From: Candidatus Nitrospira neomarina
Lineage (GTDB): Bacteria > Nitrospirota > Nitrospiria > Nitrospirales > UBA8639
Direction: 5' to 3'
DNA length: 64,000 nt
NCBI RefSeq assembly: GCF_032051675.1
Contig: NZ_CP116968.1
Span: 4,209,001-4,273,000 of the forward strand
A program made the position numbers and the translations under genes. This document shows, in pieces, positions 1-64,000 of this stretch. The notes below the pieces were generated by a model that did not search any database, had not been told where the DNA came from, and saw only the letters and a program-made list of their open reading frames with translations. Position 1 is the stretch's first letter, and the number at the start of each line of letters is the position of its first letter.

Positions 1-30
1 ATTATATCTCTGGCTCCAGAAGTCATTTAG
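1..30 (+). CDS. rplN: 50S ribosomal protein L14, C-terminal end (partial)
   Basis: The first 30 bases read in frame 1 as IISLAPEVI followed by TAG, which is the typical C-terminus of L14. The gene starts outside the window. It lies 11 bases upstream of rplX, as in the conserved spc operon order rplN-rplX-rplE. Only nine residues are visible, so the call rests on this tail and on the neighbour. Confidence 0.85.
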   Translation: MISLAPEVI

Positions 31-41
31 GGTAGGTTAAT

Positions 42-374
42 ATGGCTGAAAAATTTCGGATAAAAAAAGGCGATTTAGTTATGGTTATCGCTGGTAAGGA
101 GCGTGGTAAGACGGGGAAAGTCCTCCAGGTTCAAACAAAAGATGCCAGGGTCACAGTTGAAAAGCTAAATATAATTAAGCGACATACAAAACCAAACGCT
201 AAAAATAAGCAGGGGGGAATCCTTGAGCGGGAAGGTTTTATGGCGATTTCCAATGTCATGGCATTTTGTGATTCTGTTAAAAAACCTTCAAGAATGAAAA
301 TGAAAACTTTTGATGATGGACGGAAAGTCCGTGTTTATCAAAAAGCACCAAATGAAGTTTTGGATAAAAGCTGA
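42..374 (+). CDS. rplX: 50S ribosomal protein L24
   Basis: Encodes L24 (110 aa), an early assembly protein of the large subunit that binds 23S rRNA. The N-terminal KOW motif is visible at about residues 8-27 ([20 protein letters not shown]), followed by the usual NIIKRHTKP stretch. Length is normal for the family. The stop overlaps the rplE start (TGATG), so the two are probably translationally coupled within the spc operon. Identification is secure from both sequence and position. Confidence 0.97.
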
Positions 375-1000
375 TGAAATCAAAATCTGTAACCAAACAA
401 GCAGCCAAAGAAAAGGAAAAGGCCGTCGGTTCCTCTGCGGTTAAACCGAAGGATTATATTCCACGGATTAAGGCAATGTACCATGAACAGGTTATCCCTG
501 CCATGATGAAGGAATTTGGGTATAAAAACCCAATGCAGGTGCCTCGAGTGGAAAGGATCGTCTTAAATATTGGTATGGGGGAAGCCGTTCAAAATGTAAA
601 ATTATTGGAAAGTGCCGCGGCCGAACTTGAACAAATAACCGGGCAAAAGCCTGTCTTGACTCGATCAAAAAAAGCCATCGCGGGATTCAAATTGCGTGAA
701 GGAATTCCGATAGGAGCGAAGGTTACCTTAAGGGGCGCAAGGATGCATGAGTTTTTGGACCGGTTGGTATCAGTGGCTTTACCCAGAATTCGTGATTTCC
801 GTGGGATCTCGCCAAAAGCTTTCGATGGACGAGGGAACTATACGCTCGGCTTAAAAGAACAGCTGGCGTTTCCTGAAATAAAATATGATGATGTTGCATC
901 AATCCATGGGATGGATATTACGTTTGTTACTACCGCTCAACGGAATGATGAAGCCAAATCTTTATTGGCCCACTTAGGAATGCCTTTTCGGAAACCCTAA
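374..1000 (+). CDS. rplE: 50S ribosomal protein L5 with lysine-rich N-terminal extension
   Basis: Encodes L5, which binds 5S rRNA and sits in the central protuberance. The conserved body begins around residue 35 ([18 protein letters not shown]), with later landmarks [14 protein letters not shown] and [13 protein letters not shown]. At 208 aa it is about 28 residues longer than the usual ~180 aa. The extra part is a Lys/Ala-rich N-terminal tail. The ATG at 374 overlaps the rplX stop, which supports this start over the internal ATG at 476. The function of the tail is unknown. Confidence 0.95.
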
Positions 1001-1018
1001 GGAGGGAAAGGAGCGAAC

Positions 1019-1204
1019 GTGTCAAGGTTAGCACTAAAAAATAAGGCAAAACGAAAGCCAAAATTTGCATGCCGCCACTATAATCGTTGTCCGCTTTGTG
1101 GGCGCGTGAGAGGATTTTTGCGTCGCTTCCTTATGTGTCGAATATGTTTTCGTTTCCTGAGTTTGCGTGGTGATATCCCCGGCGTAACCAAATCCAGTTG
1201 GTAG
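1019..1204 (+). CDS. rpsN: 30S ribosomal protein S14, zinc-binding type
   Basis: Encodes the short zinc-binding (C+) form of S14, 61 aa, a component of the 30S head. Four cysteines at residues 24, 27, 40 and 43 form two CxxC pairs that bind zinc. The GTG start at 1019 follows an AGGAGGG-like ribosome site about 15 bases upstream. It occupies the normal place between rplE and rpsH. The zinc form fits the zinc-type L36 and S4 in the same operon, so this organism uses zinc-loaded versions of all three proteins here. Confidence 0.95.
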
Positions 1205-1264
1205 CGTATTTGTTAAACAATTTTTGGTAGCAATTGGCAAATAATTCAATATGAGGTTTTTAGC

Positions 1265-1672
1265 ATGTCGATGACTGATCCTCTCGCAGATTTATTCGTG
1301 CGAATCCAAAATGCGGGAAGCCGTGGCCACGATTTGGTTAAAATCCCATCTTCTCGGGTTAAAAAAGATATCCTGCGAATTTTCAAGGAAGAGGGATTCA
1401 TCCGTGACTATAAAGCGGCTACGGGTGCCAATGGGCACCCAGTTATTGAAGTTTCTCTTCGATATGCTCCTGGTCGCCAAAAAAAATCATTCATAACCGG
1501 GATAAAACGGATCAGTAAGCCGGGGTGTAGAGTATATGCGGGAAAGGAAGATCTTCCACGAGTGATGCGGGGATTGGGAATGGCTATTCTAACCACTGAT
1601 CGTGGATTATTAACTGATGAACAATGCAGAAGTTCCCAGGTTGGCGGTGAAGTTTTATGCCATGTGTGGTGA
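1265..1672 (+). CDS. rpsH: 30S ribosomal protein S8
   Basis: Encodes S8 (135 aa), a primary binder of the central domain of 16S rRNA. The opening MTDPLADLFVRIQNA and the C-terminal GLGMAILTTDRGLLTD...GGEVLCHVW are diagnostic. The start may be the ATG at 1265 or the one at 1271; the family usually begins with MTDPIAD, which favours the second by two residues. It is followed after 45 bases by rplF, in the standard order. Confidence 0.96.
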   Translation: MSMTDPLADLFVRIQNAGSRGHDLVKIPSSRVKKDILRIFKEEGFIRDYKAATGANGHPVIEVSLRYAPGRQKKSFITGIKRISKPGCRVYAGKEDLPRVMRGLGMAILTTDRGLLTDEQCRSSQVGGEVLCHVW

Positions 1673-1717
1673 TTGTGGATACCTTTTTTACTGGAATTTT
1701 TAATTAATAGGTTAATC

Positions 1718-2257
1718 ATGTCGAGGATTGGACGAAAGCCGATAGCAATTCCCAAGGGCGTCGAAGTGCAGGTCATTGATGGGAACGTTTTAGTGAAGGG
1801 GCCGCTGGGCCAACTCCAGTGGGGTCTGAGCCCGGGAATAGAAGCCAGTATAGAGAAGGAAGTAGTTTCGTTGTCCAGAACCGACGATTCAGCAAAACTA
1901 AAGGCGCTACATGGGCTAACAAGGGCGGAGCTTGCTAATCAGTTCAAGGGAGTCAAAGAGGGTTTCCAGGAAAACCTTGAGGTGATGGGGGTTGGATACC
2001 GAGCGCAAATTCAAGGAAGTGAATTAAGTTTCTCTGTCGGATATGCTCATCCGGTGTCAATAAAATTGCCAAAAGGAGTCGAGGCGTCTGTTGACAAGCA
2101 AACATCAATTTCTCTTAAGGGCATTGATAAACGAATCGTCAGCTTGGTGGCAGCTCAAATTAGAAGTATGAAGGTTCCGGATGTGTACAAGCAAAAAGGT
2201 ATAAAGTATGTTGGTGAAATCCTTCGCAAAAAAGCTGGCAAAGCCGGCAAAAAGTAG
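1718..2257 (+). CDS. rplF: 50S ribosomal protein L6
   Basis: Encodes L6 (179 aa from this start), which lies near the factor-binding site of the 50S subunit. MSRIGRKPIAIPKGVEV is the canonical N-terminus, so I place the start at the ATG at 1718. The reading frame is open upstream to 1673, but those 15 residues do not match the family. The C-terminal PDVYKQKGIKYVGEILRKKAGK is also typical. Confidence 0.96.
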   Translation: MSRIGRKPIAIPKGVEVQVIDGNVLVKGPLGQLQWGLSPGIEASIEKEVVSLSRTDDSAKLKALHGLTRAELANQFKGVKEGFQENLEVMGVGYRAQIQGSELSFSVGYAHPVSIKLPKGVEASVDKQTSISLKGIDKRIVSLVAAQIRSMKVPDVYKQKGIKYVGEILRKKAGKAGKK

Positions 2258-2266
2258 GTTGAACTT

Positions 2267-2632
2267 GTGAATATACTGGAAAAACAAAAAAGGTTGCATA
2301 AGCGGAGTCGGCGGGTGCGGTTGCGTATTGTAGGTTTATCTTCTCGTCCACGATTAAGTGTGTTTAGAAGTAATTCTCATATTTATGCCCAAATTATCGA
2401 TGATGCGGATGGACGTACCTTGGTTTCGGCGTCATCCTGTGACCCTGGCTTAAAGGATAAAATAAAATCAGGTGGAAATATTGAAGCAGCCAAGATGGTG
2501 GGACAGGCAATTGCTGAACGGGCAAAGGCCATACCAATTGAACTAGTGGTATTTGATCGGGGTGGCAGATTGTATCATGGCCGGGTCAAGGCGTTAGCCG
2601 ATGCTGCTCGTTCAGGTGGGTTAAAATTTTAA
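2267..2632 (+). CDS. rplR: 50S ribosomal protein L18
   Basis: Encodes L18 (121 aa), which with L5 binds 5S rRNA. The basic N-terminus [12 protein letters not shown] is followed by [20 protein letters not shown]. The C-terminal [20 protein letters not shown] is strongly conserved in the family. It begins with GTG nine bases after rplF, so the two genes are almost contiguous in the operon. Confidence 0.96.
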
Positions 2633-2676
2633 TCTTGCTCAGCCCCAACTTTTGCTAAAGGGAAGGATTCACTTCT

Positions 2677-3171
2677 GTGAGGGTTAATGTTGAAGAGCTC
2701 AATTTAAAAGATAAGCCGGTGGTGATTAACCGTGTGGCCAAAGTGGTGAAAGGGGGGAAACGGTTTTCCTTTTCAGCCTTGGTTGTTGTGGGCGATGGCG
2801 ATGGTTGGGTTGGTGTAGGAAAAGGTAAAGCGACCGAAGTTCCATCTGCCATAGCTAAGGCCGTGGCTCACGCAAAAAAAAATCTAATCAGGATTCCCCT
2901 TAAAGCTAATACTATTCCCCATGAGGTGCATGGATATTTTGGTGGAGAGCATATCGTCTTGAAACCAGCAAAACAAGGTACGGGTATCATCGCTGGAGGA
3001 GCGGTACGTTCGTTACTGGAGGTGGCTGGTGCTCAGAATATCGTTGCGAAAACCCTAGGTCGTGGGAATCCGTTTAATGCCGTGAGGGCAACTATTGAAG
3101 GTTTGAGCCAACTGCGTGATCCCTATGAAGTAAGAGAGATGCGTCGAACGGCCGTCGGGATGGAAGATTAA
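2677..3171 (+). CDS. rpsE: 30S ribosomal protein S5
   Basis: Encodes S5 (164 aa), part of the mRNA entry tunnel and a fidelity protein. The N-terminal S5 domain shows [20 protein letters not shown] and [15 protein letters not shown]. The C-terminal domain has the typical [15 protein letters not shown] and [10 protein letters not shown]. It starts at GTG 2677 with AAGGA upstream (2661-2665). Length is normal. Order after rplR and before rpmD is conserved. Confidence 0.97.
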
Positions 3172-3206
3172 TTGAAATAAAAAACCAGTGAGGAAACCTG
3201 GAAATC

Positions 3207-3395
3207 ATGGTAACACCAGCTAATCTCTCAATCACATTAAAGCGGAGCACAATAGGCCATCCAGATAAGATGCGTGTGGTTTTATTGGGGCTCGGACTTA
3301 GGAAAATAGGACAGACTGTCAGTCGTCCTGATACAGAACAGGTACGTGGATTAATTTATAAGGTCAGGCATCTTATTGAGGTTGCTGTTTCATGA
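3207..3395 (+). CDS. rpmD: 50S ribosomal protein L30
   Basis: Encodes the short bacterial form of L30 (62 aa), a small 50S protein. The segment [27 protein letters not shown] matches the family core, and [16 protein letters not shown] is the conserved C-terminal half. Its stop overlaps the rplO start (ATGA), a usual sign of coupling. Placement between rpsE and rplO is standard. Confidence 0.95.
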
Positions 3396-3841
3396 AACTA
3401 CATGATTTACATCCGTCTCCTGGGTCAAAAACCAAGAAAAAACGCCTTGGCCGTGGGCCTGGTTCCGGGTTAGGGAAGACAGCCGGGAAGGGGCATAAAG
3501 GGTTATTGGCCCGTTCCGGTCGAGCTAATCAAGCTGGTTTTGAAGGTGGACAAATGCCACTTGCCCGCAGATTGCCCAAACGTGGGTTTACAAATATTTT
3601 TCGGATACAATATTCGGTGGTAAACCTTAAGGATCTAGTTTCGCAGGAAAATACCACCAATTTTAACCCAACAGTTTTTAAGGAAATCGGTTTAACAAAA
3701 GGGCGGAACCTCCTTGTCAAAATACTTGGTACTGGGGAAATTGATCGACCGATTGTTGTTGAAGCGCATAAATTCAGTGATACTGCCAGACAGAAAATTG
3801 AGAATGCCGGTGGGCAAGTAAAGGTGATCGGCCGTGCTTGA
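3392..3841 (+). CDS. rplO: 50S ribosomal protein L15
   Basis: Encodes L15 (149 aa), a late assembly protein of the large subunit. The glycine- and lysine-rich N-terminal tail ([21 protein letters not shown], then [14 protein letters not shown]) is diagnostic, as is [15 protein letters not shown]. Both ends overlap neighbours: ATGA with rpmD and eight bases with secY, so the genes form a tight translational unit. Confidence 0.97.
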
Positions 3842-5147
3842 GCGGCTTATCACAAGCCTTCAAAATATCTTCAAAATTCCGGAGTTGCGTAGCCGGGTAA
3901 TATTTACCTTGTCTATGCTTGCAGTTTATCGGATTGGGGCTCATGTCCCCACTCCCGGAATCAATAATGAAGAGCTTTTCAAGTTTCTCACCGAAAGAGG
4001 AGGGGCCCTCATGGGCTTCCTTGATATCTTTTCGGGAGGCGCTTTATCAAGGCTTACTATTTTCGCATTGGGCATTATGCCCTATATTAGTGCCTCGATT
4101 ATATTACAGCTTCTCACGGTAGTTGTTCCGCATCTTTCGAAATTAGCAAAAGAAGGTGAGCGAGGAAGAAAGACTATCATTCAATACACCAGGTATGGAA
4201 CGATCCTAATTGCCTTGATCCAAGGATTTGGTATTGCTCTCGGCTTGGAAGGAATGAATGATGGAGCATTTGTTCTTGACCCTGGCTGGCCTTTTCGGTT
4301 GATGACAGTGATTACGTTGGTAGCTGGTACGGCCTTTCTGATGTGGTTAGGAGAGCAAATAACTGAACGGGGTGTTGGAAATGGTATTTCTCTTATAATT
4401 TTCTCCGGCATAGTTGCCAGTCTTCCAAGTGCAGTTGTTCAAACCTTTGATTTATATCAGGTTGGTCAAATCAGTCTACTTTTACTATTAGTCCTTGGTG
4501 TCGTTATGCTGGCAGTTATGGGGGCTATTGTTTTTTTAGAAAGTGGACGAAGAAAAATCGCGGTGCAATATGCCAAGCGAATTGTGGGGAGGCGGGTATA
4601 TGGGGGACAAAATACCCATATTCCTTTGAAAATCAATACGGCTGGTGTAATTCCGCCAATTTTTGCCTCTTCAATTATTGCGTTTCCGGCCACAATTGCC
4701 AGTTTTATACAAGTACCGTGGGTTCAAAGCATCGGGTCCCAACTAGCTCCAGGATCCTTACTTTATACAATGTTATATGTTGGAATGATTATCTTTTTCT
4801 GTTTCTTCTACACAGCTGTGGTGCTAAATCCTGTTGATATGGCTGACAACATGAAGAAATATGGTGGATTTATCCCAGGGATACGACCTGGGCAAAAGAC
4901 TGCAGACTTTATTTATAAGGTTTTAACCAGAATTACATTTGCTGGAGCTATTTATTTAGCCATCGTATGCGTTATTCCAGAATTATTGATTTACCGACTT
5001 AATATGCCTTTTTATTTTGGGGGTACCTCACTTTTAATTGTCATCGGGGTGGGGTTGGATACGGCCCAACAAATAGAAAATCATATGCTCATGCGGAATT
5101 ATGAAGGTTTTCTTGGAAAAGGGTCCTTAAAAGGGAGAAGTGGGTAA
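3834..5147 (+). CDS. secY: Protein translocase subunit SecY
   Basis: Encodes SecY (437 aa), the central channel of the Sec translocon in the inner membrane. Ten hydrophobic helices are evident. Signature stretches include GAHVPTPGI near residue 35, the plug region [22 protein letters not shown], and [10 protein letters not shown] in the cytosolic C5 loop. The start is GTG at 3834, overlapping rplO. Location between rplO and adk is the classical one. Confidence 0.97.
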
Positions 5148-5151
5148 CAGA

Positions 5152-5802
5152 ATGAGGGTTGTTTTTTTAGGCCCTCCTGGAGTTGGAAAAGGGACTCAGG
5201 CAGATTTTATTGCCAAAAAGTTCTGTATTCAAAAACTTTCAACAGGAGATTTGCTGAGAGAGAGCGTTGAAAGGCATACCAAACTTGGAATTGAAGCAAA
5301 ACTTTTCATGGATCGTGGTGAATTAGTTCCTGATGATGTCGTGATTGGGTTAGTTGAAGAAAAATTAAGTTCTCCTGAATGTCGAAATGGGTTTCTGTTA
5401 GATGGATTTCCTCGAACGGTAGCCCAAGCCAATAAGTTGTCTTCGTTTTTGCAAAAGAATGAGGAGGCCATTGATCGGGTGGTATATTTTTCCCTTCCCC
5501 AGGCGGATATAATTGAACGAATAAGCGGGAGACGAAGTTGCCCCAAATGTAAGGCCGTATATCATCTGAAGTCCATCCCACCAAAAAAAGAGGGGGTGTG
5601 CAATGTATGTGAAATACCCCTTATTCAGCGAAATGATGATAAGTCGGAAACCATACAATCCCGATTGGTGGTATATCAAAAACAAACAGAGCCCTTAATC
5701 CAATATTATAAGGAAAGGGGAATTCTTTCCGAATTGGATGGATCAGGGTCAGTCTCTGAAGTTCGGGAGCGATTGGTAGCTCTCCTAACGCAACCCGGAT
5801 AG
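5152..5802 (+). CDS. adk: Adenylate kinase with zinc-type LID domain
   Basis: Catalyses ATP + AMP to 2 ADP in the cytoplasm. The P-loop GPPGVGKGT is at residues 7-15 and the AMP-binding DGFPRT near residue 84. The LID domain carries four cysteines (about 130, 133, 150, 153) in two CxxC pairs, the structural zinc-binding form. The frame is open to a GTG at 5140 overlapping secY, but the family begins directly at MRVVFLGPPG, so I use ATG 5152 (216 aa). Confidence 0.95.
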   Translation: MRVVFLGPPGVGKGTQADFIAKKFCIQKLSTGDLLRESVERHTKLGIEAKLFMDRGELVPDDVVIGLVEEKLSSPECRNGFLLDGFPRTVAQANKLSSFLQKNEEAIDRVVYFSLPQADIIERISGRRSCPKCKAVYHLKSIPPKKEGVCNVCEIPLIQRNDDKSETIQSRLVVYQKQTEPLIQYYKERGILSELDGSGSVSEVRERLVALLTQPG

Positions 5803-5803
5803 A

Positions 5804-6556
5804 ATGATCATCATAAAAACGGCTGAGGAAATTGAACTCATTGCTCGTGCCGGTAAAATTGTTACCCAATGTCATCAATTGCTGGTTCAGGAAGTAAAGC
5901 CCGGTATAACGACACTGGAATTAGATAGACTTACAGAGGAATGTATTCTAGATTTGGGCGGAATTCCAGCATTTAAAGGGTATAGGAACTATCCCAATAG
6001 CCTCTGTGCATCCATTAATGAAGAAGTAGTGCATGGAATACCCTCAAAGCGTGAATTGAAGGACGGAGACATTATTGGATTGGATGTGGGCGCCATTGTG
6101 GAAGGGTTTTACGGAGATGGAGCTGTGACGGTATCAGTTGGGGCGGTGCCTGAGAATACTCAATCATTGGTTGCGGTCACTCAAGAAGCCTTACATAAAG
6201 GAATTGAACAGGCTGTTGTGGGTAATCGCCTTTCGGACATATCATTTGCAATTCAAACGCATGTAGAAAGGCATGGGTATTCGGTTGTCCGTGATTTTGT
6301 GGGTCATGGTATTGGGCGTCAGTTGCACGAAGAACCGCAAGTTCCAAATTATGGGAGACCCGGACAGGGGCCACGTTTAAAGCCTGGGATGGCCCTTGCT
6401 ATAGAACCAATGGTAAACCTAGGAGGATCTGCAGTCAAAGTCCTTAAAGACGGATGGACGGCAGTGACTTGCGATAGATCACTCTCTGCTCACTTTGAGC
6501 ATACCATCACAATCGAAGCGAATGGTCCACCTCGCATTTTAACAGGATGGTCCTAG
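5804..6556 (+). CDS. map: Methionine aminopeptidase, type I
   Basis: Removes the initiator methionine from nascent proteins. This 250-aa protein has the pita-bread fold signature: the VVHGIP region, metal ligands in IIGLDVGAIVEGFYGDGAVT, the FVGHGIGRQLHEEP histidine motif, and the glutamates of AIEPMV and HFEHTITI. The start lies two bases after the adk stop. The adk-map-infA order is common in bacteria. Confidence 0.96.
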   Translation: MIIIKTAEEIELIARAGKIVTQCHQLLVQEVKPGITTLELDRLTEECILDLGGIPAFKGYRNYPNSLCASINEEVVHGIPSKRELKDGDIIGLDVGAIVEGFYGDGAVTVSVGAVPENTQSLVAVTQEALHKGIEQAVVGNRLSDISFAIQTHVERHGYSVVRDFVGHGIGRQLHEEPQVPNYGRPGQGPRLKPGMALAIEPMVNLGGSAVKVLKDGWTAVTCDRSLSAHFEHTITIEANGPPRILTGWS

Positions 6557-6580
6557 GTTGGAGGTCAAATAAATTTCCTC

Positions 6581-6799
6581 ATGGGGAAAGAAGATATTAT
6601 TGAAGTACAAGGGTCGGTTACTGAAACTTTGCCGAATGCGATGTTTCGGGTTCAGTTGGAAAATGGGCATAAAATTTTAGCTCATATTTCTGGAAAGATG
6701 CGAATGCATTTTATAAGAATTTTGCCAGGAGATAAGGTGACAGTGGAACTATCTCCATATGACCTGACTCGTGGACGGATTACCTATCGGTTTAAATAG
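6581..6799 (+). CDS. infA: Translation initiation factor IF-1
   Basis: Encodes IF-1 (72 aa), a single S1/OB-fold protein that binds the ribosomal A site during initiation. Landmarks are [41 protein letters not shown] and the terminal GRITYRFK. Length is exactly that of the family. It sits between map and rpmJ as expected. Confidence 0.97.
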
Positions 6800-6810
6800 A
6801 GGTTGTTATC

Positions 6811-6924
6811 GTGAAAGTCAAATCATCAGTAAAACCTATTTGTGTTAAATGTAAGGTCATTCGCCGCAAAGGCGTTGTAAGGGTGCTCTGCACAAACCCC
6901 AAACACAAGCAGCGACAAGGCTGA
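6811..6924 (+). CDS. rpmJ: 50S ribosomal protein L36, zinc-binding type
   Basis: A 37-codon frame from GTG 6811 to TGA 6924 reads [20 protein letters not shown] and continues to a C-terminus KHKQRQG. Zinc ligands C11, C14, C27 and H32 are all present, so this is the C+ type. A GAGGTTG element lies about eight bases upstream of the start. The gene is short and easily missed. Its place between infA and rpsM is the universal one. Confidence 0.95.
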
Positions 6925-6987
6925 GATGCGTTGATGTTCGTTAGGGATTGATTAAGTTAATCCCCAAAGAAGAGAGGAAAGTAAGCA

Positions 6988-7359
6988 ATGGCTCGAATTG
7001 CAGGCGTAGAGTTGCCGGTAGGAAAACGGATTGACGTTGGATTAACCTATATTTTTGGGATTGGTCCGGCCAGTTCGCGAGATATATTACGAAAGACAGG
7101 AGTGGCTCCTGAAACAAGGGTAAAGGACCTGCATGAAGATGAGGTCGTCCGTTTACGTGAGACAATTGATAAGGAGTATGACGTAGAGGGTGACCTAAGG
7201 AAAGAGGTCACGATGAGTATTAAGCGTTTGATGGATATTGGCACTTATCGAGGGTTACGACATCGGAAGGGTTTACCGGTGAGAGGCCAAAGGACGAAAA
7301 CAAATTCACGAACGAGAAAAGGACGACGTGGAGCGATTGGCGGAAAAGTCAGGAAATAA
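6988..7359 (+). CDS. rpsM: 30S ribosomal protein S13
   Basis: Encodes S13 (123 aa), a 30S head protein that contacts the P-site tRNA and forms intersubunit bridges. [22 protein letters not shown] is the canonical opening. The C-terminal [20 protein letters not shown] is the tRNA-contacting tail. AGAGAGGAAAG precedes the ATG. It heads the alpha-type cluster rpsM-rpsK-rpsD-rpoA-rplQ. Confidence 0.97.
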
Positions 7360-7379
7360 GCTGCTGAAAGGGATCTTTC

Positions 7380-7763
7380 ATGAGTGTTAAAAAGGGAAAA
7401 AAGAAGGAAAGAAAAGTTTTACAGGTTGGGATCGTGCATATCATGGCCTCTTTCAATAATACTATCGTGACGATCACGGATATGACCGGTGGAGCTGTAA
7501 CCTGGGCAAGTGCAGGTAGCCAGGGATTTAAGGGATCCAGAAAGAGTACGCCTTTTGCCGCTACGCGTGCCGGTGAAGTGGCTGCAAAAAAAGCCATGGA
7601 GTTTGGCCTTCGACAAGTGGATGTCTATGTGAATGGCCCTGGATCTGGACGAGAAGCCGCAGTGAGGGCACTTCAGTCCGCTGGCTTGCGGGTCAATCTT
7701 ATTCGTGATGTGACACCGATACCTCATAATGGGTGTCGGCCTCCAAAACGAAGACGGGTCTAA
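7380..7763 (+). CDS. rpsK: 30S ribosomal protein S11
   Basis: Encodes S11 (127 aa), located on the 30S platform. The core [19 protein letters not shown] and the conserved [17 protein letters not shown] segment ([15 protein letters not shown]) are clear. The terminal [14 protein letters not shown] is diagnostic. It follows rpsM after 20 bases. The N-terminus is a short lysine-rich tail of normal length. Confidence 0.97.
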
Positions 7764-7827
7764 TTTCTTAGGGGGATCTTTTTACATTATCGGTTTTTCG
7801 TGAACTGGAGATAGGGGGAGAAAGTCC

Positions 7828-8457
7828 ATGGCCAAATATACTGGTCCTGTATGTCGGTTATGTCGGCGTGAAGGGGTAAAGCTATTTTTAAAAGGGACCA
7901 GGTGTATGACTGAAAAATGCGCAATTGAGCGTCGAAGTTATCCACCTGGACAGCATGGGCAATCGCGCCGAGGGCGTGCGACGGAATACGGCACGCAGCT
8001 TAGGGAAAAACAAAAGCTTCGACGTGTGTATGGTATGCAGGAACGTCAATTCCTCAATACCTACCACCGAGCAGTTCGCCGGAAAGGCATTACGGGCGAA
8101 CATTTGTTGAGTCTCCTTGAACGCAGGCTTGATAACGTTGTCTATCGCCTAGGTTTTGCTTCATCACGCGGCCAAGCGAGACAATTGGTCAATCACGGCC
8201 ATGTGATGTTGAATGGCCGAAAAGTCACGATTGCTTCGGTAACTGTGAACATTGGGGATATTATCGAAATTAAGGAAAAGAGTCGTCAGCTTGTACCGGT
8301 CCAAGCCGCTCTAGAAATTACTAGTGGCCGGGGAGTGCCGAATTGGTTAGAGATGGAGCGAAATATATTGAAGGGTACCGTCCAAGCCATTCCCACTAAG
8401 CAGGACATTGATGTATTGGTCAATGAACAAATTGTAGTGGAGCTGTACTCACGGTAA
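7828..8457 (+). CDS. rpsD: 30S ribosomal protein S4, zinc-binding type
   Basis: Encodes S4 (209 aa), a primary 16S-binding assembly protein and fidelity factor. Cysteines 9, 12, 26 and 31 form the N-terminal zinc site of the C+ form. The S4 RNA-binding domain is visible from about residue 98 (LERRLDNVVYRLGFASSRGQARQLVNHGH). In many bacteria S4 represses the alpha operon by binding its mRNA; I see no clear evidence for or against this here. Confidence 0.97.
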   Translation: MAKYTGPVCRLCRREGVKLFLKGTRCMTEKCAIERRSYPPGQHGQSRRGRATEYGTQLREKQKLRRVYGMQERQFLNTYHRAVRRKGITGEHLLSLLERRLDNVVYRLGFASSRGQARQLVNHGHVMLNGRKVTIASVTVNIGDIIEIKEKSRQLVPVQAALEITSGRGVPNWLEMERNILKGTVQAIPTKQDIDVLVNEQIVVELYSR

Positions 8458-8538
8458 TTGTATTGCCGGAGATAGAGCGGATGTTGCGAATTGATCACTT
8501 ACATGGCCTTGGGACCAAGAAAGGGAGACGCGATCCTT

Positions 8539-9525
8539 ATGATAAATAGCATGAAGGATTTCCAAATACCAACGAAGCTGGAATTGGAAAAGGACAGTGC
8601 TTCACCTACTTATGGCAAGTTTACAGCTGAGCCATTTGAACGAGGCTTTGGAACCACCATGGGGAATTCCCTCAGGCGGGTTTTACTTTCTTCGCTTCCT
8701 GGGGCGGCTGTCACCTCCGTAAAAATTGAGGGAGTATATCATGAGTTTTCGACCATACCAGGTGTGACCGAGGACGTAACGATCCTCATTTTAAACATTA
8801 AAGCATTGCGGTTGCGTTTACATTCTGATAAGGCGAAGGCTATCCGATTGAAAAAGAAGGGGCCTGGCGAAGTGTTAGCCGCCGATTTGTCTGTAGACCC
8901 GGACGTGGTAATCCTGAATCCAGATTTTCATATTGCTACTTTAGATAAAGATGGAATGTTAGATATTGAACTTATTGTGAAGCCAGGGCGTGGATATGTC
9001 CCCGCAGAACGAAACAAAGAAGAGGGATTGCCAATAGGAGTCATTCCGGTAGACTCAGTCTTTTCTCCCATTAAACGCGTTAATTTCAGTGTGGAAAGTG
9101 CTCGGGTAGGTCGGATTACGGATTATGATAAACTGATTTTGGAAGTGTGGACTGACGGAAGCATATCTCCACAGGAAGCTGTTACTTCAGCAGCAGGAAT
9201 TCTTCGCGACCATTTGGATATTTGCCTCCCATCTGAGGAGAGGGGTGAGCCGGCTCAAGAAGAGGGCGGAGATGAGAGCAAGATGTTGATTAATCAACAT
9301 CTGTTTCGAAGTGTGAATGAATTGGAACTTTCGGTTCGCGCTGCAAATTGCCTAAAAAATGCTAACATTAAATCTATAGGTGATTTAGTTCAAAAAAGCG
9401 AAAATGAAATGTTGAAGACCAAAAACTTTGGTAAAAAATCCTTAAATGAAATTAAAGAGGTTCTAGCGGAAATGGGGTTGGCCTTAGGAACCAAAGTGAG
9501 CGAAGTTACAGAATCCCATATCTAA
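8539..9525 (+). CDS. rpoA: DNA-directed RNA polymerase alpha subunit
   Basis: Encodes the RNAP alpha subunit. The N-terminal assembly domain shows [22 protein letters not shown]. The C-terminal domain shows the two helix-hairpin-helix elements ([20 protein letters not shown] and [15 protein letters not shown]) that contact UP elements and activators. I use the ATG at 8539 (328 aa) because AAGGGAG lies 11 bases upstream and the family starts just before the DFQIPTKLE stretch. The frame is open to a TTG at 8491. Confidence 0.96.
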
Positions 9526-9547
9526 CTTTTTTCAAAGGACGTGTATT

Positions 9548-9946
9548 GTGCGTCATCGAAAACGCGGAAGACAATTAGGACGAAATAGTAAGCATCGTTT
9601 GGCATTATTTAGAAATTTGGTGACATCACTCATGGAGCATGAGCGAATTGAAACCACGGAGGCTAAAGCGAAAGAGCTACGTGGTATCACCGATAAATTA
9701 ATTTCGCTGGGGAAGCAGGGAACTCTTCAAGCCAGACGGGGGGCCTTGCGTGTGTTACGGACCAAGCAAACTGTTCAAAAACTTTTTGATGATGTTGCCA
9801 AGCGTTTTCCTGAGCGGAACGGTGGGTATACAAGGATTATTAAAACTCGCCAACGACCAGGTGATGCTGCAAAACTGGTGGCTATTGAATTGGTCGAAAA
9901 AGGGAATGAGTCTGAGAAAGTGGTCGTTTCTTCTCCGTCCAGTTAG
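9548..9946 (+). CDS. rplQ: 50S ribosomal protein L17
   Basis: Encodes L17 (132 aa), at the base of the 50S tunnel exit. [20 protein letters not shown] and the following [20 protein letters not shown] are diagnostic, as is [17 protein letters not shown]. It starts at GTG 9548 after CAAAGGAC. It ends the ribosomal cluster; I see no strong intrinsic terminator in the next 110 bases. Confidence 0.96.
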
Positions 9947-10133
9947 GAATATGCAGAACTTCGTCTTTTAAAATTATATTTCTCACTGCTTCCGTTTCTC
10001 CAACATAGTTTCTTCTCTCCGCATTCGATACTTCACAGGGTTAAGGTCTTTTATTTACTTGGCCTGGACCCTGTGCTATTCTTTTTTATGGGTTTTTTAC
10101 CCTAAGGGTGGTCTTTCGACCGAGCACGTATTC

Positions 10134-10712
10134 ATGCAATTTTATGGTACGAGGACCATTTTAACTCTGCTTGTTTTAGGTATGGCCGTATTTATTGGAT
10201 ATCGTGTGGTGGATCACATGCAAACGCGAAGCCAAGAAACCACTTCTGTAACTTTAGAGGAGCAGCAAGGCGCGGATGCATGGATTCATGGGTTTACTTA
10301 CCGCCAAACTCGATCTGGATCCACAAAATGGGTTGTAAATGCGGACCAGGCAAAGGTGTTTGACAAAGAACATGTCGCTAAGTTGGAGACGGTTCAGGTG
10401 CGGCTTTTCGATAGTGCATTTCAGAAAGAACAATTGCGGATCACCTCTGAAGAAGGTGTCATGAATACTTCCAATAATGACTTTGAGCTAGTGAGTAAAA
10501 ACGAGAAAACCGTAATCACCTTTGAGTCTGGTTTTCAAGTATTTTCAGATAAATTGACCTGGAACGAACAAGCACGACAGATTTATACCACGGACCCAGT
10601 GACAATTAAGGGAGATGGGTTAATCATTACTGGAACAGGATTAGAGGGAGACGTGGATAAGAATGAATTTCATTTGCTCAAAAATGTTCGTGCTGAGGTG
10701 GTGTCGCCATAA
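10134..10712 (+). CDS. lptC: LPS export protein LptC
   Basis: Likely LptC, the bitopic inner-membrane protein that passes lipopolysaccharide from the LptBFG transporter to LptA. It has one N-terminal membrane helix (TILTLLVLGMAVFIGYRVV) and a periplasmic beta-jelly-roll region; FTYRQTRSGSTKWVVNADQA is typical. I choose ATG 10134 (192 aa) because the helix then begins close to the N-terminus. The frame extends to a TTG at 10059. The call is supported by lptA and lptB immediately downstream. Confidence 0.88.
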   Translation: MQFYGTRTILTLLVLGMAVFIGYRVVDHMQTRSQETTSVTLEEQQGADAWIHGFTYRQTRSGSTKWVVNADQAKVFDKEHVAKLETVQVRLFDSAFQKEQLRITSEEGVMNTSNNDFELVSKNEKTVITFESGFQVFSDKLTWNEQARQIYTTDPVTIKGDGLIITGTGLEGDVDKNEFHLLKNVRAEVVSP

Positions 10713-10741
10713 GAGTTTCGTCGCCGATCTCACTTGGGTGG

Positions 10742-11236
10742 TTGATATTCTGGCTAATTTTGGTTCTTGGTCCCATCATAGGAAGAGCAGAAGGGCCGAA
10801 AACCTCTACGGTCATTACTTCCAATACGATGACGGCCAGTAGCGAAAAAAACCAAGCGATTTTTAAGGGATCGGTCAAAATGGTTCAAGGCGAACTGGTA
10901 GTACATTCTGATGTGATGATCGTGTATTTTAAGGAAAAGGTAGCCTCAGATCTCTCTTCGTCCACACCTTCAGGAGCCAAATCAGAATCGGGGAAAGAAA
11001 TTAGTTATATTGAAGCAAAGGGTAAGGTTAGAATTGAAAAAGGGGAAAGTCGGGCTACTAGTCAACATGCTTTGTATTACAAAGCAGAGGAAAAGGTTAT
11101 TTTGACCGGATCTCCAGTGGCCTGGCAGGCCGGGACTAGAATTAGTGGTCCAAAGATGACTATGTTTTTAAAAGAAAACAGGAGCGTGGTGGAAGGTGGA
11201 ACTCAAGTGATTATTGAAGAATCAGAGCAAAATTGA
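10742..11236 (+). CDS. lptA: LPS export periplasmic protein LptA (OstA-like)
   Basis: Likely LptA, which forms the periplasmic bridge for lipopolysaccharide. The 164-aa protein has a short N-terminal hydrophobic signal (FWLILVLGPIIGRA). The OstA-type beta-strand repeats follow: NTMTASSEKNQAIFKGSVK, then GKVRIEKGESRATSQHALYY, with VILTGSPVAW. The start appears to be TTG at 10742, as no ATG or GTG fits better. It lies 29 bases after lptC and is followed by lptB. Confidence 0.88.
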   Translation: MIFWLILVLGPIIGRAEGPKTSTVITSNTMTASSEKNQAIFKGSVKMVQGELVVHSDVMIVYFKEKVASDLSSSTPSGAKSESGKEISYIEAKGKVRIEKGESRATSQHALYYKAEEKVILTGSPVAWQAGTRISGPKMTMFLKENRSVVEGGTQVIIEESEQN

Positions 11237-11428
11237 AAATTGCAGGAGTGTCAAATTAGATTTATTGGGTCGTTCAGAATATTTCATAGTGCTCACAAAA
11301 ATTGTCTTTTAGATTATGACTGAAAAGGATGGGTCAACCAACAGATAGGATGACTGATGGTTGATCATCAAGTTGAGCACCAAAATTTGCTATGTTCAGT
11401 AACCGCACGATTGAATCAAGGAACTCCA

Positions 11429-12181
11429 ATGCCTGAAGCTCTGGCGAAGTCTCTTCACAAAATTTCTGCCAAAGATTTAAAAAAGAGTTTTAAGGGTCGT
11501 CAAGTCGTTAGAGGCGTCAGCTTGGAATTATTGGGAGGAGAAGTTGTCGGACTTCTTGGACCTAATGGTGCTGGTAAGACTACGATTTTCGATATGGTCG
11601 TAGGGCTCTGTCAACCAGATCATGGTGAAATTTTTCTCAACAACCATGAAATCACTGCCTTGCCGATGTATAAGCGGGCGAGGCGAGGCATTGGTTATTT
11701 ACCACAAGAAGCTTCAATTTTTCGGCGGCTCTCGGTGGAAGACAACGTGTTAGCTGTTTTGGAGACATTAGATCTTTCCACTTCTACCCGAAAAACCAGA
11801 TTAGATGAATTGTTAGAGGAATTGGATCTGACTCGGCTTCGAACGCATGGTTCCTTTACCCTTTCAGGTGGAGAACGTCGACGCTTGGAGATTACGCGAG
11901 CATTAGCTACGAACCCAAAATTTTTACTTCTAGATGAGCCTTTTGCCGGAATTGATCCCATTGCGGTGGGAGATATTCAAGATATTTTGACCAATTTAAA
12001 AAAGAAAAATATCGGCATTCTGATTACAGACCACAATGTCCAAGACACGCTTTCCATTACCGACCGAGCCTATATAATAAGCGAAGGAACCATTTTAGAA
12101 AGTGGTCCACCTGATGTCATTGTAAATAGTCCAAAAGCCAGGGCTGTCTACCTGGGCGAGCGCTTCAAAATGTTCCAATAA
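11429..12181 (+). CDS. lptB: LPS export ABC transporter ATP-binding protein LptB
   Basis: Encodes the ATPase of the Lpt exporter. Walker A (GPNGAGKTT), the signature (LSGGERRRLEITRAL), Walker B (FLLLDEPFAGIDP) and the switch histidine (ILITDHN) are all present. The start at ATG 11429 has AAGGA six bases upstream and gives 250 aa, close to the usual ~240. An upstream in-frame ATG at 11357 would add 24 residues with no family match. The membrane subunits LptF and LptG are not in this window. Confidence 0.94.
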   Translation: MPEALAKSLHKISAKDLKKSFKGRQVVRGVSLELLGGEVVGLLGPNGAGKTTIFDMVVGLCQPDHGEIFLNNHEITALPMYKRARRGIGYLPQEASIFRRLSVEDNVLAVLETLDLSTSTRKTRLDELLEELDLTRLRTHGSFTLSGGERRRLEITRALATNPKFLLLDEPFAGIDPIAVGDIQDILTNLKKKNIGILITDHNVQDTLSITDRAYIISEGTILESGPPDVIVNSPKARAVYLGERFKMFQ

Positions 12182-12201
12182 AGAGGAAGTGGGTTTCTGC
12201 A

Positions 12202-13719
12202 ATGGATCTTCGGTTAGACCTTCGGTTATCTCAAAAGTTGGTGATGACCCCACAACTGCAACAAGCGATTAAGCTGTTGCAACTCTCTCGTTTAGAGCTT
12301 CAGCAGGTGTTGGCTCAACACTTAGTAGAAAATCCTCTTTTAGAAGATTTGGCATTGGAATCCCTGGATGAAGAAGCCTCGGTGGGGGAGGAGCCTTCAG
12401 AGCGGGCGAAAGAGTCTGATGCCGAAAGTGAGGCTTCAGGTGAGGGCACAGAAATTCAACCCACCGTCAAGGAAGGTGAGCCATTGTCCTCCGAAGAGTG
12501 GGACAATATTTTAGGCAATGACTGGCGGCCTGCTCAGCGGGATGAAGCTTATTCGGGCGAAGAAGAATTTCCTTCATATGAGCAAACGCTTACCAAACCG
12601 ACTTCTCTTGAAGAGCATCTGGATTGGCAACTCCGTCTCTCTTCTCTCGCAGGGGATGACCGGGACATTGGCAGAATGATTATTGGCAATTTGGATGAAG
12701 ACGGGTATATGCGGGTGCCTCTTCCCGAATTAGCTGAGGACGCCAAATGCTCAGTTGAACATGTTGAAGAGGTGCTCCGTCAGATTCAGCAATTTGATCC
12801 TCCAGGTGTTGCGGCACGGGATTTAGCAGAATGTTTATTGATCCAACTGGATCATCTACAACATGATGAGACCGAATTCACCTCTCATCTGCATACGACG
12901 GTACCGATGAATGTGGTGGCTGCTATTTTGAAAGATCATTTAGTCGATCTTCAGAAAAAACGGTATCAGTCAGTGGCCAAAACATTGAACGTGACTTTGG
13001 ATGAAGTCTATGAAGCTGTTCGGGTGATAGAGAGTCTAGAGCCGAAGCCAGGGCGCCCCTATTTTTCGGATAGTAACTCGATTATTATTCCGGATGTCTA
13101 CGTCGTCAAGTATGAAGGGGAGTGGGTCGTGCTGTTGAATGATGATGGTCTCCCTCGATTGAGGATTAGTCCGTATTATCGGAGACTCCTTTCCCATTCA
13201 GGAGAAGATGCTGGGAACACGAAAAACTATCTTGAGGAGAAATTGAAAGGCGCACAATGGATTATCCGGAGCATTGATCAGCGTAACAAAACGATTGTGA
13301 AAGTCGTCAAGAGCCTTGTGAAGTTTCAAGAAGCGTTTTTGGAAAAAGGGGTTCAGTATCTTCGGCCATTAGTTTTGAAGCAGGTGGCCGAAGATGTGGG
13401 TATGCATGAGTCAACAATAAGCCGGGTGACGACCAATAAATATTTGCATTGCCCTCAGGGAATTCTTGAACTGAAATTCTTTTTTAATGCAGGGATTCAA
13501 AGGGCTGACAACCGTGGAGAGGATATGTCCTCTGTGACTGTTCGAGAGATGATTCGGGAGATGGTGGCACAAGAAGATGCAGCCAATCCGTTGAAAGATC
13601 AGGAAATCGTCTCCAGGCTCCGTCATAAAAATATCTTAATTGCTCGTCGAACTGTAGCGAAATATCGAGCTGAATTACATATTGCTTCTGCTAGCCAACG
13701 AAAGCGAATACCCACGTAA
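12202..13719 (+). CDS. rpoN: RNA polymerase sigma-54 factor
   Basis: Encodes sigma-54 (505 aa), which directs RNAP to -24/-12 promoters and requires AAA+ activators. Region I is visible at residues 1-50 (LRLSQKLVMTPQLQQAIKLL). It is followed by an acidic variable region, the core-binding domain, the helix-turn-helix around HESTISRVTTNKYL, and the RpoN box ARRTVAKYR near residues 481-489. It follows lptB after 20 bases, the usual lptB-rpoN arrangement. Confidence 0.97.
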   Translation: MDLRLDLRLSQKLVMTPQLQQAIKLLQLSRLELQQVLAQHLVENPLLEDLALESLDEEASVGEEPSERAKESDAESEASGEGTEIQPTVKEGEPLSSEEWDNILGNDWRPAQRDEAYSGEEEFPSYEQTLTKPTSLEEHLDWQLRLSSLAGDDRDIGRMIIGNLDEDGYMRVPLPELAEDAKCSVEHVEEVLRQIQQFDPPGVAARDLAECLLIQLDHLQHDETEFTSHLHTTVPMNVVAAILKDHLVDLQKKRYQSVAKTLNVTLDEVYEAVRVIESLEPKPGRPYFSDSNSIIIPDVYVVKYEGEWVVLLNDDGLPRLRISPYYRRLLSHSGEDAGNTKNYLEEKLKGAQWIIRSIDQRNKTIVKVVKSLVKFQEAFLEKGVQYLRPLVLKQVAEDVGMHESTISRVTTNKYLHCPQGILELKFFFNAGIQRADNRGEDMSSVTVREMIREMVAQEDAANPLKDQEIVSRLRHKNILIARRTVAKYRAELHIASASQRKRIPT

Positions 13720-13825
13720 TTTTATACAGCGGACTTCAGGCCTTAGACCCAATTGTGAATATTCCAAAAAATGGTTCTCATTGAGTTTCTGGTTCCTGCT
13801 AACCTAAGGATCAAAGAGTGGGTCC

Positions 13826-14770
13826 ATGCCCGATGATTGTGAAAGCGTCATGATGCCGAAGGAAATACCTGAATCTTCTTTGAAAAGCGATCCGTTGCCT
13901 CTTCAATTGATGATGGTGACGGGGACATCGGGATCTGGCAAGACCCAAGCTTTGAAGTGTTTGGAAGATTTAGGCTTTTTCTGTGTTGATAATCTTCCGC
14001 CGGCCTTATTTCAAAAATTCACTGAATTGTGTGTCCAGCCAGACAAAGACGTGAAGAAGGTGGCCTTGGGAATTGATATTCGTGAGCGGGCTTTTTTTGA
14101 AGATTTATTGAGCAATCTTGAAGCCTTGCAAAGTGATGGCTGTCACGTTGAATTGCTCTTTTTAGAGGCACAGGATGATATATTAGTCAGGCGTTTTTCT
14201 GAATCACGGCGCCCGCATCCTTTACTCCCACATCGGCCGATTATTGAGGGAATTCAATTAGAGCGTGAACGGTTACAAAGCCTTCGGGCTAGAGCCCATC
14301 GCGTCCTGGATACGTCAGAATTTTCCGTCCACGACCTTAAAGCCTGGATCATTAAACATTATCGAGAACGGGGTGAAGGACAATCCCTGAAAATTAGTTT
14401 CATGAGTTTTGGCTATAAATTCGGGGTGCCCTTCGATGTGGACATGGTATTTGATGTTCGATTTCTTCGCAATCCTCATTTCGTGCCTGACCTTCAGCCA
14501 TTAACGGGGGAACACCCCGATATTCAACGCTTTGTCTTGGACACGAGGGAAGCTAAGGTTTTTCTCGAGCACTTGAAGGAATTATTTACTTTTTTGTTGC
14601 CATTGTTCGAAAGGGAACAACGAAGTTATGTCACCGTTGCTTTCGGGTGTACGGGCGGGCGGCATCGTTCGGTGGCGATCGTCCTAAGCATGAAAGATAC
14701 TTTGAAAACATTGGGCTATGACGTCACGATTCACCATCGAGAAATTTCAAAAGAGGCTACACCAGGGTAG
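13826..14770 (+). CDS. rapZ: RNase adapter / nucleotide-binding protein RapZ (YvcJ family)
   Basis: A P-loop protein of the RapZ/YvcJ family. In enterobacteria it controls glucosamine-6-phosphate synthase through a small RNA; in other phyla the role is less clear. Walker A GTSGSGKT is at residues 33-40, then the family motif LGFFCVDNLPPAL. The C-terminal binding region contains SFGYKFGVPFDVDMVFDVRFL and FGCTGGRHRSVAI. At 314 aa it has about 28 extra N-terminal residues. The hpf and ptsN genes that often separate rpoN and rapZ are absent. Confidence 0.92.
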   Translation: MPDDCESVMMPKEIPESSLKSDPLPLQLMMVTGTSGSGKTQALKCLEDLGFFCVDNLPPALFQKFTELCVQPDKDVKKVALGIDIRERAFFEDLLSNLEALQSDGCHVELLFLEAQDDILVRRFSESRRPHPLLPHRPIIEGIQLERERLQSLRARAHRVLDTSEFSVHDLKAWIIKHYRERGEGQSLKISFMSFGYKFGVPFDVDMVFDVRFLRNPHFVPDLQPLTGEHPDIQRFVLDTREAKVFLEHLKELFTFLLPLFEREQRSYVTVAFGCTGGRHRSVAIVLSMKDTLKTLGYDVTIHHREISKEATPG

Positions 14771-15100
14771 TTTCCTTTCTTCCTTCAGTAGACTTTTCGC
14801 CAGAATCAGTTCCTATAATTTCAGAGTTTTCTTTATTTAACATCTATTTTGTAGTCTATTTCTGAAACAAAGATTCTGACCCCTCATCAAGCAGTCTTGA
14901 ATCATCGAGCCATTCCTAATATAAGAGGAATGCAACTCGTGGTGTCCTGCTGACATATTGTGAATACCTCCAGGGAAAACGAATAATAAATCTAGGTAAA
15001 AATATGACATCATATTGGGGGATGGCATTTACAGGGAAAATCCCGATAAAACCCCATTGAGGTCAAGAGCCCTTTGCCGATTATTGTTGGACTGAAAAAG
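14771..15100 (+). other. Intergenic region between rapZ and pilM
   Basis: No gene is visible in these 330 bases. An imperfect inverted repeat lies at 14906-14939 (CGAG and CATTCCT on the left, AGGAATG and CTCG on the right, eight-base loop), without a T-run. No convincing -24/-12 or -35/-10 promoter stands out, although the region presumably holds the pil promoter. Confidence 0.4.
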
Positions 15101-16168
15101 ATGAACACAGTCTGGGGAGGCATTAGAGAAAGGGTCCGAGGATTTTCGTGGAAAAGCCAGAATGTAACAGGCGTGGATGTAGGGTCTCGAGTGTTGAAGG
15201 CGGTGACTCTACAGCCGGGCCATACCTCCCCTATCCTAAAGGGTATTGTGTTTGAATCGCTTCCCTTTACACCTAATCCAAATTCTCAAACAGATCTTGA
15301 GGATGACCGACAACTAGTCCAATTTCTTCGAAGACAGTTATCCCCTTTTCCCCGTGCGGTGGGGATTACGGTTTCGAGTCCCCACGTCTTGTTAAAGAGA
15401 CTGGCACTTCCCTATATGTCGGAAAAGGATCTTCGAGAACACCTAGCTTTGGAGCTTGACCGGTATATTCCGCTTGATGTTCAAGGTGCGGTTTGGGACG
15501 TGTATCGACACAAAGATTCTGATGCCCTGGACAACGAAAAAGTTCAGACATTTCTCGTCGTAGCAAAAAAAGAATTCATAGAGGCGCGAATGCGGCAATT
15601 TGAAGGGCAAGGGATGCACGTCCATTTTGTCGATGTGGATGCCTTTTCACTGGTGAATATGGTTGCTTACAACTATGGCCATGACGGAACGTGGATGATT
15701 ATTCATCTAGGACCAACCGGCATTCTCTCGGTGATGATGGAAAAGGGGCGTCTTGTGCATATGCATCAAGTATCCTACGAGGTCGAGTGGTATGGAGACC
15801 TGCTTGACAGGGTGCAAGCGGCTGCATGGGCGGATGATGGTCTTAAGTTAGGTGCCTCGGAAACTCTACTTCTTGAACAATTTTTCAAGGAAACGATTCA
15901 GCAGGTCATCGAAAGTATCAAGTATGCTTCAGAAGGAACTGACATGGGAGTGGTGCAGGGCGTGATGCTGTCAGGAGGATATTCGATGCTGGAGGGACTT
16001 CAATCGAGACTCGCTGATTCATTGCACGTCTCTGTAACCCTGGTTGACCCGTTTAAAAAAATCAAAGTCCCTCAGGAGATGCAACAGGATTCTTGCTTTC
16101 AAAAAGCTTTGCCGTTATTTGGTGTTGCGGTTGGAGCGGCATTGCGTGGGGCAATCCCTCATGATTGA
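15101..16168 (+). CDS. pilM: Type IV pilus assembly ATPase-like protein PilM
   Basis: Encodes the actin-like cytoplasmic protein of the type IV pilus alignment complex. The N-terminal nucleotide-binding motif GVDVGSRVLKAVTL and ALELDRYIPLD (with later GVMLSGGYSMLEGL) fit PilM. It binds the short N-terminal tail of PilN. I use ATG 15101 (355 aa); the frame is open to a TTG at 15074. The gene overlaps pilN by eight bases and leads the pilMNOP cluster. Confidence 0.92.
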   Translation: MNTVWGGIRERVRGFSWKSQNVTGVDVGSRVLKAVTLQPGHTSPILKGIVFESLPFTPNPNSQTDLEDDRQLVQFLRRQLSPFPRAVGITVSSPHVLLKRLALPYMSEKDLREHLALELDRYIPLDVQGAVWDVYRHKDSDALDNEKVQTFLVVAKKEFIEARMRQFEGQGMHVHFVDVDAFSLVNMVAYNYGHDGTWMIIHLGPTGILSVMMEKGRLVHMHQVSYEVEWYGDLLDRVQAAAWADDGLKLGASETLLLEQFFKETIQQVIESIKYASEGTDMGVVQGVMLSGGYSMLEGLQSRLADSLHVSVTLVDPFKKIKVPQEMQQDSCFQKALPLFGVAVGAALRGAIPHD

Positions 16169-16724
16169 AATTAATTTGGCTCGTTCACTTCAGCGGAAAG
16201 TTAATCCCCATGAGAATTCACGACTGTTTTGTTGGCTAGTGGGTGTGGCGGTATTTGTGGGATTTGGAGTGGCGAGTTGGTGGTGGACACAATCTTTGCA
16301 AGAACAAGTTGAGGCCTTGTTTCAAGAAAAAACAATCAAAATGCAGGATCTTGCCCAGATAAAGGAAAGCCTCGATAAATTGCAGCGTTTTAATGAACAA
16401 AAAGTCCTCCTTATGACCTTTATCGAGCAGCTCAGTGATCAGGAGAGAGAAAAGGCTTGGCCGGTGAAATTGCTGAATGGAGTCAGTCGAAATGTTGAAA
16501 ATCTAGATATCTGGTTGGAGCGGGTACAACTTGAATCACGGGTGGTGGAATTGCGGGGACAATCATTGGCACTAGAAGATATCGGTAAATTTATGGAGGG
16601 ATTGGAGAATGATGGAATAATCGTGCGTTTACCTGTGGTGGAAATTCTTGATCACCCAGGAGGAGAATCAGACGTTTTTCCCTTTCTGATTCGTTTTGTA
16701 TGGGATCAACAGGTGACTACATGA
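16161..16724 (+). CDS. pilN: Type IV pilus assembly protein PilN
   Basis: Encodes a bitopic membrane protein of 187 aa. The N-terminus MIEINLARS is the PilM-binding motif (usual form INLLP). One membrane helix follows at about residues 22-42, then a coiled-coil stretch and a periplasmic ferredoxin-like domain with VELRGQSLALEDIGKFMEGLE. ATG 16161 overlaps the pilM stop, which decides the start even though the frame is open upstream inside pilM. Confidence 0.92.
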   Translation: MIEINLARSLQRKVNPHENSRLFCWLVGVAVFVGFGVASWWWTQSLQEQVEALFQEKTIKMQDLAQIKESLDKLQRFNEQKVLLMTFIEQLSDQEREKAWPVKLLNGVSRNVENLDIWLERVQLESRVVELRGQSLALEDIGKFMEGLENDGIIVRLPVVEILDHPGGESDVFPFLIRFVWDQQVTT

Positions 16725-17314
16725 TGGCACAGTGGAAGTCATTATCCCTTTGGTGTCGATTCGGTTTCCTGGTTGGAGTAATCCTGGTTTGTCTTTTGGG
16801 TATTCACTTTGTGATGTGGGATACGATGAATAACTCAATTAAGCAGTTGCAGGAGGAAGTTTCTCGTCTAGCTCAGGAGAGTCGAGGACTCACCAAAAAA
16901 ACACAATCACTGAATACTATAGAGAAGGAAGTCAACAGCTTGCGTGATGATTTAGCCACTCGAATTCAACAATTTCCTGAAAATATTGAATCAAGGATTT
17001 TTCGAAGGGATGTCATCGAAATTGCGAAACGAAGGAATGTGACTGTTCGGGTGTGGAAACCTGAACGTCCTTTGACCGAGCTTCCGCATTCTGAATTTTC
17101 GATACCCATTGCCCTTAGAGTAGAAGGGAATTTCCAGGGGACCGTTCAATTTTTGGATGACTTGCGACAGCTTGCATGGGTGGAACGTATTCCTTCCATT
17201 ACCCTGGCCGGAAGGCCAGACAACGAGCATTCACCTCTCGTCAGCACGAATCTGGTGATGCACGGGTTAACTCCCTTAGGTATTGAACATGTTCAGCAGC
17301 TGCTTAAAACTTAA
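16721..17314 (+). CDS. pilO: Type IV pilus assembly protein PilO
   Basis: Encodes the partner of PilN in the inner-membrane alignment complex (197 aa). It has one helix near the N-terminus (FGFLVGVILVCLLGIHFVMW), a coiled coil of about 45 residues, and a periplasmic domain with ALRVEGNFQGTVQFLDDLRQL typical of PilO. The start overlaps the pilN stop as ATGA, which supports coupling. Confidence 0.92.
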   Translation: MMAQWKSLSLWCRFGFLVGVILVCLLGIHFVMWDTMNNSIKQLQEEVSRLAQESRGLTKKTQSLNTIEKEVNSLRDDLATRIQQFPENIESRIFRRDVIEIAKRRNVTVRVWKPERPLTELPHSEFSIPIALRVEGNFQGTVQFLDDLRQLAWVERIPSITLAGRPDNEHSPLVSTNLVMHGLTPLGIEHVQQLLKT

Positions 17315-17384
17315 TCGATCCCCTCAATGTCAGGCGGGATTGCGAATTATTGGAGCCATAGATACTCGAAGCAGGGTCTCCACA

Positions 17385-17900
17385 ATGTCTGCCTACTTGA
17401 GAGGATTCGGGTGCTGCTCGATTTGTGTGTGGATTGTGCTTAATTGGTGGGGGGGGATGGGAGTATTGGCTGCGGAAGGCACTTCCTCATCGACTTCTTA
17501 CCTAAACAGGCAAGTTAACCCCAGCCTAATTGAGGACAATTCCCGACGGAATGACGGGAGTCGACGAGACCCTTTCAAGCGGATACCTCAGCCGCGTCTG
17601 TCAACTCCTAAAGTTACGGCGCCATCCGAAAAGGACTCGAAAATTGTTCCTTTGCCGAATAATCCGGATTGGAGACTTCTCGGTGTGATTCATGGTCGAG
17701 ATGGGCATCAGGCGATCATTCAAGTATCTCCATCGAAGCGAGTGCTAGTCCAAACGGGATCTGAACTTGCTCGATCAGGATGGACAATTAAGACCATCAG
17801 TGAGGAGGAGGTGCTACTTGAATACCTCTCCTCAGCCCCCTCAATGAAGGAGGCTTCCTCGCCAAGAACCTTCATCCTTTCCTTTCCCACCATCAAATAA
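17385..17900 (+). CDS. pilP: Type IV pilus lipoprotein-like protein PilP
   Basis: Probably PilP, the periplasmic protein that connects PilNO to the secretin PilQ. From ATG 17385 (171 aa) it has a hydrophobic N-terminal signal with cysteines but no perfect lipobox. The C-terminal domain has RDPFKR, then WRLLGVIHGRDGHQAIIQVS and VLVQTGSELARSGWTIKTI, the PilP beta-sandwich pattern. The frame is open to 17283 inside pilO, but that part lacks a signal. No pilQ follows; aroC comes next. Confidence 0.85.
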   Translation: MSAYLRGFGCCSICVWIVLNWWGGMGVLAAEGTSSSTSYLNRQVNPSLIEDNSRRNDGSRRDPFKRIPQPRLSTPKVTAPSEKDSKIVPLPNNPDWRLLGVIHGRDGHQAIIQVSPSKRVLVQTGSELARSGWTIKTISEEEVLLEYLSSAPSMKEASSPRTFILSFPTIK

Positions 17901-18135
17901 TCATTATGAATATTCTGGTTGAGAAAGCCTGAAAAAACCTTCATAATCTGTACCCTAAAAGTCCGGCGGGGACTCGTTGACTCGTTCCACAAGGGGAGCT
18001 GGTGATTGATCACTATCCGTATCCCTAGGCTACAGCTAAAGGCTTGGGTAGATCGTCCTGGTCAGTAAGGTGGGGAACTTCTTCAGAGGGAACATACTAC
18101 CGCCATGAGTAATTAATGAGCCAAAAAGGAATGCC

Positions 18136-19296
18136 ATGTTGCGATATTTGAATGCGGGGGAATCTCATGGAAGAGGTCTAATGGCTGTGGTAGAAGGGGT
18201 TCCGTCTGGATTACCGGTCACGGCCGAAGGGATTAATGTGGATTTGATTCGCCGACAGGGGGGATATGGGCGTGGAGGTCGGATGCGAATTGAAAAGGAC
18301 CGGATTGAATTTATTTGTGGAGTTCGAAAAGGGAAAACGTTGGGAAATCCGCTAGGACTGTTGATCTGGAATAAGGATTGGGAAAACTGGAAAGACATCA
18401 TGGCGTCCGAACCTGGTCCCCCTTCCACTGAACGAGTGGTGACTCGTCCACGGCCGGGTCATGCAGATTTGGTTGGAGCCATCAAATATGGTCATAGCGA
18501 TATCCGCAATGTGCTGGAAAAGGCCAGTGCCAGAGAAACAGCGATTAGGGTGGCCATTGGTGGCGTGGCAAAATCGTTGCTAGCCGAGTTTGACATGCGA
18601 GTGGTCAGTTATACGATGGACATTGGAGGGGTTACGGCTCCCAGTCCGAATGATCCGTTGATGGCGTATGAACATGCAGAACAATCTGAGGTGCGATGCC
18701 ATGACCCTGAGACGGCCAAAAAAATGATTGAACAGATTCGGGCAGCCAAGCATAAAGGAGATTCCTTAGGCGGCATTTTTGAGGTTGTGGTTACGAACGT
18801 ACCGATCGGGCTGGGGACCTATGCTCAATGGGATCGGCGCCTAAGTGCTCGCTTGGCATTTGCTGCGATGAGTATTCAAGCGATGAAGGGCGTAGAAATT
18901 GGAATGGGATTTGAGTCGGCCCGCCGTTTTGGATCTGAAGTGCATGACGATATTTATTTCGACAAAGCCACAGGACAATTTACCAGAAAATCGAACAATG
19001 CCGGTGGGTTGGAAGGCGGCATTACGAATGGGCAACCGATTATTCTACGAGTGGCCATGAAACCCATCGCGACTCTCTATACTCCCAAAGACAGCGTGGA
19101 CATCGAAACAAAAGAACCGTTTGAGGCCACGGTGGAGCGCTCAGATATTTGTACTGTTCCGGCTGCCGGCGTCGTGGGCGAAGCCGTGATTGCCTATGAA
19201 ATGGCCAATGCCCTGATTGAAAAATTTGGTGGAGATACGTTGGATGAAATGAAAAGAAACTTTGAGGCTTATCAAGAGTATGTCCGCACGTTTTAA
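18136..19296 (+). CDS. aroC: Chorismate synthase
   Basis: Converts 5-enolpyruvylshikimate-3-phosphate to chorismate using reduced FMN, the last shikimate step. The 386-aa protein opens with LRYLNAGESHGRGLMAVVEG and carries RPRPGHADLVGAIKYGHSDIRNVLEKASARETA in full (split here only by notation), plus NNAGGLEGGITNGQP. It follows pilP after 235 bases that hold no visible gene. aroB lies 79 bases downstream, so the two shikimate genes are probably cotranscribed. Confidence 0.97.
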   Translation: MLRYLNAGESHGRGLMAVVEGVPSGLPVTAEGINVDLIRRQGGYGRGGRMRIEKDRIEFICGVRKGKTLGNPLGLLIWNKDWENWKDIMASEPGPPSTERVVTRPRPGHADLVGAIKYGHSDIRNVLEKASARETAIRVAIGGVAKSLLAEFDMRVVSYTMDIGGVTAPSPNDPLMAYEHAEQSEVRCHDPETAKKMIEQIRAAKHKGDSLGGIFEVVVTNVPIGLGTYAQWDRRLSARLAFAAMSIQAMKGVEIGMGFESARRFGSEVHDDIYFDKATGQFTRKSNNAGGLEGGITNGQPIILRVAMKPIATLYTPKDSVDIETKEPFEATVERSDICTVPAAGVVGEAVIAYEMANALIEKFGGDTLDEMKRNFEAYQEYVRTF

Positions 19297-19375
19297 TCCT
19301 CTTGCCCTTAACTCCTCGCGTGGAAGGTTTCTATTGTTTCTTGGAATAAACCTGGTTTGTGGTGACTTCCGCTAG

Positions 19376-20542
19376 ATGAAGACCTCTGAATTCTCGAAAC
19401 ATGTTCCGGTTTCATTGGGAGATCGGAGTTATCAAGTCCTCATTCAACCTCAAATTCTGCCTCAAATAGGCCGTGTGCTTCAGGATGTTGGATTGTCAGG
19501 ACGAGTTGCCATTGTGACCAATCCAGTCGTCAATGAACTCTATGGGCGGGTAGTTTCCCGTGCCTTAAAGCGGTGTGGATTTTCTCCATTTCTTGTGGTG
19601 ATACCCGATGGAGAAAAGGCCAAATCCATGTATTGGCTGTCAAAAATACTGGATGAACTGGTTACCCAACGACTTGAACGCCAGGAAATTGTGTTAGCGT
19701 TAGGTGGAGGGGTCGTGGGAGATGTGGCGGGTTTTGCCGCCTCTGTTTATCTGCGAGGTGTTTCGTTTGTCCAAGTGCCGACGACATTGGTGGCTCAAGT
19801 AGATTCAAGTGTGGGTGGGAAAACAGGGGTGAACCATCCAATGGGGAAAAATTTGATCGGGGCGTTTTATCAGCCACGTGTTGTGGTTATTGACCCGCAG
19901 ACTTTGCAATCTTTACCAAAACGTGAATGGGTAGCAGGGTTAGCGGAGGTGATTAAGTATGGCATGATTGCGGATCCGAAGTTTTTTGAATATTTAGAAC
20001 AACACGTGGATGACCTACGTGAACAAGCAGAGGATGTCATCCCGACCGTCATTCGGCGGTGTTGTGAAATTAAAGCCGAAGTCGTGGGTGGAGATGAACG
20101 GGAATCGGGACGCAGACGCATTTTAAATTATGGCCACACCGTAGGCCATGCACTGGAAACCTGGGGTCGTTATAGAACATGGATTCATGGAGAAGCGGTG
20201 GGAATTGGCATGGTGCAGGAAGCCGCCATGGCACATTTTTTAGGGTTGTGTACGAAGGAGCTGGTTGAGCGGCAACGCGACTTGATTCAGGATGTTGGGT
20301 TACCCGTTGCCATGCCTTCCATGACTTTTCTGGATCTCTGGGGGGCCATGCAACACGACAAAAAGGTCGTAAAGGGTCAAATCAATTGCGTGGTACCCAC
20401 CACAATCGGGAAGGTCAAGGTCGTTCCCCTGGTTCGACAACGTATTCGCCAATGGTTTACTGCGAGTCAGTCCTCTCGTGGGAAACGATTGGAGCCTGTT
20501 CCACAGGCAGTGAGCCGTCCACATCTATCCAAGAAAAAATAA
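19376..20542 (+). CDS. aroB: 3-dehydroquinate synthase
   Basis: Converts DAHP to 3-dehydroquinate using NAD and a divalent metal. Landmarks are ALGGGVVGDVAGFAASVYLRG, VPTTLVAQVDSSVGGKTGVNH and the metal-binding ILNYGHTVGHALE. The 388-aa protein is slightly longer than usual because of a basic C-terminal tail (from about residue 370). Its stop is one base before the start of the GAF-GAF-ANTAR gene, so they are likely cotranscribed. Confidence 0.96.
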   Translation: MKTSEFSKHVPVSLGDRSYQVLIQPQILPQIGRVLQDVGLSGRVAIVTNPVVNELYGRVVSRALKRCGFSPFLVVIPDGEKAKSMYWLSKILDELVTQRLERQEIVLALGGGVVGDVAGFAASVYLRGVSFVQVPTTLVAQVDSSVGGKTGVNHPMGKNLIGAFYQPRVVVIDPQTLQSLPKREWVAGLAEVIKYGMIADPKFFEYLEQHVDDLREQAEDVIPTVIRRCCEIKAEVVGGDERESGRRRILNYGHTVGHALETWGRYRTWIHGEAVGIGMVQEAAMAHFLGLCTKELVERQRDLIQDVGLPVAMPSMTFLDLWGAMQHDKKVVKGQINCVVPTTIGKVKVVPLVRQRIRQWFTASQSSRGKRLEPVPQAVSRPHLSKKK

Positions 20543-20543
20543 C

Positions 20544-21797
20544 ATGGCTTCGATCCGTCCTTCGACTATGGAAGACCTCAAGCACCTTGTTCGGGAGCGG
20601 ACCCGTGAAGTGCAGATTCTTCACCGAATTAGCGAATCCATCAGTAGTACTTTGGAGCTGGAAACGGTATTAAAGCAAATCGTGGAAGTGGTGGTGGAGG
20701 TGACGAAGGGGGATGCCTGTCTATTGTATTTGATCTCTGAAACAACAGACGAGCTTATTTTACGTGCATCGAAAAATCCTCATCCCCGTCTTATCGGGAG
20801 GATATCCATCGGTTTGGGAGAAGGGATTACCGGCTGGGTGGCACGGGAAAAAATTCCCGTGGTGATTCCTCGCAATGCAAGTGATGACGCCAGATTTAAG
20901 TTTTTTCATCGTCTGCCGGAAGATCGCTATCAGGCGTTTGTGTCAGTTCCCATTACGAGTAAGGGGAAAATGGTCGGTGTCATTAATGTTCAACATAAGC
21001 GGTCAAAGCGGTATGCTGAAGAGACGCTCGCGCTCTTACTGACCATTGCTAATCAAGTCGGCGGGGCCATTGCCAATGCCAGATTGTACGATGATATGCG
21101 ACAAAAAGCGCGTCGACTTGAAACGCTTTCCCAAGTATCGGAAACGGTGGCTTCGAATCGACTGATAGAGGATGTGCTGCAATTAATTGTCACCATGACC
21201 GCTCAGCTGATGAATTCAAAAATTTGCTCGATCATGCTTGTCGACCAGGAGTCTGGGGAATTACGTATTGCAGCCACTCAAAGCCTGAGTGATGCGTACC
21301 GGAGGAAGCCACCGTTGAAGGTTGGGCAGAGCATGAGCGGCCGAGCGGTGCAGGATCACCATCCGGTGTATGTCCCGGATGTGAAGGCAGAAGATGGGTA
21401 TTTTTATCGGGATTTGGCGAAACAGGAAGGATTGCATTCTTTATTGTCCATTCCCATGCTCATGAAGGAAAATCCGATTGGGGTTATTAATGTATACACT
21501 TCCAGTTATCATGCGTTTTCAGATGAAGAGATTACCACGCTTCAAGCCATTGCGAATCAATCTGCCGTCGCCATTGAGCACACTCGGCTTATGGAAAAGT
21601 CGTTTGAGATGCAAGAGGCTCTAGAAGTGCGAAAATTGGTAGAGCGTGCCAAAGGGTTTTTAATGGCGTCTAGGGGATTGTCAGAGCCTGAAGCCTTTCG
21701 TCTTATGCAACGACAAAGCATGAATCTTCGGAAATCCATGAGAGAAATTGCCGATGCGATTATTCTCGCGGAGGAACTTCAACGGGCGACACAATAA
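20544..21797 (+). CDS. GAF-GAF-ANTAR RNA-binding antiterminator
   Basis: A 417-aa cytoplasmic regulator. Two GAF sensor domains lie at about residues 35-180 and 205-350, each ending in the typical GVINV and IANQ elements. The C-terminal ~55 residues (VRKLVERAKGFLMASRGLSEPEAF, with RQSMNLRKSMREIADAI) are an ANTAR domain, which binds paired hexaloop RNA hairpins to prevent termination. No receiver or kinase domain is present, so the ligand is probably sensed directly by the GAF domains. The RNA target appears to be the nadE leader 87 bases downstream. The ligand is unknown. Confidence 0.93.
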   Translation: MASIRPSTMEDLKHLVRERTREVQILHRISESISSTLELETVLKQIVEVVVEVTKGDACLLYLISETTDELILRASKNPHPRLIGRISIGLGEGITGWVAREKIPVVIPRNASDDARFKFFHRLPEDRYQAFVSVPITSKGKMVGVINVQHKRSKRYAEETLALLLTIANQVGGAIANARLYDDMRQKARRLETLSQVSETVASNRLIEDVLQLIVTMTAQLMNSKICSIMLVDQESGELRIAATQSLSDAYRRKPPLKVGQSMSGRAVQDHHPVYVPDVKAEDGYFYRDLAKQEGLHSLLSIPMLMKENPIGVINVYTSSYHAFSDEEITTLQAIANQSAVAIEHTRLMEKSFEMQEALEVRKLVERAKGFLMASRGLSEPEAFRLMQRQSMNLRKSMREIADAIILAEELQRATQ

Positions 21798-21847
21798 GCA
21801 TCCCTAGGACGATTTATCATTGAAATAGGCATTTGAGGAGACATTCT

Positions 21848-21876
21848 TTGAACGGATTCTTCATTGCTTGTATAAT
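21848..21876 (+). promoter_or_regulatory. Sigma70-type promoter of nadE-glnD
   Basis: TTGAAC at 21848-21853 and a perfect TATAAT at 21871-21876 are separated by 17 bases. Transcription should start near 21882-21884, so the first hexaloop hairpin lies at the very 5' end of the transcript. This gives nadE its own promoter, separate from readthrough out of the regulator gene. Confidence 0.8.
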
Positions 21877-21883
21877 ACCTTAA

Positions 21884-21937
21884 GGGGCGGCAACGACGTC
21901 TTCCCGTATATGTTAGCGTAAAGGACAATGGCGTCCT
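21884..21937 (+). promoter_or_regulatory. ANTAR-type dual hexaloop RNA motif in the nadE leader
   Basis: Hairpin P1 spans 21884-21905: arm GGGGCGGC, loop AACGAC, arm GTCTTCCC, eight positions with one C-U mismatch and two G-U pairs. Hairpin P2 spans 21922-21937: arm AGGAC, loop AATGGC, arm GTCCT. Both loops have six bases with A at position 1 and G at position 4, the known ANTAR recognition rule. A 16-base linker separates them. P2 uses bases 21932-21937, which also form the 5' arm of the terminator, so the two structures exclude each other. Confidence 0.82.
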
Positions 21938-21968
21938 CGGTTCCGATGGGACAGAGGACGTTTTTTTT
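21932..21968 (+). terminator. Intrinsic terminator (attenuator) before nadE
   Basis: CGTCCTC (21932-21938) pairs with GAGGACG (21954-21960). After one G-A mismatch the stem continues with GTTCC against GGGAC and a GAT loop. Eight T residues follow at 21961-21968. The next bases are ATC and the nadE ATG. Its 5' arm overlaps the second ANTAR hairpin, so binding of the regulator should block terminator formation. Confidence 0.9.
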
Positions 21969-21971
21969 ATC

Positions 21972-23762
21972 ATGATGATTCGATTAGCGATGGTGCAGAT
22001 GAATGCGGTGGTTGGGGATTTGGAGGGGAATACCCGCACCATTTGCGGATGGATTCGGGAGGCGAGGAAAGCCAAAGCCGATGTGGTGGTCTTTCCAGAA
22101 TTGGCTGTGTGTGGGTATCCTCCAGAAGATCTGCTCCTCATGCCGAAGTTTTTATTCGATATTAGTCGGATGCGGGACCGTATTATCAAAGTCACGACGG
22201 GGATTATGGCTGTAGTGGGAAGCGTGACGGAGTCCGACCGTCCTGCTCAACCTCCCCTCCAGGATCACGGACAAAATCGAAGGAAACCCTTGAATGCGGC
22301 GTGGGTCCTGGTCAATGGTCAGGTGAAAAGATCGTATGCCAAATGCAAGCTCCCCAATTATGGGGTGTTTGACGAAGAACGGTATTTTCAACCGGGACGA
22401 ACCAGTCCGGTCTACTGTCTGGGCCCGTTACGAATTGGAATAAATATTTGTGAAGACATATGGTTTGCTGATGGTCCCGCTAGCCAGCAGGCAGCATATG
22501 GGGGCGCGCACCTGGTTCTCAACATTAATGCCTCTCCTTATCACGTCGGAAAAACCCACAATCGTGAACGCATGTTAGCCATTCGGGCGAAAGCTAACAA
22601 TGTAATGGTCAGTTATACCAATATGGTCGGAGGACAGGATGAATTGGTTTTTGATGGGAATAGTCTCGTCATGGATTCCACCGGTGTGGTCCTTTCGCGG
22701 GCAAAAGCCTTTGAAGAAGATCTCTTGCTGACCGACCTTCAGATTCCTTCAACACGAACGGGGAAATCCAAGGGGCCTGGAAAAGCATTAAAAATTGATG
22801 GGGAAGACATTCGGGTTCCGATGATCCGCATGGGGTGGACGCCGAGATGGCCGAAGTCCGGCGCTCCATGTGTCAGAAGGCTCACACCGGTAATTGGTGA
22901 GTTAGAGGAGATATACCGGGCACTCGTGCTAGGAGTGCGAGATTATGTGAAGAAAAATGCCTTCTCCAGGGTTCTTGTCGGTATCAGCGGAGGGATTGAT
23001 TCCGCTTTGACTGCATTGATTGCCCGAGATGCCTTAGGTGCGTCCAATGTGATGGGTGTAATGATGCCATCCCCCTATACCTCTAGAGAAAGTCGTGTGG
23101 ATGCTCGTCAGCTAGGAAAAAAATTGGGAATCGAGATGCGGCATCTTTCGATAACGAGAGTGTTTAAGGCTTTGCTTGGGGTGTTGGACAAGTCCTTTCA
23201 GGGTTCTCAGGCTGATTCGACGGAAGAAAATTTGCAAGCTCGCATCCGAGGAACACTGCTGATGGCTCTTTCCAATAAATTCGGGTATTTAGTACTGACC
23301 ACGGGAAATAAAAGCGAAATGAGTGTGGGATATGCCACGCTGTACGGCGATATGGCTGGTGGGTTTGCCGTGATCAAAGATATTCCCAAAACGAAGGTGT
23401 ATGAGCTTTCTCGTTGGCGAAGTGAGTATAGGGGCTCCAATTTTGACCGGGTGATTATTCCTGAAAGAATTCAGGTGCGTGCTCCTTCTGCGGAGTTGAG
23501 GCCCGATCAGACGGATCAGGATACCCTCCCTCCCTATCCGGTCTTAGATGCAATTCTACAAGCCTATGTTGAGGACAATGAGTCAATGGGCAGAATTGTG
23601 AAGATGGGCTATGATTCTCATATTGTGCGAACTGTCATGGGGATGGTGGATCGGAGCGAATACAAGCGTCGACAAGCGCCAGTAGGCATTAAAATTACCT
23701 CGAGAGCGTTAGGAAAGGATCGGCGCATGCCGATTACAAACCGATATTTTTCTGGAGCTTAA
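21972..23762 (+). CDS. nadE: Glutamine-dependent NAD(+) synthetase
   Basis: Final step of NAD synthesis: deamido-NAD + ATP + glutamine to NAD. The 596-aa protein is a fusion. An N-terminal nitrilase-type glutaminase shows the triad regions VVVFPELAVCGYPPEDLL (Glu), YAKCKLPNYGVFDE (Lys) and INICEDIW (Cys). A C-terminal synthetase has the PP-loop VGISGGIDSALTALIA and TTGNKSEMSVGYATLYGDMAGG. The start may be ATG 21972 or 21975. The only SD-like sequence (GAGGA, 21954-21958) lies inside the terminator stem. glnD follows after 43 bases. Confidence 0.95.
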   Translation: MMIRLAMVQMNAVVGDLEGNTRTICGWIREARKAKADVVVFPELAVCGYPPEDLLLMPKFLFDISRMRDRIIKVTTGIMAVVGSVTESDRPAQPPLQDHGQNRRKPLNAAWVLVNGQVKRSYAKCKLPNYGVFDEERYFQPGRTSPVYCLGPLRIGINICEDIWFADGPASQQAAYGGAHLVLNINASPYHVGKTHNRERMLAIRAKANNVMVSYTNMVGGQDELVFDGNSLVMDSTGVVLSRAKAFEEDLLLTDLQIPSTRTGKSKGPGKALKIDGEDIRVPMIRMGWTPRWPKSGAPCVRRLTPVIGELEEIYRALVLGVRDYVKKNAFSRVLVGISGGIDSALTALIARDALGASNVMGVMMPSPYTSRESRVDARQLGKKLGIEMRHLSITRVFKALLGVLDKSFQGSQADSTEENLQARIRGTLLMALSNKFGYLVLTTGNKSEMSVGYATLYGDMAGGFAVIKDIPKTKVYELSRWRSEYRGSNFDRVIIPERIQVRAPSAELRPDQTDQDTLPPYPVLDAILQAYVEDNESMGRIVKMGYDSHIVRTVMGMVDRSEYKRRQAPVGIKITSRALGKDRRMPITNRYFSGA

Positions 23763-23805
23763 CCTGAATGTGTGACATGGTGAGTGCTGGCGGGAGTTGC
23801 CCTCG

Positions 23806-26511
23806 ATGAGTGAAGGGATGCCTTTGCCCCCTACCGGTTTGACGGAACACAAGGACTCCTCTCTGGGCCTTCATGTTCTCCAGTCCCAGCGCGAGGTTCT
23901 TCGCCAACGCTTAATTGAAGGAGCGACCGGCAGTGAGATCACCCAGGCTTTTTCGGATTTCATGGATGCTTTACTGATCGCGCGATTTCGGGAGGTCATT
24001 CAGCAAGGCAATGCAGGTGTGCGAGCCGGCTGGCAGCAATGCTGTTTAGTGGCCATGGGGGGGTATGGGCGGAGGGAGTTAGCTCCCTATTCCGACATTG
24101 ATGTGATGATTCTCACTCAGGGCAATCAAAGGGAAGTCGCTGAGGCACTGTCTACCGGAGTCTTTCATCGGCTTTGGGATCTTGGGTTTCAAGTTGGGCA
24201 TAGTGTGCGGTCCCTCGCAGAATGCCTGACGATTGCAGAAGCCGATCTGGCGGCCTGTACCTCATTGATGGAATCGCGATTTCTTATCGGCAGTGCTTTA
24301 GTGTTTCAGGAATTTCAACGGAAATTCGAACGTCGGATCATCAAGAAACGGGCGCAACGGTTTGTTCTGGATAAAATTCAAGAGCGTGAAAGAGAGTATG
24401 CCAAATTTGGTGAGACTGTCTTTATGCTGGAACCGAATATTAAAAAAAGTAAGGGTGGGCTTCGGGATCTGCATTTGCTGCAATGGGTTGGCCAGGCCCG
24501 ATATGGAGCGGGGACGATTCAAGAACTCTCGAATCGGGGAATCATTGCTATTCAGGATTATCAGGTTCTGCAAGACGCACAGGAATTTCTCTGGCGGGTT
24601 CGGTGTTTTTTGCATTTTGAAGCGGGACGGGCTCAAGATATCCTCACGTTCGACGATCAGGTCCGGCTCTCTGCACTTTGGGGATTTGTGGATCATCCTC
24701 ATTTGTTGGCCGTTGAGCAATTTATGCAAGTGTATTTCCGTCATACGACCGGGTTGTTTGACCGTGGGCGGCGGTTTCTTGATCAAGCCCGGGCGAAATC
24801 CTGGTTGGACCGGGTTCGCCAATGGTGGCCTCCTCCATTAATTGAGGGGCACTTCCGTATTCTGGAGAATCGATTGACAATTCAGACGGATAAGCTCCTT
24901 GAGGTGATGGAGAGCCCCATGTTGCTCCTGAGGTTATTTGTGATCTCTCATCGTCAAGCAGTCCCCATCGATTCGCGCATTCTCAATGAATTGTCCCAGC
25001 ACATGGGAACCTTACCCAATGAGCGGTTTCATACTAAGCCGGTAAGTCGGCTTTTTCGACATATTTTGTCAAGTCCTGGTCGGATAGTTCAATCTCTTGA
25101 AGCCATGCATCAGGCGAGTCTACTGGAAAAGCTTGTGCCGGCTTTCTCCCGAGTACGTGGTCTCATGCAGTTCAATCAATATCATAAATACACGGTCGAT
25201 GAGCACAGTCTTCTCGCAGTGAGGGAAGCGGAACGCCTTCAAAATCACCAAGGGATCATAGGAGAGGTATATCGAAACATCGCCGATAAAGACATTTTGC
25301 ATCTGGCGCTGTTGCTGCATGATTTAGGCAAAGGGCGTCCTGGGGATCATAGCGAAGTCGGTCAGGAGATTGCCCACCTAACAGCTGATCGGTTGGATTT
25401 ATCTGAAAAGGAACGGCAGACTCTCGCTTTTCTGGTTCGCCATCACTTGCAGATGTCTCATACGGCTTTTCGTCGAGATCTCAACGATCCTAAAACCATT
25501 GTCACATTTGCCCGATTGGTAAGGACTGTCGGGATCCTTCAAAAACTGTTTATTCTGACTATTGCAGATATATCAGCGGTGGGACCTGAGGTGATGACGA
25601 AATGGAAAGAGTCCTTATTAGGGGAATTGTATTCCCTGACCTATGCAGAGCTTGCCGGGGATTCGGGTCCATCATATTCCGGTGATGGGAATAAGAATAT
25701 TTCTCCCGAAGCTCGAGACAAACTTATCAAGATTTTAAAAACCGATCGAAGCGAGGGACATTCTCCGGAACCTGACTGGACGGAATGGGTGAATGCCAAA
25801 CTTCAACAACTTCCCAGCCGGTACGTTCAGTCGACACCGGTTGATCAAATGGCGGCGTACCTCTTAGCCATTCGTGCTCTACCTGTCAAGCCGACACATG
25901 TGGAAGCCAGATTCAATCAGGCATCTGGTGTTACGGAGTATGTGCTGATCACCCGTGAACAGACCAAACCCGGTATTTTTATGCAGGTGGCTGGAGTGTT
26001 AGCAGCTATGGGTTTGCAGGTATTGGAAGCGCAAATTATGACATTGAAGGATGGCACGGTGTGGGATGTGTTCTCGGTACATGATTCAGATTATGAAGGG
26101 CCGCCATCTGCCGGACGCCTAGAGGAGGTGGCAAAAGAAATTCAAGAGGTCGTGGAAGGAAGACAATCAGTTCACCAAATGGTTGAACGACGACAGCGCA
26201 TGGCCCTTGGTCGTCCCTTTCCTACGGGCCGACATCCCACGGAAGTGCATATTGATCATGGAGTCTCAGATGCCTTTACGGTGATTGACCTCTTTGCCGA
26301 TGACAAGCAAGGGTTGCTCTTTGTGATCGCCAAAACACTGGTTCAATTGGGTCTTTCAATTCATATGGCCAGAATCGGGACCAGGTTAGATCAGGTGGCC
26401 GATGTTTTTTATGTGACCAATTTTCATGGAGAAAAAATTCTTTCCGGTGAAGATTGTGAGCAAATTCAACTTACTCTTCACGCCGCGGTTGATCAATTTC
26501 TGGATGAATAA
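23806..26511 (+). CDS. glnD: PII uridylyltransferase / uridylyl-removing enzyme GlnD
   Basis: Bifunctional nitrogen sensor that uridylylates PII proteins when glutamine is low and removes UMP when it is high. Domains in order: nucleotidyltransferase (MGGYGRRELAPYSDIDVMIL), GlnD helical region (GGLRDLHLLQW), HD hydrolase (LLLHDLGKGRPGDHSEVG, about residue 500) and two C-terminal ACT domains that bind glutamine. ATG 23806 has GGGAG nine bases upstream and gives 901 aa; the frame extends to a TTG at 23797. Probably cotranscribed with nadE. Confidence 0.96.
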   Translation: MSEGMPLPPTGLTEHKDSSLGLHVLQSQREVLRQRLIEGATGSEITQAFSDFMDALLIARFREVIQQGNAGVRAGWQQCCLVAMGGYGRRELAPYSDIDVMILTQGNQREVAEALSTGVFHRLWDLGFQVGHSVRSLAECLTIAEADLAACTSLMESRFLIGSALVFQEFQRKFERRIIKKRAQRFVLDKIQEREREYAKFGETVFMLEPNIKKSKGGLRDLHLLQWVGQARYGAGTIQELSNRGIIAIQDYQVLQDAQEFLWRVRCFLHFEAGRAQDILTFDDQVRLSALWGFVDHPHLLAVEQFMQVYFRHTTGLFDRGRRFLDQARAKSWLDRVRQWWPPPLIEGHFRILENRLTIQTDKLLEVMESPMLLLRLFVISHRQAVPIDSRILNELSQHMGTLPNERFHTKPVSRLFRHILSSPGRIVQSLEAMHQASLLEKLVPAFSRVRGLMQFNQYHKYTVDEHSLLAVREAERLQNHQGIIGEVYRNIADKDILHLALLLHDLGKGRPGDHSEVGQEIAHLTADRLDLSEKERQTLAFLVRHHLQMSHTAFRRDLNDPKTIVTFARLVRTVGILQKLFILTIADISAVGPEVMTKWKESLLGELYSLTYAELAGDSGPSYSGDGNKNISPEARDKLIKILKTDRSEGHSPEPDWTEWVNAKLQQLPSRYVQSTPVDQMAAYLLAIRALPVKPTHVEARFNQASGVTEYVLITREQTKPGIFMQVAGVLAAMGLQVLEAQIMTLKDGTVWDVFSVHDSDYEGPPSAGRLEEVAKEIQEVVEGRQSVHQMVERRQRMALGRPFPTGRHPTEVHIDHGVSDAFTVIDLFADDKQGLLFVIAKTLVQLGLSIHMARIGTRLDQVADVFYVTNFHGEKILSGEDCEQIQLTLHAAVDQFLDE

Positions 26512-26580
26512 TTACCGTCGTTCTTGCGCATGCATCATTTGCCGGGGTGGTGAGTTATGGAAGAGGGTCTTCGGCATAGA

Positions 26581-26951
26581 TTAGGGTTTTCCAGCCAAAA
26601 ACCAGATTTTAGCCATTAAGCATTGACCCGCGGCATCTTCGAAAAGTTTAAGTACACCTGAGAAGGTTTCGGAAATTTCCTGATCGTCAAGTTGTGAATT
26701 AATAATTGACGACACTGCTTGGTATCTTCCTCAAATTCCCTGGTTGTTAACGAGATGAAACCCAGAATATTTGAAGTGTGCAAATGGACAATGGCGGATA
26801 AATGCAGAAGGAATTTCCCTACGGGAGAGGAAGTGTGTGGCCCCGCAGAGTAACCAGCATAACAGAGAGGCCATTGTGAAAAAAAATGGGCCCAATCCAA
26901 GAGGCCGGAAGGTGGAAGCTTGGCTTTGATCCTGATCGGTAGCTGTGCCAC
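26581..26951 (-). pseudogene. Frameshifted remnant of a small lipoprotein gene
   Basis: The minus strand ends with KLFEDAAGQCLMAKIWFLAGKP and a stop at 26581. This matches the tail of the intact lipoprotein at 34404-34718 (DALAQCMNSKGWFLAEKP). Upstream, in a different frame, FEEDTKQCRQLLIHNL matches FAQDLRSCREILINEI of the same protein. The two parts are joined only by a frameshift near 26640, so the gene is broken. The remaining flanks to 26512 and 27089 show nothing recognisable. Confidence 0.6.
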
Positions 26952-27089
26952 GAACGCTTTCGCGGCAACATGGGCAAAAGATGAGACTGGTCGTAAGGTA
27001 GAGCAAATTCCGTCACGTGTCTGCCGTGGCTCAGTGGTTGCGATGAACTCACCCTCTCTGAAGCATAATCTATTTTCTCCAATAGAGCC

Positions 27090-27263
27090 TTAGAGGATCT
27101 CATGGATGAGGTGGGCGTGCCGATGGCCTCTGGTTTTGACTGATTCCCTTAGGGCGGCTAGGGCCTGGGAAGTAATCGCAGATCCGCAATTCGTACAGCA
27201 CCAGAAGGCTCCGGTTGGTGCAAGTGTACTGTTCTGGCATTGAGGACAACGTTGGAATGACAT
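27090..27263 (-). CDS. Small zinc-ribbon protein
   Basis: A 57-aa reading frame with two CxxC-type pairs: CPQCQ near residue 6 and CCTNCG near residue 23, so probably one zinc ribbon, followed by a short helical basic tail. AAGGAA lies six to seven bases upstream of the ATG at 27263, which supports this start over longer versions of the frame. It lies downstream of the PIN-TRAM gene on the same strand, with a likely terminator between them. The function is unknown; similar short ribbons are common in uncharacterised genes. Confidence 0.7.
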   Translation of the reverse strand: MSFQRCPQCQNSTLAPTGAFWCCTNCGSAITSQALAALRESVKTRGHRHAHLIHEIL

Positions 27264-27308
27264 TGTTGATTCCTTTCCTAAGGTGATTCGTGTCAAAAGG
27301 TAGCATTG

Positions 27309-27347
27309 AAAAAAGTAGGGGACCCAGGAGTGCGGGTGGGCCCCCCA
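27309..27347 (-). terminator. Probable intrinsic terminator after the PIN-TRAM gene
   Basis: Read on the minus strand, GGGGGCCCA pairs with TGGGTCCCC around a ten-base loop, with small imperfections, and TACTTTTTTC follows. A second hairpin with an eight-base stem (GGAGAGGG/CCCTCTCC) lies just before it at about 27356-27379. It would end transcripts coming from 28636-27476. Confidence 0.55.
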
Positions 27348-27475
27348 CTAGTTTGGAGAGGGGAAGGGCCCTCTCCGGGATAGACTGACAGTTCGGGTAA
27401 TGGAGACTTCCAAGTAAATAAATATTGATGTCGTATCATACAAACGCCGTTGGGTAATTGTGCCATCTGTCCTCC

Positions 27476-28636
27476 TCATCCATGATCTTCCACGAGGCTG
27501 CGAGAGTATCCCGAAGCCACCTTGAGAGGTGGTTGAAGATTGACAAACAAAGGAGAGTTTTTGGACTGGGGAGTTGAGAAAATCATTCGTCCCGTATTCG
27601 TTTGCATAAATCGGGTCACCACGACCTCAACTGCTTGACCAACCAGAGTCGCACCGTGATCGACGACGACCATCGTGCCATCATCTAGATGGGCAATGCC
27701 CTGCTCCTGCCCCTGACCTTCTTTATGAATGAAGACACGTATGATTTCTCCAGGCAATACCAAAGGGCGCAATTGGTAGGTTAATTCGTTCACGTTGAGG
27801 GAGAGCACACCTTGAACTGATGCGACTTTTGCCAGATTCCAATCGTTGGTCACAATCTTGGCTTCACGGTTTTTGGCTATGGCGATGAGTTGATGATCAA
27901 CCGCTGAGATGTCGGGTTCCCAATCCTCGATAATTACCACATCCATATTTGGCAGTTCCTGCAGTTGGGATAGGATATCCAACCCACGCTTCCCTTTAAT
28001 TCGTTTAGAGGGGTGAGCGGAGTCGGCTAATGTTTGGAGTTCATGCAGAATACTTTTGGGAACCAGGAAGGGACCTTCCAAAAAACCGGTGGTGCAGAGA
28101 GGGAAAATCCGGCCATCGATGATGGCGCTAGAATCCAGCAATTTTTGAATGGTGTTCGATGGGATTAGCGAAGCCTGAGGAGAGGCCTCTTTTGGTAGTT
28201 CCGCTTTTGAGGTCAGCGACAATATGTTGGAGATGTGAATACCGACCATCAGTCCAATGTAGGGACAGAGAAGAAAGACAGGCAGCCAGATCCACGGGGT
28301 AAGAGAAGACATCTTGAGCAGCCCTGTCCCCACTCCCATGATCAATACAAAACCGATCCCCGCCAAGGCAACGATGAGGCCAAGGCTACCACCAATCAAG
28401 GTAGAGCGGTGACATGCGGTCAAATGCCGTTCTAACCATAGAGCCAGGCAGCCGACTGACAAGCCTGTGGCTCCCCAGAGAATAATGTCTGGAAGGGCAT
28501 CGGTCCACTGAGAGGGAGCATGGTCAAGACCACCATACATCCCCACGCTTAGACACAAGAGGAGATACAGCCATTGGTGAATGGAAAGAGATTGGGTTTT
28601 TAAAACGGGGGATGCCGCAGAGGCTGGCGCAATCAT
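27476..28636 (-). CDS. Membrane-anchored PIN-TRAM domain protein (YacL-like)
   Basis: A 386-aa protein with four hydrophobic helices in the first ~140 residues, a PIN ribonuclease-type domain and a C-terminal TRAM domain. PIN acidic residues are visible in LLDSSAIIDGR (D168, D174), SILHELQ, SAVDHQLIAIA and IVTNDWNLAKVA. The TRAM OB-fold starts near residue 300 (LPGEIIRVFIHKEGQGQEQGIAHLDDGTMVVV). This order matches the YacL/PIN-TRAM family of predicted membrane-linked RNases. GGAG precedes the ATG. It follows a peroxiredoxin-like gene after 55 bases and is probably cotranscribed with it. Confidence 0.85.
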   Translation of the reverse strand: MIAPASAASPVLKTQSLSIHQWLYLLLCLSVGMYGGLDHAPSQWTDALPDIILWGATGLSVGCLALWLERHLTACHRSTLIGGSLGLIVALAGIGFVLIMGVGTGLLKMSSLTPWIWLPVFLLCPYIGLMVGIHISNILSLTSKAELPKEASPQASLIPSNTIQKLLDSSAIIDGRIFPLCTTGFLEGPFLVPKSILHELQTLADSAHPSKRIKGKRGLDILSQLQELPNMDVVIIEDWEPDISAVDHQLIAIAKNREAKIVTNDWNLAKVASVQGVLSLNVNELTYQLRPLVLPGEIIRVFIHKEGQGQEQGIAHLDDGTMVVVDHGATLVGQAVEVVVTRFMQTNTGRMIFSTPQSKNSPLFVNLQPPLKVASGYSRSLVEDHG

Positions 28637-28691
28637 CTTAGAATTTCTCCTTCAAGGGTTGGTACAGAATTCCATTGTTGGGGGAGGAGTT

Positions 28692-29222
28692 TCAGCCCGT
28701 TGGAGCCTCAAACGATGAACAGTGTGGCAGAAGATGGTCGAAGGTAAGCCTCGACTTAAGATCACCTTGAGCAGATCTCCGACAGAAATCACTTTCTGCA
28801 ACCTCCAGCACTGTTGTGATGCCTCGGAGGTTCAGGTCATGGAATAGTCGAAATTGTAGGCAGCAGCGATGGTCAAAAAATAATGTTTCGCATCGATGGG
28901 GCGGTAACGAGGCTGAGAGGTGTAAGGTACGTCCCAAACGATTGAGAGGATCAGTCAAAAAGGGAAGGCCAAAGTTCTGAGGAGGACGACACCAGGAATT
29001 TCCAAGAAAGGCATTGTCCGGTACTAAGACCGCGAGCACGATCTTTCCTGCATGAAAACGGTTGACCTGTTGTTCCAGCAACCATGCATCGTTTTCAGTA
29101 AAGGCAGGTAAGCAGCAGAGCACAAATTGGGTTCCTTGAAACGCTGTCAGGGGAAGATACTGCCATCTGCCATTTAGCAAGCATGGGGTTTTCCACATTG
29201 GCGCGCGTGTTCCGATCTTCAT
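28692..29222 (-). CDS. Peroxiredoxin-fold protein lacking the peroxidatic cysteine
   Basis: A 176-aa protein with the thioredoxin/AhpC-like pattern: KIGTRAPMWKTPCLL, then GTQFVLCCLPAFTENDAWLL, LPFLTDPLNRLGRTLHL and LFFDHRC. In AhpC the peroxidatic Cys follows the FTF motif; here the equivalent position is Asn (FTEND), so classical peroxidase activity is unlikely. A paralogue at 30760-31296 keeps a Cys there. GGAGAG lies upstream of the ATG, and a Fur-box-like site lies about 150 bases upstream. Actual function unknown; iron-linked regulation is inferred. Confidence 0.65.
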   Translation of the reverse strand: MKIGTRAPMWKTPCLLNGRWQYLPLTAFQGTQFVLCCLPAFTENDAWLLEQQVNRFHAGKIVLAVLVPDNAFLGNSWCRPPQNFGLPFLTDPLNRLGRTLHLSASLPPHRCETLFFDHRCCLQFRLFHDLNLRGITTVLEVAESDFCRRSAQGDLKSRLTFDHLLPHCSSFEAPTG

Positions 29223-30290
29223 GTTGTTCTCTCCTTTGTAATCAGTAAAAACCTTCTGGGTCCGAGCAAATTAGCCATTGGGCAATGTTGCGTCAGGATA
29301 TTCGTGAACATTCAAGTTGGAGTGCCAAAAAGACATTGGTCATTAATTTCTATGATTTTGAAATCCATTATCATTATCATTTATGATACATAAAAGGAAA
29401 AAGATTTGTCAATTTTGTTGATGATCATTGGAAAAAGAATCAATGAATAAAGCATCTTGGCCTAGCTTTAACAAATTGAACTGGCCTTTTTCCCTTGACC
29501 AAAAGAAGAAGACAAAGGTTAAGTTGGCCTTATTCAACCTTAGGCCTTCTATTGCATGATTGGTGAGTCAAAAAGCTGGTTTTCTTGGGGGAACCCTTCC
29601 TGCATTTCCTGAACTGAGATAGGAAGTGATGGTCTTGACTGTAGAAGTTACATAATCAGTGGCCTGGCAAATATCAGATCAACCACCTTCTCTCCATATT
29701 TACCCCTCATAACATGATGACCGAATGCCTGAAATGGCTGGTTCAGTCCTGTTCGCTCCATCTGGAGGATTGAGTGGGACTGAATTCGGGAACGAAACCC
29801 TTGCGAATACCGAGCAAGTGGTTTCTTGAAAAAATCCTGTTTAAGAACTTGGGGTGGGCCGGGGGAAGGCTCCCGATTTCTCTCCACTCGATAGTTATCT
29901 TAATGATTGGTGAAAGCCTGCTTGCATCAAAAGCGTTCTTTTCTTTTTGGGATCGTTTGTTTTAGAGGAGACGTCCTGATCCTGGTCATACCTACAATGA
30001 AGACCCATTGTTCATCCATGCTGACTGGACACTCAATTTCCCCGATCCCTTGTACTGACCTGCACGACCACATAATAGTGTGAAGGGAAAAATAATCAGG
30101 AATACCATCTTTCGTACGCTCATAGCCTATGGACATGAGGTCATGGGAAGGGGATCGCAAAGCATGGCATCCATCGGACCTCCTGCTTGAACCTGGGCCA
30201 TGATATGGTCTTGGCAACCAAAACCGACCAAATCCATTAGACAACCCCGAAGCCAAATTTTTCCCATTCGTCAATTCATTCCAAATGGTC
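29223..30290. other. Long intergenic region with a Fur site, no convincing gene
   Basis: About 1.07 kb without a gene I would support. Frames such as 29927-30274 (minus) have no recognisable domain and irregular composition. The part nearest 29222 is AT-rich and holds the Fur-box-like sequence at 29366-29387. The rest may be decayed sequence. Confidence 0.5.
29366..29387 (-). promoter_or_regulatory. Fur-box-like operator
   Basis: On the minus strand the sequence TATCATAAATGATAATGATAATGG contains GATAATGATAATG, identical to the first 13 positions of the classical 19-bp Fur box. It reads as successive NATWAT-type hexamers. It lies about 145 bases upstream of the peroxiredoxin-like gene that starts at 29222, inside an AT-rich promoter region. 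Fur itself is encoded at 41432-41869. Confidence 0.7.
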
Positions 30291-30449
30291 TTATTGGCTT
30301 ATGAGCAGTATGATTCCAGTCCATGCCCACAGGCCAATGATGCTGAGAAAAACGAATCCCAAGGATACCGATAAACTGATGAACACGGCCTTTTCCCCTT
30401 CAATGATCAATGAATCTCGTTTCATGAGATGTTCCTTGAATTTCTTCAC
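30291..30449 (-). CDS. Possible small single-helix membrane protein
   Basis: A 52-codon frame from a GTG at 30449 reads about 20 charged residues (KKFKEHLMKRDSLIIEGEK) followed by one strong hydrophobic helix (AVFISLSVSLGFVFLSIIGL, then WAWTGIILL) and a stop at 30291. It lies third in a minus-strand series after the peroxiredoxin-like gene and a 68-aa gene. No good ribosome site precedes the GTG. The same frame is open upstream through the perfect inverted repeat to about 30575, so the true start, or a frameshift fusion with the gene before it, is unresolved. Confidence 0.4.
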   Translation of the reverse strand: MKKFKEHLMKRDSLIIEGEKAVFISLSVSLGFVFLSIIGLWAWTGIILLISQ

Positions 30450-30460
30450 CAGATTAGGGT

Positions 30461-30493
30461 CATCAAGTACGTTCTCTTTGAACGTACTTGATG
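30461..30493. repeat. Perfect 14-bp inverted repeat with five-base loop
   Basis: CATCAAGTACGTTC (30461-30474) and GAACGTACTTGATG (30480-30493) are exact reverse complements around TCTTT. There is no T-run, so it is not a classical terminator. It lies between two small minus-strand genes and could be an operator, an RNA-processing hairpin or a translational barrier. Confidence 0.85.
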
Positions 30494-30510
30494 GATGACG
30501 AATGTGTTCC

Positions 30511-30717
30511 TCAATGACAAGTCGTGGCTTTTGCGTCAGCGAGGCTGGGCGCTCTTCGAAACCCGGCGGTGTTTGTTACCTGAGCCGCCATTCTGGTCAA
30601 TTGCGTGGCATAGGCGAGGAACTCTTCTTTCTCGAAATGAAGGGTAATCGATCCATAGGTGAGATGAATACGACTACAGTCACACACGTTCAGCTTGAGT
30701 TGTTGACTTGATGGCAT
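30511..30717 (-). CDS. Small conserved-looking protein of unknown function (68 aa)
   Basis: The frame has a very good ribosome site (GGAG seven bases before the ATG at 30717). It encodes LNVCDCSRIHLTYGSITLHF followed by KEEFLAYATQLTRMAAQV, alternating strand and helix as in a compact folded domain. The last 20 residues look less protein-like. It lies 42 bases after the peroxiredoxin-like gene and is probably in the same transcript, under the Fur-like site at 31514. No function is recognised. Confidence 0.6.
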   Translation of the reverse strand: MPSSQQLKLNVCDCSRIHLTYGSITLHFEKEEFLAYATQLTRMAAQVTNTAGFRRAPSLADAKATTCH

Positions 30718-30759
30718 AAGTGTCTCCTGAGTGGTATGAGGGTAATGTGCGAGTGAGTA

Positions 30760-31296
30760 TCAGCAAAGGGTTGGGTTCAGATCCTGTTTGGCAAACATGA
30801 AATTGGTGATGGCAGGAGTATGGTTTCGTTCTTGCGCAGGCGGAAACGAAAAGTCCTGACATTGTTTCAATATGCCCAAAAGTCGGGTCATGCCATGCCA
30901 GTTGAACGAATGGTTCCGTCGGTCTCTGATTACTCCTTCTGGGTCGAAGATGAAGGTCTGGCATTGATTAAAGGGAGGTTTACTCCATAACCCCAGGGCT
31001 CGATCTAAACGGTGTGTAGGGTCAATTAACAAAGGGATGGAAAGGATGTTGGTTGTGGGGAGGTGCGATCCCTGAAACGAGTGAGCGGGGTGTGGCATAC
31101 CCAATAGGAGGGCGCCCTGTTTTTTGACGGTTCTGCGAAACTGATTGAGAAACACGGCATCGCAAAATTCAAGTTTGGGAAGGCAACACAATATGCCCCA
31201 TTGTCCTTCTAAGTTCGCTAGATCTAAATCGATCATATTTCCCTTCAGCAGTGCGGGAACTCTCATGTGGGGCAGGGTGGAATGTCCTATGTTCAT
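30760..31296 (-). CDS. Peroxiredoxin-fold protein with candidate peroxidatic cysteine
   Basis: A 178-aa paralogue of the protein at 28692-29222. The AhpC/TSA-like pattern is clearer: ALLKGNMIDLDLANLEGQWG, ILCCLPKLEFCDAVFL, PLLIDPTHRLDRALGL and TFIFDPEGVIRDRR. The Cys in LEFCD aligns with the peroxidatic position that is Asn in the paralogue. ATG 31296 has GGAGG eight bases upstream and matches the paralogue start; an ATG at 31311 also has GGAGG. A Fur-box-like site and a terminator-like hairpin lie in the 220 bases upstream. It may be a peroxidase used under iron limitation. Confidence 0.68.
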   Translation of the reverse strand: MNIGHSTLPHMRVPALLKGNMIDLDLANLEGQWGILCCLPKLEFCDAVFLNQFRRTVKKQGALLLGMPHPAHSFQGSHLPTTNILSIPLLIDPTHRLDRALGLWSKPPFNQCQTFIFDPEGVIRDRRNHSFNWHGMTRLLGILKQCQDFSFPPAQERNHTPAITNFMFAKQDLNPTLC

Positions 31297-31329
31297 GGGG
31301 ATAGCCTCCATTGTTTGTGTCCTCCGACT

Positions 31330-31380
31330 AAAAAGAAGGGTTGGGCGCTCCGGAGGAGGAAAAGAACCCCAACCTTTTTG
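31330..31380 (-). terminator. Terminator-like hairpin in the leader of the peroxiredoxin-like gene
   Basis: On the minus strand AAAAAGGTTGGG pairs with CCCAACCCTTCTTTTT, with a smaller CTCC/GGAG hairpin in the loop. The right arm runs into TTCTTTTT, so it can act as an intrinsic terminator about 20 bases before the gene. It lies between the Fur site (31514) and the start codon, so it could attenuate this transcript. On the plus strand the same stem also runs into a T-run. Confidence 0.55.
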
Positions 31381-31513
31381 GGTGCGTACTAGGTAGCTCG
31401 CTCGGCCTGGAATTTTGTTCGTGTGAATGATTGTTTGCCTTCATTGGCATTTTGTCCGTGCTGGATTTCGCCAAATGGAAACAGATTGTTGTAATTGTGA
31501 TTGCAAATATCAT

Positions 31514-31532
31514 GATAATGAAAATCATTTGT
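31514..31532 (-). promoter_or_regulatory. Fur-box-like operator
   Basis: GATAATGAAAATCATTTGT on the plus strand matches the 19-bp Fur consensus at 15 positions and has the inverted-repeat form ATGA-A-AATCAT. It lies in an AT-rich stretch that could serve the minus-strand peroxiredoxin-like gene and also the short zinc-ribbon frame on the plus strand. Confidence 0.75.
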
Positions 31533-31672
31533 ATTTTCAATATCAAATTGAAATAAATATTTGGCTATGCTCAAAAAGGCAGAAAAGCCATGATTTGAGT
31601 TTTTAAACGGAACCAATAGACACCCTTCTTACGGAGAAGGGCTATCTTTCGGGCTCTTCTTCTCCCGGGAAT

Positions 31673-31810
31673 GTGCGGTCATTTGATGTTTATTATTGCC
31701 AACACTGCGGTAACCCCGTCCATGCTTTCGAGCCTTGTCCCACTCATGGACCCAACCTCCCTGAGCGTCTTGAAAACGGTCTGAAGGTAAAAGATATTTG
31801 GTACATTTAG
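31673..31810 (+). CDS. Possible small zinc-ribbon protein
   Basis: A 45-codon frame from GTG 31673 contains YYCQHCGNPVHAFEPCPTHGP, that is C-x2-C then C-x3-H, a plausible zinc site, followed by a short amphipathic tail ending KDIWYI. Only GTG can start it and no clean ribosome site precedes it, so the start is uncertain. It is divergent from the peroxiredoxin-like gene across the Fur-like site. The opposite-strand frame here is less protein-like. Function unknown. Confidence 0.45.
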   Translation: MRSFDVYYCQHCGNPVHAFEPCPTHGPNLPERLENGLKVKDIWYI

Positions 31811-31987
31811 TGAAAACCAAGTCACTTTGATGATGAAAATAGGACTGAATCGGATTGGGAAGAGGAAAGAACCAGGGCGATTCTTCTACAAAGAAAGTTC
31901 CTGCCGGTGTACGGCTTTAGGTGTTTTTTTGTTCTTGGCTATCCGAGCGGTGGAAAAAATAGAAGCTTCCTGCAAGGTGAAGTAGGC

Positions 31988-32024
31988 AAAAACAAGCCCA
32001 CGGTGAATGACTCACCGTGGGCTT
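31988..32024 (-). terminator. Intrinsic terminator of the di-heme protein gene
   Basis: AAGCCCACGGTGA (31994-32006) and TCACCGTGGGCTT (32012-32024) form a perfect 13-bp stem with a five-base loop. On the minus strand GTTTTTG follows, so it terminates transcripts from the gene ending at 32096. Apart from this, 31811-32095 shows nothing. Confidence 0.85.
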
Positions 32025-32095
32025 AAGGAAATTTCCGTTTCTTCCAGTTGGGAGAGTTCCGTGGAAGACTTTGCTTGGGGCGATATGTTCCTCGT

Positions 32096-33931
32096 TTACT
32101 CGTAGTCTTCGTTTAAGGAACGTAGGAATGCTGTTAAGGCCGGGATGTCTTCTTGAATTAAGGCAATGTTTTTGAGGTGGGAAGCACCATTGCGAAGCAA
32201 GCCCTTTCGCGCTAAATCCGAATTTGTAATATACCCCCGGATCACATCTTCAAGAGTATCGGCGATACCGGCGTGACTATAGGGAGCCGAATGACTCAAA
32301 TCCCGGAGGCCGGGAGTTTTGAAAGCGCCAATAGCTCTCGGGAGGAGTCGATCTGGTCGACAGGCTTGGAAGCCACGAAATACCCCAAAGTGTTCATTGA
32401 GGGCGTCCTCGCAGAGGATTGACCAAATGGGTAGCTGCGATTCGGGGAAATCAGGATTCCAGAAAATGTTCCAAATTCCCAGATCGGTCCATTGGGGGTT
32501 GTCTGGCGTGGGAATAGCGCGGAATGGTTCTTGAGCATGAGGATGTTTTGCCGTGGCAGGCAGGTAGGCTTCGATATTACTATTTCGTTGATGAAATCCT
32601 GGTATTTCCAGCATGGAAAACGTTCCGGGGCCGTGGATGCGTTCATATTCCGTCTGGGCAATTCCTGTGTTGTGAAACCGGAAGTCGGTGAAGTTTGGTG
32701 GTGTATGACATGCAATGCAATTCCCAATACCTCCTTGAGCTTGATCGCTGGGCCGAATTTGATGGCCTTTATGACGATGCTTATGTCGACCCTGTTGGGT
32801 GAAAAATATTTTCAGCCCTGCTAATTCTTCAGGACCAAAGGTGAACGGTTGCTCATGGAATTGAAACTGGCCATCTGCCGTATGGGGATTCTTCTCAACG
32901 AACTGCAGAGTCGGGCCATCGGAAGAAGAGGTTGAGGGCCATCGGGAATAATTTTGCGGATCGTATGACTCGAGAAAGTTAATCTGTTGAAGCAATCGAC
33001 GAGCATATGAACTGGGAGATTCCCACTTATCGGGTCGACGGGGAAAGCTGTTGATTTCCAGAAAAACATCATAAGGAGAAAGATTGAAGCCTCCCTCGCC
33101 ATCCTGTGAGAAGAGAAGTTGGTCCGTATAGGCGGCGATAAGTTGTGAAACCGCGTGGACAAGTTGTAGGTCGGTGGCTTGAGAAACCTCTACGCGAAAA
33201 TCTTCAGGGATCAGGAATTCTTGAGGAATAGATGGATCGGTTCCGGTGAACATGACACGATAGGACAATCCGCCAAATTCCTGCGCCAGATCTCCGGTTC
33301 CCGAGTCTTCTCGAATAATCCTGGCAATATGTGAGATGGCGGCTTCCTGCTCGTCGGAAAGCCATCCATAGTTTCGTCCGGTGAGGGTCCCTTTGACCAA
33401 ATCTACCATCGTCGGGAATTCACCATCGGCGTGTAGAAAAAATATCTGTCGAGGAAGAGCAGAATTGACGAGCGGTGGCACGTTTCGGACTGCGGTGTGT
33501 TTTCCATCTTCACGGGCCGGAATAGGACTCCGTCGTGCAAAATCGGAATAGGTATTCATTCCGTAGTTCGGAATATCAAGGAGTTCATCGACAAAATGGC
33601 AACTCCGGCAGTTCATCGATTGACCGGCAAACGGGCCATCGGCATATTGATCTGACGGGAGTTGCCAATTCGCCACTTTGTCGAGAGCGGGATCGCCTTG
33701 GGACAAGGGATCATTCACATCGCCTCCGTCATCCAGAAAGATTTTAAATAATTGAGCAAATCGAGTTTCCAGAAACAACCGTTCCCCGTTGGTGACTTCC
33801 GGTGGATCAGCTTCTTCGGTTTCCTGAGCTAACACGAGAGGGACATTGATGAAAAAAGATAGAGTTGATGTGAGTAATGCAAAACAAAAGACCTGTGCGC
33901 AAGAGAACATAATAAATCGATGAACGTTCAT
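32096..33931 (-). CDS. Periplasmic di-heme cytochrome c protein (MauG/CcpA-like)
   Basis: A 611-aa secreted protein with two c-type heme sites, CRSCH at about residues 108-112 and CIACH at about 405-409. Conserved surroundings (TAVRNVPPLVNSAL and GAFKTPGLRDLSHSAPYSHAG) place it in the bacterial di-heme cytochrome c peroxidase/MauG superfamily. A signal peptide is present (FCFALLTSTLSFFINVPLVLA). ATG 33931 has GAGGAG upstream and is preferred over 33961. It is longer than typical CcpA (~350 aa) because of an insertion between the hemes. Substrate unknown; it may reduce peroxide or modify a protein. Confidence 0.82.
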   Translation of the reverse strand: MNVHRFIMFSCAQVFCFALLTSTLSFFINVPLVLAQETEEADPPEVTNGERLFLETRFAQLFKIFLDDGGDVNDPLSQGDPALDKVANWQLPSDQYADGPFAGQSMNCRSCHFVDELLDIPNYGMNTYSDFARRSPIPAREDGKHTAVRNVPPLVNSALPRQIFFLHADGEFPTMVDLVKGTLTGRNYGWLSDEQEAAISHIARIIREDSGTGDLAQEFGGLSYRVMFTGTDPSIPQEFLIPEDFRVEVSQATDLQLVHAVSQLIAAYTDQLLFSQDGEGGFNLSPYDVFLEINSFPRRPDKWESPSSYARRLLQQINFLESYDPQNYSRWPSTSSSDGPTLQFVEKNPHTADGQFQFHEQPFTFGPEELAGLKIFFTQQGRHKHRHKGHQIRPSDQAQGGIGNCIACHTPPNFTDFRFHNTGIAQTEYERIHGPGTFSMLEIPGFHQRNSNIEAYLPATAKHPHAQEPFRAIPTPDNPQWTDLGIWNIFWNPDFPESQLPIWSILCEDALNEHFGVFRGFQACRPDRLLPRAIGAFKTPGLRDLSHSAPYSHAGIADTLEDVIRGYITNSDLARKGLLRNGASHLKNIALIQEDIPALTAFLRSLNEDYE

Positions 33932-34083
33932 GGGTGCTCCTCGCGTTAAAATGAATCCCACTTCGGAGAAATCCTCTCTGATCTCTCTCTTTTTGGATAA
34001 ATGGTGAATGTATGCTCACACGTTATGTGTTGAGGCGGAGTGAGGCGAGGGGGACAGGAGGAGACCCACCCCCTCGCCCACAT

Positions 34084-34111
34084 GAGGATGAATAGATGAG
34101 TATTCATCCTC
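34084..34111. repeat. Perfect 11-bp inverted repeat
   Basis: GAGGATGAATA and TATTCATCCTC flank a six-base loop. No T-run follows on either strand. It lies between the di-heme gene and the terminator of the flavinylation operon. Around it, 33932-34150 has no gene. Confidence 0.7.
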
Positions 34112-34150
34112 GGGATATATTAAGAATCAGCCCATACCATTCTTGGACAC

Positions 34151-34189
34151 AAAAAAAGCCCATGAGCATACAATGGCGGCTCATGGGCT
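34151..34189 (-). terminator. Intrinsic terminator of the FMN-bind operon
   Basis: AGCCCATGAGC (34157-34167) and GCTCATGGGCT (34179-34189) form an 11-bp stem. On the minus strand seven T residues follow. It ends the minus-strand series that starts at 36566. Confidence 0.88.
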
Positions 34190-34235
34190 CTGGACTCAAA
34201 AAGTCTCGGGCCGTAGGAATATAGGTGAGACGTAC

Positions 34236-34313
34236 TTAGTCGTCAGACTCTGGCATCATCCATGCCCTTATTTTGGCAGCGAATTTCATGTATGCGGTGC
34301 GACGAACATGCAT
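34236..34313 (-). pseudogene. C-terminal remnant of a duplicated membrane protein gene
   Basis: The minus strand reads MHVRRTAYMKFAAKIRAWMM then PESDD and a stop. This aligns with the end of the membrane protein at 34877-35389 (VIPMYEMWWQKSAFMMPESDD). Only the last ~25 codons remain and no start region is present, so it is a leftover of a partial duplication. The spacing to the lipoprotein gene suggests an older tandem copy. Confidence 0.65.
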
Positions 34314-34403
34314 GGAAATCTGCTGCCTATTTGAAGATCTCCGGGCAACACGTTAAGGCAAACACGGGCGAATCTGGTGAATGAGTCATTGCAAAAGTCA
34401 GAA

Positions 34404-34718
34404 TTAGGGCTTTTCAGCCAAAAACCAGCCCTTGCTGTTCATGCATTGTGCCAAGGCATCATCAGTTATTCCTTTGCTGAATGGGTTCAATGAAGTCTCG
34501 GAATGTATCTCATTGATCAGGATTTCCCGACATGAGCGCAGATCCTGTGCGAATTCACCCTCGCCTGCATCTGGTTTTGCCCAATACAGATCTGGTGCGC
34601 AGGCAGAAAGAAACATGGAAAAGAGGCTGATGCCTATCCATTTTCCAAAGCCATGATAACAAGGAACCCTTGGCCAGGCCGATGTGGAATGTGGACGAAA
34701 AATTTGTCCTTCTCTCAT
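34404..34718 (-). CDS. Small predicted lipoprotein
   Basis: A protein of about 104 aa from ATG 34718 (the frame is open to 34766). A hydrophobic stretch ends in a lipobox FLSAC. The mature part has DLYWAKP, FAQDLRSCREILINEI and DALAQCMNSKGWFLAEKP, with two further cysteines that could form a disulfide. The true start is uncertain because no good ribosome site is seen. A decayed relative is at 26581-26951. It lies last in the operon with the FMN-bind gene. Function unknown. Confidence 0.65.
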   Translation of the reverse strand: MREGQIFRPHSTSAWPRVPCYHGFGKWIGISLFSMFLSACAPDLYWAKPDAGEGEFAQDLRSCREILINEIHSETSLNPFSKGITDDALAQCMNSKGWFLAEKP

Positions 34719-34876
34719 GAAAGTATGGCCGTCTGATTCGATTGGGTGAGAAAACTCTTGTCGCATTCTTCCATCATAAGATCCAGCCGTTTTAAGCCAA
34801 CTGGTGGTTGAAGTGACCCGCGTCTAGGCATGGGGCCTGGTAAAGAATGCTCCTCCAATCGGGAAAAGGGCAAAAG

Positions 34877-35389
34877 TCAGTCATCCGACTCCGGCATCAT
34901 AAAGGCGGATTTTTGCCACCACATTTCATACATGGGTATGACGAACATAATGAGAAATCCCACAACCATCAGGATGTCTCCCGTCAACATGGCGATGGTG
35001 AAGATTGGGGATACATAGGCAATTAGCCAAGGTGAAATCAAATCCAGGGTGACCCCGACAAAAGCCATCCATGTCGTAACCACTTTTAGTGTGGGGCTAA
35101 CCATCGTGAGATAGAGCACATGAACCAAAATCATGAATGTGACCGGCATGGTAAACAGATGGAAATGTGTGGTCTCGGCCAGTTGGCCAAACGGCATGGG
35201 TTCACCGAAGGTCGCATCCGATCCTCGATAATGTTCGGCAAGGCCCTTAAGGCTCAGCTCCGTCATGCTATGAGCCCAAAAGAAGGTGAAAATGAATCCT
35301 GCGAGCATGAGCAGGAGAAACCAGGTATAGACTAAGCGGATATGGCGGTCGGTATCGCGGAGCCGGAAGCGGGCATTAAAATTTCGCAT
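34877..35389 (-). CDS. Four-helix membrane protein with paired histidines
   Basis: A 170-aa inner-membrane protein with four predicted helices (about 18-38, 77-97, 104-125, 130-153). Histidines 40, 75, 77 and 90 lie at the membrane faces. H77 and H90 are 13 residues apart on one helix, the spacing of b-heme helices in cytochrome b proteins, so it may bind heme; this is inference. It starts 17 bases after the FMN-bind gene and so is probably cotranscribed, suggesting it passes electrons to or from the flavoprotein. No family is recognised with certainty. Confidence 0.72.
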   Translation of the reverse strand: MRNFNARFRLRDTDRHIRLVYTWFLLLMLAGFIFTFFWAHSMTELSLKGLAEHYRGSDATFGEPMPFGQLAETTHFHLFTMPVTFMILVHVLYLTMVSPTLKVVTTWMAFVGVTLDLISPWLIAYVSPIFTIAMLTGDILMVVGFLIMFVIPMYEMWWQKSAFMMPESDD

Positions 35390-35406
35390 TCCATTCTTGC
35401 AGGAAG

Positions 35407-36096
35407 TTAAAACCCCAGCAGGGACTCCAAAAAGTTTTTGTCCGTTCGACTGGCCGTATTTATGGGGGAGCTTTGACTCTGGGATTGCAGGTACAGTTCA
35501 TGGGCCAGGACGAGGGCGCGTTTCACGCCGGCACTCATGGATCGCACGGACATGGTGGCGCCGGAAATGTTGATGACATCCCGGTTGATCCGAATGGGGT
35601 CGTCAATCGTTTTTCCTTGGTATTGGTAATTGAAGCGTTTCTTTCCAACTTCGCTCCCCCGTGATTCCCGGTATACCAATACCTCAACGTTGGAGATTTC
35701 TCCATCGGGGTCCACTCCAACCATATAAGTCATCGGTTTATGCTTACCGATGGTATGTTGGACAAAAGCCCATCCATCGATCTTTCCATTCGTTTCTCCA
35801 ATATAGCAATCAAAGGTCGATTCCGGAAATTGCCATCCTATTCGCTCTTCAATAACTCGTTTCTGGTTTTTGTTGAGGGTGATGACCTCTAAGCGGATGG
35901 AATCGGAATCAGGCAGTGTCAATTTGGCAGCCTCTTCAGGTGTCAGATAGACGTCTTCCTGAACCATTTCCTGTGGAGTCAAGTATCGCTTCAATTCACT
36001 ATCCCAGATCTGGTCATTCTCGGCATTGGAGGGTTGGGGGGCAAACGCCAGTAAAAGACTCCCGAAAATAGCGATGTTTAAGATTCGATGAAACAT
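35407..36096 (-). CDS. Secreted FMN-binding domain protein (flavinylated)
   Basis: A 229-aa protein with a signal peptide (IFGSLLLAFAPQPSNA) and a C-terminal FMN-bind domain. NISGATMS, with Thr181, matches the [ST]GAT site at which ApbE attaches FMN through a phosphoester bond, as in NqrC and RnfG. The preceding GVDPDGEISNVEVLVYRES and GKTIDDPIRI segments are typical of FMN-bind domains. Its start overlaps the upstream lipoprotein gene by 19 bases, and the membrane protein follows. ApbE is encoded nearby at 39365-40369. Likely a periplasmic one-electron carrier; partner unknown. Confidence 0.85.
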   Translation of the reverse strand: MFHRILNIAIFGSLLLAFAPQPSNAENDQIWDSELKRYLTPQEMVQEDVYLTPEEAAKLTLPDSDSIRLEVITLNKNQKRVIEERIGWQFPESTFDCYIGETNGKIDGWAFVQHTIGKHKPMTYMVGVDPDGEISNVEVLVYRESRGSEVGKKRFNYQYQGKTIDDPIRINRDVINISGATMSVRSMSAGVKRALVLAHELYLQSQSQSSPINTASRTDKNFLESLLGF

Positions 36097-36566
36097 CCTT
36101 CAGCCTCAAGTTTTTCGGTTAAGTTATTTAAAAGGTGATTCACGGCTTGTTGTGATGGTTCGACGGGATACCAATCATAAAGTCTGGCCCCGCCACGGAA
36201 TCCCCAATGTTGCCGCCGTTCCGCAATTTGGAGGCGCACGGCATTGGAATCGAGTGGCTTCATGGTCAGGGTCAGTTGCGATCGTTCTTTGTCCCCCATG
36301 CCTTCCCGTTGGAAAAGGCCATACTTGGCGCCTTCCACATATTCCACCCGCCACCCGGTTTCGATGACTCCGTTGGACTTGTCTTTCTTCGTCACGGGAT
36401 AGGACCTGAGAGATTCCAGGGAAGAATCCCATACGGAATCAATCGGACAGGCCATGTATCGATCGACAACCAAGTCTTGACCGGAAAGGAAGCTGCAGCC
36501 AGGAATATAGGCTGTGAATGCCAAAATAACGATTCCTCGAAGGAGGGAAGCAGGAGATAAAGCCAT
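36078..36566 (-). CDS. Predicted lipoprotein, first gene of the FMN-bind operon
   Basis: A 162-aa protein with an N-terminal signal ending in a lipobox IPGC. The mature part begins VVDRYMACPIDSVWDSSLESL and continues with GVIETGWRVEYVEG and SQLTLTMKPLDSNAVRLQI, a mixed alpha/beta domain resembling small outer-membrane assembly or ABC-related lipoproteins, but I do not recognise the family. Two Fur-like sites lie directly upstream. It overlaps the FMN-bind gene, so they are expressed together. Confidence 0.72.
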   Translation of the reverse strand: MALSPASLLRGIVILAFTAYIPGCSFLSGQDLVVDRYMACPIDSVWDSSLESLRSYPVTKKDKSNGVIETGWRVEYVEGAKYGLFQREGMGDKERSQLTLTMKPLDSNAVRLQIAERRQHWGFRGGARLYDWYPVEPSQQAVNHLLNNLTEKLEAEGCFIES

Positions 36567-36578
36567 AAAATAAAAAAC

Positions 36579-36620
36579 GAGAATGATTTTCGATTTATTT
36601 GAATTTGATTCTCATTATGA
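36579..36620 (-). promoter_or_regulatory. Two tandem Fur-box-like operators
   Basis: CGAGAATGATTTTCGATTT (36579-36597) and GAATTTGATTCTCATTATG (36602-36620) each resemble the 19-bp Fur consensus. The second, read on the minus strand, gives CATAATGAGAATCAAATTC with 14 of 19 matches. They lie 13-54 bases upstream of the start codon at 36566, where a promoter is expected, so iron-dependent repression of the FMN-bind operon is likely. Confidence 0.72.
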
Positions 36621-36726
36621 AAAATGAGAACGAATTGTATCATCCGATGTTCAAGGGGTCAACCGGTATGTTCTTTAAAATATGGTGTGATGTGTGGCCC
36701 ATATATTTCGATACTGATTGAAGCTA

Positions 36727-36765
36727 AACACAGAGAGAACCGGCAAAGCCGGTTCTCTCTGTGTT
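36727..36765. terminator. Perfect 18-bp hairpin after the porin gene
   Basis: AACACAGAGAGAACCGGC and GCCGGTTCTCTCTGTGTT flank an AAA loop with no mismatch. It lies 18 bases after the stop of the porin gene on the minus strand. No T-run follows on either side, so if it terminates it does so atypically; it could instead stabilise the mRNA end. Confidence 0.65.
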
Positions 36766-36783
36766 CCTGTTCAAAGCGATTTC

Positions 36784-38211
36784 TTAGAAATATGTGGCCC
36801 AGGATGCGACAAAAGCCGTATCATGAATTCGCTCATTTCCACTTCGACCGACGGGCGTATATTGGAAGTCGGTTTTAAAGACAGTATCTTCTGTGGGACG
36901 GAAGTTCAGGCCAAAGGTCCAACGTTGCCATTCCCCCAGTTTTCCGGCTTCCCCACTTAAATCCTGTCCCAGGTTCATTTGTTCCCAGCGGACTATAGCG
37001 GTGAATGTAGAGACTTCCGGCTTGAAGAAGGTGGGGGCCATGTTGCTTAGCCATTCTGGAAGGAAATGGTAATTCCCTTGTAAGTAATACCCTTGCATTC
37101 TGCGAGGATTGCCGTTCTGGGTTCCGTCTTGATTGATATTATTGTCCTTGATGTAAGACCAGGCACTCTCTCCGATGAATTCAAATGGGCCCCGCTGGAA
37201 GGTCCAATCCAGGGCCCAAATGGCCAATTTATCATCCTTATTCGTGCCATAATTCCCGTAAAATCCAGAACCGCCGATTTCCACTCCCAAAATGGGGCTG
37301 AACGCGACACGTCCCATGACGGATTTGCCGTTATTATTGTCAAAGCTCGTACTATCTGATCTCGCACTGCGTATTCCGTTTGTTTGATTGATATTCGACG
37401 TGTTATTAGGATTTCCATTTCCTCCAAAGGCGTTCGTAAATCCATTGGTCACATAGACTTCGTAATCCAGCTTCGAGAGAGCGGTGGGGTAAAAGGTGCC
37501 GTAAGCTCCAACACCAGGTTGATGAAGCGTTGATGGGATGATCCGTTGGGACACGAGAGGGCGTTCGGTGAGATCCCGGAGTGGGGCGTCATGCAGGAGG
37601 TTGAATTTTCCAAGGGGAGCGAGAATGATGCCCGCCCGCAAATTTATGGGTTCTTGTACGAGATAATCGATGGTCGCGAATTCGACTTTGATGTCGTTGG
37701 TTCCATGCTCGAATTCAATTTCTGCCGCGAATTTCACCCGATCGCTGATATCCCCGTAAATGAAAGGTACCAATCGATGCTGATCGAAATAGCTGTTCCC
37801 TTGATTTTTGCGATTGAAGTACTCGATATCCATGTAGCCGCCGACGATGGCTTTGGGGGAAGAAACGAAGGGCCGGGCATAGATCAATTGTCCGGACCCT
37901 TGCATGGTTGATCCGTATTTTTTATCAGGCGTACGTGGTTGTGATAAACCTCCTAAAGTTTCCTTAACGGGTTCGCCTGGGCGTTGAGTGGGTGGGGCCG
38001 CATAAGTTGGCGGGGCAATCCCGGTCCCTGTCTGCTCCATTGGTGGCCTGCCGGCTTCGGGAGATCCCTGCCCTTTCAGATAGTCTTGAACCGCTTGTCG
38101 AACCGCTTCCTGTTGAGCGGGCGTCAGTGCTTCCTCACCGGAGGCAGAGAAGGCTGGAAAGGTTGGAAACACAGCAAGGGCCATAAGGACCCCGATTGTG
38201 AACTTCTTCAT
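36784..38211 (-). CDS. Outer-membrane beta-barrel porin (OprO/P-like)
   Basis: A 475-aa protein with a signal peptide (KKFTIGVLMALAVFPTFPAF), a short predicted coiled coil, a proline-rich linker and a long beta-barrel region ending in aromatic ATYF, the usual outer-membrane signature. Repeated amphipathic strands such as VGGYMDIEYFN, RVKFAAEIEFEHG and FELGIEIGG-type stretches support a porin of the phosphate-selective OprO/P type; specificity cannot be inferred. The ATG at 38211 is preceded by GGAGG. It lies in the iron-responsive region, but no clear Fur box is directly upstream. Confidence 0.82.
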   Translation of the reverse strand: MKKFTIGVLMALAVFPTFPAFSASGEEALTPAQQEAVRQAVQDYLKGQGSPEAGRPPMEQTGTGIAPPTYAAPPTQRPGEPVKETLGGLSQPRTPDKKYGSTMQGSGQLIYARPFVSSPKAIVGGYMDIEYFNRKNQGNSYFDQHRLVPFIYGDISDRVKFAAEIEFEHGTNDIKVEFATIDYLVQEPINLRAGIILAPLGKFNLLHDAPLRDLTERPLVSQRIIPSTLHQPGVGAYGTFYPTALSKLDYEVYVTNGFTNAFGGNGNPNNTSNINQTNGIRSARSDSTSFDNNNGKSVMGRVAFSPILGVEIGGSGFYGNYGTNKDDKLAIWALDWTFQRGPFEFIGESAWSYIKDNNINQDGTQNGNPRRMQGYYLQGNYHFLPEWLSNMAPTFFKPEVSTFTAIVRWEQMNLGQDLSGEAGKLGEWQRWTFGLNFRPTEDTVFKTDFQYTPVGRSGNERIHDTAFVASWATYF

Positions 38212-38365
38212 GAATGAAAACCTCCTAATATAGGATTGGGACGCGGAGGTCCTCAGGAAAAGGGTAGGGGACTCGGGGTCCTCAATGGAAGAAACTTATA
38301 ATAATCCGTGAAACGGAGCACACCGTAAGTTCAGGAGTACACTCAATCTAAGTGTCAGCCTCGTA

Positions 38366-38527
38366 TTAGGCGCTCAATACGGTAAAGGGAATGAAGACAA
38401 GACGTTTGCAGCGTTTGCATTTCAATTCCACGCCATCTTTTTTTAAGATGGCCATCAGTTGCCCGCAATGACAGCGTGCCTCTGAGGTGGTCGTGCATGG
38501 AGAAGCTATTTCAGTTCCTTGAGTCAT
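38366..38527 (-). CDS. Small Com-like zinc-ribbon protein
   Basis: A 53-codon frame with RCHCGQLMAILKKDGVELKC then KRCKRLVFIPF. Cysteines 19, 21, 37 and 40 form a zinc ribbon of the phage Mu Com type, known there as a translational activator. The frame is complete from ATG 38527 to TAA 38366, although the ribosome site is weak. A Fur-like dyad lies 37 bases upstream. Short proteins of this type are often missed; the function in this locus is unknown. Confidence 0.75.
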   Translation of the reverse strand: MTQGTEIASPCTTTSEARCHCGQLMAILKKDGVELKCKRCKRLVFIPFTVLSA

Positions 38528-38563
38528 CTTGATGTTGAATGTAATTATTGTTAATTTTGAAAT

Positions 38564-38578
38564 TGATAACTGTTATTA
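38564..38578. promoter_or_regulatory. Fur-like 7-1-7 dyad
   Basis: TGATAACTGTTATTA matches the 7-1-7 Fur model TGATAATNATTATCA at 12 positions and is a near-perfect dyad. It lies between the divergent Com-like gene (minus) and the lipoprotein-apbE genes (plus), so it could control both. Confidence 0.6.
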
Positions 38579-38687
38579 ATAAGGCCCTTAATACCGCATG
38601 AGTTTGGCTTCTGTCAAGAAGGCCTCATTTTTTTGAAATTTTTTTATATGTGCAGTTTGTGGAGAAGACAGACGGTATGATGATGGG

Positions 38688-39299
38688 ATGGCCATGCTGA
38701 ATGTTCGTGCTTGTTGTCTGGCGTTTCTAGGGATCTTTGTTGGAATGGGTATGGGATGCGCGCATCAGCTCCCGTCTCATCCCGCTCAAGAAGATCTCAC
38801 AGAGCCCCTGGTTTTCGGACACATTCACGTGTGGCAGGAAGAGCCGTCCGGAAGAATTTATCTGCCGGAATTAGCTTCACTTGAATTCAGTTCCAGTGAT
38901 GGTCAAAGGCGGTATCGTGTGGAAATTGAGGCGGCTTCCTCCTATTTTTTTCTGTCCTTGAAGCCAGGGCGGTATCATGTGACCAGGGTATTTATTCAGG
39001 AAGGCGTATTTCGGTCCAATGCGGAAGTTCCGTTAACCTTTGAGGTTCCGGACCAGGGAGTGGTGTATCTCGGCGGTTGGCGATTCCAGGTCGATCCTCC
39101 GAATTATACAAGAGAGTTAGAGGTAACCATTGTCTCCGAATCAGTGAAAGCCATCGTGGAAATGACGGTTCGTTATCCCTCTCTTTCTTCCAATGTGGTC
39201 CTGTCCTCCCTGGCGGAACCTCCCCTATTACGGGCACGATTGTTCGAAGTCACGCCCTATCCCAGATTCCGATACTTCAATCGCCATAACTCCACATAA
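38688..39299 (+). CDS. Predicted lipoprotein of unknown function
   Basis: A 203-aa protein with a signal ending in a lipobox MGMGC (near residue 24). The mature part is rich in beta strands: EPLVFGHIHVWQEEPSGRIY, YFFLSLKPGRYHVTRVFIQE and GVVYLGGWRFQVDPPNY, a pattern of carboxypeptidase-regulatory or PEGA-like beta-sandwich domains; the family is not certain. It is followed by apbE after 65 bases on the same strand, so it may be part of the flavinylation module. The Fur-like dyad at 38564 lies about 110 bases upstream. Confidence 0.7.
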   Translation: MAMLNVRACCLAFLGIFVGMGMGCAHQLPSHPAQEDLTEPLVFGHIHVWQEEPSGRIYLPELASLEFSSSDGQRRYRVEIEAASSYFFLSLKPGRYHVTRVFIQEGVFRSNAEVPLTFEVPDQGVVYLGGWRFQVDPPNYTRELEVTIVSESVKAIVEMTVRYPSLSSNVVLSSLAEPPLLRARLFEVTPYPRFRYFNRHNST

Positions 39300-39364
39300 A
39301 TTCTTTCAACCGGAATTCCGGCTGTTCTGCCATCAACGGTATTGTTACAGATAGGAGATTTATC

Positions 39365-40369
39365 ATGGGGCGAATGCAGAATATCCTTGGACTCTGCTTT
39401 TTGATTCTCTTCCTGGCGGGCTGCCAGAGCACGCCTCATTTGGTGAAGCGCAGTCAGATGCTGATGGGAACCGTGGTGTTTGTCACGGCGGTTGGAGCAG
39501 ATGAGAAGATTGCGCAGAGGGCGGTCAAAGCGGGACTTGATGAAATCCGGCGATTAGAAGAGTTGCTGAGCACCTGGATTTCCACCAGTGAATTATCACG
39601 GGTGAATGCTGCGGCGGGACGGAAATCCATACAGGTGAGTCAGGAAACCTTTGAAGTCCTCACGCGATCGCTGGAGGTGGCGAAACTCACGCAGGGAGGG
39701 TTCAATATCGCCCTTGGTCCAGCGGTGAATGCATGGGATGTCAGCGGGGAAGGGCATGTTCCGTCCCAGGAAAAGCTGGAAGCGCTTCGCCCGCAAATAG
39801 AGTTATCAAACGTGCAATTGGATGAAACAACGCGAAGTGTATGGTTGCGGCGTCCTGGAATGTCTATTGATGTTGGGGGGATCGGGAAAGGGTATGCGGC
39901 CGACCTCGCTGCCCGCGTGATGCGTACGGCAGGAGCGACCGCAGGCGTGGTCGCTTTGTCGGGGGATATTAAAACCTTCGGACGTATGCCGGATACCCAA
40001 CGGTTTGTCTTCGGTATCCAGCATCCCCGAAAGGAGCAGGGCCAAGTCTTAGGGCGGATTGAGTTGGAAGATGAAGCGGTCTCCACTGCGGGAGATTATC
40101 AACGGTATTTTATGAAAGACGGAGTTCGCTTTCACCATATCCTCGATCCCAAGACCCTTCATCCGGCTCAAGGTTGTCAAAGTGTCACGGTCATAGCCAA
40201 GGATGGTGTCATGGCCGATGGGTTGGACACCGGCATTTTTGTCATGGGTCCTGACAAGGGCATGGCCCTCATTGAGTCTTTGCCGGATGTTGAAGGGGTG
40301 ATTGTCGATCGGGAAGGCACCGTGTTGGTCTCATCGGGTCTGAAGAATCGCTTAAGCCTCGAGCCGTAA
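39365..40369 (+). CDS. apbE: FAD:protein FMN transferase (lipoprotein)
   Basis: ApbE transfers FMN from FAD to a Thr in FMN-bind proteins, using magnesium, in the periplasm. The 334-aa protein has a lipobox LAGC near residue 20, then the conserved QMLMGTVVFVT, LSTW, GGFNIALGPAVNAWDVSG, IDVGGIGKGYAADLA and AGDYQRYF with HHILDPKT. The target is very probably the FMN-bind protein encoded 3 kb away on the other strand (35407-36096). A bidirectional terminator follows. Confidence 0.93.
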   Translation: MGRMQNILGLCFLILFLAGCQSTPHLVKRSQMLMGTVVFVTAVGADEKIAQRAVKAGLDEIRRLEELLSTWISTSELSRVNAAAGRKSIQVSQETFEVLTRSLEVAKLTQGGFNIALGPAVNAWDVSGEGHVPSQEKLEALRPQIELSNVQLDETTRSVWLRRPGMSIDVGGIGKGYAADLAARVMRTAGATAGVVALSGDIKTFGRMPDTQRFVFGIQHPRKEQGQVLGRIELEDEAVSTAGDYQRYFMKDGVRFHHILDPKTLHPAQGCQSVTVIAKDGVMADGLDTGIFVMGPDKGMALIESLPDVEGVIVDREGTVLVSSGLKNRLSLEP

Positions 40370-40390
40370 CAAGGCCTTCAACACTCCATC

Positions 40391-40422
40391 AAAAAAAAGG
40401 AGGCATGTAGCCTCCTTTTTTT
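40391..40422. terminator. Bidirectional intrinsic terminator
   Basis: GGAGGC and GCCTCC flank a five-base loop, with A8 on the left and T7 on the right. It lies between the convergent apbE gene and the Spy-like gene and works on both strands. Confidence 0.93.
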
Positions 40423-40441
40423 GAGCATAGATGTGGGCTGC

Positions 40442-41101
40442 TCAGCCTTGTTTGTCCTTGGAATGGTGGGAATACCCGCCTGGATGACCTTTCGTCATCC
40501 CGCCATCTTGATGGGCATTGATGCGATCATGGACCGCTTTCATGCGAGAGCGTTGCTCGTCCGTTAATACCGCCTTGGCATCCCGCCCGGCTTTAACTGA
40601 TGCCAGGTAAAGGCCGGCACGAATCTCATAAAGACTCTTTAGCTTCGATTCAACAGCGCCCAAATCCCCTTGGTCATTCCGCAACAATTCGTGCAAATCC
40701 AGGCTGGTCAGTTGCATGTCAGCTTTCATTTTAATTTTGCTTTTTTCAAAATCGGTTTTAATTGTCTGAAGTTTGGTGACCTGGTCCTCGGTAAGAGCCA
40801 TCCCTTCTTTGAATTTCAAAATGTGTTCGATGAATTCAGAGGCACTTTGATGAGGCCCATGTCCTGATTGATGAGGGCTTCCCTTTGTCCCATAGCCACC
40901 CGACATGCTCTTGCCATGATGAGCCTGGCCATGGCCATAGGCCCCTGTTCCGTGTGGGGACGTGCTGTACCCGGATGGGTGGTGCGCATTTCCTGCATAT
41001 CCAGTAGCCAGACCCATAGCAGGGAATCCCAGAATTAAGGACAAGACACCGGACCAAAGTGGAATCATTCGTTTGTGGTTCGTGTTGCTTGTAATGGTCA
41101 T
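40442..41101 (-). CDS. Histidine-rich Spy/CpxP-like (LTXXQ) periplasmic protein
   Basis: A 219-aa secreted protein. ATG 41101 has a perfect GGAGG eight bases upstream, so the longer frame to 41206 is rejected. After the signal peptide (LWSGVLSLILGFPAMGLA) comes a Gly/His-rich segment, then an all-helical domain with KEGMALTEDQVTKLQTIKTD and KAVLTDEQRSRMKAVHD, the two LTxxQ-type motifs of Spy/CpxP. The C-terminus is again His-rich. Likely a metal-buffering or chaperone protein of the envelope. No Fur box is evident directly upstream; 41102-41431 has no gene. Confidence 0.85.
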   Translation of the reverse strand: MTITSNTNHKRMIPLWSGVLSLILGFPAMGLATGYAGNAHHPSGYSTSPHGTGAYGHGQAHHGKSMSGGYGTKGSPHQSGHGPHQSASEFIEHILKFKEGMALTEDQVTKLQTIKTDFEKSKIKMKADMQLTSLDLHELLRNDQGDLGAVESKLKSLYEIRAGLYLASVKAGRDAKAVLTDEQRSRMKAVHDRINAHQDGGMTKGHPGGYSHHSKDKQG

Positions 41102-41431
41102 GTGAACAGCCTCCTTTCGCGAAGAGAACGACGCTATGGTGATAGAAAAAATGAGGGGACAAGTCATGCTGATCTGTGAGTTCCCTGACTCATTCGTATT
41201 ATACACTGGAATGCGGAAAATGTAGCACGTGAGCCTCTATCTTATCTCAAAAATTCAAGAGGTTACACAACCCCCATTGATTTGAGGCCCTGCTTCGGGT
41301 GACAGGGAAGAGAGGTGAACCTGTGGGTGAGGTAGTTTGTGGTTCGATAAGGGGTCGAACCAATGCCGATTTGAAAAGTATTGGTTATCAAAAGGAAAAA
41401 GCTGTGGACGAAGGGAAAGAGAAAGCCAGTC

Positions 41432-41869
41432 TTATGAGGCTTTTTGGCAGGTACTGCAGAGACCGTACAGTTCCAGCTTATGGGTTTGAATGGTAAAGCC
41501 GTTTTTTCTCGCCACCTCTTCTTGGAGATTTTCGATTTGGCAATTTTGAAATTCCACTATTTTTCCGCAGGAGGTGCAAATGAGGTGATCATGATGACCC
41601 TTATGAGACACATTATCGAATTGCGTTTGTGAGCCGAAATGGCGCTCCTGTGCCAGGTCGGTTTCACAGAATAATTTGAGCGTGCGATAGATGGTGGCCA
41701 GGCCAATATGCGGGTCTTTTTTGGCGAGGATATGATATAACTGCTCGGCAGTGACATGCTCCATTTTGAGGAAGGTCGTCAAAATTAACTCGCGTTGACG
41801 AGTTAATTTAAGGCTGTTTTTTTGGAGATGATTCTTGAGTGTTTCGAGCTCTTTGACCGGCTTTGACAT
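41432..41869 (-). CDS. fur: Ferric uptake regulator family protein (Fur)
   Basis: A 145-aa Fur-family repressor. The winged-helix domain shows SLKLTRQRELILTTFL and GLATIYRTLKLF. The dimer/metal domain shows the HHDHLICTSCGKIVEF motif and a second CSTC pair near the C-terminus, giving two CxxC structural zinc sites. The sequence fits Fur rather than Zur or PerR best, but metal specificity cannot be read with certainty. Fur-like sites at 29366, 31514, 36579, 36602 and 38564 make it the natural regulator of this region. No clear own box is seen. Confidence 0.9.
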   Translation of the reverse strand: MSKPVKELETLKNHLQKNSLKLTRQRELILTTFLKMEHVTAEQLYHILAKKDPHIGLATIYRTLKLFCETDLAQERHFGSQTQFDNVSHKGHHDHLICTSCGKIVEFQNCQIENLQEEVARKNGFTIQTHKLELYGLCSTCQKAS

Positions 41870-41978
41870 GGTGAAATCTTTCGTAAGATGAAGAGGAATA
41901 TATTAAACCCCAATCATCCTGGGTAATCAAGAATTATTTTTCCGTTTTGGTATTGGTGGAGAAATTTAGGGAGTACCT

Positions 41979-42539
41979 ATGAGAAAACCCTCAGAAGTGA
42001 CCGGTGACCGCGCTTTGCTGATTTATACGTTGCATTTGACCGAATCGATGGGCCTGATGAGTGACGTGAAACTTCAACAATTATTATTCCTCTGTGAATT
42101 GCAAATGTTGGGGAAAGGATTGAAAGGGTTGCATTTTGAATTTGTTCGATTTCCTTATGGGGCCTTCAGCAAGGATGTGGATAATGATTTGCTCTTCTTG
42201 CGGAAAAAGGAACGGATAGAGAATTTTGATGTCACGGAACAGGCTGAGGGGGTTGTGGGCTTGGTTGAGAAGATCATGAAGGAACCCGAAGCCAATCAAC
42301 AGGTCATGGAAATTATTCAGACGGTGGTTGAGAAATATGGACCCATGGATACCAGCGCCATCATGAGTGCCGTGGAGGCAGTGGAATTGGGTCCTGCTGA
42401 TAATCCGGAGCAAAAACTTGCCATCCGGGATATTTCCTTCCACACCATTATGCTGGTGCCCTCCCGGATTGAAGCAACCGAAGCCATCACGCTTTCCTCC
42501 GCACAGGTAAAATCCTTAAATACGGCGATGGGGTATTAA
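41979..42539 (+). CDS. Panacea (SocA/DUF4065)-like domain protein
   Basis: A 186-aa helical protein. DVKLQQLLFLCELQMLGKGL followed by LHFEFVRFPYGAFSKDV resembles the Panacea/SocA domain, often an antitoxin or proteolytic adaptor (typical pattern KLQKLLYY...YGP). No toxin gene lies beside it, so it is not a visible toxin-antitoxin pair. The start has AGGGAG upstream. The C-terminal 80 residues have no recognised domain. It is divergent from fur. The call is from pattern only and moderate. Confidence 0.55.
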   Translation: MRKPSEVTGDRALLIYTLHLTESMGLMSDVKLQQLLFLCELQMLGKGLKGLHFEFVRFPYGAFSKDVDNDLLFLRKKERIENFDVTEQAEGVVGLVEKIMKEPEANQQVMEIIQTVVEKYGPMDTSAIMSAVEAVELGPADNPEQKLAIRDISFHTIMLVPSRIEATEAITLSSAQVKSLNTAMGY

Positions 42540-42602
42540 AGCCCCGTCGACATCTGGAGGACGGTGTATCCTGGTTGTGCCATTTATTGAAGGTAAGGAG
42601 AG

Positions 42603-42648
42603 CATAAGAGGTCCCGAGGCCGAACAGGGGTCCGGCCTCGGTCTTATG
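42603..42648. terminator. Hairpin between convergent genes
   Basis: CCGAGGCCG (42614-42622) and CGGCCTCGG (42633-42641) form a strong stem, with CATAAGA and TCTTATG continuing outside it. It lies between the convergent Panacea-like and ComEA-like genes and probably terminates both, although no long T-run is present. Confidence 0.7.
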
Positions 42649-42665
42649 AATTGAAAATTCTGGGA

Positions 42666-42992
42666 TTACTTGGTAGGCGAGGCTTCTTCAGGAGAAGCTG
42701 TTGAGCCGACGGTAAAGGTATCCCGCAGCGCTTCCAGTCTGACCTTCCCCACGCCCTTCACTTTTCCCAGATCATCGAATGATTTAAAGGCGCCATGATC
42801 TTTTTTGTAGGCGAGGATGTTGTGGGCGATATCCTGTCCCACGCCTTTGACGGCTTCGAGTTGTTCAAGACTGGCAGTGTTAATGTCAATCTTGTTCACG
42901 GTAGCTTCTGCCCAGGACATGGGGAACAACAGGCCAACGGAAAGAACCAGAGCAAACATGAAGACCGAAACTTGTTGTGAATGAAGCCTCAC
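42666..42992 (-). CDS. ComEA-like helix-hairpin-helix protein
   Basis: A 108-aa secreted protein. GTG 42992 has GGAG eight bases upstream and gives a good signal peptide (FMFALVLSVGLLFPMSWA); a longer frame to 43034 is less likely. The mature part is one (HhH)2 domain: KIDINTASLEQLEAVKGVGQ, then FKSFDDLGKVKGVGKVRLEAL. This domain binds DNA non-specifically and in ComEA captures DNA for uptake. Only the DNA-binding half is present, as in many Gram-negative ComEA proteins. Confidence 0.88.
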   Translation of the reverse strand: MRLHSQQVSVFMFALVLSVGLLFPMSWAEATVNKIDINTASLEQLEAVKGVGQDIAHNILAYKKDHGAFKSFDDLGKVKGVGKVRLEALRDTFTVGSTASPEEASPTK

Positions 42993-43158
42993 GGCACACA
43001 CTCCTTTGAAAATGGTTGAAACGTGTCGTGGCAATTCTTCCCTTTCACGGGGAGAAGGCCACGAAATGAATGAGTGAGGCTAGGGAGCAGTACGATTGAA
43101 GGGCAATCTGTCGAAGGTGGTGTCTTGGAAGTGTGAAAAGCCCAATAAATGTGAAAAT

Positions 43159-44721
43159 TTACTGAGAGGAAGATGAAGGACCGGTTGTCGGAAATTGATA
43201 CAAGGTGCCGAATTTCTGTCTGAGGTCTTGAATAAAGGGTTCAGGAGTCAGGGCCTGCCCCGTCACACGGGTGAGTAAATCGGTTGCCGTATATTGTCGT
43301 CCCCAACGATGGACCTTATCATTCAGCCAGCCTTTCAATGGAAGCAAGTTACCTTGACTGATGGCCTGGTCGAGATCTGGGAGATCCTTGTGGGCCTGCC
43401 GAAATAGCATGGCCGCATACAGATTCCCAAGCGTGTAGGTGGGGAAATAGCCAAACGCTCCAAAGGACCAGTGCACGTCCTGCAGCACACCTTCTGCATC
43501 GGAGGAAGGCACGATCCCCAGGTAGTCCTGAATTTTGGCGTTCCAGATTTCCGGCAGATCATCAACATGCAAACGGCCTTCAATAATTTCCAGCTCAATT
43601 TCAAATCGCACCATGATATGCAGGTTGTACGTCAGTTCATCGGCTTCGACCCGGACAAACGACGGGGCCACCCGGTTGATCGCCAGGTAGAAGTCTTCCG
43701 CACTGACTTGCCCCAACTGTGTCGGAAAAACCTCCTGAAGTTTCGGGTAAAAATATTGCCAGAAGGCCCGGGATCGCCCCACGCAATTTTCCCATAATCG
43801 GGATTGGCTCTCATGAATACCCAGAGAAATGGCTTCACCTAATGGAGTGCCATATTGTTTTGCGGGTAACCCTTGTTCGTACAGGCCATGCCCTCCTTCG
43901 TGAATACAGCTAAAGAGACAGGAAGGAAGATCCGTTTCGAAGACGCGCGTGGTCACCCGTACATCTGTTGGATGGAACGCCGTTGTAAACGGATGCTCCG
44001 ACAAATCCAGGCGTCCGCGTTGAAAATCATAGCCCATGTGCTTGAGCACAAGCCGGCCAAAGTCCATCTGTGGGGTATGTCCATACGATTGCGTCAGGAG
44101 TCGGGAGTTGGGTTGGACAGGGGACTGTCGAATGTGGTCAAGCAGACGAATCAGCTCCGTCCGCAAGGTGGCAAAGAGTGGACGTAATTGGGCCACGGTC
44201 GATCCCGGTTCGTAGGTGTCGAGTAACGCATTATAGGGAGAATCCGCGTAACCCAAATAGTCCGCCTCTTGTTGCTTAAGTTTCACGACCCGTTGCAGAT
44301 TCGGCAGAAACCGTTGGAAGTCATTCGTCTTCCTGGCTTCCGCCCATACTTGTTGCGCCAAAGAACATTCCCGCTCAAGCTGATTGACGAAGGCCGACGG
44401 CAATTTTTTCGCACGGGAAAAGTCCCGCCAGGTCTCGCGAAGGAGAGCCTGTGAGGGTTCGTCCAAGGCAGACGCGTGCTGGGAATGTATTGTTCCGGTG
44501 GGGAGATCCACAAACGTTCCAAGCAGGGATTCCATCTCAGACGAAACAAATTGGTCATGGGCCAGCGTTTGGAGAGTGGCCAGTTGCTCCGCGCGAACCG
44601 CTCCTCCTCCTGAAGGCATATAGGTTTCCTGATCCCAGGAGAGCACGGCTGCGGCATCATGCAAGTGATGGATCTGTCGCAAGGTCTGTTTCAGGGGATC
44701 AAGAGCAGCGTCAGCGGACAT
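43159..44721 (-). CDS. Carboxypeptidase Taq (M32 family metallopeptidase)
   Basis: A 520-aa cytoplasmic zinc carboxypeptidase. The active site HEGGHGLYEQGL (HExxH) lies near residue 270, with further M32 motifs AVLSWDQETYMPSGG at the N-terminus, GIHESQSRLWENCVG and VEADELTYNLHIMVRFEIE. ATG 44721 matches the family start; the frame extends five codons further to 44736. No operon partner. Between it and the methyltransferase gene, 44722-45006 shows nothing. Confidence 0.93.
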   Translation of the reverse strand: MSADAALDPLKQTLRQIHHLHDAAAVLSWDQETYMPSGGGAVRAEQLATLQTLAHDQFVSSEMESLLGTFVDLPTGTIHSQHASALDEPSQALLRETWRDFSRAKKLPSAFVNQLERECSLAQQVWAEARKTNDFQRFLPNLQRVVKLKQQEADYLGYADSPYNALLDTYEPGSTVAQLRPLFATLRTELIRLLDHIRQSPVQPNSRLLTQSYGHTPQMDFGRLVLKHMGYDFQRGRLDLSEHPFTTAFHPTDVRVTTRVFETDLPSCLFSCIHEGGHGLYEQGLPAKQYGTPLGEAISLGIHESQSRLWENCVGRSRAFWQYFYPKLQEVFPTQLGQVSAEDFYLAINRVAPSFVRVEADELTYNLHIMVRFEIELEIIEGRLHVDDLPEIWNAKIQDYLGIVPSSDAEGVLQDVHWSFGAFGYFPTYTLGNLYAAMLFRQAHKDLPDLDQAISQGNLLPLKGWLNDKVHRWGRQYTATDLLTRVTGQALTPEPFIQDLRQKFGTLYQFPTTGPSSSSQ

Positions 44722-45006
44722 GAGCGATTTCCCCAAAGAGTGGTGAAAATTTCAGCGGATAACCGGACCACTGTAAGGCAGCTCTTAAGAAATTGGCAAG
44801 AAGCATTTGCCGATGAGTGAAGAGAACCGGCCAGGCGTGGAAGCCTGTGACCATTTGTCCGGACACAAAGGACAGGCCAGGCAATAGTGAGAAAAAAATA
44901 AGAGAATGGACGGGATGGCTTGCAGCAGGAGGATGAAGGGAAGGACAATGTGGGTCATTGAAGATCAGTCGTGAGGCGATGAGTTAACTGCAAAGGGGGG
45001 TACAAC

Positions 45007-45696
45007 ATGAAATCCTTGGTGCTGCCGGACATTGAAGCCTATGCCGAAGCGCACTCCTTGCCGGAATCGGAGGTGTGTCGGCGACTTCGGGAGGAAACGT
45101 ATCGGAATATGGACTGCCCTCAGATGGTGGTCGGTCCATTGGAAGGGGCTTTTTTAAAGGTCATGGCGTTGAGTGTGGGAGCCAAACGGGTGTTGGAAAT
45201 CGGCACCTTTACGGGCTATAGCGCCCTCTGTATGGCGGAATGTCTTCCGGATGATGGAGTGGTCATCACGTGTGATATCGATCCTGAGTCCACGGCTATG
45301 GCCAAGCGGTATTGGGCTCAGAGCGCTCATGGGACGAAGATTCATCTTCGCCTCGGCCCCGCCTTGGAAACGATGGCGACATTGACTGGAACATTTGACC
45401 TGATCTTCATCGATGCCGACAAAGCCAATTATGTGAATTATTTTCGTCAGGCATTAGAGTTAATATCAGATCAAGGCGTCATACTCATTGATAATGTTCT
45501 GTGGAATGGAGATGTGCTGACATATCCGGCTCCCGATACCAATACGGCCGCCATACAAGAACTGAATCGAGTCGTGCATGCCGAGCCGCGGGTCTCAGCG
45601 GTCCTGTTGACCATTCGCGATGGGATATTTTTGATCAAGCTGCGACCATCCCCCAACGCCAATGCTCGGGTGGCGCAACAACAGGCACAGCAATAA
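45007..45696 (+). CDS. SAM-dependent O-methyltransferase (CCoAOMT-like)
   Basis: A 229-aa class I methyltransferase of the caffeoyl-CoA/catechol type. SAM motif I is VLEIGTFTGYSALCMAE. The metal-binding and catalytic region is DLIFIDADKANYVNYFRQAL, followed by ILIDNVLWNGDV. A predicted helical cap is at the N-terminus. Length is normal. Substrate is unknown. It starts at ATG 45007 after AAGGGGGG. It stands alone. Confidence 0.9.
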   Translation: MKSLVLPDIEAYAEAHSLPESEVCRRLREETYRNMDCPQMVVGPLEGAFLKVMALSVGAKRVLEIGTFTGYSALCMAECLPDDGVVITCDIDPESTAMAKRYWAQSAHGTKIHLRLGPALETMATLTGTFDLIFIDADKANYVNYFRQALELISDQGVILIDNVLWNGDVLTYPAPDTNTAAIQELNRVVHAEPRVSAVLLTIRDGIFLIKLRPSPNANARVAQQQAQQ

Positions 45697-45892
45697 GACC
45701 TTCCACAGATCCGGTTCTCGCCAACGTTCATGAGTCAATCCACCGGCCTTTCTTCATCTCTTTCCGCCCAGACGAATCGGGCGGATTATTCCGCATGCCC
45801 AGTCAGTTGATTCTATTTCTCTTTAGATTTAGTCTAAGGCCGGATCTATTCAAACCCTAAAGAAGAAGAGAGCGATGACAGAAGGGTGAGGC

Positions 45893-47869
45893 ATGAAGCC
45901 ACATGCGTTTGTCGCGATGCCGTTCGGCGTGAAGAAAGACAGCCAGGGCACCGAGATTGATTTCAACCGGGTCTATGATGAATTGATCAAGCCTGCCCTT
46001 GATGAGGCAGGCTTGGATGTCTTCCGTGCTGACGAGGAGGAACGTGCCGGTGATATCCGGACGGATATGTTCCAGGAACTCCTCATCGCCGACCTCGTGG
46101 TGGCCGACCTCACTATTGATAATCCCAATGTCTGGTACGAGCTGGGTGTGCGCCATGCGCTGCGCGCCCGCGGCGTCGTCCTGATTTGTGGCGGGCGCGT
46201 GACGACCGCTTTCGATCTGTATACCGACCGCAAACTTCGTTACAGCATCAAAAACAGTGGACCCGATCCGGCGACATTAGAGCAGGAAAAGAAGAACCTT
46301 TCGAGCCTCGTCAAGGCCACCATGGAGTCGTGGCATGGCCGCAAGGTGAGTCCGGTATATCACCTCATGCCCAATCTTCAGGAACCGGACTGGAAGACGC
46401 TCCGCATAGGCGATGTGCGGGAATTCTGGGATCAGCATGAGGCATGGGAAGCGCGCGTAAATTTAGCGCGAAAATCCGGCTACATCGGGGATGTGCTGGT
46501 TTTGGCAGACGAGGCGCCCATTGCCGCGTTTCGAGCGGAAGCATGGATCAAGGCCGGTGAAGCTTTGCGGAAAGCTGAGCATTTTGACTTCGCCTTGGAA
46601 CAGCTCGAACATGGTCTGGCCATTGAGCCGAATAATCTCAGAGGGCTACGCGAGCAGGGCATCTGTCTGCAACGACTGGCCCTGGCCGGTTCTCCAAGTC
46701 ATTCGTTGGATCGTGCGCGCGCCCACTACCGCAAGGTCTTAGATCTGTATCCACTCGATGCTGAGGCCTGGGCTCTGCTCGGCCGTGTCGACAAGGATGC
46801 CTGGATTGCCGCGTGGCGTCAGTCCGGCAGAACCGCAGAGCAGATGCGAGAGGAAGCCGCTTACGAAGATGCTCTCTTGCGCGGGGCAATCGACAGTTAT
46901 GCCAAGGCCTACCGCCATAATCCCAGCCATTACTATTCCGGCATCAATGCGCTCACATTGATGCATCTCTACCGTCATTTGACCAATGATGCACGCTATG
47001 ATCGTGACAGGGAGACCATGGCCGGTGCCGTGCGATTTGCCGCCGAATGTGAACCGGATGAGCAGCAGTGGTTTTGGTCCAAAGCGACGCTCGGCGATCT
47101 GGAAGTGTTGATCGGCACGCCGGAGACGACGAAGGCAGCCTATAAGGAAGCTATCGCCAAGAACGACAAGGACTGGTTCGCACTCAAATCCAGCTGCGCG
47201 CAGTTGCAACTCCTCAAAGACCTGGATTTCCGTCCGGACACAGTCGGTGCCGGTCTGGCTACCTTCGACCGCGCATTACAGAAGCTGGAGAAGCCGGATG
47301 ATCGCTGGCGACCCCGGCAGGTGTTCCTCTTTAGTGGTCACATGATTGATGCACCGGAACGACCGACTCCGCGGTTTCCTGCGGACAAAGAATCCATCGC
47401 CGCCCAGAAAATCTCGGAGGCCTTGAAGCAACTGGGCGCGGGGCCAGAAGATCTCGCACTCACTCAGGGCGCTTGTGGCGGCGATCTCCTGTTCACAGAG
47501 GCCTGTCAGCACCGCAAGGTGATCGTTCAGTGGCTGCAGCCATTCGATGAACCGGCGTTCATTCAGAAATCCGTTATCTGTAGAGGCGAAGTCTGGCGCA
47601 ATCGATATTTGGCGGCCAAAGCCAAACTCACACGAGGAATTCGCTCCGCACCGGAACAACTCGGCCCACCTCCAAAAGGTGTGGACCCCTTTGAGCGGTG
47701 CAATCTATGGCTGCTCTACACCGCACTGGCGTATGGCGTGGACAAGGTGCACTTCATCTGTTTGTGGGATGGCGGCGGAGGTGACGGTCCTGGCGGGACC
47801 GCGCACATGTATCAGGAAGTGAAAGGCAGAACAGGAAACGTCACCTGGATTGACAGCCGGAATCTTTAA
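45893..47869 (+). CDS. TIR/deoxyribosyltransferase-like - TPR - SLOG-like protein
   Basis: A 658-aa protein with three parts. Residues 1-100: a TIR-like/nucleoside deoxyribosyltransferase-like fold with FVAMPFG and ADLTIDNPNVWYELGVRHAL, where Glu83 is the likely catalytic residue. Residues ~190-440: TPR-type helices resembling the TRAFs-binding (DUF4071) region (YYSGINALTLMHLY). Residues ~475-655: a SLOG-like Rossmann domain with FLFSGHMIDAP and TQGACGGDLLFTEA, which may bind a nucleotide. This arrangement is known from predicted immune proteins. The patatin gene follows after 82 bases. Base composition is clearly GC-rich relative to neighbours. Function is inferred. Confidence 0.75.
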   Translation: MKPHAFVAMPFGVKKDSQGTEIDFNRVYDELIKPALDEAGLDVFRADEEERAGDIRTDMFQELLIADLVVADLTIDNPNVWYELGVRHALRARGVVLICGGRVTTAFDLYTDRKLRYSIKNSGPDPATLEQEKKNLSSLVKATMESWHGRKVSPVYHLMPNLQEPDWKTLRIGDVREFWDQHEAWEARVNLARKSGYIGDVLVLADEAPIAAFRAEAWIKAGEALRKAEHFDFALEQLEHGLAIEPNNLRGLREQGICLQRLALAGSPSHSLDRARAHYRKVLDLYPLDAEAWALLGRVDKDAWIAAWRQSGRTAEQMREEAAYEDALLRGAIDSYAKAYRHNPSHYYSGINALTLMHLYRHLTNDARYDRDRETMAGAVRFAAECEPDEQQWFWSKATLGDLEVLIGTPETTKAAYKEAIAKNDKDWFALKSSCAQLQLLKDLDFRPDTVGAGLATFDRALQKLEKPDDRWRPRQVFLFSGHMIDAPERPTPRFPADKESIAAQKISEALKQLGAGPEDLALTQGACGGDLLFTEACQHRKVIVQWLQPFDEPAFIQKSVICRGEVWRNRYLAAKAKLTRGIRSAPEQLGPPPKGVDPFERCNLWLLYTALAYGVDKVHFICLWDGGGGDGPGGTAHMYQEVKGRTGNVTWIDSRNL

Positions 47870-47951
47870 CCGGCGTTCCTCAGGTGATCCCAGCGGAAAA
47901 CAGTGAGGCTAAAAAACTCCCACTTAAAAACACAAATACTCCGGAGGCAAC

Positions 47952-49091
47952 ATGCAAAAAAAATTGCTAGCCCGCATGCAATCTCCCGGCCCGAAAAAAA
48001 TCCTGGCTCTCGACGGTGGGGGCATCCGCGGGATGATCACCGTAGAGGTCTTAGCTGAAATTGAGAACCTGCTACGCCGGAAACTTGGCTGCGGTGAAGA
48101 CTTCCGGCTGGCTGACTACTTCGATTTCGTCGCCGGTACCAGTACGGGCGCGATCATCGCGGCCTGTATCTCGGTCGGCATGACCGTGTCCGAGATCCGC
48201 GACTTCTACCGCAGCAGTGGGGAAGAGATGTTTGATAAAGCGTCCTTGCTCAGACGCTTTCGCCATACCTATGAGGACGAGAAGCTTGCGTTGAAGTTGC
48301 AAACAGTGTTTGGAAAAGACGCCACATTGGGAAGCGACAATCTCAAAACGGTCTTGATGATGGTCATGCGGAATGCCACAACTGACTCGCCATGGCCGGT
48401 TTCGAATAACCCCCTGGCGAAATACAACCAGCGAGTACGGGAGGACGGCTGCGCGCGCGACAACTGCAATTTGGAGCTTCCCCTGTGGCAACTGATCCGG
48501 GCGAGCACGGCGGCCCCGGTCTATTTTCCACCGGAAGTCGTGAAAGTCGGCAGTCAAGAGTTTGTCTTTGTCGACGGCGGAATCACCATGTATAACAACC
48601 CGTCCTTCCAGGCGTTTCTAATGGCCACGCTTGCCCCCTATAAAATGGATTGGTCGGTCGGGGAAGACAAGATGCTGGTCGTGTCGATCGGGACGGGAAC
48701 CAGTCCCAAGGCGAATGCAGATCTGAATCCCAACGAAATGAATCTCTTATACAACGCCAGTTCCATTCCCTCTGCCCTGATGAGTGCGGCGCTCAACGAG
48801 CAGGACTTCCTCTGCCGGGTGTTCGGCCAATGTCTTGCCGGTGATGAGCTGGATCGCGAAATCGGAGACTTGAAAGCAGTGAAGGGGCCGGTCGGTCCCG
48901 ACAAATTGTTCACCTACCTCAGATATAACGCAGAGCTGACTTTCGACGGATTGAAGAAAATAGGACTTCCGGGGATCAAGCCGGAACATGTGCAACAACT
49001 TGATTCGGTAAAGCACGTCACCGAGTTACAGCAGGTGGGCCAGGCGGTCGCGAAGAGCGTGAAAATTGAGCACTTCGCCCAATTTGCTTGA
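47952..49091 (+). CDS. Patatin-like phospholipase
   Basis: A 379-aa patatin-fold lipid acyl hydrolase. The oxyanion loop DGGGIRG (21-27), nucleophile GTSTG (Ser64) and catalytic VDGG (Asp208) are all present, so it should be active. A perfect CGGAGG precedes the ATG by five to six bases. In CBASS the related CapV is activated by cyclic nucleotides; here no cyclase gene is present. The neighbours are proteins with possible nucleotide-sensing (SLOG) and TIR-like domains, so a membrane-damaging effector role is a reasonable inference. Confidence 0.88.
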   Translation: MQKKLLARMQSPGPKKILALDGGGIRGMITVEVLAEIENLLRRKLGCGEDFRLADYFDFVAGTSTGAIIAACISVGMTVSEIRDFYRSSGEEMFDKASLLRRFRHTYEDEKLALKLQTVFGKDATLGSDNLKTVLMMVMRNATTDSPWPVSNNPLAKYNQRVREDGCARDNCNLELPLWQLIRASTAAPVYFPPEVVKVGSQEFVFVDGGITMYNNPSFQAFLMATLAPYKMDWSVGEDKMLVVSIGTGTSPKANADLNPNEMNLLYNASSIPSALMSAALNEQDFLCRVFGQCLAGDELDREIGDLKAVKGPVGPDKLFTYLRYNAELTFDGLKKIGLPGIKPEHVQQLDSVKHVTELQQVGQAVAKSVKIEHFAQFA

Positions 49092-49215
49092 TCCTAAAAA
49101 ACGATCTCGCCCATTTTCAAAAACTGTTTGTTGGTGCACGGTTAGAAGGCGGTTTATGGGAATCTCTCTAAAAGAACCTCCCAGTGAAACGCGAGACCTT
49201 AAAAGCTGACACTGT

Positions 49216-51422
49216 ATGAATCGACCGCGTCTCTTTCTCTCGGCCGTGAGTGAGGAATTGCGCACCGCTCGTCAGGCTGTGGCGGCCACGGTTCGCACGC
49301 TTGGTTTCGATCCCGTCTCCCAGGACGACTTTCCCACCGGGCACGGTGAACTGCGGCAGTGGCTGCGCGAGCAACTCGACTCTTGCGAGGGCCTCATCCA
49401 GCTTGTGGGTCAGGGGTTCGGCGCCGAACCACCCGAGGTGGATCAGGAATACGGCCGTGTGTCCTACACCCAGCTTGAGTTCTTGTACGCGCGCCATCAG
49501 AGCAAGAAGACTTGGGTGGTTGTGATCGGTCAGGACTTTGGGCGTGACAAGCCGCCCGATCAGCTCGACTTGCCGCATGACCCCAGCTGTCCTGACCACG
49601 CCGGGTACCAGGCCGAGCGGCGAACCCTCCAGGAAGATTACCTCACCAGGCTCACCAGGGAGAATCACCTCCGCCATACTGCAAACAACGGCACCGAGTT
49701 GCAAAACATCATATTGCGCTTGCGCGATGAACTGGGTGAGTTGCGGAAGCGGGCCGAGAGCAGAGAAAGCCGACTCACCAAGATTGTCATTGGCATTCTT
49801 TTGGGTCTTGTGTTCCTAGGCGGCGGTGGCTGGTGGGGCTTCCAACAACTTCAGATGGGAGTCCAGCAGGTCGGCATGGTGAGTACCGAGAAAATCCGTG
49901 CCCACCTGTTACAGACCGCGGAAGAAACCCATCGTCGGGAATTGGCCGAGGCTGAGATAGACACGGACTGGAAGAGACGTCAGCAACTGCGCGAAGAGGC
50001 CGACAAGGCTCACGCGGTGCGGCTGTCCCGCATAGATGAACTGGCCGCGTCCTTTGCCGAGATCGAGGGTCGCGGCACAGGCACAAACGTCTTTCAGGAA
50101 ATGACCCGCATTTTGACCGAACAGGGCGTGGACGAGGCTATCACCTATGTGGAGAAACAGCGTTCCTCCATCTTCAAGACCGTTCGCGCCCGCGCTGCAT
50201 CGGCTCGTGAGCGCAATCGGGCCGACCTTCAACCCCTTCTTCAGACTGCCGCCCTGCACGAGGCCAAGGGGCAGACTACCGAGGCCCGCACACTCTACAC
50301 GGATATCCTCGCCACCGAACCGGACTGGCCGGAGGCCCTCCATCAGTATTTCTGGTTCCTTGCCGACCAGGGAGACCTTGCCCGCGTCCGCACCACTCTC
50401 GTTGCGGCCAGTCGGAACTATAAAGATGCGCACCACATTGCCCAGCGCCTCACTGCGAGCGATTCCCGCAATACCCAGTGGCAGCGCGACCTGTCGGTCT
50501 CTTTCAACAAGCTTGGCAACGTGGCGGTGGCGCAAGGGCAGTTAGAAGAGGCGGCGCGGGACTATACCGAAGGGCTGACAGTTCGAAAGACCCTGGCCGC
50601 GAGCGACCCCAGCAACACCGAGTGGCAGCGCGACCTGTCGGTCTCTTTCAACAAGCTTGGCGACGTGGCGGTGGCGCAAGGGCAGTTAGAAGAGGCGGCG
50701 CGGGACTATACCGAAGGGCTGACAGTTCGAAAGACCCTGGCCGCGAGCGACCCCAGCAACACCCCGCGAGCGACCCCAGCAACACCCAGTGGCAGCGCGA
50801 CCTGTCGGTCTCCTACGACCGGCTTGGCGACGTGGCGGTGGCGCAAGGGCAGTTAGAAGAGGCGGCGCGGGACTATACCGAAGGGCTGACGGTGGCGAAG
50901 ACCCTGGCCGCGAGCGACCCCAGCAACACCGAGTGGCAGCGCGACCTGTCGGTCTCTTTCAACAAGCTTGGCGACGTGGCGGTGGCGCAAGGGCAATTAG
51001 AAGAGGCGGCGCGGGACTATACCGAAGGGCTGACGGTGGCGAAGGCCCTGGCCGCGAGCGACCCCAGCAACACCGAGTGGCAGCGCGACCTGTCGGTCTC
51101 CTACGACCGGCTTGGCAACGTGGCGGTGGCGCAGGGGCAGTTAGAAGAGGCGGCGCGGGACTATACCGAAGGGCTGACGGTGGCGAAGACCCTGGCCGCG
51201 AGCGACCCCAGCAACACCGAGTGGCAGCGCGACCTGTTTGTGTCCTACTGGAAGATGGCAGGTCTGGCTGAACGGCAGAAGGGAACTAGCGAAGCGTATG
51301 TCTATTGGAGACAAGCTTTTAACGTGCTGTCGGACATCGACAAGCGGGGACTGCACCTCTCGCCGGAGGACCGGAATTTTTTGGAAATCCTGCGGGAGAA
51401 ACTTGGTGCCGATCCAGGTTGA
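49216..51422 (+). pseudogene. DUF4062 - transmembrane - 48-residue-repeat protein, interrupted by a frameshift
   Basis: The N-terminus (PRLFLSAVSEELRTARQAV to about residue 130) is a DUF4062 domain, related to TIR-like effectors. One membrane helix follows at about 195-215, then a helical region and 48-residue repeats (WQRDLSVSFNKLGDVAVAQG, EEAARDYTEGLTV). The frame from 49216 ends at 50856 after a 23-bp insertion near 50764-50787. Removing 23 bases gives one frame of 727 codons to the TGA at 51422. It may be a true mutation, a phase-variable state or an assembly error in the repeats. It follows the patatin gene after 124 bases. Confidence 0.75.
50479..51247 (+). repeat. 144-bp tandem repeats encoding 48-residue units
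   Basis: Units begin with TGGCAGCGCGACCTG at 50479, 50623, 50790, 50934, 51078 and 51222. The period is 144 bp except between the second and third units (167 bp), where GCGAGCGACCCCAGCAACACC is duplicated with two extra C residues. The last unit is truncated and diverges. Units are nearly identical, which favours slippage, recombination and mis-assembly. Confidence 0.95.
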
Positions 51423-51566
51423 CCAGTTCAATTCACGGCCTCGGCTCATTTGGGAACTCCAGTATCTGATCTTCACAATGCACAAGCACAAAGTCATACA
51501 AGAATTGAATCGTCTCTAGTTCACTACCTAATCATTAACCGGGAATTTGTTGATTAAACGAGAGAG

Positions 51567-51775
51567 GCCGGGTTTTCGGCCCGGCAGCCTAGCCACTTTT
51601 CTTCCGGGAAAAGTGGCCAAAACCATTGACGCCCCTTCTGGCCTTAGGAGAGCGAACGGACGCCAGTCTTAAGAGGGCGGTCCAACTCGCAGGGCTCAAA
51701 CAAGGCCCGCCCGCTGAGAAGAGCGTCCCTCTCTTGGACCAGCCGGCAGGCGTCGGTCAGGAACGAAAGCCGTGC
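51567..51775 (+). repeat. Dispersed structured repeat, copy A
   Basis: One of three related elements (others at 57214-57421, inverted, and 59722-59929). Shared landmarks are GCCGGGTTTTCGGCCCGGC at the start, AAAACCATTGACGCCCC, AGGGCGGTCCAACTCGCA and CGGCAGGCGTCGG at the end. It contains several hairpins and no credible gene. The rest of 51423-51972 has no gene. Confidence 0.8.
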
Positions 51776-51813
51776 CAAGCGTGGGTCACGATCAGATCAA
51801 GGTATGAAAAATT

Positions 51814-51842
51814 GTCATCCTGATTGGAACGAAGGATCTAGC
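51814..51842 (+). repeat. Short dispersed repeat GTCATCCTGA...GAACGAAGGATCT
   Basis: This element recurs in inverted orientation at about 56304-56333 and 57549-57584 next to a duplicated hydrolase 3' end. It resembles a widespread intergenic repeat motif of environmental bacteria. No function is visible. Confidence 0.6.
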
Positions 51843-51972
51843 TGAGCAGTAGAACATTCGATTTGGGCACCGATCCTCCTTGGTGGAGGTTAGCTTAAGG
51901 ACTGGGTGACCATCCAATATCTTTCGCCAATGTTTGAATAGTGGAGTGTAGATCTTTCTCCTATAACGGTTT

Positions 51973-52866
51973 CTAACGCCCCTGCCGGATAGTTTTGTCT
52001 CCTGCCGCCGGCTTGGCAAACTCGAACTTCAGCTCATTGATGCGTGTCAGGTAGTCGCTGACGTGGTGGTCGCCGCACCGTTGATTGCGGGACAACTTGA
52101 GCCCGCGTGCGGCATAGGCGCGCCCCGCTCCCGCTCCACAGAGGTGAATCACGGCGGCCAGATTCTGCTTCCGCTGGAGCGTCACCTTGCCAATCCGCTT
52201 CGGTCCTAACGTCTGACTGACTTGGCGATCGAGCAGCGCCGCCGTCAACTCAATGGCATGGCTCGGCAGGATGCGGGTATAGAGGCTATTGAACCAGCAC
52301 GATCTCCAATCGTGCCACGGGCCGTCCTCGACCACCTCGTGGTCGTGGATGCAGTAGCGCTTCGCCTCGCTGAAGGTTCCGTCGGTAATCTGGTACATGC
52401 CAACCGCGCTCGAGGCCGGTTTGAACAGCTCCAAGGGATTCCATGTCAATTGCCACCGCCAGTAGGTCCGTGCCACAGGATTCCCCCCGCCCTCGACCTG
52501 CGCCAGCGCGGCGAGAAACTCAGGTGTGATGACCGCAGTGGCATGCTCCCGAAAAAGAGATTCGTATTCTTTCCAGGTCTGGACCGGGCTCTTGTTGAGG
52601 GATTGGTCCAACGGAAAGAAGATTTCGGTGGGTTTTTGGAAGGTATGAAAGGCCCAGTTGATGCCGAGCCACAGTAGAAAAAGGAGGGTCGGGATCACGA
52701 CGACCCGAACAATCGGATGGGTGGCCAGCACCCCCCTCATGACCGCGCGGAGCACACGCCACCCCTGGCGCACAAAACCCCAGAGCATGGTGAACGTCGT
52801 TCGACGTTTGTGTCTCTTGGATCGGTGTGGTTGTTTGGCGGTCGGTCGGGTGGGCCTCAATGCCAT
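51973..52866 (-). CDS. Membrane-anchored lytic transglycosylase (SLT domain)
   Basis: A 297-aa protein. The basic N-terminus is followed by one membrane helix (VVVIPTLLFLLWLGINWAF), so the catalytic domain should face the periplasm. The SLT domain starts near residue 112: ITPEFLAALAQVEGGGNP with the catalytic Glu, and SSAVGMYQITDGTF. It would cut peptidoglycan. The gene stands alone. It may belong to the accessory island or be an old resident; its composition is GC-richer than the ATPase gene next to it. Confidence 0.82.
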   Translation of the reverse strand: MALRPTRPTAKQPHRSKRHKRRTTFTMLWGFVRQGWRVLRAVMRGVLATHPIVRVVVIPTLLFLLWLGINWAFHTFQKPTEIFFPLDQSLNKSPVQTWKEYESLFREHATAVITPEFLAALAQVEGGGNPVARTYWRWQLTWNPLELFKPASSAVGMYQITDGTFSEAKRYCIHDHEVVEDGPWHDWRSCWFNSLYTRILPSHAIELTAALLDRQVSQTLGPKRIGKVTLQRKQNLAAVIHLCGAGAGRAYAARGLKLSRNQRCGDHHVSDYLTRINELKFEFAKPAAGDKTIRQGR

Positions 52867-53090
52867 AAATTCACTATACCCGAAAAAAGAGGGATGAAAG
52901 ATCTAGTGGGGCACTACTCTTGCGCACCGCGAACGAGGGAATTTGAGATTTTCAAATAAAAGTCAGCCTTCGGTCAATTTGAAAAGTATCGGATTAATCG
53001 CTCTCCCTTTCGGGGAAGAAAAAGAGCAAACTTGTAGCGCCCATAAAAAATTAATGGAGTAGTAGCGCCTTCATATGGAACTGCTTCCTT

Positions 53091-54794
53091 TCAGCCAAGA
53101 CCTTCATTTTGTAGGGAATGATACATCGTTCTTACCAAGGGATCGATCTCATCTCTTACAGCATCGTATTCTTCACTATGCAGCAACTTATATTGCTGGT
53201 CGAGCACGACTTTGTTGTCGAAGAAATGAGGAGTGTCAATCTCTATTCCTACAATAACTTGGACTCCTTCTGGGAGGTCATCAGCAATGTAGGTGAGAAC
53301 TTTAGGAAGATTAATATCGTCTTGCCCCTGTTGATTAGGTGCATCAATGACCAAGGGAATGGAAAAAGCGCCGTAAGTGTCAATACACGTCCGCCAGAGT
53401 GCCCCATAATAAGCTAATATTGAGCGAGGCCCCCCACTTCCTGAAAGATCTGGGCGACTGGTAAGTCTTAGTTTGCTCGTATCGATTGGAGGAAGGTTTA
53501 AGCTGACAAGTGCAGAAGAGTATGTCTGACGGAAGGTCTGCAAGATTTCCCTAGAACGCTTCTTGTCCCCAAGTTCTTTCAGTTGAGTGTCTAGAGTTTC
53601 AATGTCGCTAAGCTTCTGATCGATTTCTCCCTTGAGCGCAGCATTTTGTTCCTCAAATACTCGGAATGCCCTTTCGGCTCCCATGCTATTAACAACATCA
53701 TTGAATTGCAGTGCACCGCGTCGGATGCTGAGGATTTCAGATACCTTCTGATAATGTTTTTCGAGCTCAATTTTTTTTGCTAGGGTTTTTTGATGTTGCT
53801 CCCTAATCTTGGTCGCATCCTCTTGCAAGTGGGTGACGAGATCCCTAAGTATGCGGGCATCTTCTGCGTACGTAAGTAAATCGAAAAAGGACTCCAAGTG
53901 TTCAGCACCACATGTAGGGCATGTCAGTTTTTCTCTTGCCTCCTTGAGAAGGTAAAAAGAGTCCCCTTCATGGGTTGCCAGGGCATTATTGGCAAGCTCG
54001 ATTTGAAGCTGAATGTTGTCATATTGTTCTTCTTCCCGCACGGCTGTGTCTCGTAACATTTCCTGCTTTTTATTTAATACAGTAACTTCGCTTGTGAGGC
54101 GAGAAATTTCCTGTTCAAAGTTGTCGGGTTGAAGTTTTGGTCCTGAGAGGGTCATTGATTCGCTAAATCGTTCACGTGCTCTATCTAAAAATTGACGTTC
54201 TTTTTGTAGGTCTTCCAACGCTCGCTGTTTTTGAGTTCGCTGAGAGTTTAGCTCGTAGTATTCAGGGGGCTTGATCCCACTGAAGTAGTCGAGGATGGTT
54301 CCTGTTGGTTTGCGGTACTGTTGAAGTCCAATGAAAGTGTTCCAGCTAGATTGCCAGCTGCCATCTTGGTTGATATAGAACGGCAGGAAAAAGCAGCGTG
54401 GGTCAGCTTGAACTGTCTCGAGGTTCTTGTCGGTAAGGACTAGGTTGAACCCAACTGTTTTGGCGAAGGTTTCCGCCCATTTGTCGTGATTGTTTGTAGC
54501 GATGATAAGATCGTTTGTCTCGTTGAATAAAGCTCGATGTCTGAGCTGATGAACGGCGCGGTATCGCTTCTTGTCAATACAGAAATCAACTGCAGATATT
54601 GTCTTTTCATCCCATTGAGCTAGGTCACCTTGAGGTCGAGCTCCTAGAGTTAGGAATAGAGTCTTGATCAGACTTGACTTGCCTGTGTGATTCCTTCCCA
54701 CGAATAAGTTCTTCCTTGGGTGAAAACGAATCAGTCGGCCTCGCTGTTCCCCGTGCGATAGAAGCCATATGCTTTCGAATAAGAAGCTTTTCAT
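53091..54794 (-). CDS. Rad50/SMC-like ATPase with zinc-hook motif (Lamassu LmuB-like)
   Basis: A 567-aa SMC-type ATPase. Walker A GRNHTGKSS is at residues 33-41, two coiled-coil arms flank a CPTC hook motif (Cys292 and Cys295), the ABC signature SGSGGPR is at 451-457 and Walker B LVIDAP at 481-486. It follows the DUF4297 nuclease gene after 33 bases. In Lamassu systems an SMC protein (LmuB) with a variable effector (LmuA, sometimes a Cap4/DUF4297 nuclease) protects against phage or plasmids. AT-rich composition differs from neighbours, suggesting transfer. Confidence 0.82.
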   Translation of the reverse strand: MKSFLFESIWLLSHGEQRGRLIRFHPRKNLFVGRNHTGKSSLIKTLFLTLGARPQGDLAQWDEKTISAVDFCIDKKRYRAVHQLRHRALFNETNDLIIATNNHDKWAETFAKTVGFNLVLTDKNLETVQADPRCFFLPFYINQDGSWQSSWNTFIGLQQYRKPTGTILDYFSGIKPPEYYELNSQRTQKQRALEDLQKERQFLDRARERFSESMTLSGPKLQPDNFEQEISRLTSEVTVLNKKQEMLRDTAVREEEQYDNIQLQIELANNALATHEGDSFYLLKEAREKLTCPTCGAEHLESFFDLLTYAEDARILRDLVTHLQEDATKIREQHQKTLAKKIELEKHYQKVSEILSIRRGALQFNDVVNSMGAERAFRVFEEQNAALKGEIDQKLSDIETLDTQLKELGDKKRSREILQTFRQTYSSALVSLNLPPIDTSKLRLTSRPDLSGSGGPRSILAYYGALWRTCIDTYGAFSIPLVIDAPNQQGQDDINLPKVLTYIADDLPEGVQVIVGIEIDTPHFFDNKVVLDQQYKLLHSEEYDAVRDEIDPLVRTMYHSLQNEGLG

Positions 54795-54827
54795 AAGATT
54801 TCGTCCTGAGGCTCCTTATGAGCTTTC

Positions 54828-55979
54828 TTAAGTCTGGGCCACGCATTTCTTTATCGCTTGCAGCATGAAGTAGGCGAAGAGTTCTGGCTTCTTTATTAAG
54901 GGGTATTTACTGGCAAGGTCATTGTAAGCTTGTTGTAGATAAGGTATCAAATCATTTGGGCTTGAGTGTAAATTCAGCCAACTTTCACAATCAACAATAA
55001 GGCATTCGGCCTCAATGGATTTAGCCCCCATTACTTGTCTCCGATAGATTACAGTGGCTGCAACTCGAATTGATGTAATGTCCATGATACCCATTCCTTC
55101 CTGATTAAGTTTTGTTAGCCAGTCTTCCAGGTGCAAAAGCAGGTCGGGTACTTGGTTAAGCGTGTCCAACGCGTCGACAAAATCATCTTTTGAATAGCCG
55201 TGTTGCCGGCGCACTTCATCGGGAGTTTTGCATGTATCGGTCCGTGCACCAAGAGGACTAATTTTTGCCATTAGCGACTCAACGAGCGCGCGCGCTTGGC
55301 CTGCATGGAGAGGGCTTCGTTTTGTCAGAAAAGTGTTCACTCTTCCTACAAGGTATGTGCCGGGATCATTGACCGGAATGTTGGTCCGCTCAATATGGAT
55401 TGCAGATAGCTTGATGGCCGGGTCTCCTGATGCTCTGATTGTTTTTAAACTTTTTGACAAAAGCTCACGATGGTCTTTAGCTAATGAAAGGAGTGCGCAA
55501 GGTAAGGACGTTGCTGCATTCGTGCCATCTTCCAAAGGAAGATCGCATCCAGCGTTAGATACAAAATGCCCAGTACTTTTTAAGGTTTTGAATGCAATTA
55601 CACTTCTATAGAGTTTGCCGAGGGGGCTGTTTTTGACTTTTATAAGGGGCACTTTTTTTGTTGAAGAGCGTTTGCCAGGAGTTTTAGGCGAAGGCAATGC
55701 AGTTAATTCAGCCCATTTCCACTCATTCCGATCTTTCTTTTTTACTTGGTATATGCAAATAGTTTTTGGTGTTATGCAGGAGTCCAAGACTGCTATGTCC
55801 TGGAGAGCTTCAAAAAGCAACAAAAAATCTTCGGCGTTTTCTTCTTCAAGCTCGACTATTTTCATCATGCCCCAGTATCGCTGGAAATCGACACCTTTCT
55901 GGTTATGTCCTCCACCGACTTCTGTAAGATCATCGCGATTGATTACTTCCAGAATTTCGGAAAGAGAGTCGCTAGGCAT
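54828..55979 (-). CDS. DUF4297 (Cap4-type) endonuclease (Lamassu LmuA-like)
   Basis: A 383-aa protein with an N-terminal DUF4297 nuclease domain of the PD-(D/E)XK type. GGGHNQKGVDFQRYWGM (residues 22-38) is the family start, and acidic residues near 57-66 precede ICIYQVK (78-80), the expected metal and catalytic motif. The C-terminal ~200 residues are helical and may bind the ATPase or a ligand. It is the first gene of a two-gene unit with the SMC-like ATPase. No CD-NTase is present, so it is not CBASS. Function as anti-phage effector is inferred. Confidence 0.78.
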   Translation of the reverse strand: MPSDSLSEILEVINRDDLTEVGGGHNQKGVDFQRYWGMMKIVELEEENAEDFLLLFEALQDIAVLDSCITPKTICIYQVKKKDRNEWKWAELTALPSPKTPGKRSSTKKVPLIKVKNSPLGKLYRSVIAFKTLKSTGHFVSNAGCDLPLEDGTNAATSLPCALLSLAKDHRELLSKSLKTIRASGDPAIKLSAIHIERTNIPVNDPGTYLVGRVNTFLTKRSPLHAGQARALVESLMAKISPLGARTDTCKTPDEVRRQHGYSKDDFVDALDTLNQVPDLLLHLEDWLTKLNQEGMGIMDITSIRVAATVIYRRQVMGAKSIEAECLIVDCESWLNLHSSPNDLIPYLQQAYNDLASKYPLIKKPELFAYFMLQAIKKCVAQT

Positions 55980-56375
55980 GGGTTACAAAAAGTTCCGTAT
56001 TATTTTGATGGAACTGAGAAAATTAATTCGGTGCCAGGAGTATATTCCCTTAAAAAAATTCTGGCAACGAGACGGGGAAAATACATTTCGGTGGTTCCTG
56101 GAAATACTCTTCTGTAGAGATCGGGGATTTGAAACTCGCGGGGCTGGAAAGCCTTGAGGCAGTAAATTTCACAATTTCAGTAATGCTGAATGGGCAGAAG
56201 TGATGATTTTGGATTTATTGCCAATCTGAGTCCATTTTGATTCTGCTCATGGCAGGCTTGGCGAAGCATCTGTCCAAGGAGAGCAAGTTTGGCTGGGCTC
56301 GGATCTTTCGTTTCATTCAAGATGACAACTTTTCCCGGATACGCATTTCCAGTAACTTGTTAGGGTTGGTAACTC
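55980..56375. other. Upstream region of the nuclease-ATPase pair
   Basis: No gene is supported. Plus-strand frames that run through here are shadows of the nuclease gene. The promoter of the pair must lie near 55980-56100 on the minus strand, but I see no clear -35/-10. From about 56283 the sequence becomes similar to 57534 onward (the duplicated hydrolase 3' flank). Confidence 0.4.
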
Positions 56376-56555
56376 TCAACGAATCACTGGCAATTCAATA
56401 TGGGACGGCCGATCGAATGTGTGCCAGATTTCCCAGTTGGGTGCCGGGCCATCCAGGTTTGGAAATGTTAGTTGTCGGCTCCTGCCAGGGCGATTCGGTT
56501 GCGAGACCCTGTTTGAATTTATAGGACGTCGGAAGCAACTCGAGTAGAGGCTTGA
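56376..56555 (-). pseudogene. Decayed 3'-end copy of a CocE-type hydrolase gene
   Basis: The minus strand reads LTFPNLDGPAPNWEIWHTFD then RPSHIELPVIR and a stop. The intact gene at 57627-59525 ends LEGQAPTWEIWRTPDRPSHIELPVVR. Similarity continues downstream of the stop into 56283 and matches 57534-57626. Upstream the frame is broken. Only the end is present, so this is a fragment. Confidence 0.75.
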
Positions 56556-56625
56556 GGTCAGTTTTCCCAACTCAATGTCTAGAAAATTCGTCGCGGACGG
56601 TGGCGATTTTTTCGTTTCTTATGCG

Positions 56626-56925
56626 TTAAGCCTGGCGGTTTGCCGTGACGGCGAGGCGAAATCCTAACGCGTGGAGGAGGGCATCGAGGCTTTTGAGTTC
56701 AGGATTGCCCCGTTCGGAGAGTATTATGTACAAGCTTTCGCGGTTGAGCTTGGCCTTTTCGGCCAGTTGGGCCACCCCGCCCTGAGCTTCGGCCACATTC
56801 CTTAACGCCAGCAGGAACAATTCGGAATCTCCCTCCTCCAGCGCCGCATTCAAGTATTCTTCCGCCTCACCGGCATCACGCAGACTTTCAATCAGGTCTG
56901 GTTGATAAGCTTTGCTTCTTTTCAT
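56626..56925 (-). CDS. HigA-like addiction-module antitoxin, orphan
   Basis: A 99-aa protein. GGVAQLAEKAKLNRESLYIILS and ERGNPELKSLDALLHALGF are the helix-turn-helix and the C-terminal signature of the HigA-2-type antidote family (normally paired with a RelE/HigB toxin encoded just upstream). AGGAGG lies upstream of ATG 56925; longer versions run into the MITE-like element and are rejected. No toxin gene precedes it, so it is an orphan, perhaps because the toxin was lost when the repeat element inserted. Confidence 0.8.
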   Translation of the reverse strand: MKRSKAYQPDLIESLRDAGEAEEYLNAALEEGDSELFLLALRNVAEAQGGVAQLAEKAKLNRESLYIILSERGNPELKSLDALLHALGFRLAVTANRQA

Positions 56926-56956
56926 GGCCTCCTCCTGTATTCGTTCCCATATCGGG

Positions 56957-57069
56957 ACTGTTGAAAAAAGCCGCCAACGGCGTTCTCGCCATTTTTCCGT
57001 GCTCACGTACTGGAAGTACGCTCTGCGCGCAAAAATGACTGCGGCCTTGCTGGACGAACTTTTTTGAAC
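56957..57069. mobile_element. MITE/REP-like element of about 113 bp
   Basis: The ends GTTGAAAAAAG (56961-56971) and CTTTTTTGAAC (57059-57069) are imperfect terminal inverted repeats with ten of eleven matches. The centre holds the palindrome CGTACTGGAAGTACG. No gene is inside. It lies 32 bases upstream of the orphan antitoxin. Its overall form is that of small non-autonomous repeat elements. Confidence 0.65.
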
Positions 57070-57213
57070 CGCCCCGAGGCCTCTGATAGGCAACGTGCCC
57101 GTGGGGCAAGATGCCCTTGGAAATTATTATTATTCAATACGCCCATATCGGTTCGCTTGTGGTTAATCCTACAGAATATAGGCCTGATTGCTCATTCATG
57201 GAAGTATATGAAA

Positions 57214-57421
57214 GGTTCGTCTCCTCCGCTCCGACGCCTGCCGGCTGGCCCAAGGGAGGGACGCTCTCCTCAGTAGGCGGGCCTTGTCTGAGCTCTGCGA
57301 GTTGGACCGCCCTCTTAAGACTGGCGTCCGTTCGCTCTCCTAAGGCCAGACGGGGCGTCAATGGTTTTGGGTCCTTTTGCCGAAACAAAAGGGCCTCGTT
57401 TGCCGGGGCGAAACCCGGCAA
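57214..57421 (-). repeat. Dispersed structured repeat, copy B (inverted)
   Basis: Reverse-complement relative of the elements at 51567 and 59722, with the shared segments TGGACCGCCCT, GGGGCGTC and CCGGGGCGAAACCCGGC. Hairpins include CCTTTTG/CAAAAGG. Apart from it, 57070-57626 has no gene, only the flank of the hydrolase 3' duplication from about 57534. Confidence 0.8.
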
Positions 57422-57626
57422 CACAGAATATCACGAGGTTGTGAGAGTAGGGCAAATACGTGGAATGGACTCCCTTGCCAACACGTTTTACGTTCAAGCT
57501 CTAAGAGGGATTCTCGACGATGTAAAACGGGAGTGTGATTTGGCTGGGCTCAGATCTTTCGTTTCACTCAAGATGACAAATTTTTAGAGTACGCCTTTCC
57601 CACATCCTTTTAGGGTTTGGTAAATT

Positions 57627-59525
57627 TTAACGGACTACCGGCAGTTCAATGTGGGATGGGCGGTCGGGTGTGCGCCAGATTTCCCATGTGGGTGCCTGGC
57701 CCTCCAAGTTCTGGAAATGATCCTTGTCGGCTCCCGCCAGGGCGATCCGGACGCGATGCCCTTTTTTGAATTGGTAGGACGTGGGAAGTAACTCGACTAG
57801 CAGTGGCACCACTTCACCTGGAATGAGCGGGGCGGCATCAGCACGGCGAAACGTGTGGACGGAGAGGGGACCTGTCGAGGTGAAGATGGTGTCGCTTGGT
57901 TGCCATTGCCGATGGATGGCCCGCAACTCGCCTTCGGTGATGTAATGCACGTCTCCTTCGGGTGTAACATCTTCCAGGTAGACGAAAAGATTCGTGTCTT
58001 GAGTGGTGGCAGAGAGGTAGACGGTGGCTACGGGATGCCCTGTGACTTCGAGCGCCTCCGAAAGCGGCTCCGAGGTATAGAGCAACAAATCCTGGTCGCG
58101 TTCTTTCCGATCGGGGTAGGGATCTTTCAGCGAAATTCCCACTAGTGTGTTCCATCTGGAGTGTTTACCGGTTCCCGTCGTGAGATCCACCTGGTATCGA
58201 TCTGGCTTGTTTGGTGCTTGAGGAGCATTTATCGAGAGCCCGCCTTCTTGTTGGAAATACATTGAAGTGGGAGTGGACTCAGGGGGCCAGCTTGTCGATG
58301 TTTTCCATCGTTCTTCGCCCATGGTGTAGTACCGGATCGGTGAATCATTCGGGTTTCTTGTGGTCACGCCCTTCAGATGGACATCGAAAAATTTGAGCAG
58401 TTCAGCCGCATGGTCGAATGGCGCCGGTCCAAGCGCATAGGGGCTGATCCGGCGTTTGCCTCCGTGGTCCCATGGTCCGAGCATGAGCCGATGCGATGGT
58501 TGTTTGTGGTGGAGGTACCGTTTGATGGCGGCCAGTTGATATCCGCCGTCAAACCACCCGCTGTAGCTGTAGATGGCTGCGCCTGATTTGGCAATGTCGT
58601 CGGCATAGGTTTGCGTGCTGAGAGCGTCGATGTTGGCGGCCTGTCCCGATGGTGGAGGGTCATCCCGAAAGACAATTTCCGAGGCTTCCCGGTATGGACT
58701 CCAATTGGTCTTGTGGTCCTGTAGGGCGAGTGACAAGAGGTCAAGGCTCGCATCGCCATCCACCGGCCGTACTCCACGAATAAAGAAATTCGCGATGATG
58801 CCACCGTGGGGTAATCGATTGTGGTCAAGACGATGAGTAATCGCACTCCAGGTTTCGGTAAACCAGTTGAGGTGGATGCCACCTGGAAAGATTATTTCGG
58901 AATAGAGATCGAAGCCTGAATACATCGGGGCAATGGCTTTGACAGCCGGATGCTGATTGACGAGTAACATTTCAGCGGTCCCGCCACTATAGGAAATACC
59001 CATGGCCCCGACCTTTCCGTTCGACCAGGGTTGGGCAATGATCCAGTCCACAATTTCTGCGCCGTCTTTGATTTCCTGAGGGGAATAGGCGATCGGTCTG
59101 GTCCCGAATGACGCGCCGGAGCCACGCACATCTACATCGACCCACGCATAGCCCTGTTGAAGGAATCGTTTGGCATAGGTCCCGATGAGCCCTCGGGGAC
59201 CGTCATCTTTGAAGGCGGAGACCAGCCATCGATATTCGATCGCCCGCCAATACCGGGTTTGATGTAAAAGGGTGGGAATGGTGTGGCCTGGTTTCAGTCC
59301 GTCGGGGAGATAGACATCCACTGCAATCTTGACCCCGTCCCGCATCGTGAGATACTGCGAGGTACGGTGGAATGTCCCGTCTGGCTCTCCAACGCTGCTA
59401 GCTGAAGAAGATGGACCGGCTGCCGCCGGGTCAGAATGCTCAACGGTATTTGGCGCACAACCTGCGAAGAAAGGGAGTGCCAGCCAAAGCATGAAGAAAG
59501 CCCATACACAGAAACGCTTCGGCAT
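57627..59525 (-). CDS. CocE/NonD-family hydrolase, lipoprotein
   Basis: A 632-aa alpha/beta hydrolase of the X-Pro dipeptidyl-peptidase (S15)/CocE type, secreted and lipidated (lipobox FAGC near residue 22). Catalytic residues are visible in MGISYSGGTAEML (Ser), SGWFDGGYQ (Asp) and LGPWDHGG (His). The C-terminal PepX_C jelly-roll ends in the TWEIWRTPDRPSHIELPV stretch. ATG 59525 puts the signal at the N-terminus; the frame is open to 59582 and no clear ribosome site is seen. Substrate unknown. A decayed copy of its 3' end lies at 56376. Confidence 0.88.
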   Translation of the reverse strand: MPKRFCVWAFFMLWLALPFFAGCAPNTVEHSDPAAAGPSSSASSVGEPDGTFHRTSQYLTMRDGVKIAVDVYLPDGLKPGHTIPTLLHQTRYWRAIEYRWLVSAFKDDGPRGLIGTYAKRFLQQGYAWVDVDVRGSGASFGTRPIAYSPQEIKDGAEIVDWIIAQPWSNGKVGAMGISYSGGTAEMLLVNQHPAVKAIAPMYSGFDLYSEIIFPGGIHLNWFTETWSAITHRLDHNRLPHGGIIANFFIRGVRPVDGDASLDLLSLALQDHKTNWSPYREASEIVFRDDPPPSGQAANIDALSTQTYADDIAKSGAAIYSYSGWFDGGYQLAAIKRYLHHKQPSHRLMLGPWDHGGKRRISPYALGPAPFDHAAELLKFFDVHLKGVTTRNPNDSPIRYYTMGEERWKTSTSWPPESTPTSMYFQQEGGLSINAPQAPNKPDRYQVDLTTGTGKHSRWNTLVGISLKDPYPDRKERDQDLLLYTSEPLSEALEVTGHPVATVYLSATTQDTNLFVYLEDVTPEGDVHYITEGELRAIHRQWQPSDTIFTSTGPLSVHTFRRADAAPLIPGEVVPLLVELLPTSYQFKKGHRVRIALAGADKDHFQNLEGQAPTWEIWRTPDRPSHIELPVVR

Positions 59526-59721
59526 AGGGAGATAGGAGAAACGGCTGGTAGATGGGAAATGGAGATTGGTTCGTCTGAACATATGGAGTGAACGGGTCTT
59601 GGTTTTACAGCATTACCATGGTAATCGGGAATTCATCTACTTTGGATTTGCCAGAAAAACGATTGCTGGTGAACGCGTCCAGGTGTTTTCCCCCATTCTC
59701 ATATCGACGTGAATTTCTGTG

Positions 59722-59929
59722 GTGCCGGGTTTCGCCCCGGCAGGCGAGGCCCTTTTGTTTCGGCAAAAGGGCCCAAAACCATGGACGCCCCGTCTGGCCG
59801 CATTAGAGGGGAGAGACGCCAACTATGGGGAGGGCGGTCCAACTCGCAAGGCTCAAACAAGGCCCGCCAGCGGATGAGAGCGTCCCTCCTTTGGGCCAGA
59901 CGGCAGGCGTCGGAGCCGAGGAGACGACC
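59722..59929 (+). repeat. Dispersed structured repeat, copy C
   Basis: The best preserved of three related elements: GCCGGGTTTCGCCCCGGC at the start, CCCTTTTGTTTCGGCAAAAGGG inside, AGGGCGGTCCAACTCGCA and CGGCAGGCGTCGG at the end. In 59526-60022 nothing else is present except a 14-bp palindrome ATTACCATGGTAAT at 59612-59625. Confidence 0.8.
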
Positions 59930-60022
59930 ATCTCAGTGACTCCCATCGAAGAGCGACATAGATGTTCTGACCTAAATATCAATGGGTCATGATAACAAGA
60001 GCGTGAAGAGAAGGAGAAGGCG

Positions 60023-60571
60023 ATGGCCTCTTTGTTTGGACATGTGATACTGGCGTATGCCATGGGCAAAAGTCTGAGGACTTCTTTCTACACGGCAAGG
60101 TTTTGGTGGTTCACGATGGCCTGTTGTCTTTTGCCGGATGCGGATGTGCTGGGACTGGTGCTCGGCATTCCGTATGAACATATATTGGGGCATCGTGGCC
60201 TCACGCATTCCATTATGTTTGCCATGCTGGTGGGTGTGGTGGTGCCCCGGTGGGCTACTCCAGCGATTGCGTTTGGGACCAGACCGTATTGGCTGATTGC
60301 CCTATATTTCTCTCTTGTCACCCTGTCCCATGGGCTTCTGGACGCTCTGACCGATGGTGGATTAGGCATTGCCTTTTTTGCGCCATTCGACTCGACCAGG
60401 TATTTCCTGCCACTGAGACCTGTATCCGTCTCGCCCATTGGAATCTCGGCCTTTGTCTCCCATGAAGGATTTCGAGTGCTCCTCAGTGAACTGGTGTGGA
60501 TTGGGATACCTGTTGGGGTCTGGTTGCTGTGCCTACGCGTCATCAGGAAGACGGAAGGGAAGGGAGTTTAG
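60023..60571 (+). CDS. YdjM-family membrane-bound metal-dependent hydrolase
   Basis: A 182-aa inner-membrane protein of the YdjM/DUF457 family. MASLFGHVILAYAMG, LLPDADVLG, HRGLTHSIMFAM and LSHGLLDALTDGG carry the conserved His and Asp residues thought to bind metal. Four or five hydrophobic helices are evident. GGAGAAGG precedes the ATG. Family members are predicted hydrolases and their substrates are unknown. It stands in front of a CDF transporter gene on the same strand. Confidence 0.85.
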   Translation: MASLFGHVILAYAMGKSLRTSFYTARFWWFTMACCLLPDADVLGLVLGIPYEHILGHRGLTHSIMFAMLVGVVVPRWATPAIAFGTRPYWLIALYFSLVTLSHGLLDALTDGGLGIAFFAPFDSTRYFLPLRPVSVSPIGISAFVSHEGFRVLLSELVWIGIPVGVWLLCLRVIRKTEGKGV

Positions 60572-60662
60572 TGGGACAACAGAGACCGGACTTTTATCCT
60601 GGCTATCAGGTAACATTGCGCGTTCTCTCGCTGGAAATGCTTTTCGTATAATTTCAGGTCTG

Positions 60663-61586
60663 ATGGCGTCATCCTCTAAAAAAGTTATCTACGCAGCGTT
60701 GATCGGCAATGCCTTAATTGCTGTCACGAAATTCGCGGCTTCGGCGATGACCGGCAGTTCGGTGATGCTGGCCGAAGGTATCCATTCACTGGTGGACACC
60801 GGCAATCAAGGGCTTCTGCTCTATGGACTTCATCGCGCCAAACGACCGGCTGATGAGCGCTACCCCTTCGGGTATGGCAAAGAAATCTATTTTTGGAGTT
60901 TTGCGGTGGCCATTCTGGTCTTCGCCTTGGGCGCGGGAATTTCTCTGTATGAGGGCGTGTTGCACATTCTCCATCCGGAGCCGATTACCAACCCCATGGT
61001 AAATTATATCGTCTTGAGTCTCTCCCTCGTCTTTGAGGGTGCCGCCTGGTACCTGGCCTTCCGTGAATTTACCCGTGCCAAAGGAAAGTGGTCGTATTTG
61101 GAAGCGGTTCAACGAGGCAAAGATCCGACCATTTTTATGGTTCTCTTTGAAGACTCGGCGGCGGTGCTGGGCTTAGCGGTGGCTTTTGTCGGTATCTGGT
61201 TGGGACAGGTCACCGGTATTGTCTACATTGACGGCATTGCGACCTGTATTATCGGATTGATTTTGGCGGGAATCGCCATGTGGCTCGCGTATGAAACCAA
61301 GGGATTGTTGATTGGCGAAAGTGCCAATAAGGAAGTGGTCCAGAGTATTCGCGACATGGCCAGACAACTTCCCGGTGTGGAGCATGTGAACGAAGTCTTG
61401 ACTATGCACATGGGGCCCAGTTTTATTTTGGTGAATCTGAGTGTGGACTTTCGGGATGGCGTGACTTCGGAGGAGGTCGAGCGGGGTGTGGCCGGCCTGG
61501 ATAAGGAGATCAAGTCAAAGCATCCCCTTGTTAAACGGGTCTTTGTGGAGGCCGAAGCCCGGCGGGTTACCAAGATTCCGGAATAA
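60663..61586 (+). CDS. Cation diffusion facilitator family transporter
   Basis: A 307-aa CDF-type metal/proton antiporter. The N-terminal helices contain SSVMLAEGIHSLVDTGNQGLLLYG, and the loop RYPFGYGKEIYFWSF follows, the two hallmarks of the family. The cytosolic C-terminal domain is about 85 residues (LPGVEHVNEVLTMHMGPSFI). ATG 60663 begins the conserved region, while the frame is open to 60438 inside the YdjM-like gene. Metal unknown (Zn, Fe, Mn or Co). Confidence 0.9.
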   Translation: MASSSKKVIYAALIGNALIAVTKFAASAMTGSSVMLAEGIHSLVDTGNQGLLLYGLHRAKRPADERYPFGYGKEIYFWSFAVAILVFALGAGISLYEGVLHILHPEPITNPMVNYIVLSLSLVFEGAAWYLAFREFTRAKGKWSYLEAVQRGKDPTIFMVLFEDSAAVLGLAVAFVGIWLGQVTGIVYIDGIATCIIGLILAGIAMWLAYETKGLLIGESANKEVVQSIRDMARQLPGVEHVNEVLTMHMGPSFILVNLSVDFRDGVTSEEVERGVAGLDKEIKSKHPLVKRVFVEAEARRVTKIPE

Positions 61587-61671
61587 TGCATCACGGTTTT
61601 TTGGGCGTGAGTTCGAGCAAGGATGGGGCATGAGCTCCGTGGGTGCTGGCTTGCCCCTTTACTCTATCCGC

Positions 61672-62985
61672 TTAATCTTTATCGGTGTTCTCGATTTCCA
61701 ACACGACCGGGCAATGATCGGAGAGTTGCCGGTAGGCGAGCGGATAGTTTCCTCGAATGCGTTCACAGCCTGCCACGGCGCAATAGCCGGTGACCTGAAC
61801 GGTGGTGACGGTGACTTCTTGCATCTCTTGAGGCACGAGCACATGATCCAGCCAGCCACCGCGTCCGCGAAAATAGTGGGAACATTGCGGATGTAAGGTC
61901 AGATCAACAAACCCGGGTTTTTCCTTGGCAACTTTCCTGCGCAGATTTTTCAGCTCGGAGTCTCGCGATTGCCAATCGCCCGCGCCCATCGTATTGAAGT
62001 CGCCGAGAAGAATCACATCCCGGTCGCGAGCGAGGAGGGGATCGATCGCTTCATCAATCCGGTTTAAGGCGTGATGCCGATCCTCCACGGCAAACACCGT
62101 GGGACCGGATTTTAAATGCAATCCGATCAGATGAAAATCAACTCCATGGGGTTCTCTGGCTTGTACCCACGCATATTGCCCTGGGCGTAATCCGTAGGTG
62201 CAGGCGTTATGAGCCGATTTTGCCCTCGCGTTAAACTGCCACAAGCTTTCAAACTGAGACAAGGACACGCGGGTGTCGTTCCACAACAGGCCGACATGAT
62301 GGTCCTCGGGCCGGCCGCACGGTTGGCGATACCACCGCCATGTGTCTCCCGTCTGTTGATTCAGCGACGCGATGATCGTGTTCCAGGCTTTGGTGGCCTC
62401 TGGGGTCGCGAGACTTTCCTGGACCGCGAGAATATCAATTTGCATCCAACGGATCGCACAGATCAGCCAGTCGAGATCGGTCGGATCGGCATGATCCTCC
62501 TTTTGGTCTGTGGGCTGACCGATGGGAAACCATCGGATATTCCATGTGGCAAGCCGGATCTTGACAGAAGATTCCGCAGCCATACGGCTGCCTTGCTTGA
62601 CGGCGGTCTCGCACTGATCCCGGCTGGCCCATACTTCGTGCTCTCCTCCTGCAGCAGTCTGAGGAGCTTCGGGTGTGGATTGTGGCTGTGGTTGCAATGA
62701 ACCCGTTTTGAGATATTTTTTATGCACCCAGGCCGTTTTCCCATCTGGCAGGCGAAGGGAAAGCCATTGTCCATTCTGTGCAGTCTCCTCAATGGTAGCG
62801 CTGGTGCCCGTCGGGACATGCTTCAGATAGCTCGGGGCAGGGTTGCGATGGAGAGGCACTCCGATTGGTTTAATGGCTTCAAGAGTCACCGATTGCCCAA
62901 CCTCAAAATCTTGGGCGAAGGTGATGGTCCAGCCACACATGGTGAACCAGCATACAAAGCCGAATGTAGAGAAAAGCTTATGCAT
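61672..62985 (-). CDS. Secreted SH3b - endonuclease/exonuclease/phosphatase protein
   Basis: A 437-aa secreted protein with a signal peptide (FVCWFTMCGWTITFA). Residues ~25-90 are a bacterial SH3-like domain (PTGTSATIEETAQNGQWLSLRLPDGKTAWV in sense). Residues ~145-435 are an EEP-family phosphoesterase: IRLATWNIRWF, ILAVQES, HLIGLHLKSG, VILLGDFNTM and LSDHCPVVLEI. It would cleave phosphodiester or phosphomonoester bonds outside the cytoplasm, for example extracellular nucleic acid. It stands alone. Confidence 0.85.
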   Translation of the reverse strand: MHKLFSTFGFVCWFTMCGWTITFAQDFEVGQSVTLEAIKPIGVPLHRNPAPSYLKHVPTGTSATIEETAQNGQWLSLRLPDGKTAWVHKKYLKTGSLQPQPQSTPEAPQTAAGGEHEVWASRDQCETAVKQGSRMAAESSVKIRLATWNIRWFPIGQPTDQKEDHADPTDLDWLICAIRWMQIDILAVQESLATPEATKAWNTIIASLNQQTGDTWRWYRQPCGRPEDHHVGLLWNDTRVSLSQFESLWQFNARAKSAHNACTYGLRPGQYAWVQAREPHGVDFHLIGLHLKSGPTVFAVEDRHHALNRIDEAIDPLLARDRDVILLGDFNTMGAGDWQSRDSELKNLRRKVAKEKPGFVDLTLHPQCSHYFRGRGGWLDHVLVPQEMQEVTVTTVQVTGYCAVAGCERIRGNYPLAYRQLSDHCPVVLEIENTDKD

Positions 62986-63313
62986 GTCCTCTACTTACCA
63001 AAACTTGGGATAGAATACCAATCGGGGCCCGGAGTGCCTGTCATGCGGAAATAGGCCCTGAGGCGGACCTCCTTCTCGTTGTCTCCCGGTCAAAACCCAT
63101 CAATGCGGAATAGACCTTTGGTGTTTTCGAAGTTGTCCTGGGGTCCCCGCTTCGTCACACCGGGCAGACTTGATTGAATGCCAAAGCGAGGTTAGTGTCT
63201 CGGGCCGGCCGGCCACGGGGTGGGAGAACGGGCCCGCCGTCCGCTTCGAGTATGCGATAATGAATATAACATTTAGACCGTAACCCCATGCACGTTTTTG
63301 AGGAGTCAGCCTG
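62986..63313. other. Intergenic region upstream of formate-tetrahydrofolate ligase
   Basis: No gene is visible. The last 80 bases are AT-rich (GATAATGAATATAACATTT near 63256-63274) and probably carry the promoter of the ligase gene, but no clear -35 box is paired with it. GC-rich palindromic sequence (GGGCCGGCCGGCC) lies near 63201. Confidence 0.4.
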
Positions 63314-64000
63314 ATGAGCCATTCTTCCATTAACCTCGACATCGCCAACCGCATCCCCTTGCAACCCATCGCCGAAGTGGCCTGGGAAAAACTCCAACTG
63401 GATGCGAGTCAAATCGAATTGTATGGGCGGTATAAGGCCAAAATTCCCTTAGCGTCCCTCCCGCCATTTCCGAACAAGCCGGAGAGTAAGCTTATTTTGG
63501 TGACCGCCATGAGTCCGACGACGGCTGGAGAAGGCAAGACCACGACACTCATCGGTCTGGTAGACGGCTTGAATAAGATCGGCAAACGGGCTGTGGCGGC
63601 CGTTCGGGAGCCAAGCCTGGGGCCCTGTTTCGGAATGAAGGGCGGCGGATGTGGGGGAGGGCATGCCCAGGTTGTCCCTATGACCGACATCAATTTACAT
63701 TTCACTGGGGACTTTCATGCGATCACGTCTGCGCACAATATGTTGGCGGCGCTGGTAGACAATCATTTGTATTGGGGGCACAAACCCCAGATTGATCCGC
63801 GTCGGGTGACGTGGGGTCGGGTGCTGGATGTGAATGATCGGTCCCTGCGATCCGTGGTCACGGGACTTGGGGGAAAATCCAACGGATTTACCAGAGAAGC
63901 CCGGTTTGATATCACCGCAGCTTCGGAGGTCATGGCGATTCTGTGTCTGGCGACCGACCTTCAGGATCTTCAACAACGTCTCGGTCATATTAAAGTGGGG
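63314..64000 (+). CDS. fhs: Formate-tetrahydrofolate ligase, N-terminal part (partial)
   Basis: ATP-dependent ligation of formate to tetrahydrofolate, feeding one-carbon metabolism. The frame runs from ATG 63314 to the window end (229 codons, truncated). AGGAG lies eight bases upstream. Typical landmarks are [19 protein letters not shown] (P-loop), [20 protein letters not shown], and [20 protein letters not shown], followed by [10 protein letters not shown]. About 325 residues should follow outside the window. In Nitrospirota this enzyme can act in folate-linked carbon metabolism. Confidence 0.96.

Follow-up and report, generated by a model that had tools for sequence, protein, structure and literature searches.

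The closest described counterparts of the leader reported here are RNA attenuators controlled by ANTAR proteins. In the eut attenuators, lengthening of the linker between the two hairpins is harmful (PMC3369931, PMC8934654), and induction of eutP in Enterococcus faecalis was sharply cut when its linker was lengthened to 14 nt (PMC3369931). A short linker is a feature of eut and not of the whole class, since the general ANTAR consensus permits a linker of variable length (PMC3369931). Walshe et al. (PMC8934654) argued for one hexaloop as the minimal ANTAR binding site. As to targets, ANTAR control of glutamate synthase and nitrogenase (PMC3369931) and NasT control of nap and nos (PMC6759348) have been predicted or shown in other bacteria.

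Here we describe a leader (21883-21968) in front of nadE-glnD, found in a 64-kb stretch of DNA (the window). A preliminary description had read it as an ANTAR-controlled attenuator, and we consider it very probable that it is an ANTAR-responsive transcription attenuator whose regulator acts by antitermination. The features are listed in Table 1.

The nadE leader and its neighbouring ANTAR gene

Table 1. Coordinates of the leader, the surrounding genes and the further leaders in the same genome (window positions unless prefixed)
Feature	Position	Strand	Evidence
aroB (dehydroquinate synthase), neighbour outside the switch, directly 5' of the ANTAR gene	19376..20542	+	Pfam
GAF-GAF-ANTAR regulator gene, 417 aa; ANTAR domain at residues 356-407	20544..21797	+	Pfam
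Sigma-70-type promoter, TTGAAC-17-TATAAT	21848..21876	+	10/12 matches; -10 box at the same place in relatives
P1 hairpin, hexaloop AACGAC (A1, G4)	21884..21905	+	Sequence; stem pairing in relatives
P1-P2 linker, 16 nt	21906..21921	+	Sequence; distance variable in relatives
P2 (antiterminator) hairpin, hexaloop AATGGC (A1, G4)	21922..21937	+	Sequence; family-wide conservation
Intrinsic terminator with eight Ts	21932..21968	+	RNAfold; covariation
nadE, glutamine-dependent NAD+ synthetase (target)	21972..23762	+	Pfam CN_hydrolase and NAD_synthase; NF010588, 714.7 bits
glnD, [protein-PII] uridylyltransferase (second target)	23797..26511	+	TIGR01693, 705.2 bits, above cut-off
ANTAR-type leader before nirC-nirA	C1:2443984-2444035 = L225 4985-5036	-	R1, E 4e-4
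ANTAR-type leader before porin-amtB-glnK	C1:1467525-1467578 = L226 3026-3079	-	Weak R1, E 0.04

The gene upstream of the leader had been called a GAF-GAF-ANTAR gene, which Pfam bore out with matches to GAF_2, GAF and ANTAR (3.7e-21; 75 bits); no other ANTAR protein is encoded in the 4.8-Mb genome. Profile matches likewise upheld the identities of the two downstream genes, nadE and glnD. The gene order aroB-ANTAR is preserved in relatives and nadE-glnD within the family. The closest solved ANTAR domains are those of Rv1626 (1s8n), EutV (6wsh) and NasR (4akk). When the RNA-contact residues of EutV (PMC8934654) were aligned with the regulator, nine of the 11 were identical or conservative (R142=R363, K143=K364, K147=R368, K149=K370, E160=E381, Y164=F385, M172=M393, N173=N394 and R175=R396), the mismatches being R168 to Q389 and R177 to S398. 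The kept contacts include F385, for aromatic stacking on G4, and M393, the methionine plug, and R363, K364, K370, E381, M393 and R396 are invariant among 20 relatives.

Direct reading of the sequence placed the promoter, P1, P2 and the terminator where the preliminary description had put them and agreed with it on the A1/G4 loops of both hairpins. The promoter consists of a -35 box at 21848-21853, a 17-nt spacer and a -10 box at 21871-21876, and the transcript would start at about 21883, downstream of TATAAT. It has the top score among five promoters in 7 kb; shuffled sequences give no fewer, so its weight comes from its place and its conservation. P1 (GGGGCGGC-loop-GTCTTCCC) has seven pairs and one C-U mismatch, while P2 (arms AGGAC and GTCCT) has five pairs. 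The terminator stem spans 21932-21960 (CGUCCUC.GUUCC...GGGAC.GAGGACG) and is followed by T8 at 21961-21968. Its 5' arm (21932-21938) contains the 3' arm of P2 (21933-21937), and because of this overlap P2 and the terminator are mutually exclusive, as had been proposed. RNAfold gave -8.6 kcal/mol for P1, -6.3 for P2, -14.9 for P1 and P2 together and -17.8 for the terminator alone, so the expected default of the unaided RNA is termination; the whole leader folds with P1 and the terminator at -28.9 kcal/mol.

A search of the window and the leader against Rfam found no family at the gathering threshold. A weak match to the narK RNA (RF03032) extends from the promoter through P2 (21854-21937), at 16.7 bits against a cut-off of 43.2, and raises the question whether narK RNA might be an ANTAR target too. 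Leader-peptide attenuation was also considered, through the reading frame ATG-TTA-GCG-TAA at 21909-21920, and was rejected; by eye, the stop codon is missing in a close relative (L004).

By itself the fold of the isolated leader is ordinary (z -1.24). A descriptor requiring an A1/G4 hexaloop hairpin and, overlapping its 3' arm, a terminator followed by a T-run found a single site in the window, the nadE leader, and 28 sites in 250 Markov copies of the window (0.11 per copy). The bare geometry would thus arise by chance about once in nine such stretches and is only suggestive. Given this rate and the unremarkable z score, we built the case on comparison among genomes.

Conservation, covariation and co-occurrence with the ANTAR gene

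An orthologue of the regulator was found in 49 of 49 genomes of the family, nearly always directly 5' of nadE. P2 with its A1/G4 loop and the terminator that it overlaps are preserved in almost all leaders examined, and P1 in most. The P2 motif GGAC..CGTCC hardly varies in the alignment behind the covariance model, though that alignment was selected by this very motif. The preliminary description had proposed aligning the leader across relatives as a check, and this alignment showed that P1 and the terminator covary. For 49 distinct P1 hairpins, mostly those of nadE leaders with a minority from other targets in relatives, 270 of 294 cells were paired (shuffles: mean 239, maximum 252). Their loops have G4 in 49/49 and A1 in 46/49, counts partly imposed by the search pattern, in which G4 was fixed and position 1 could be A or G; position 1 is occasionally G. 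In the terminator stem 95.7% of cells were paired, a level reached by none of 500 shuffles, and four pairs were double-changed. The P1-P2 linker varies from roughly 13 to 38 nt in relatives.

The A1/G4 loops had been expected to persist in relatives that keep the regulator. For P2 and the terminator they do, but P1 is missing at nadE in one genus (g2), and three genomes with the ANTAR gene (G057, G124 and G204) have no nadE leader. In the latter the ANTAR gene stands directly before nadE with no leader between them, and the element is present elsewhere in the genome. In the genus g2 the nadE leaders (L031, L035, L036, L038, L040, L042 and L043) have P2 and the terminator; the loss of P1 appears to be a deletion in the loop region (AAGAGACGACTC in L035 versus AAGAGACAATGACGTCTCAT in L030), and P1-like hairpins are retained at the amtB and urt sites. 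A genome of a more distant family (G224, L100) carries a tandem pair of single hexaloop-terminator units about 50-110 nt before nadE, with nadE and the ANTAR gene on different contigs.

Linkage between the leader and the ANTAR gene is often broken in the sister family (including Nitrospira defluvii, L130), where nadE is frequently distant from the ANTAR gene. Even so, nadE retains the dual hexaloop and terminator, both where about 18 kb separate it from the ANTAR gene and where the two genes are on different contigs. We combined the element search with the ANTAR search for 118 genomes of the order, filling unlisted rows by set arithmetic, and found both in 87, the ANTAR gene alone in five, the RNA alone in one and neither in 25. 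The element thus occurs in 87/92 genomes with the ANTAR gene and in 1/26 without it, as raw genome counts that ignore phylogeny. Most genomes of one sister-family genus lack the ANTAR gene, and all seven of those inspected lack the nadE leader, while four congeners with the ANTAR gene retain elements. Genomes across the order are not independent cases, but the co-loss of gene and leader inside a single genus would be difficult to account for in another way. One genome with the ANTAR gene (G002) yielded no element anywhere in its sequence. The sole ANTAR-less genome with an element (G210; L241 4080-4132, minus strand) has a terminator stem that appears partly degraded, with no long reading frame close downstream, and this copy is perhaps a relic.

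Taken with the conservation and covariation, the co-loss indicates that the leader is far beyond chance, and the reading as an ANTAR attenuator is supported by the covariation, the conserved overlap and the loss of the leader together with the ANTAR gene. The same evidence bears on whether the attenuator might answer to another ligand, namely a riboswitch ligand, a leader peptide or a different RNA-binding protein. That direct ANTAR binding is our inference, that P1 is missing in some relatives and that some P2 loops have 7 nt would all fit such a ligand; yet no Rfam family reaches its gathering threshold, the in-frame leader peptide is unconserved, presence and absence track the ANTAR gene inside one genus, and the loop rule and contact residues agree with EutV. 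We regard a non-ANTAR ligand as very unlikely.

Further sites before nitrogen genes

A covariance model of P2 and the terminator (R1) was run on the genome and its relatives, a search for further targets that the preliminary description had proposed, and it returned extra copies before nitrogen genes in both. Within the genome R1 matched the nadE leader (E 2.6e-11) and two other leaders (Table 1), each of which shows, on reading, a P1-like hairpin, P2 and a terminator and recurs in further genomes of the genus and family. The first precedes genes for a formate/nitrite transporter and a ferredoxin-type nitrite reductase (nirC-nirA), and has a P1 loop GATGAC (G1), a 7-nt P2 loop AATGGGC and a strong terminator. 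The second precedes genes for a porin, an ammonium transporter and a PII protein (porin-amtB-glnK); its P1 loop is AACGAA and its P2 loop AATGAA, the terminator has eight Ts, and the site is conserved in the genus.

Among relatives the element also lies before a porin-like gene with the urea-transport protein gene urtA and before an ABC transporter with cyanase (cynS). Five loci (L276, L279, L282, L284 and L233) carry the form with a 7-nt P2 loop also seen at nirC; the gene downstream in L233 encodes a sigma-54 activator, and the gene after the element in the other four starts like it. The ANTAR protein may therefore stand above a sigma-54 cascade. An Omnitrophota genome that encodes a related GAF-GAF-ANTAR protein has a similar single hairpin (L186 5982), with an AATGAA hexaloop overlapping a terminator, before glutamine synthetase III.

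The common theme of these targets, as predicted from their genes, is nitrogen assimilation, which matches the prediction from ANTAR biology elsewhere (PMC3369931). Because further copies precede nitrogen genes, the nadE-glnD leader probably belongs to a nitrogen-assimilation regulon as one of its sites. As a target nadE-glnD stands, but not as the odd, isolated one that it had been taken for: the element also precedes nirC-nirA and amtB-glnK and, in relatives, urea and cyanate genes, and ANTAR nitrogen targets beyond nas, ami and eut had already been predicted or shown elsewhere. None of the 49 family genomes has an NtrC above the NCBI cut-off (best 472 versus 558.6 bits), a cut-off that may misfit this phylum, and many NtrC-related sigma-54 activators are present in these genomes; the cut-off failures in the 49 genomes give weak support to an absence of NtrC.

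The wider distribution also speaks to whether the hairpin and T-run could simply end the aroB-ANTAR transcription unit as an ordinary operon terminator, the hexaloops being accidental. The position of the hairpin 130-170 nt past the ANTAR stop codon and the descriptor's chance rate of 0.11 per 64 kb suit that explanation, which is already contradicted by like elements at other operons and at nadE genes unlinked to the ANTAR gene; moreover, the element stands between a promoter and the adjacent nadE start, covariation is seen in P1 and in the terminator, and the element is missing where the ANTAR gene is missing. We give an end-of-operon terminator even less credence than a non-ANTAR ligand. 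The least probable alternative is that control by the ANTAR protein is mainly translational, the hairpin hiding the nadE ribosome site through a GAGG in the terminator 3' arm (21954-21957, 14 nt before the nadE ATG at 21972). This GAGG is part of the hairpin both here and in close relatives, and translational ANTAR targets are known in actinobacteria (PMC8164766). Against this, a T-run of about 6-10 follows the hairpin in nearly every copy, and translation as the main mode was rejected because up to about 200 nt separate the hairpin from the start of nadE in the sister family, too far to hide a ribosome site. Hiding of the ribosome site may add to attenuation in the genus itself.

Proposed mechanism and comparison with known systems

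The mechanism of the ANTAR attenuator is of the known ANTAR type. Polymerase from the TATAAT promoter would make P1 first. By default the terminator would form in the cell and transcription would end before nadE-glnD. The active GAF-GAF-ANTAR protein would instead bind the hexaloops and hold P2, which takes the 5' arm of the terminator, and polymerase would read through into nadE-glnD. The same protein would probably act in trans at nirC-nirA and porin-amtB-glnK in its own genome and at urea and cyanate operons in relatives, and would then be a nitrogen-assimilation regulator of Nitrospirales.

From the uptake genes among the targets, nitrogen limitation is more likely than plenty to be the activating state. 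PII has been reported to relieve NadE inhibition under plentiful nitrogen (PMC7196632), which makes the direction less obvious for nadE. The first GAF domain is nearest to those of PtsP-type phosphotransferases and NifA-type activators. Since the related GAF domain of EI-Ntr binds glutamine (PMC4848567) and that of NifA binds 2-oxoglutarate (PMC8219145), a nitrogen or carbon metabolite is a reasonable guess for the signal; our guess is glutamine, 2-oxoglutarate or a similar nitrogen metabolite, detected by the GAF domains.

We lean, with limited confidence, towards a broader reading in which one RNA-binding GAF-GAF-ANTAR protein, instead of NtrBC, would be the global nitrogen-assimilation regulator of Nitrospirales, acting by antitermination on the nadE-glnD, amtB-glnK, nirC-nirA, urea and cyanate operons, with one genus controlling nadE via a single natural hexaloop and its other targets via two. 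In the literature searched we found no paper on how the Nitrospira-type nitrite oxidizers and comammox bacteria that drive nitrification regulate ammonium, urea, cyanate and nitrite uptake for growth, and the data name a concrete candidate regulator, RNA sites and target genes that can be tested in cultured Nitrospira. With nadE and glnD on one switch, NAD supply and PII signalling would be linked to nitrogen status. The genus g2, having lost P1 at nadE and kept it elsewhere, offers a natural test of the single hexaloop as minimal site (PMC8934654).

The regulon, the phylum and the nadE-glnD target appear to be new within the literature searched. The open literature searched yielded no paper that describes control by ANTAR proteins or antitermination in Nitrospira; Nitrospira defluvii might be listed in the supplement of PMC3369931. 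The nadE leader resembles the EutV-controlled eut attenuators of E. faecalis (PMC3369931, PMC8934654) in its two small hairpins with 6-nt A1/G4 loops, in the overlap of P2 with an intrinsic terminator and in the ANTAR contact residues, mostly retained. It differs in that the sensor is GAF-GAF fused to ANTAR, whereas eut has a phospho-receiver with a kinase, in its targets (nadE-glnD and nitrogen genes), in the 16-nt linker against 5-12 nt in eut and in the occasional lack of P1.

NasR/nasF of Klebsiella and NasT of Bradyrhizobium and Paracoccus share nitrogen-related ANTAR antitermination by one or two proteins and an A1/G4 loop before a terminator. Those systems, however, sense nitrate or nitrite (NIT domain or NasS) and target nitrate reduction, whereas here a GAF-GAF protein would govern NAD synthetase, PII modification, ammonium, nitrite, urea and cyanate genes. 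The ANTAR regulons predicted in Desulfotomaculum and Pelobacter (PMC3369931) also have several nitrogen operons per genome with the element, but in other phyla and with other genes (glutamate synthase, nitrogenase). Finally, the control of NadE activity by PII, with PII-nadE gene neighbourhoods that include Nitrospirae (PMC7196632), similarly ties NAD synthetase to nitrogen status; that control acts on the enzyme via PII, whereas here nadE and the PII-modifying GlnD would share transcriptional control.
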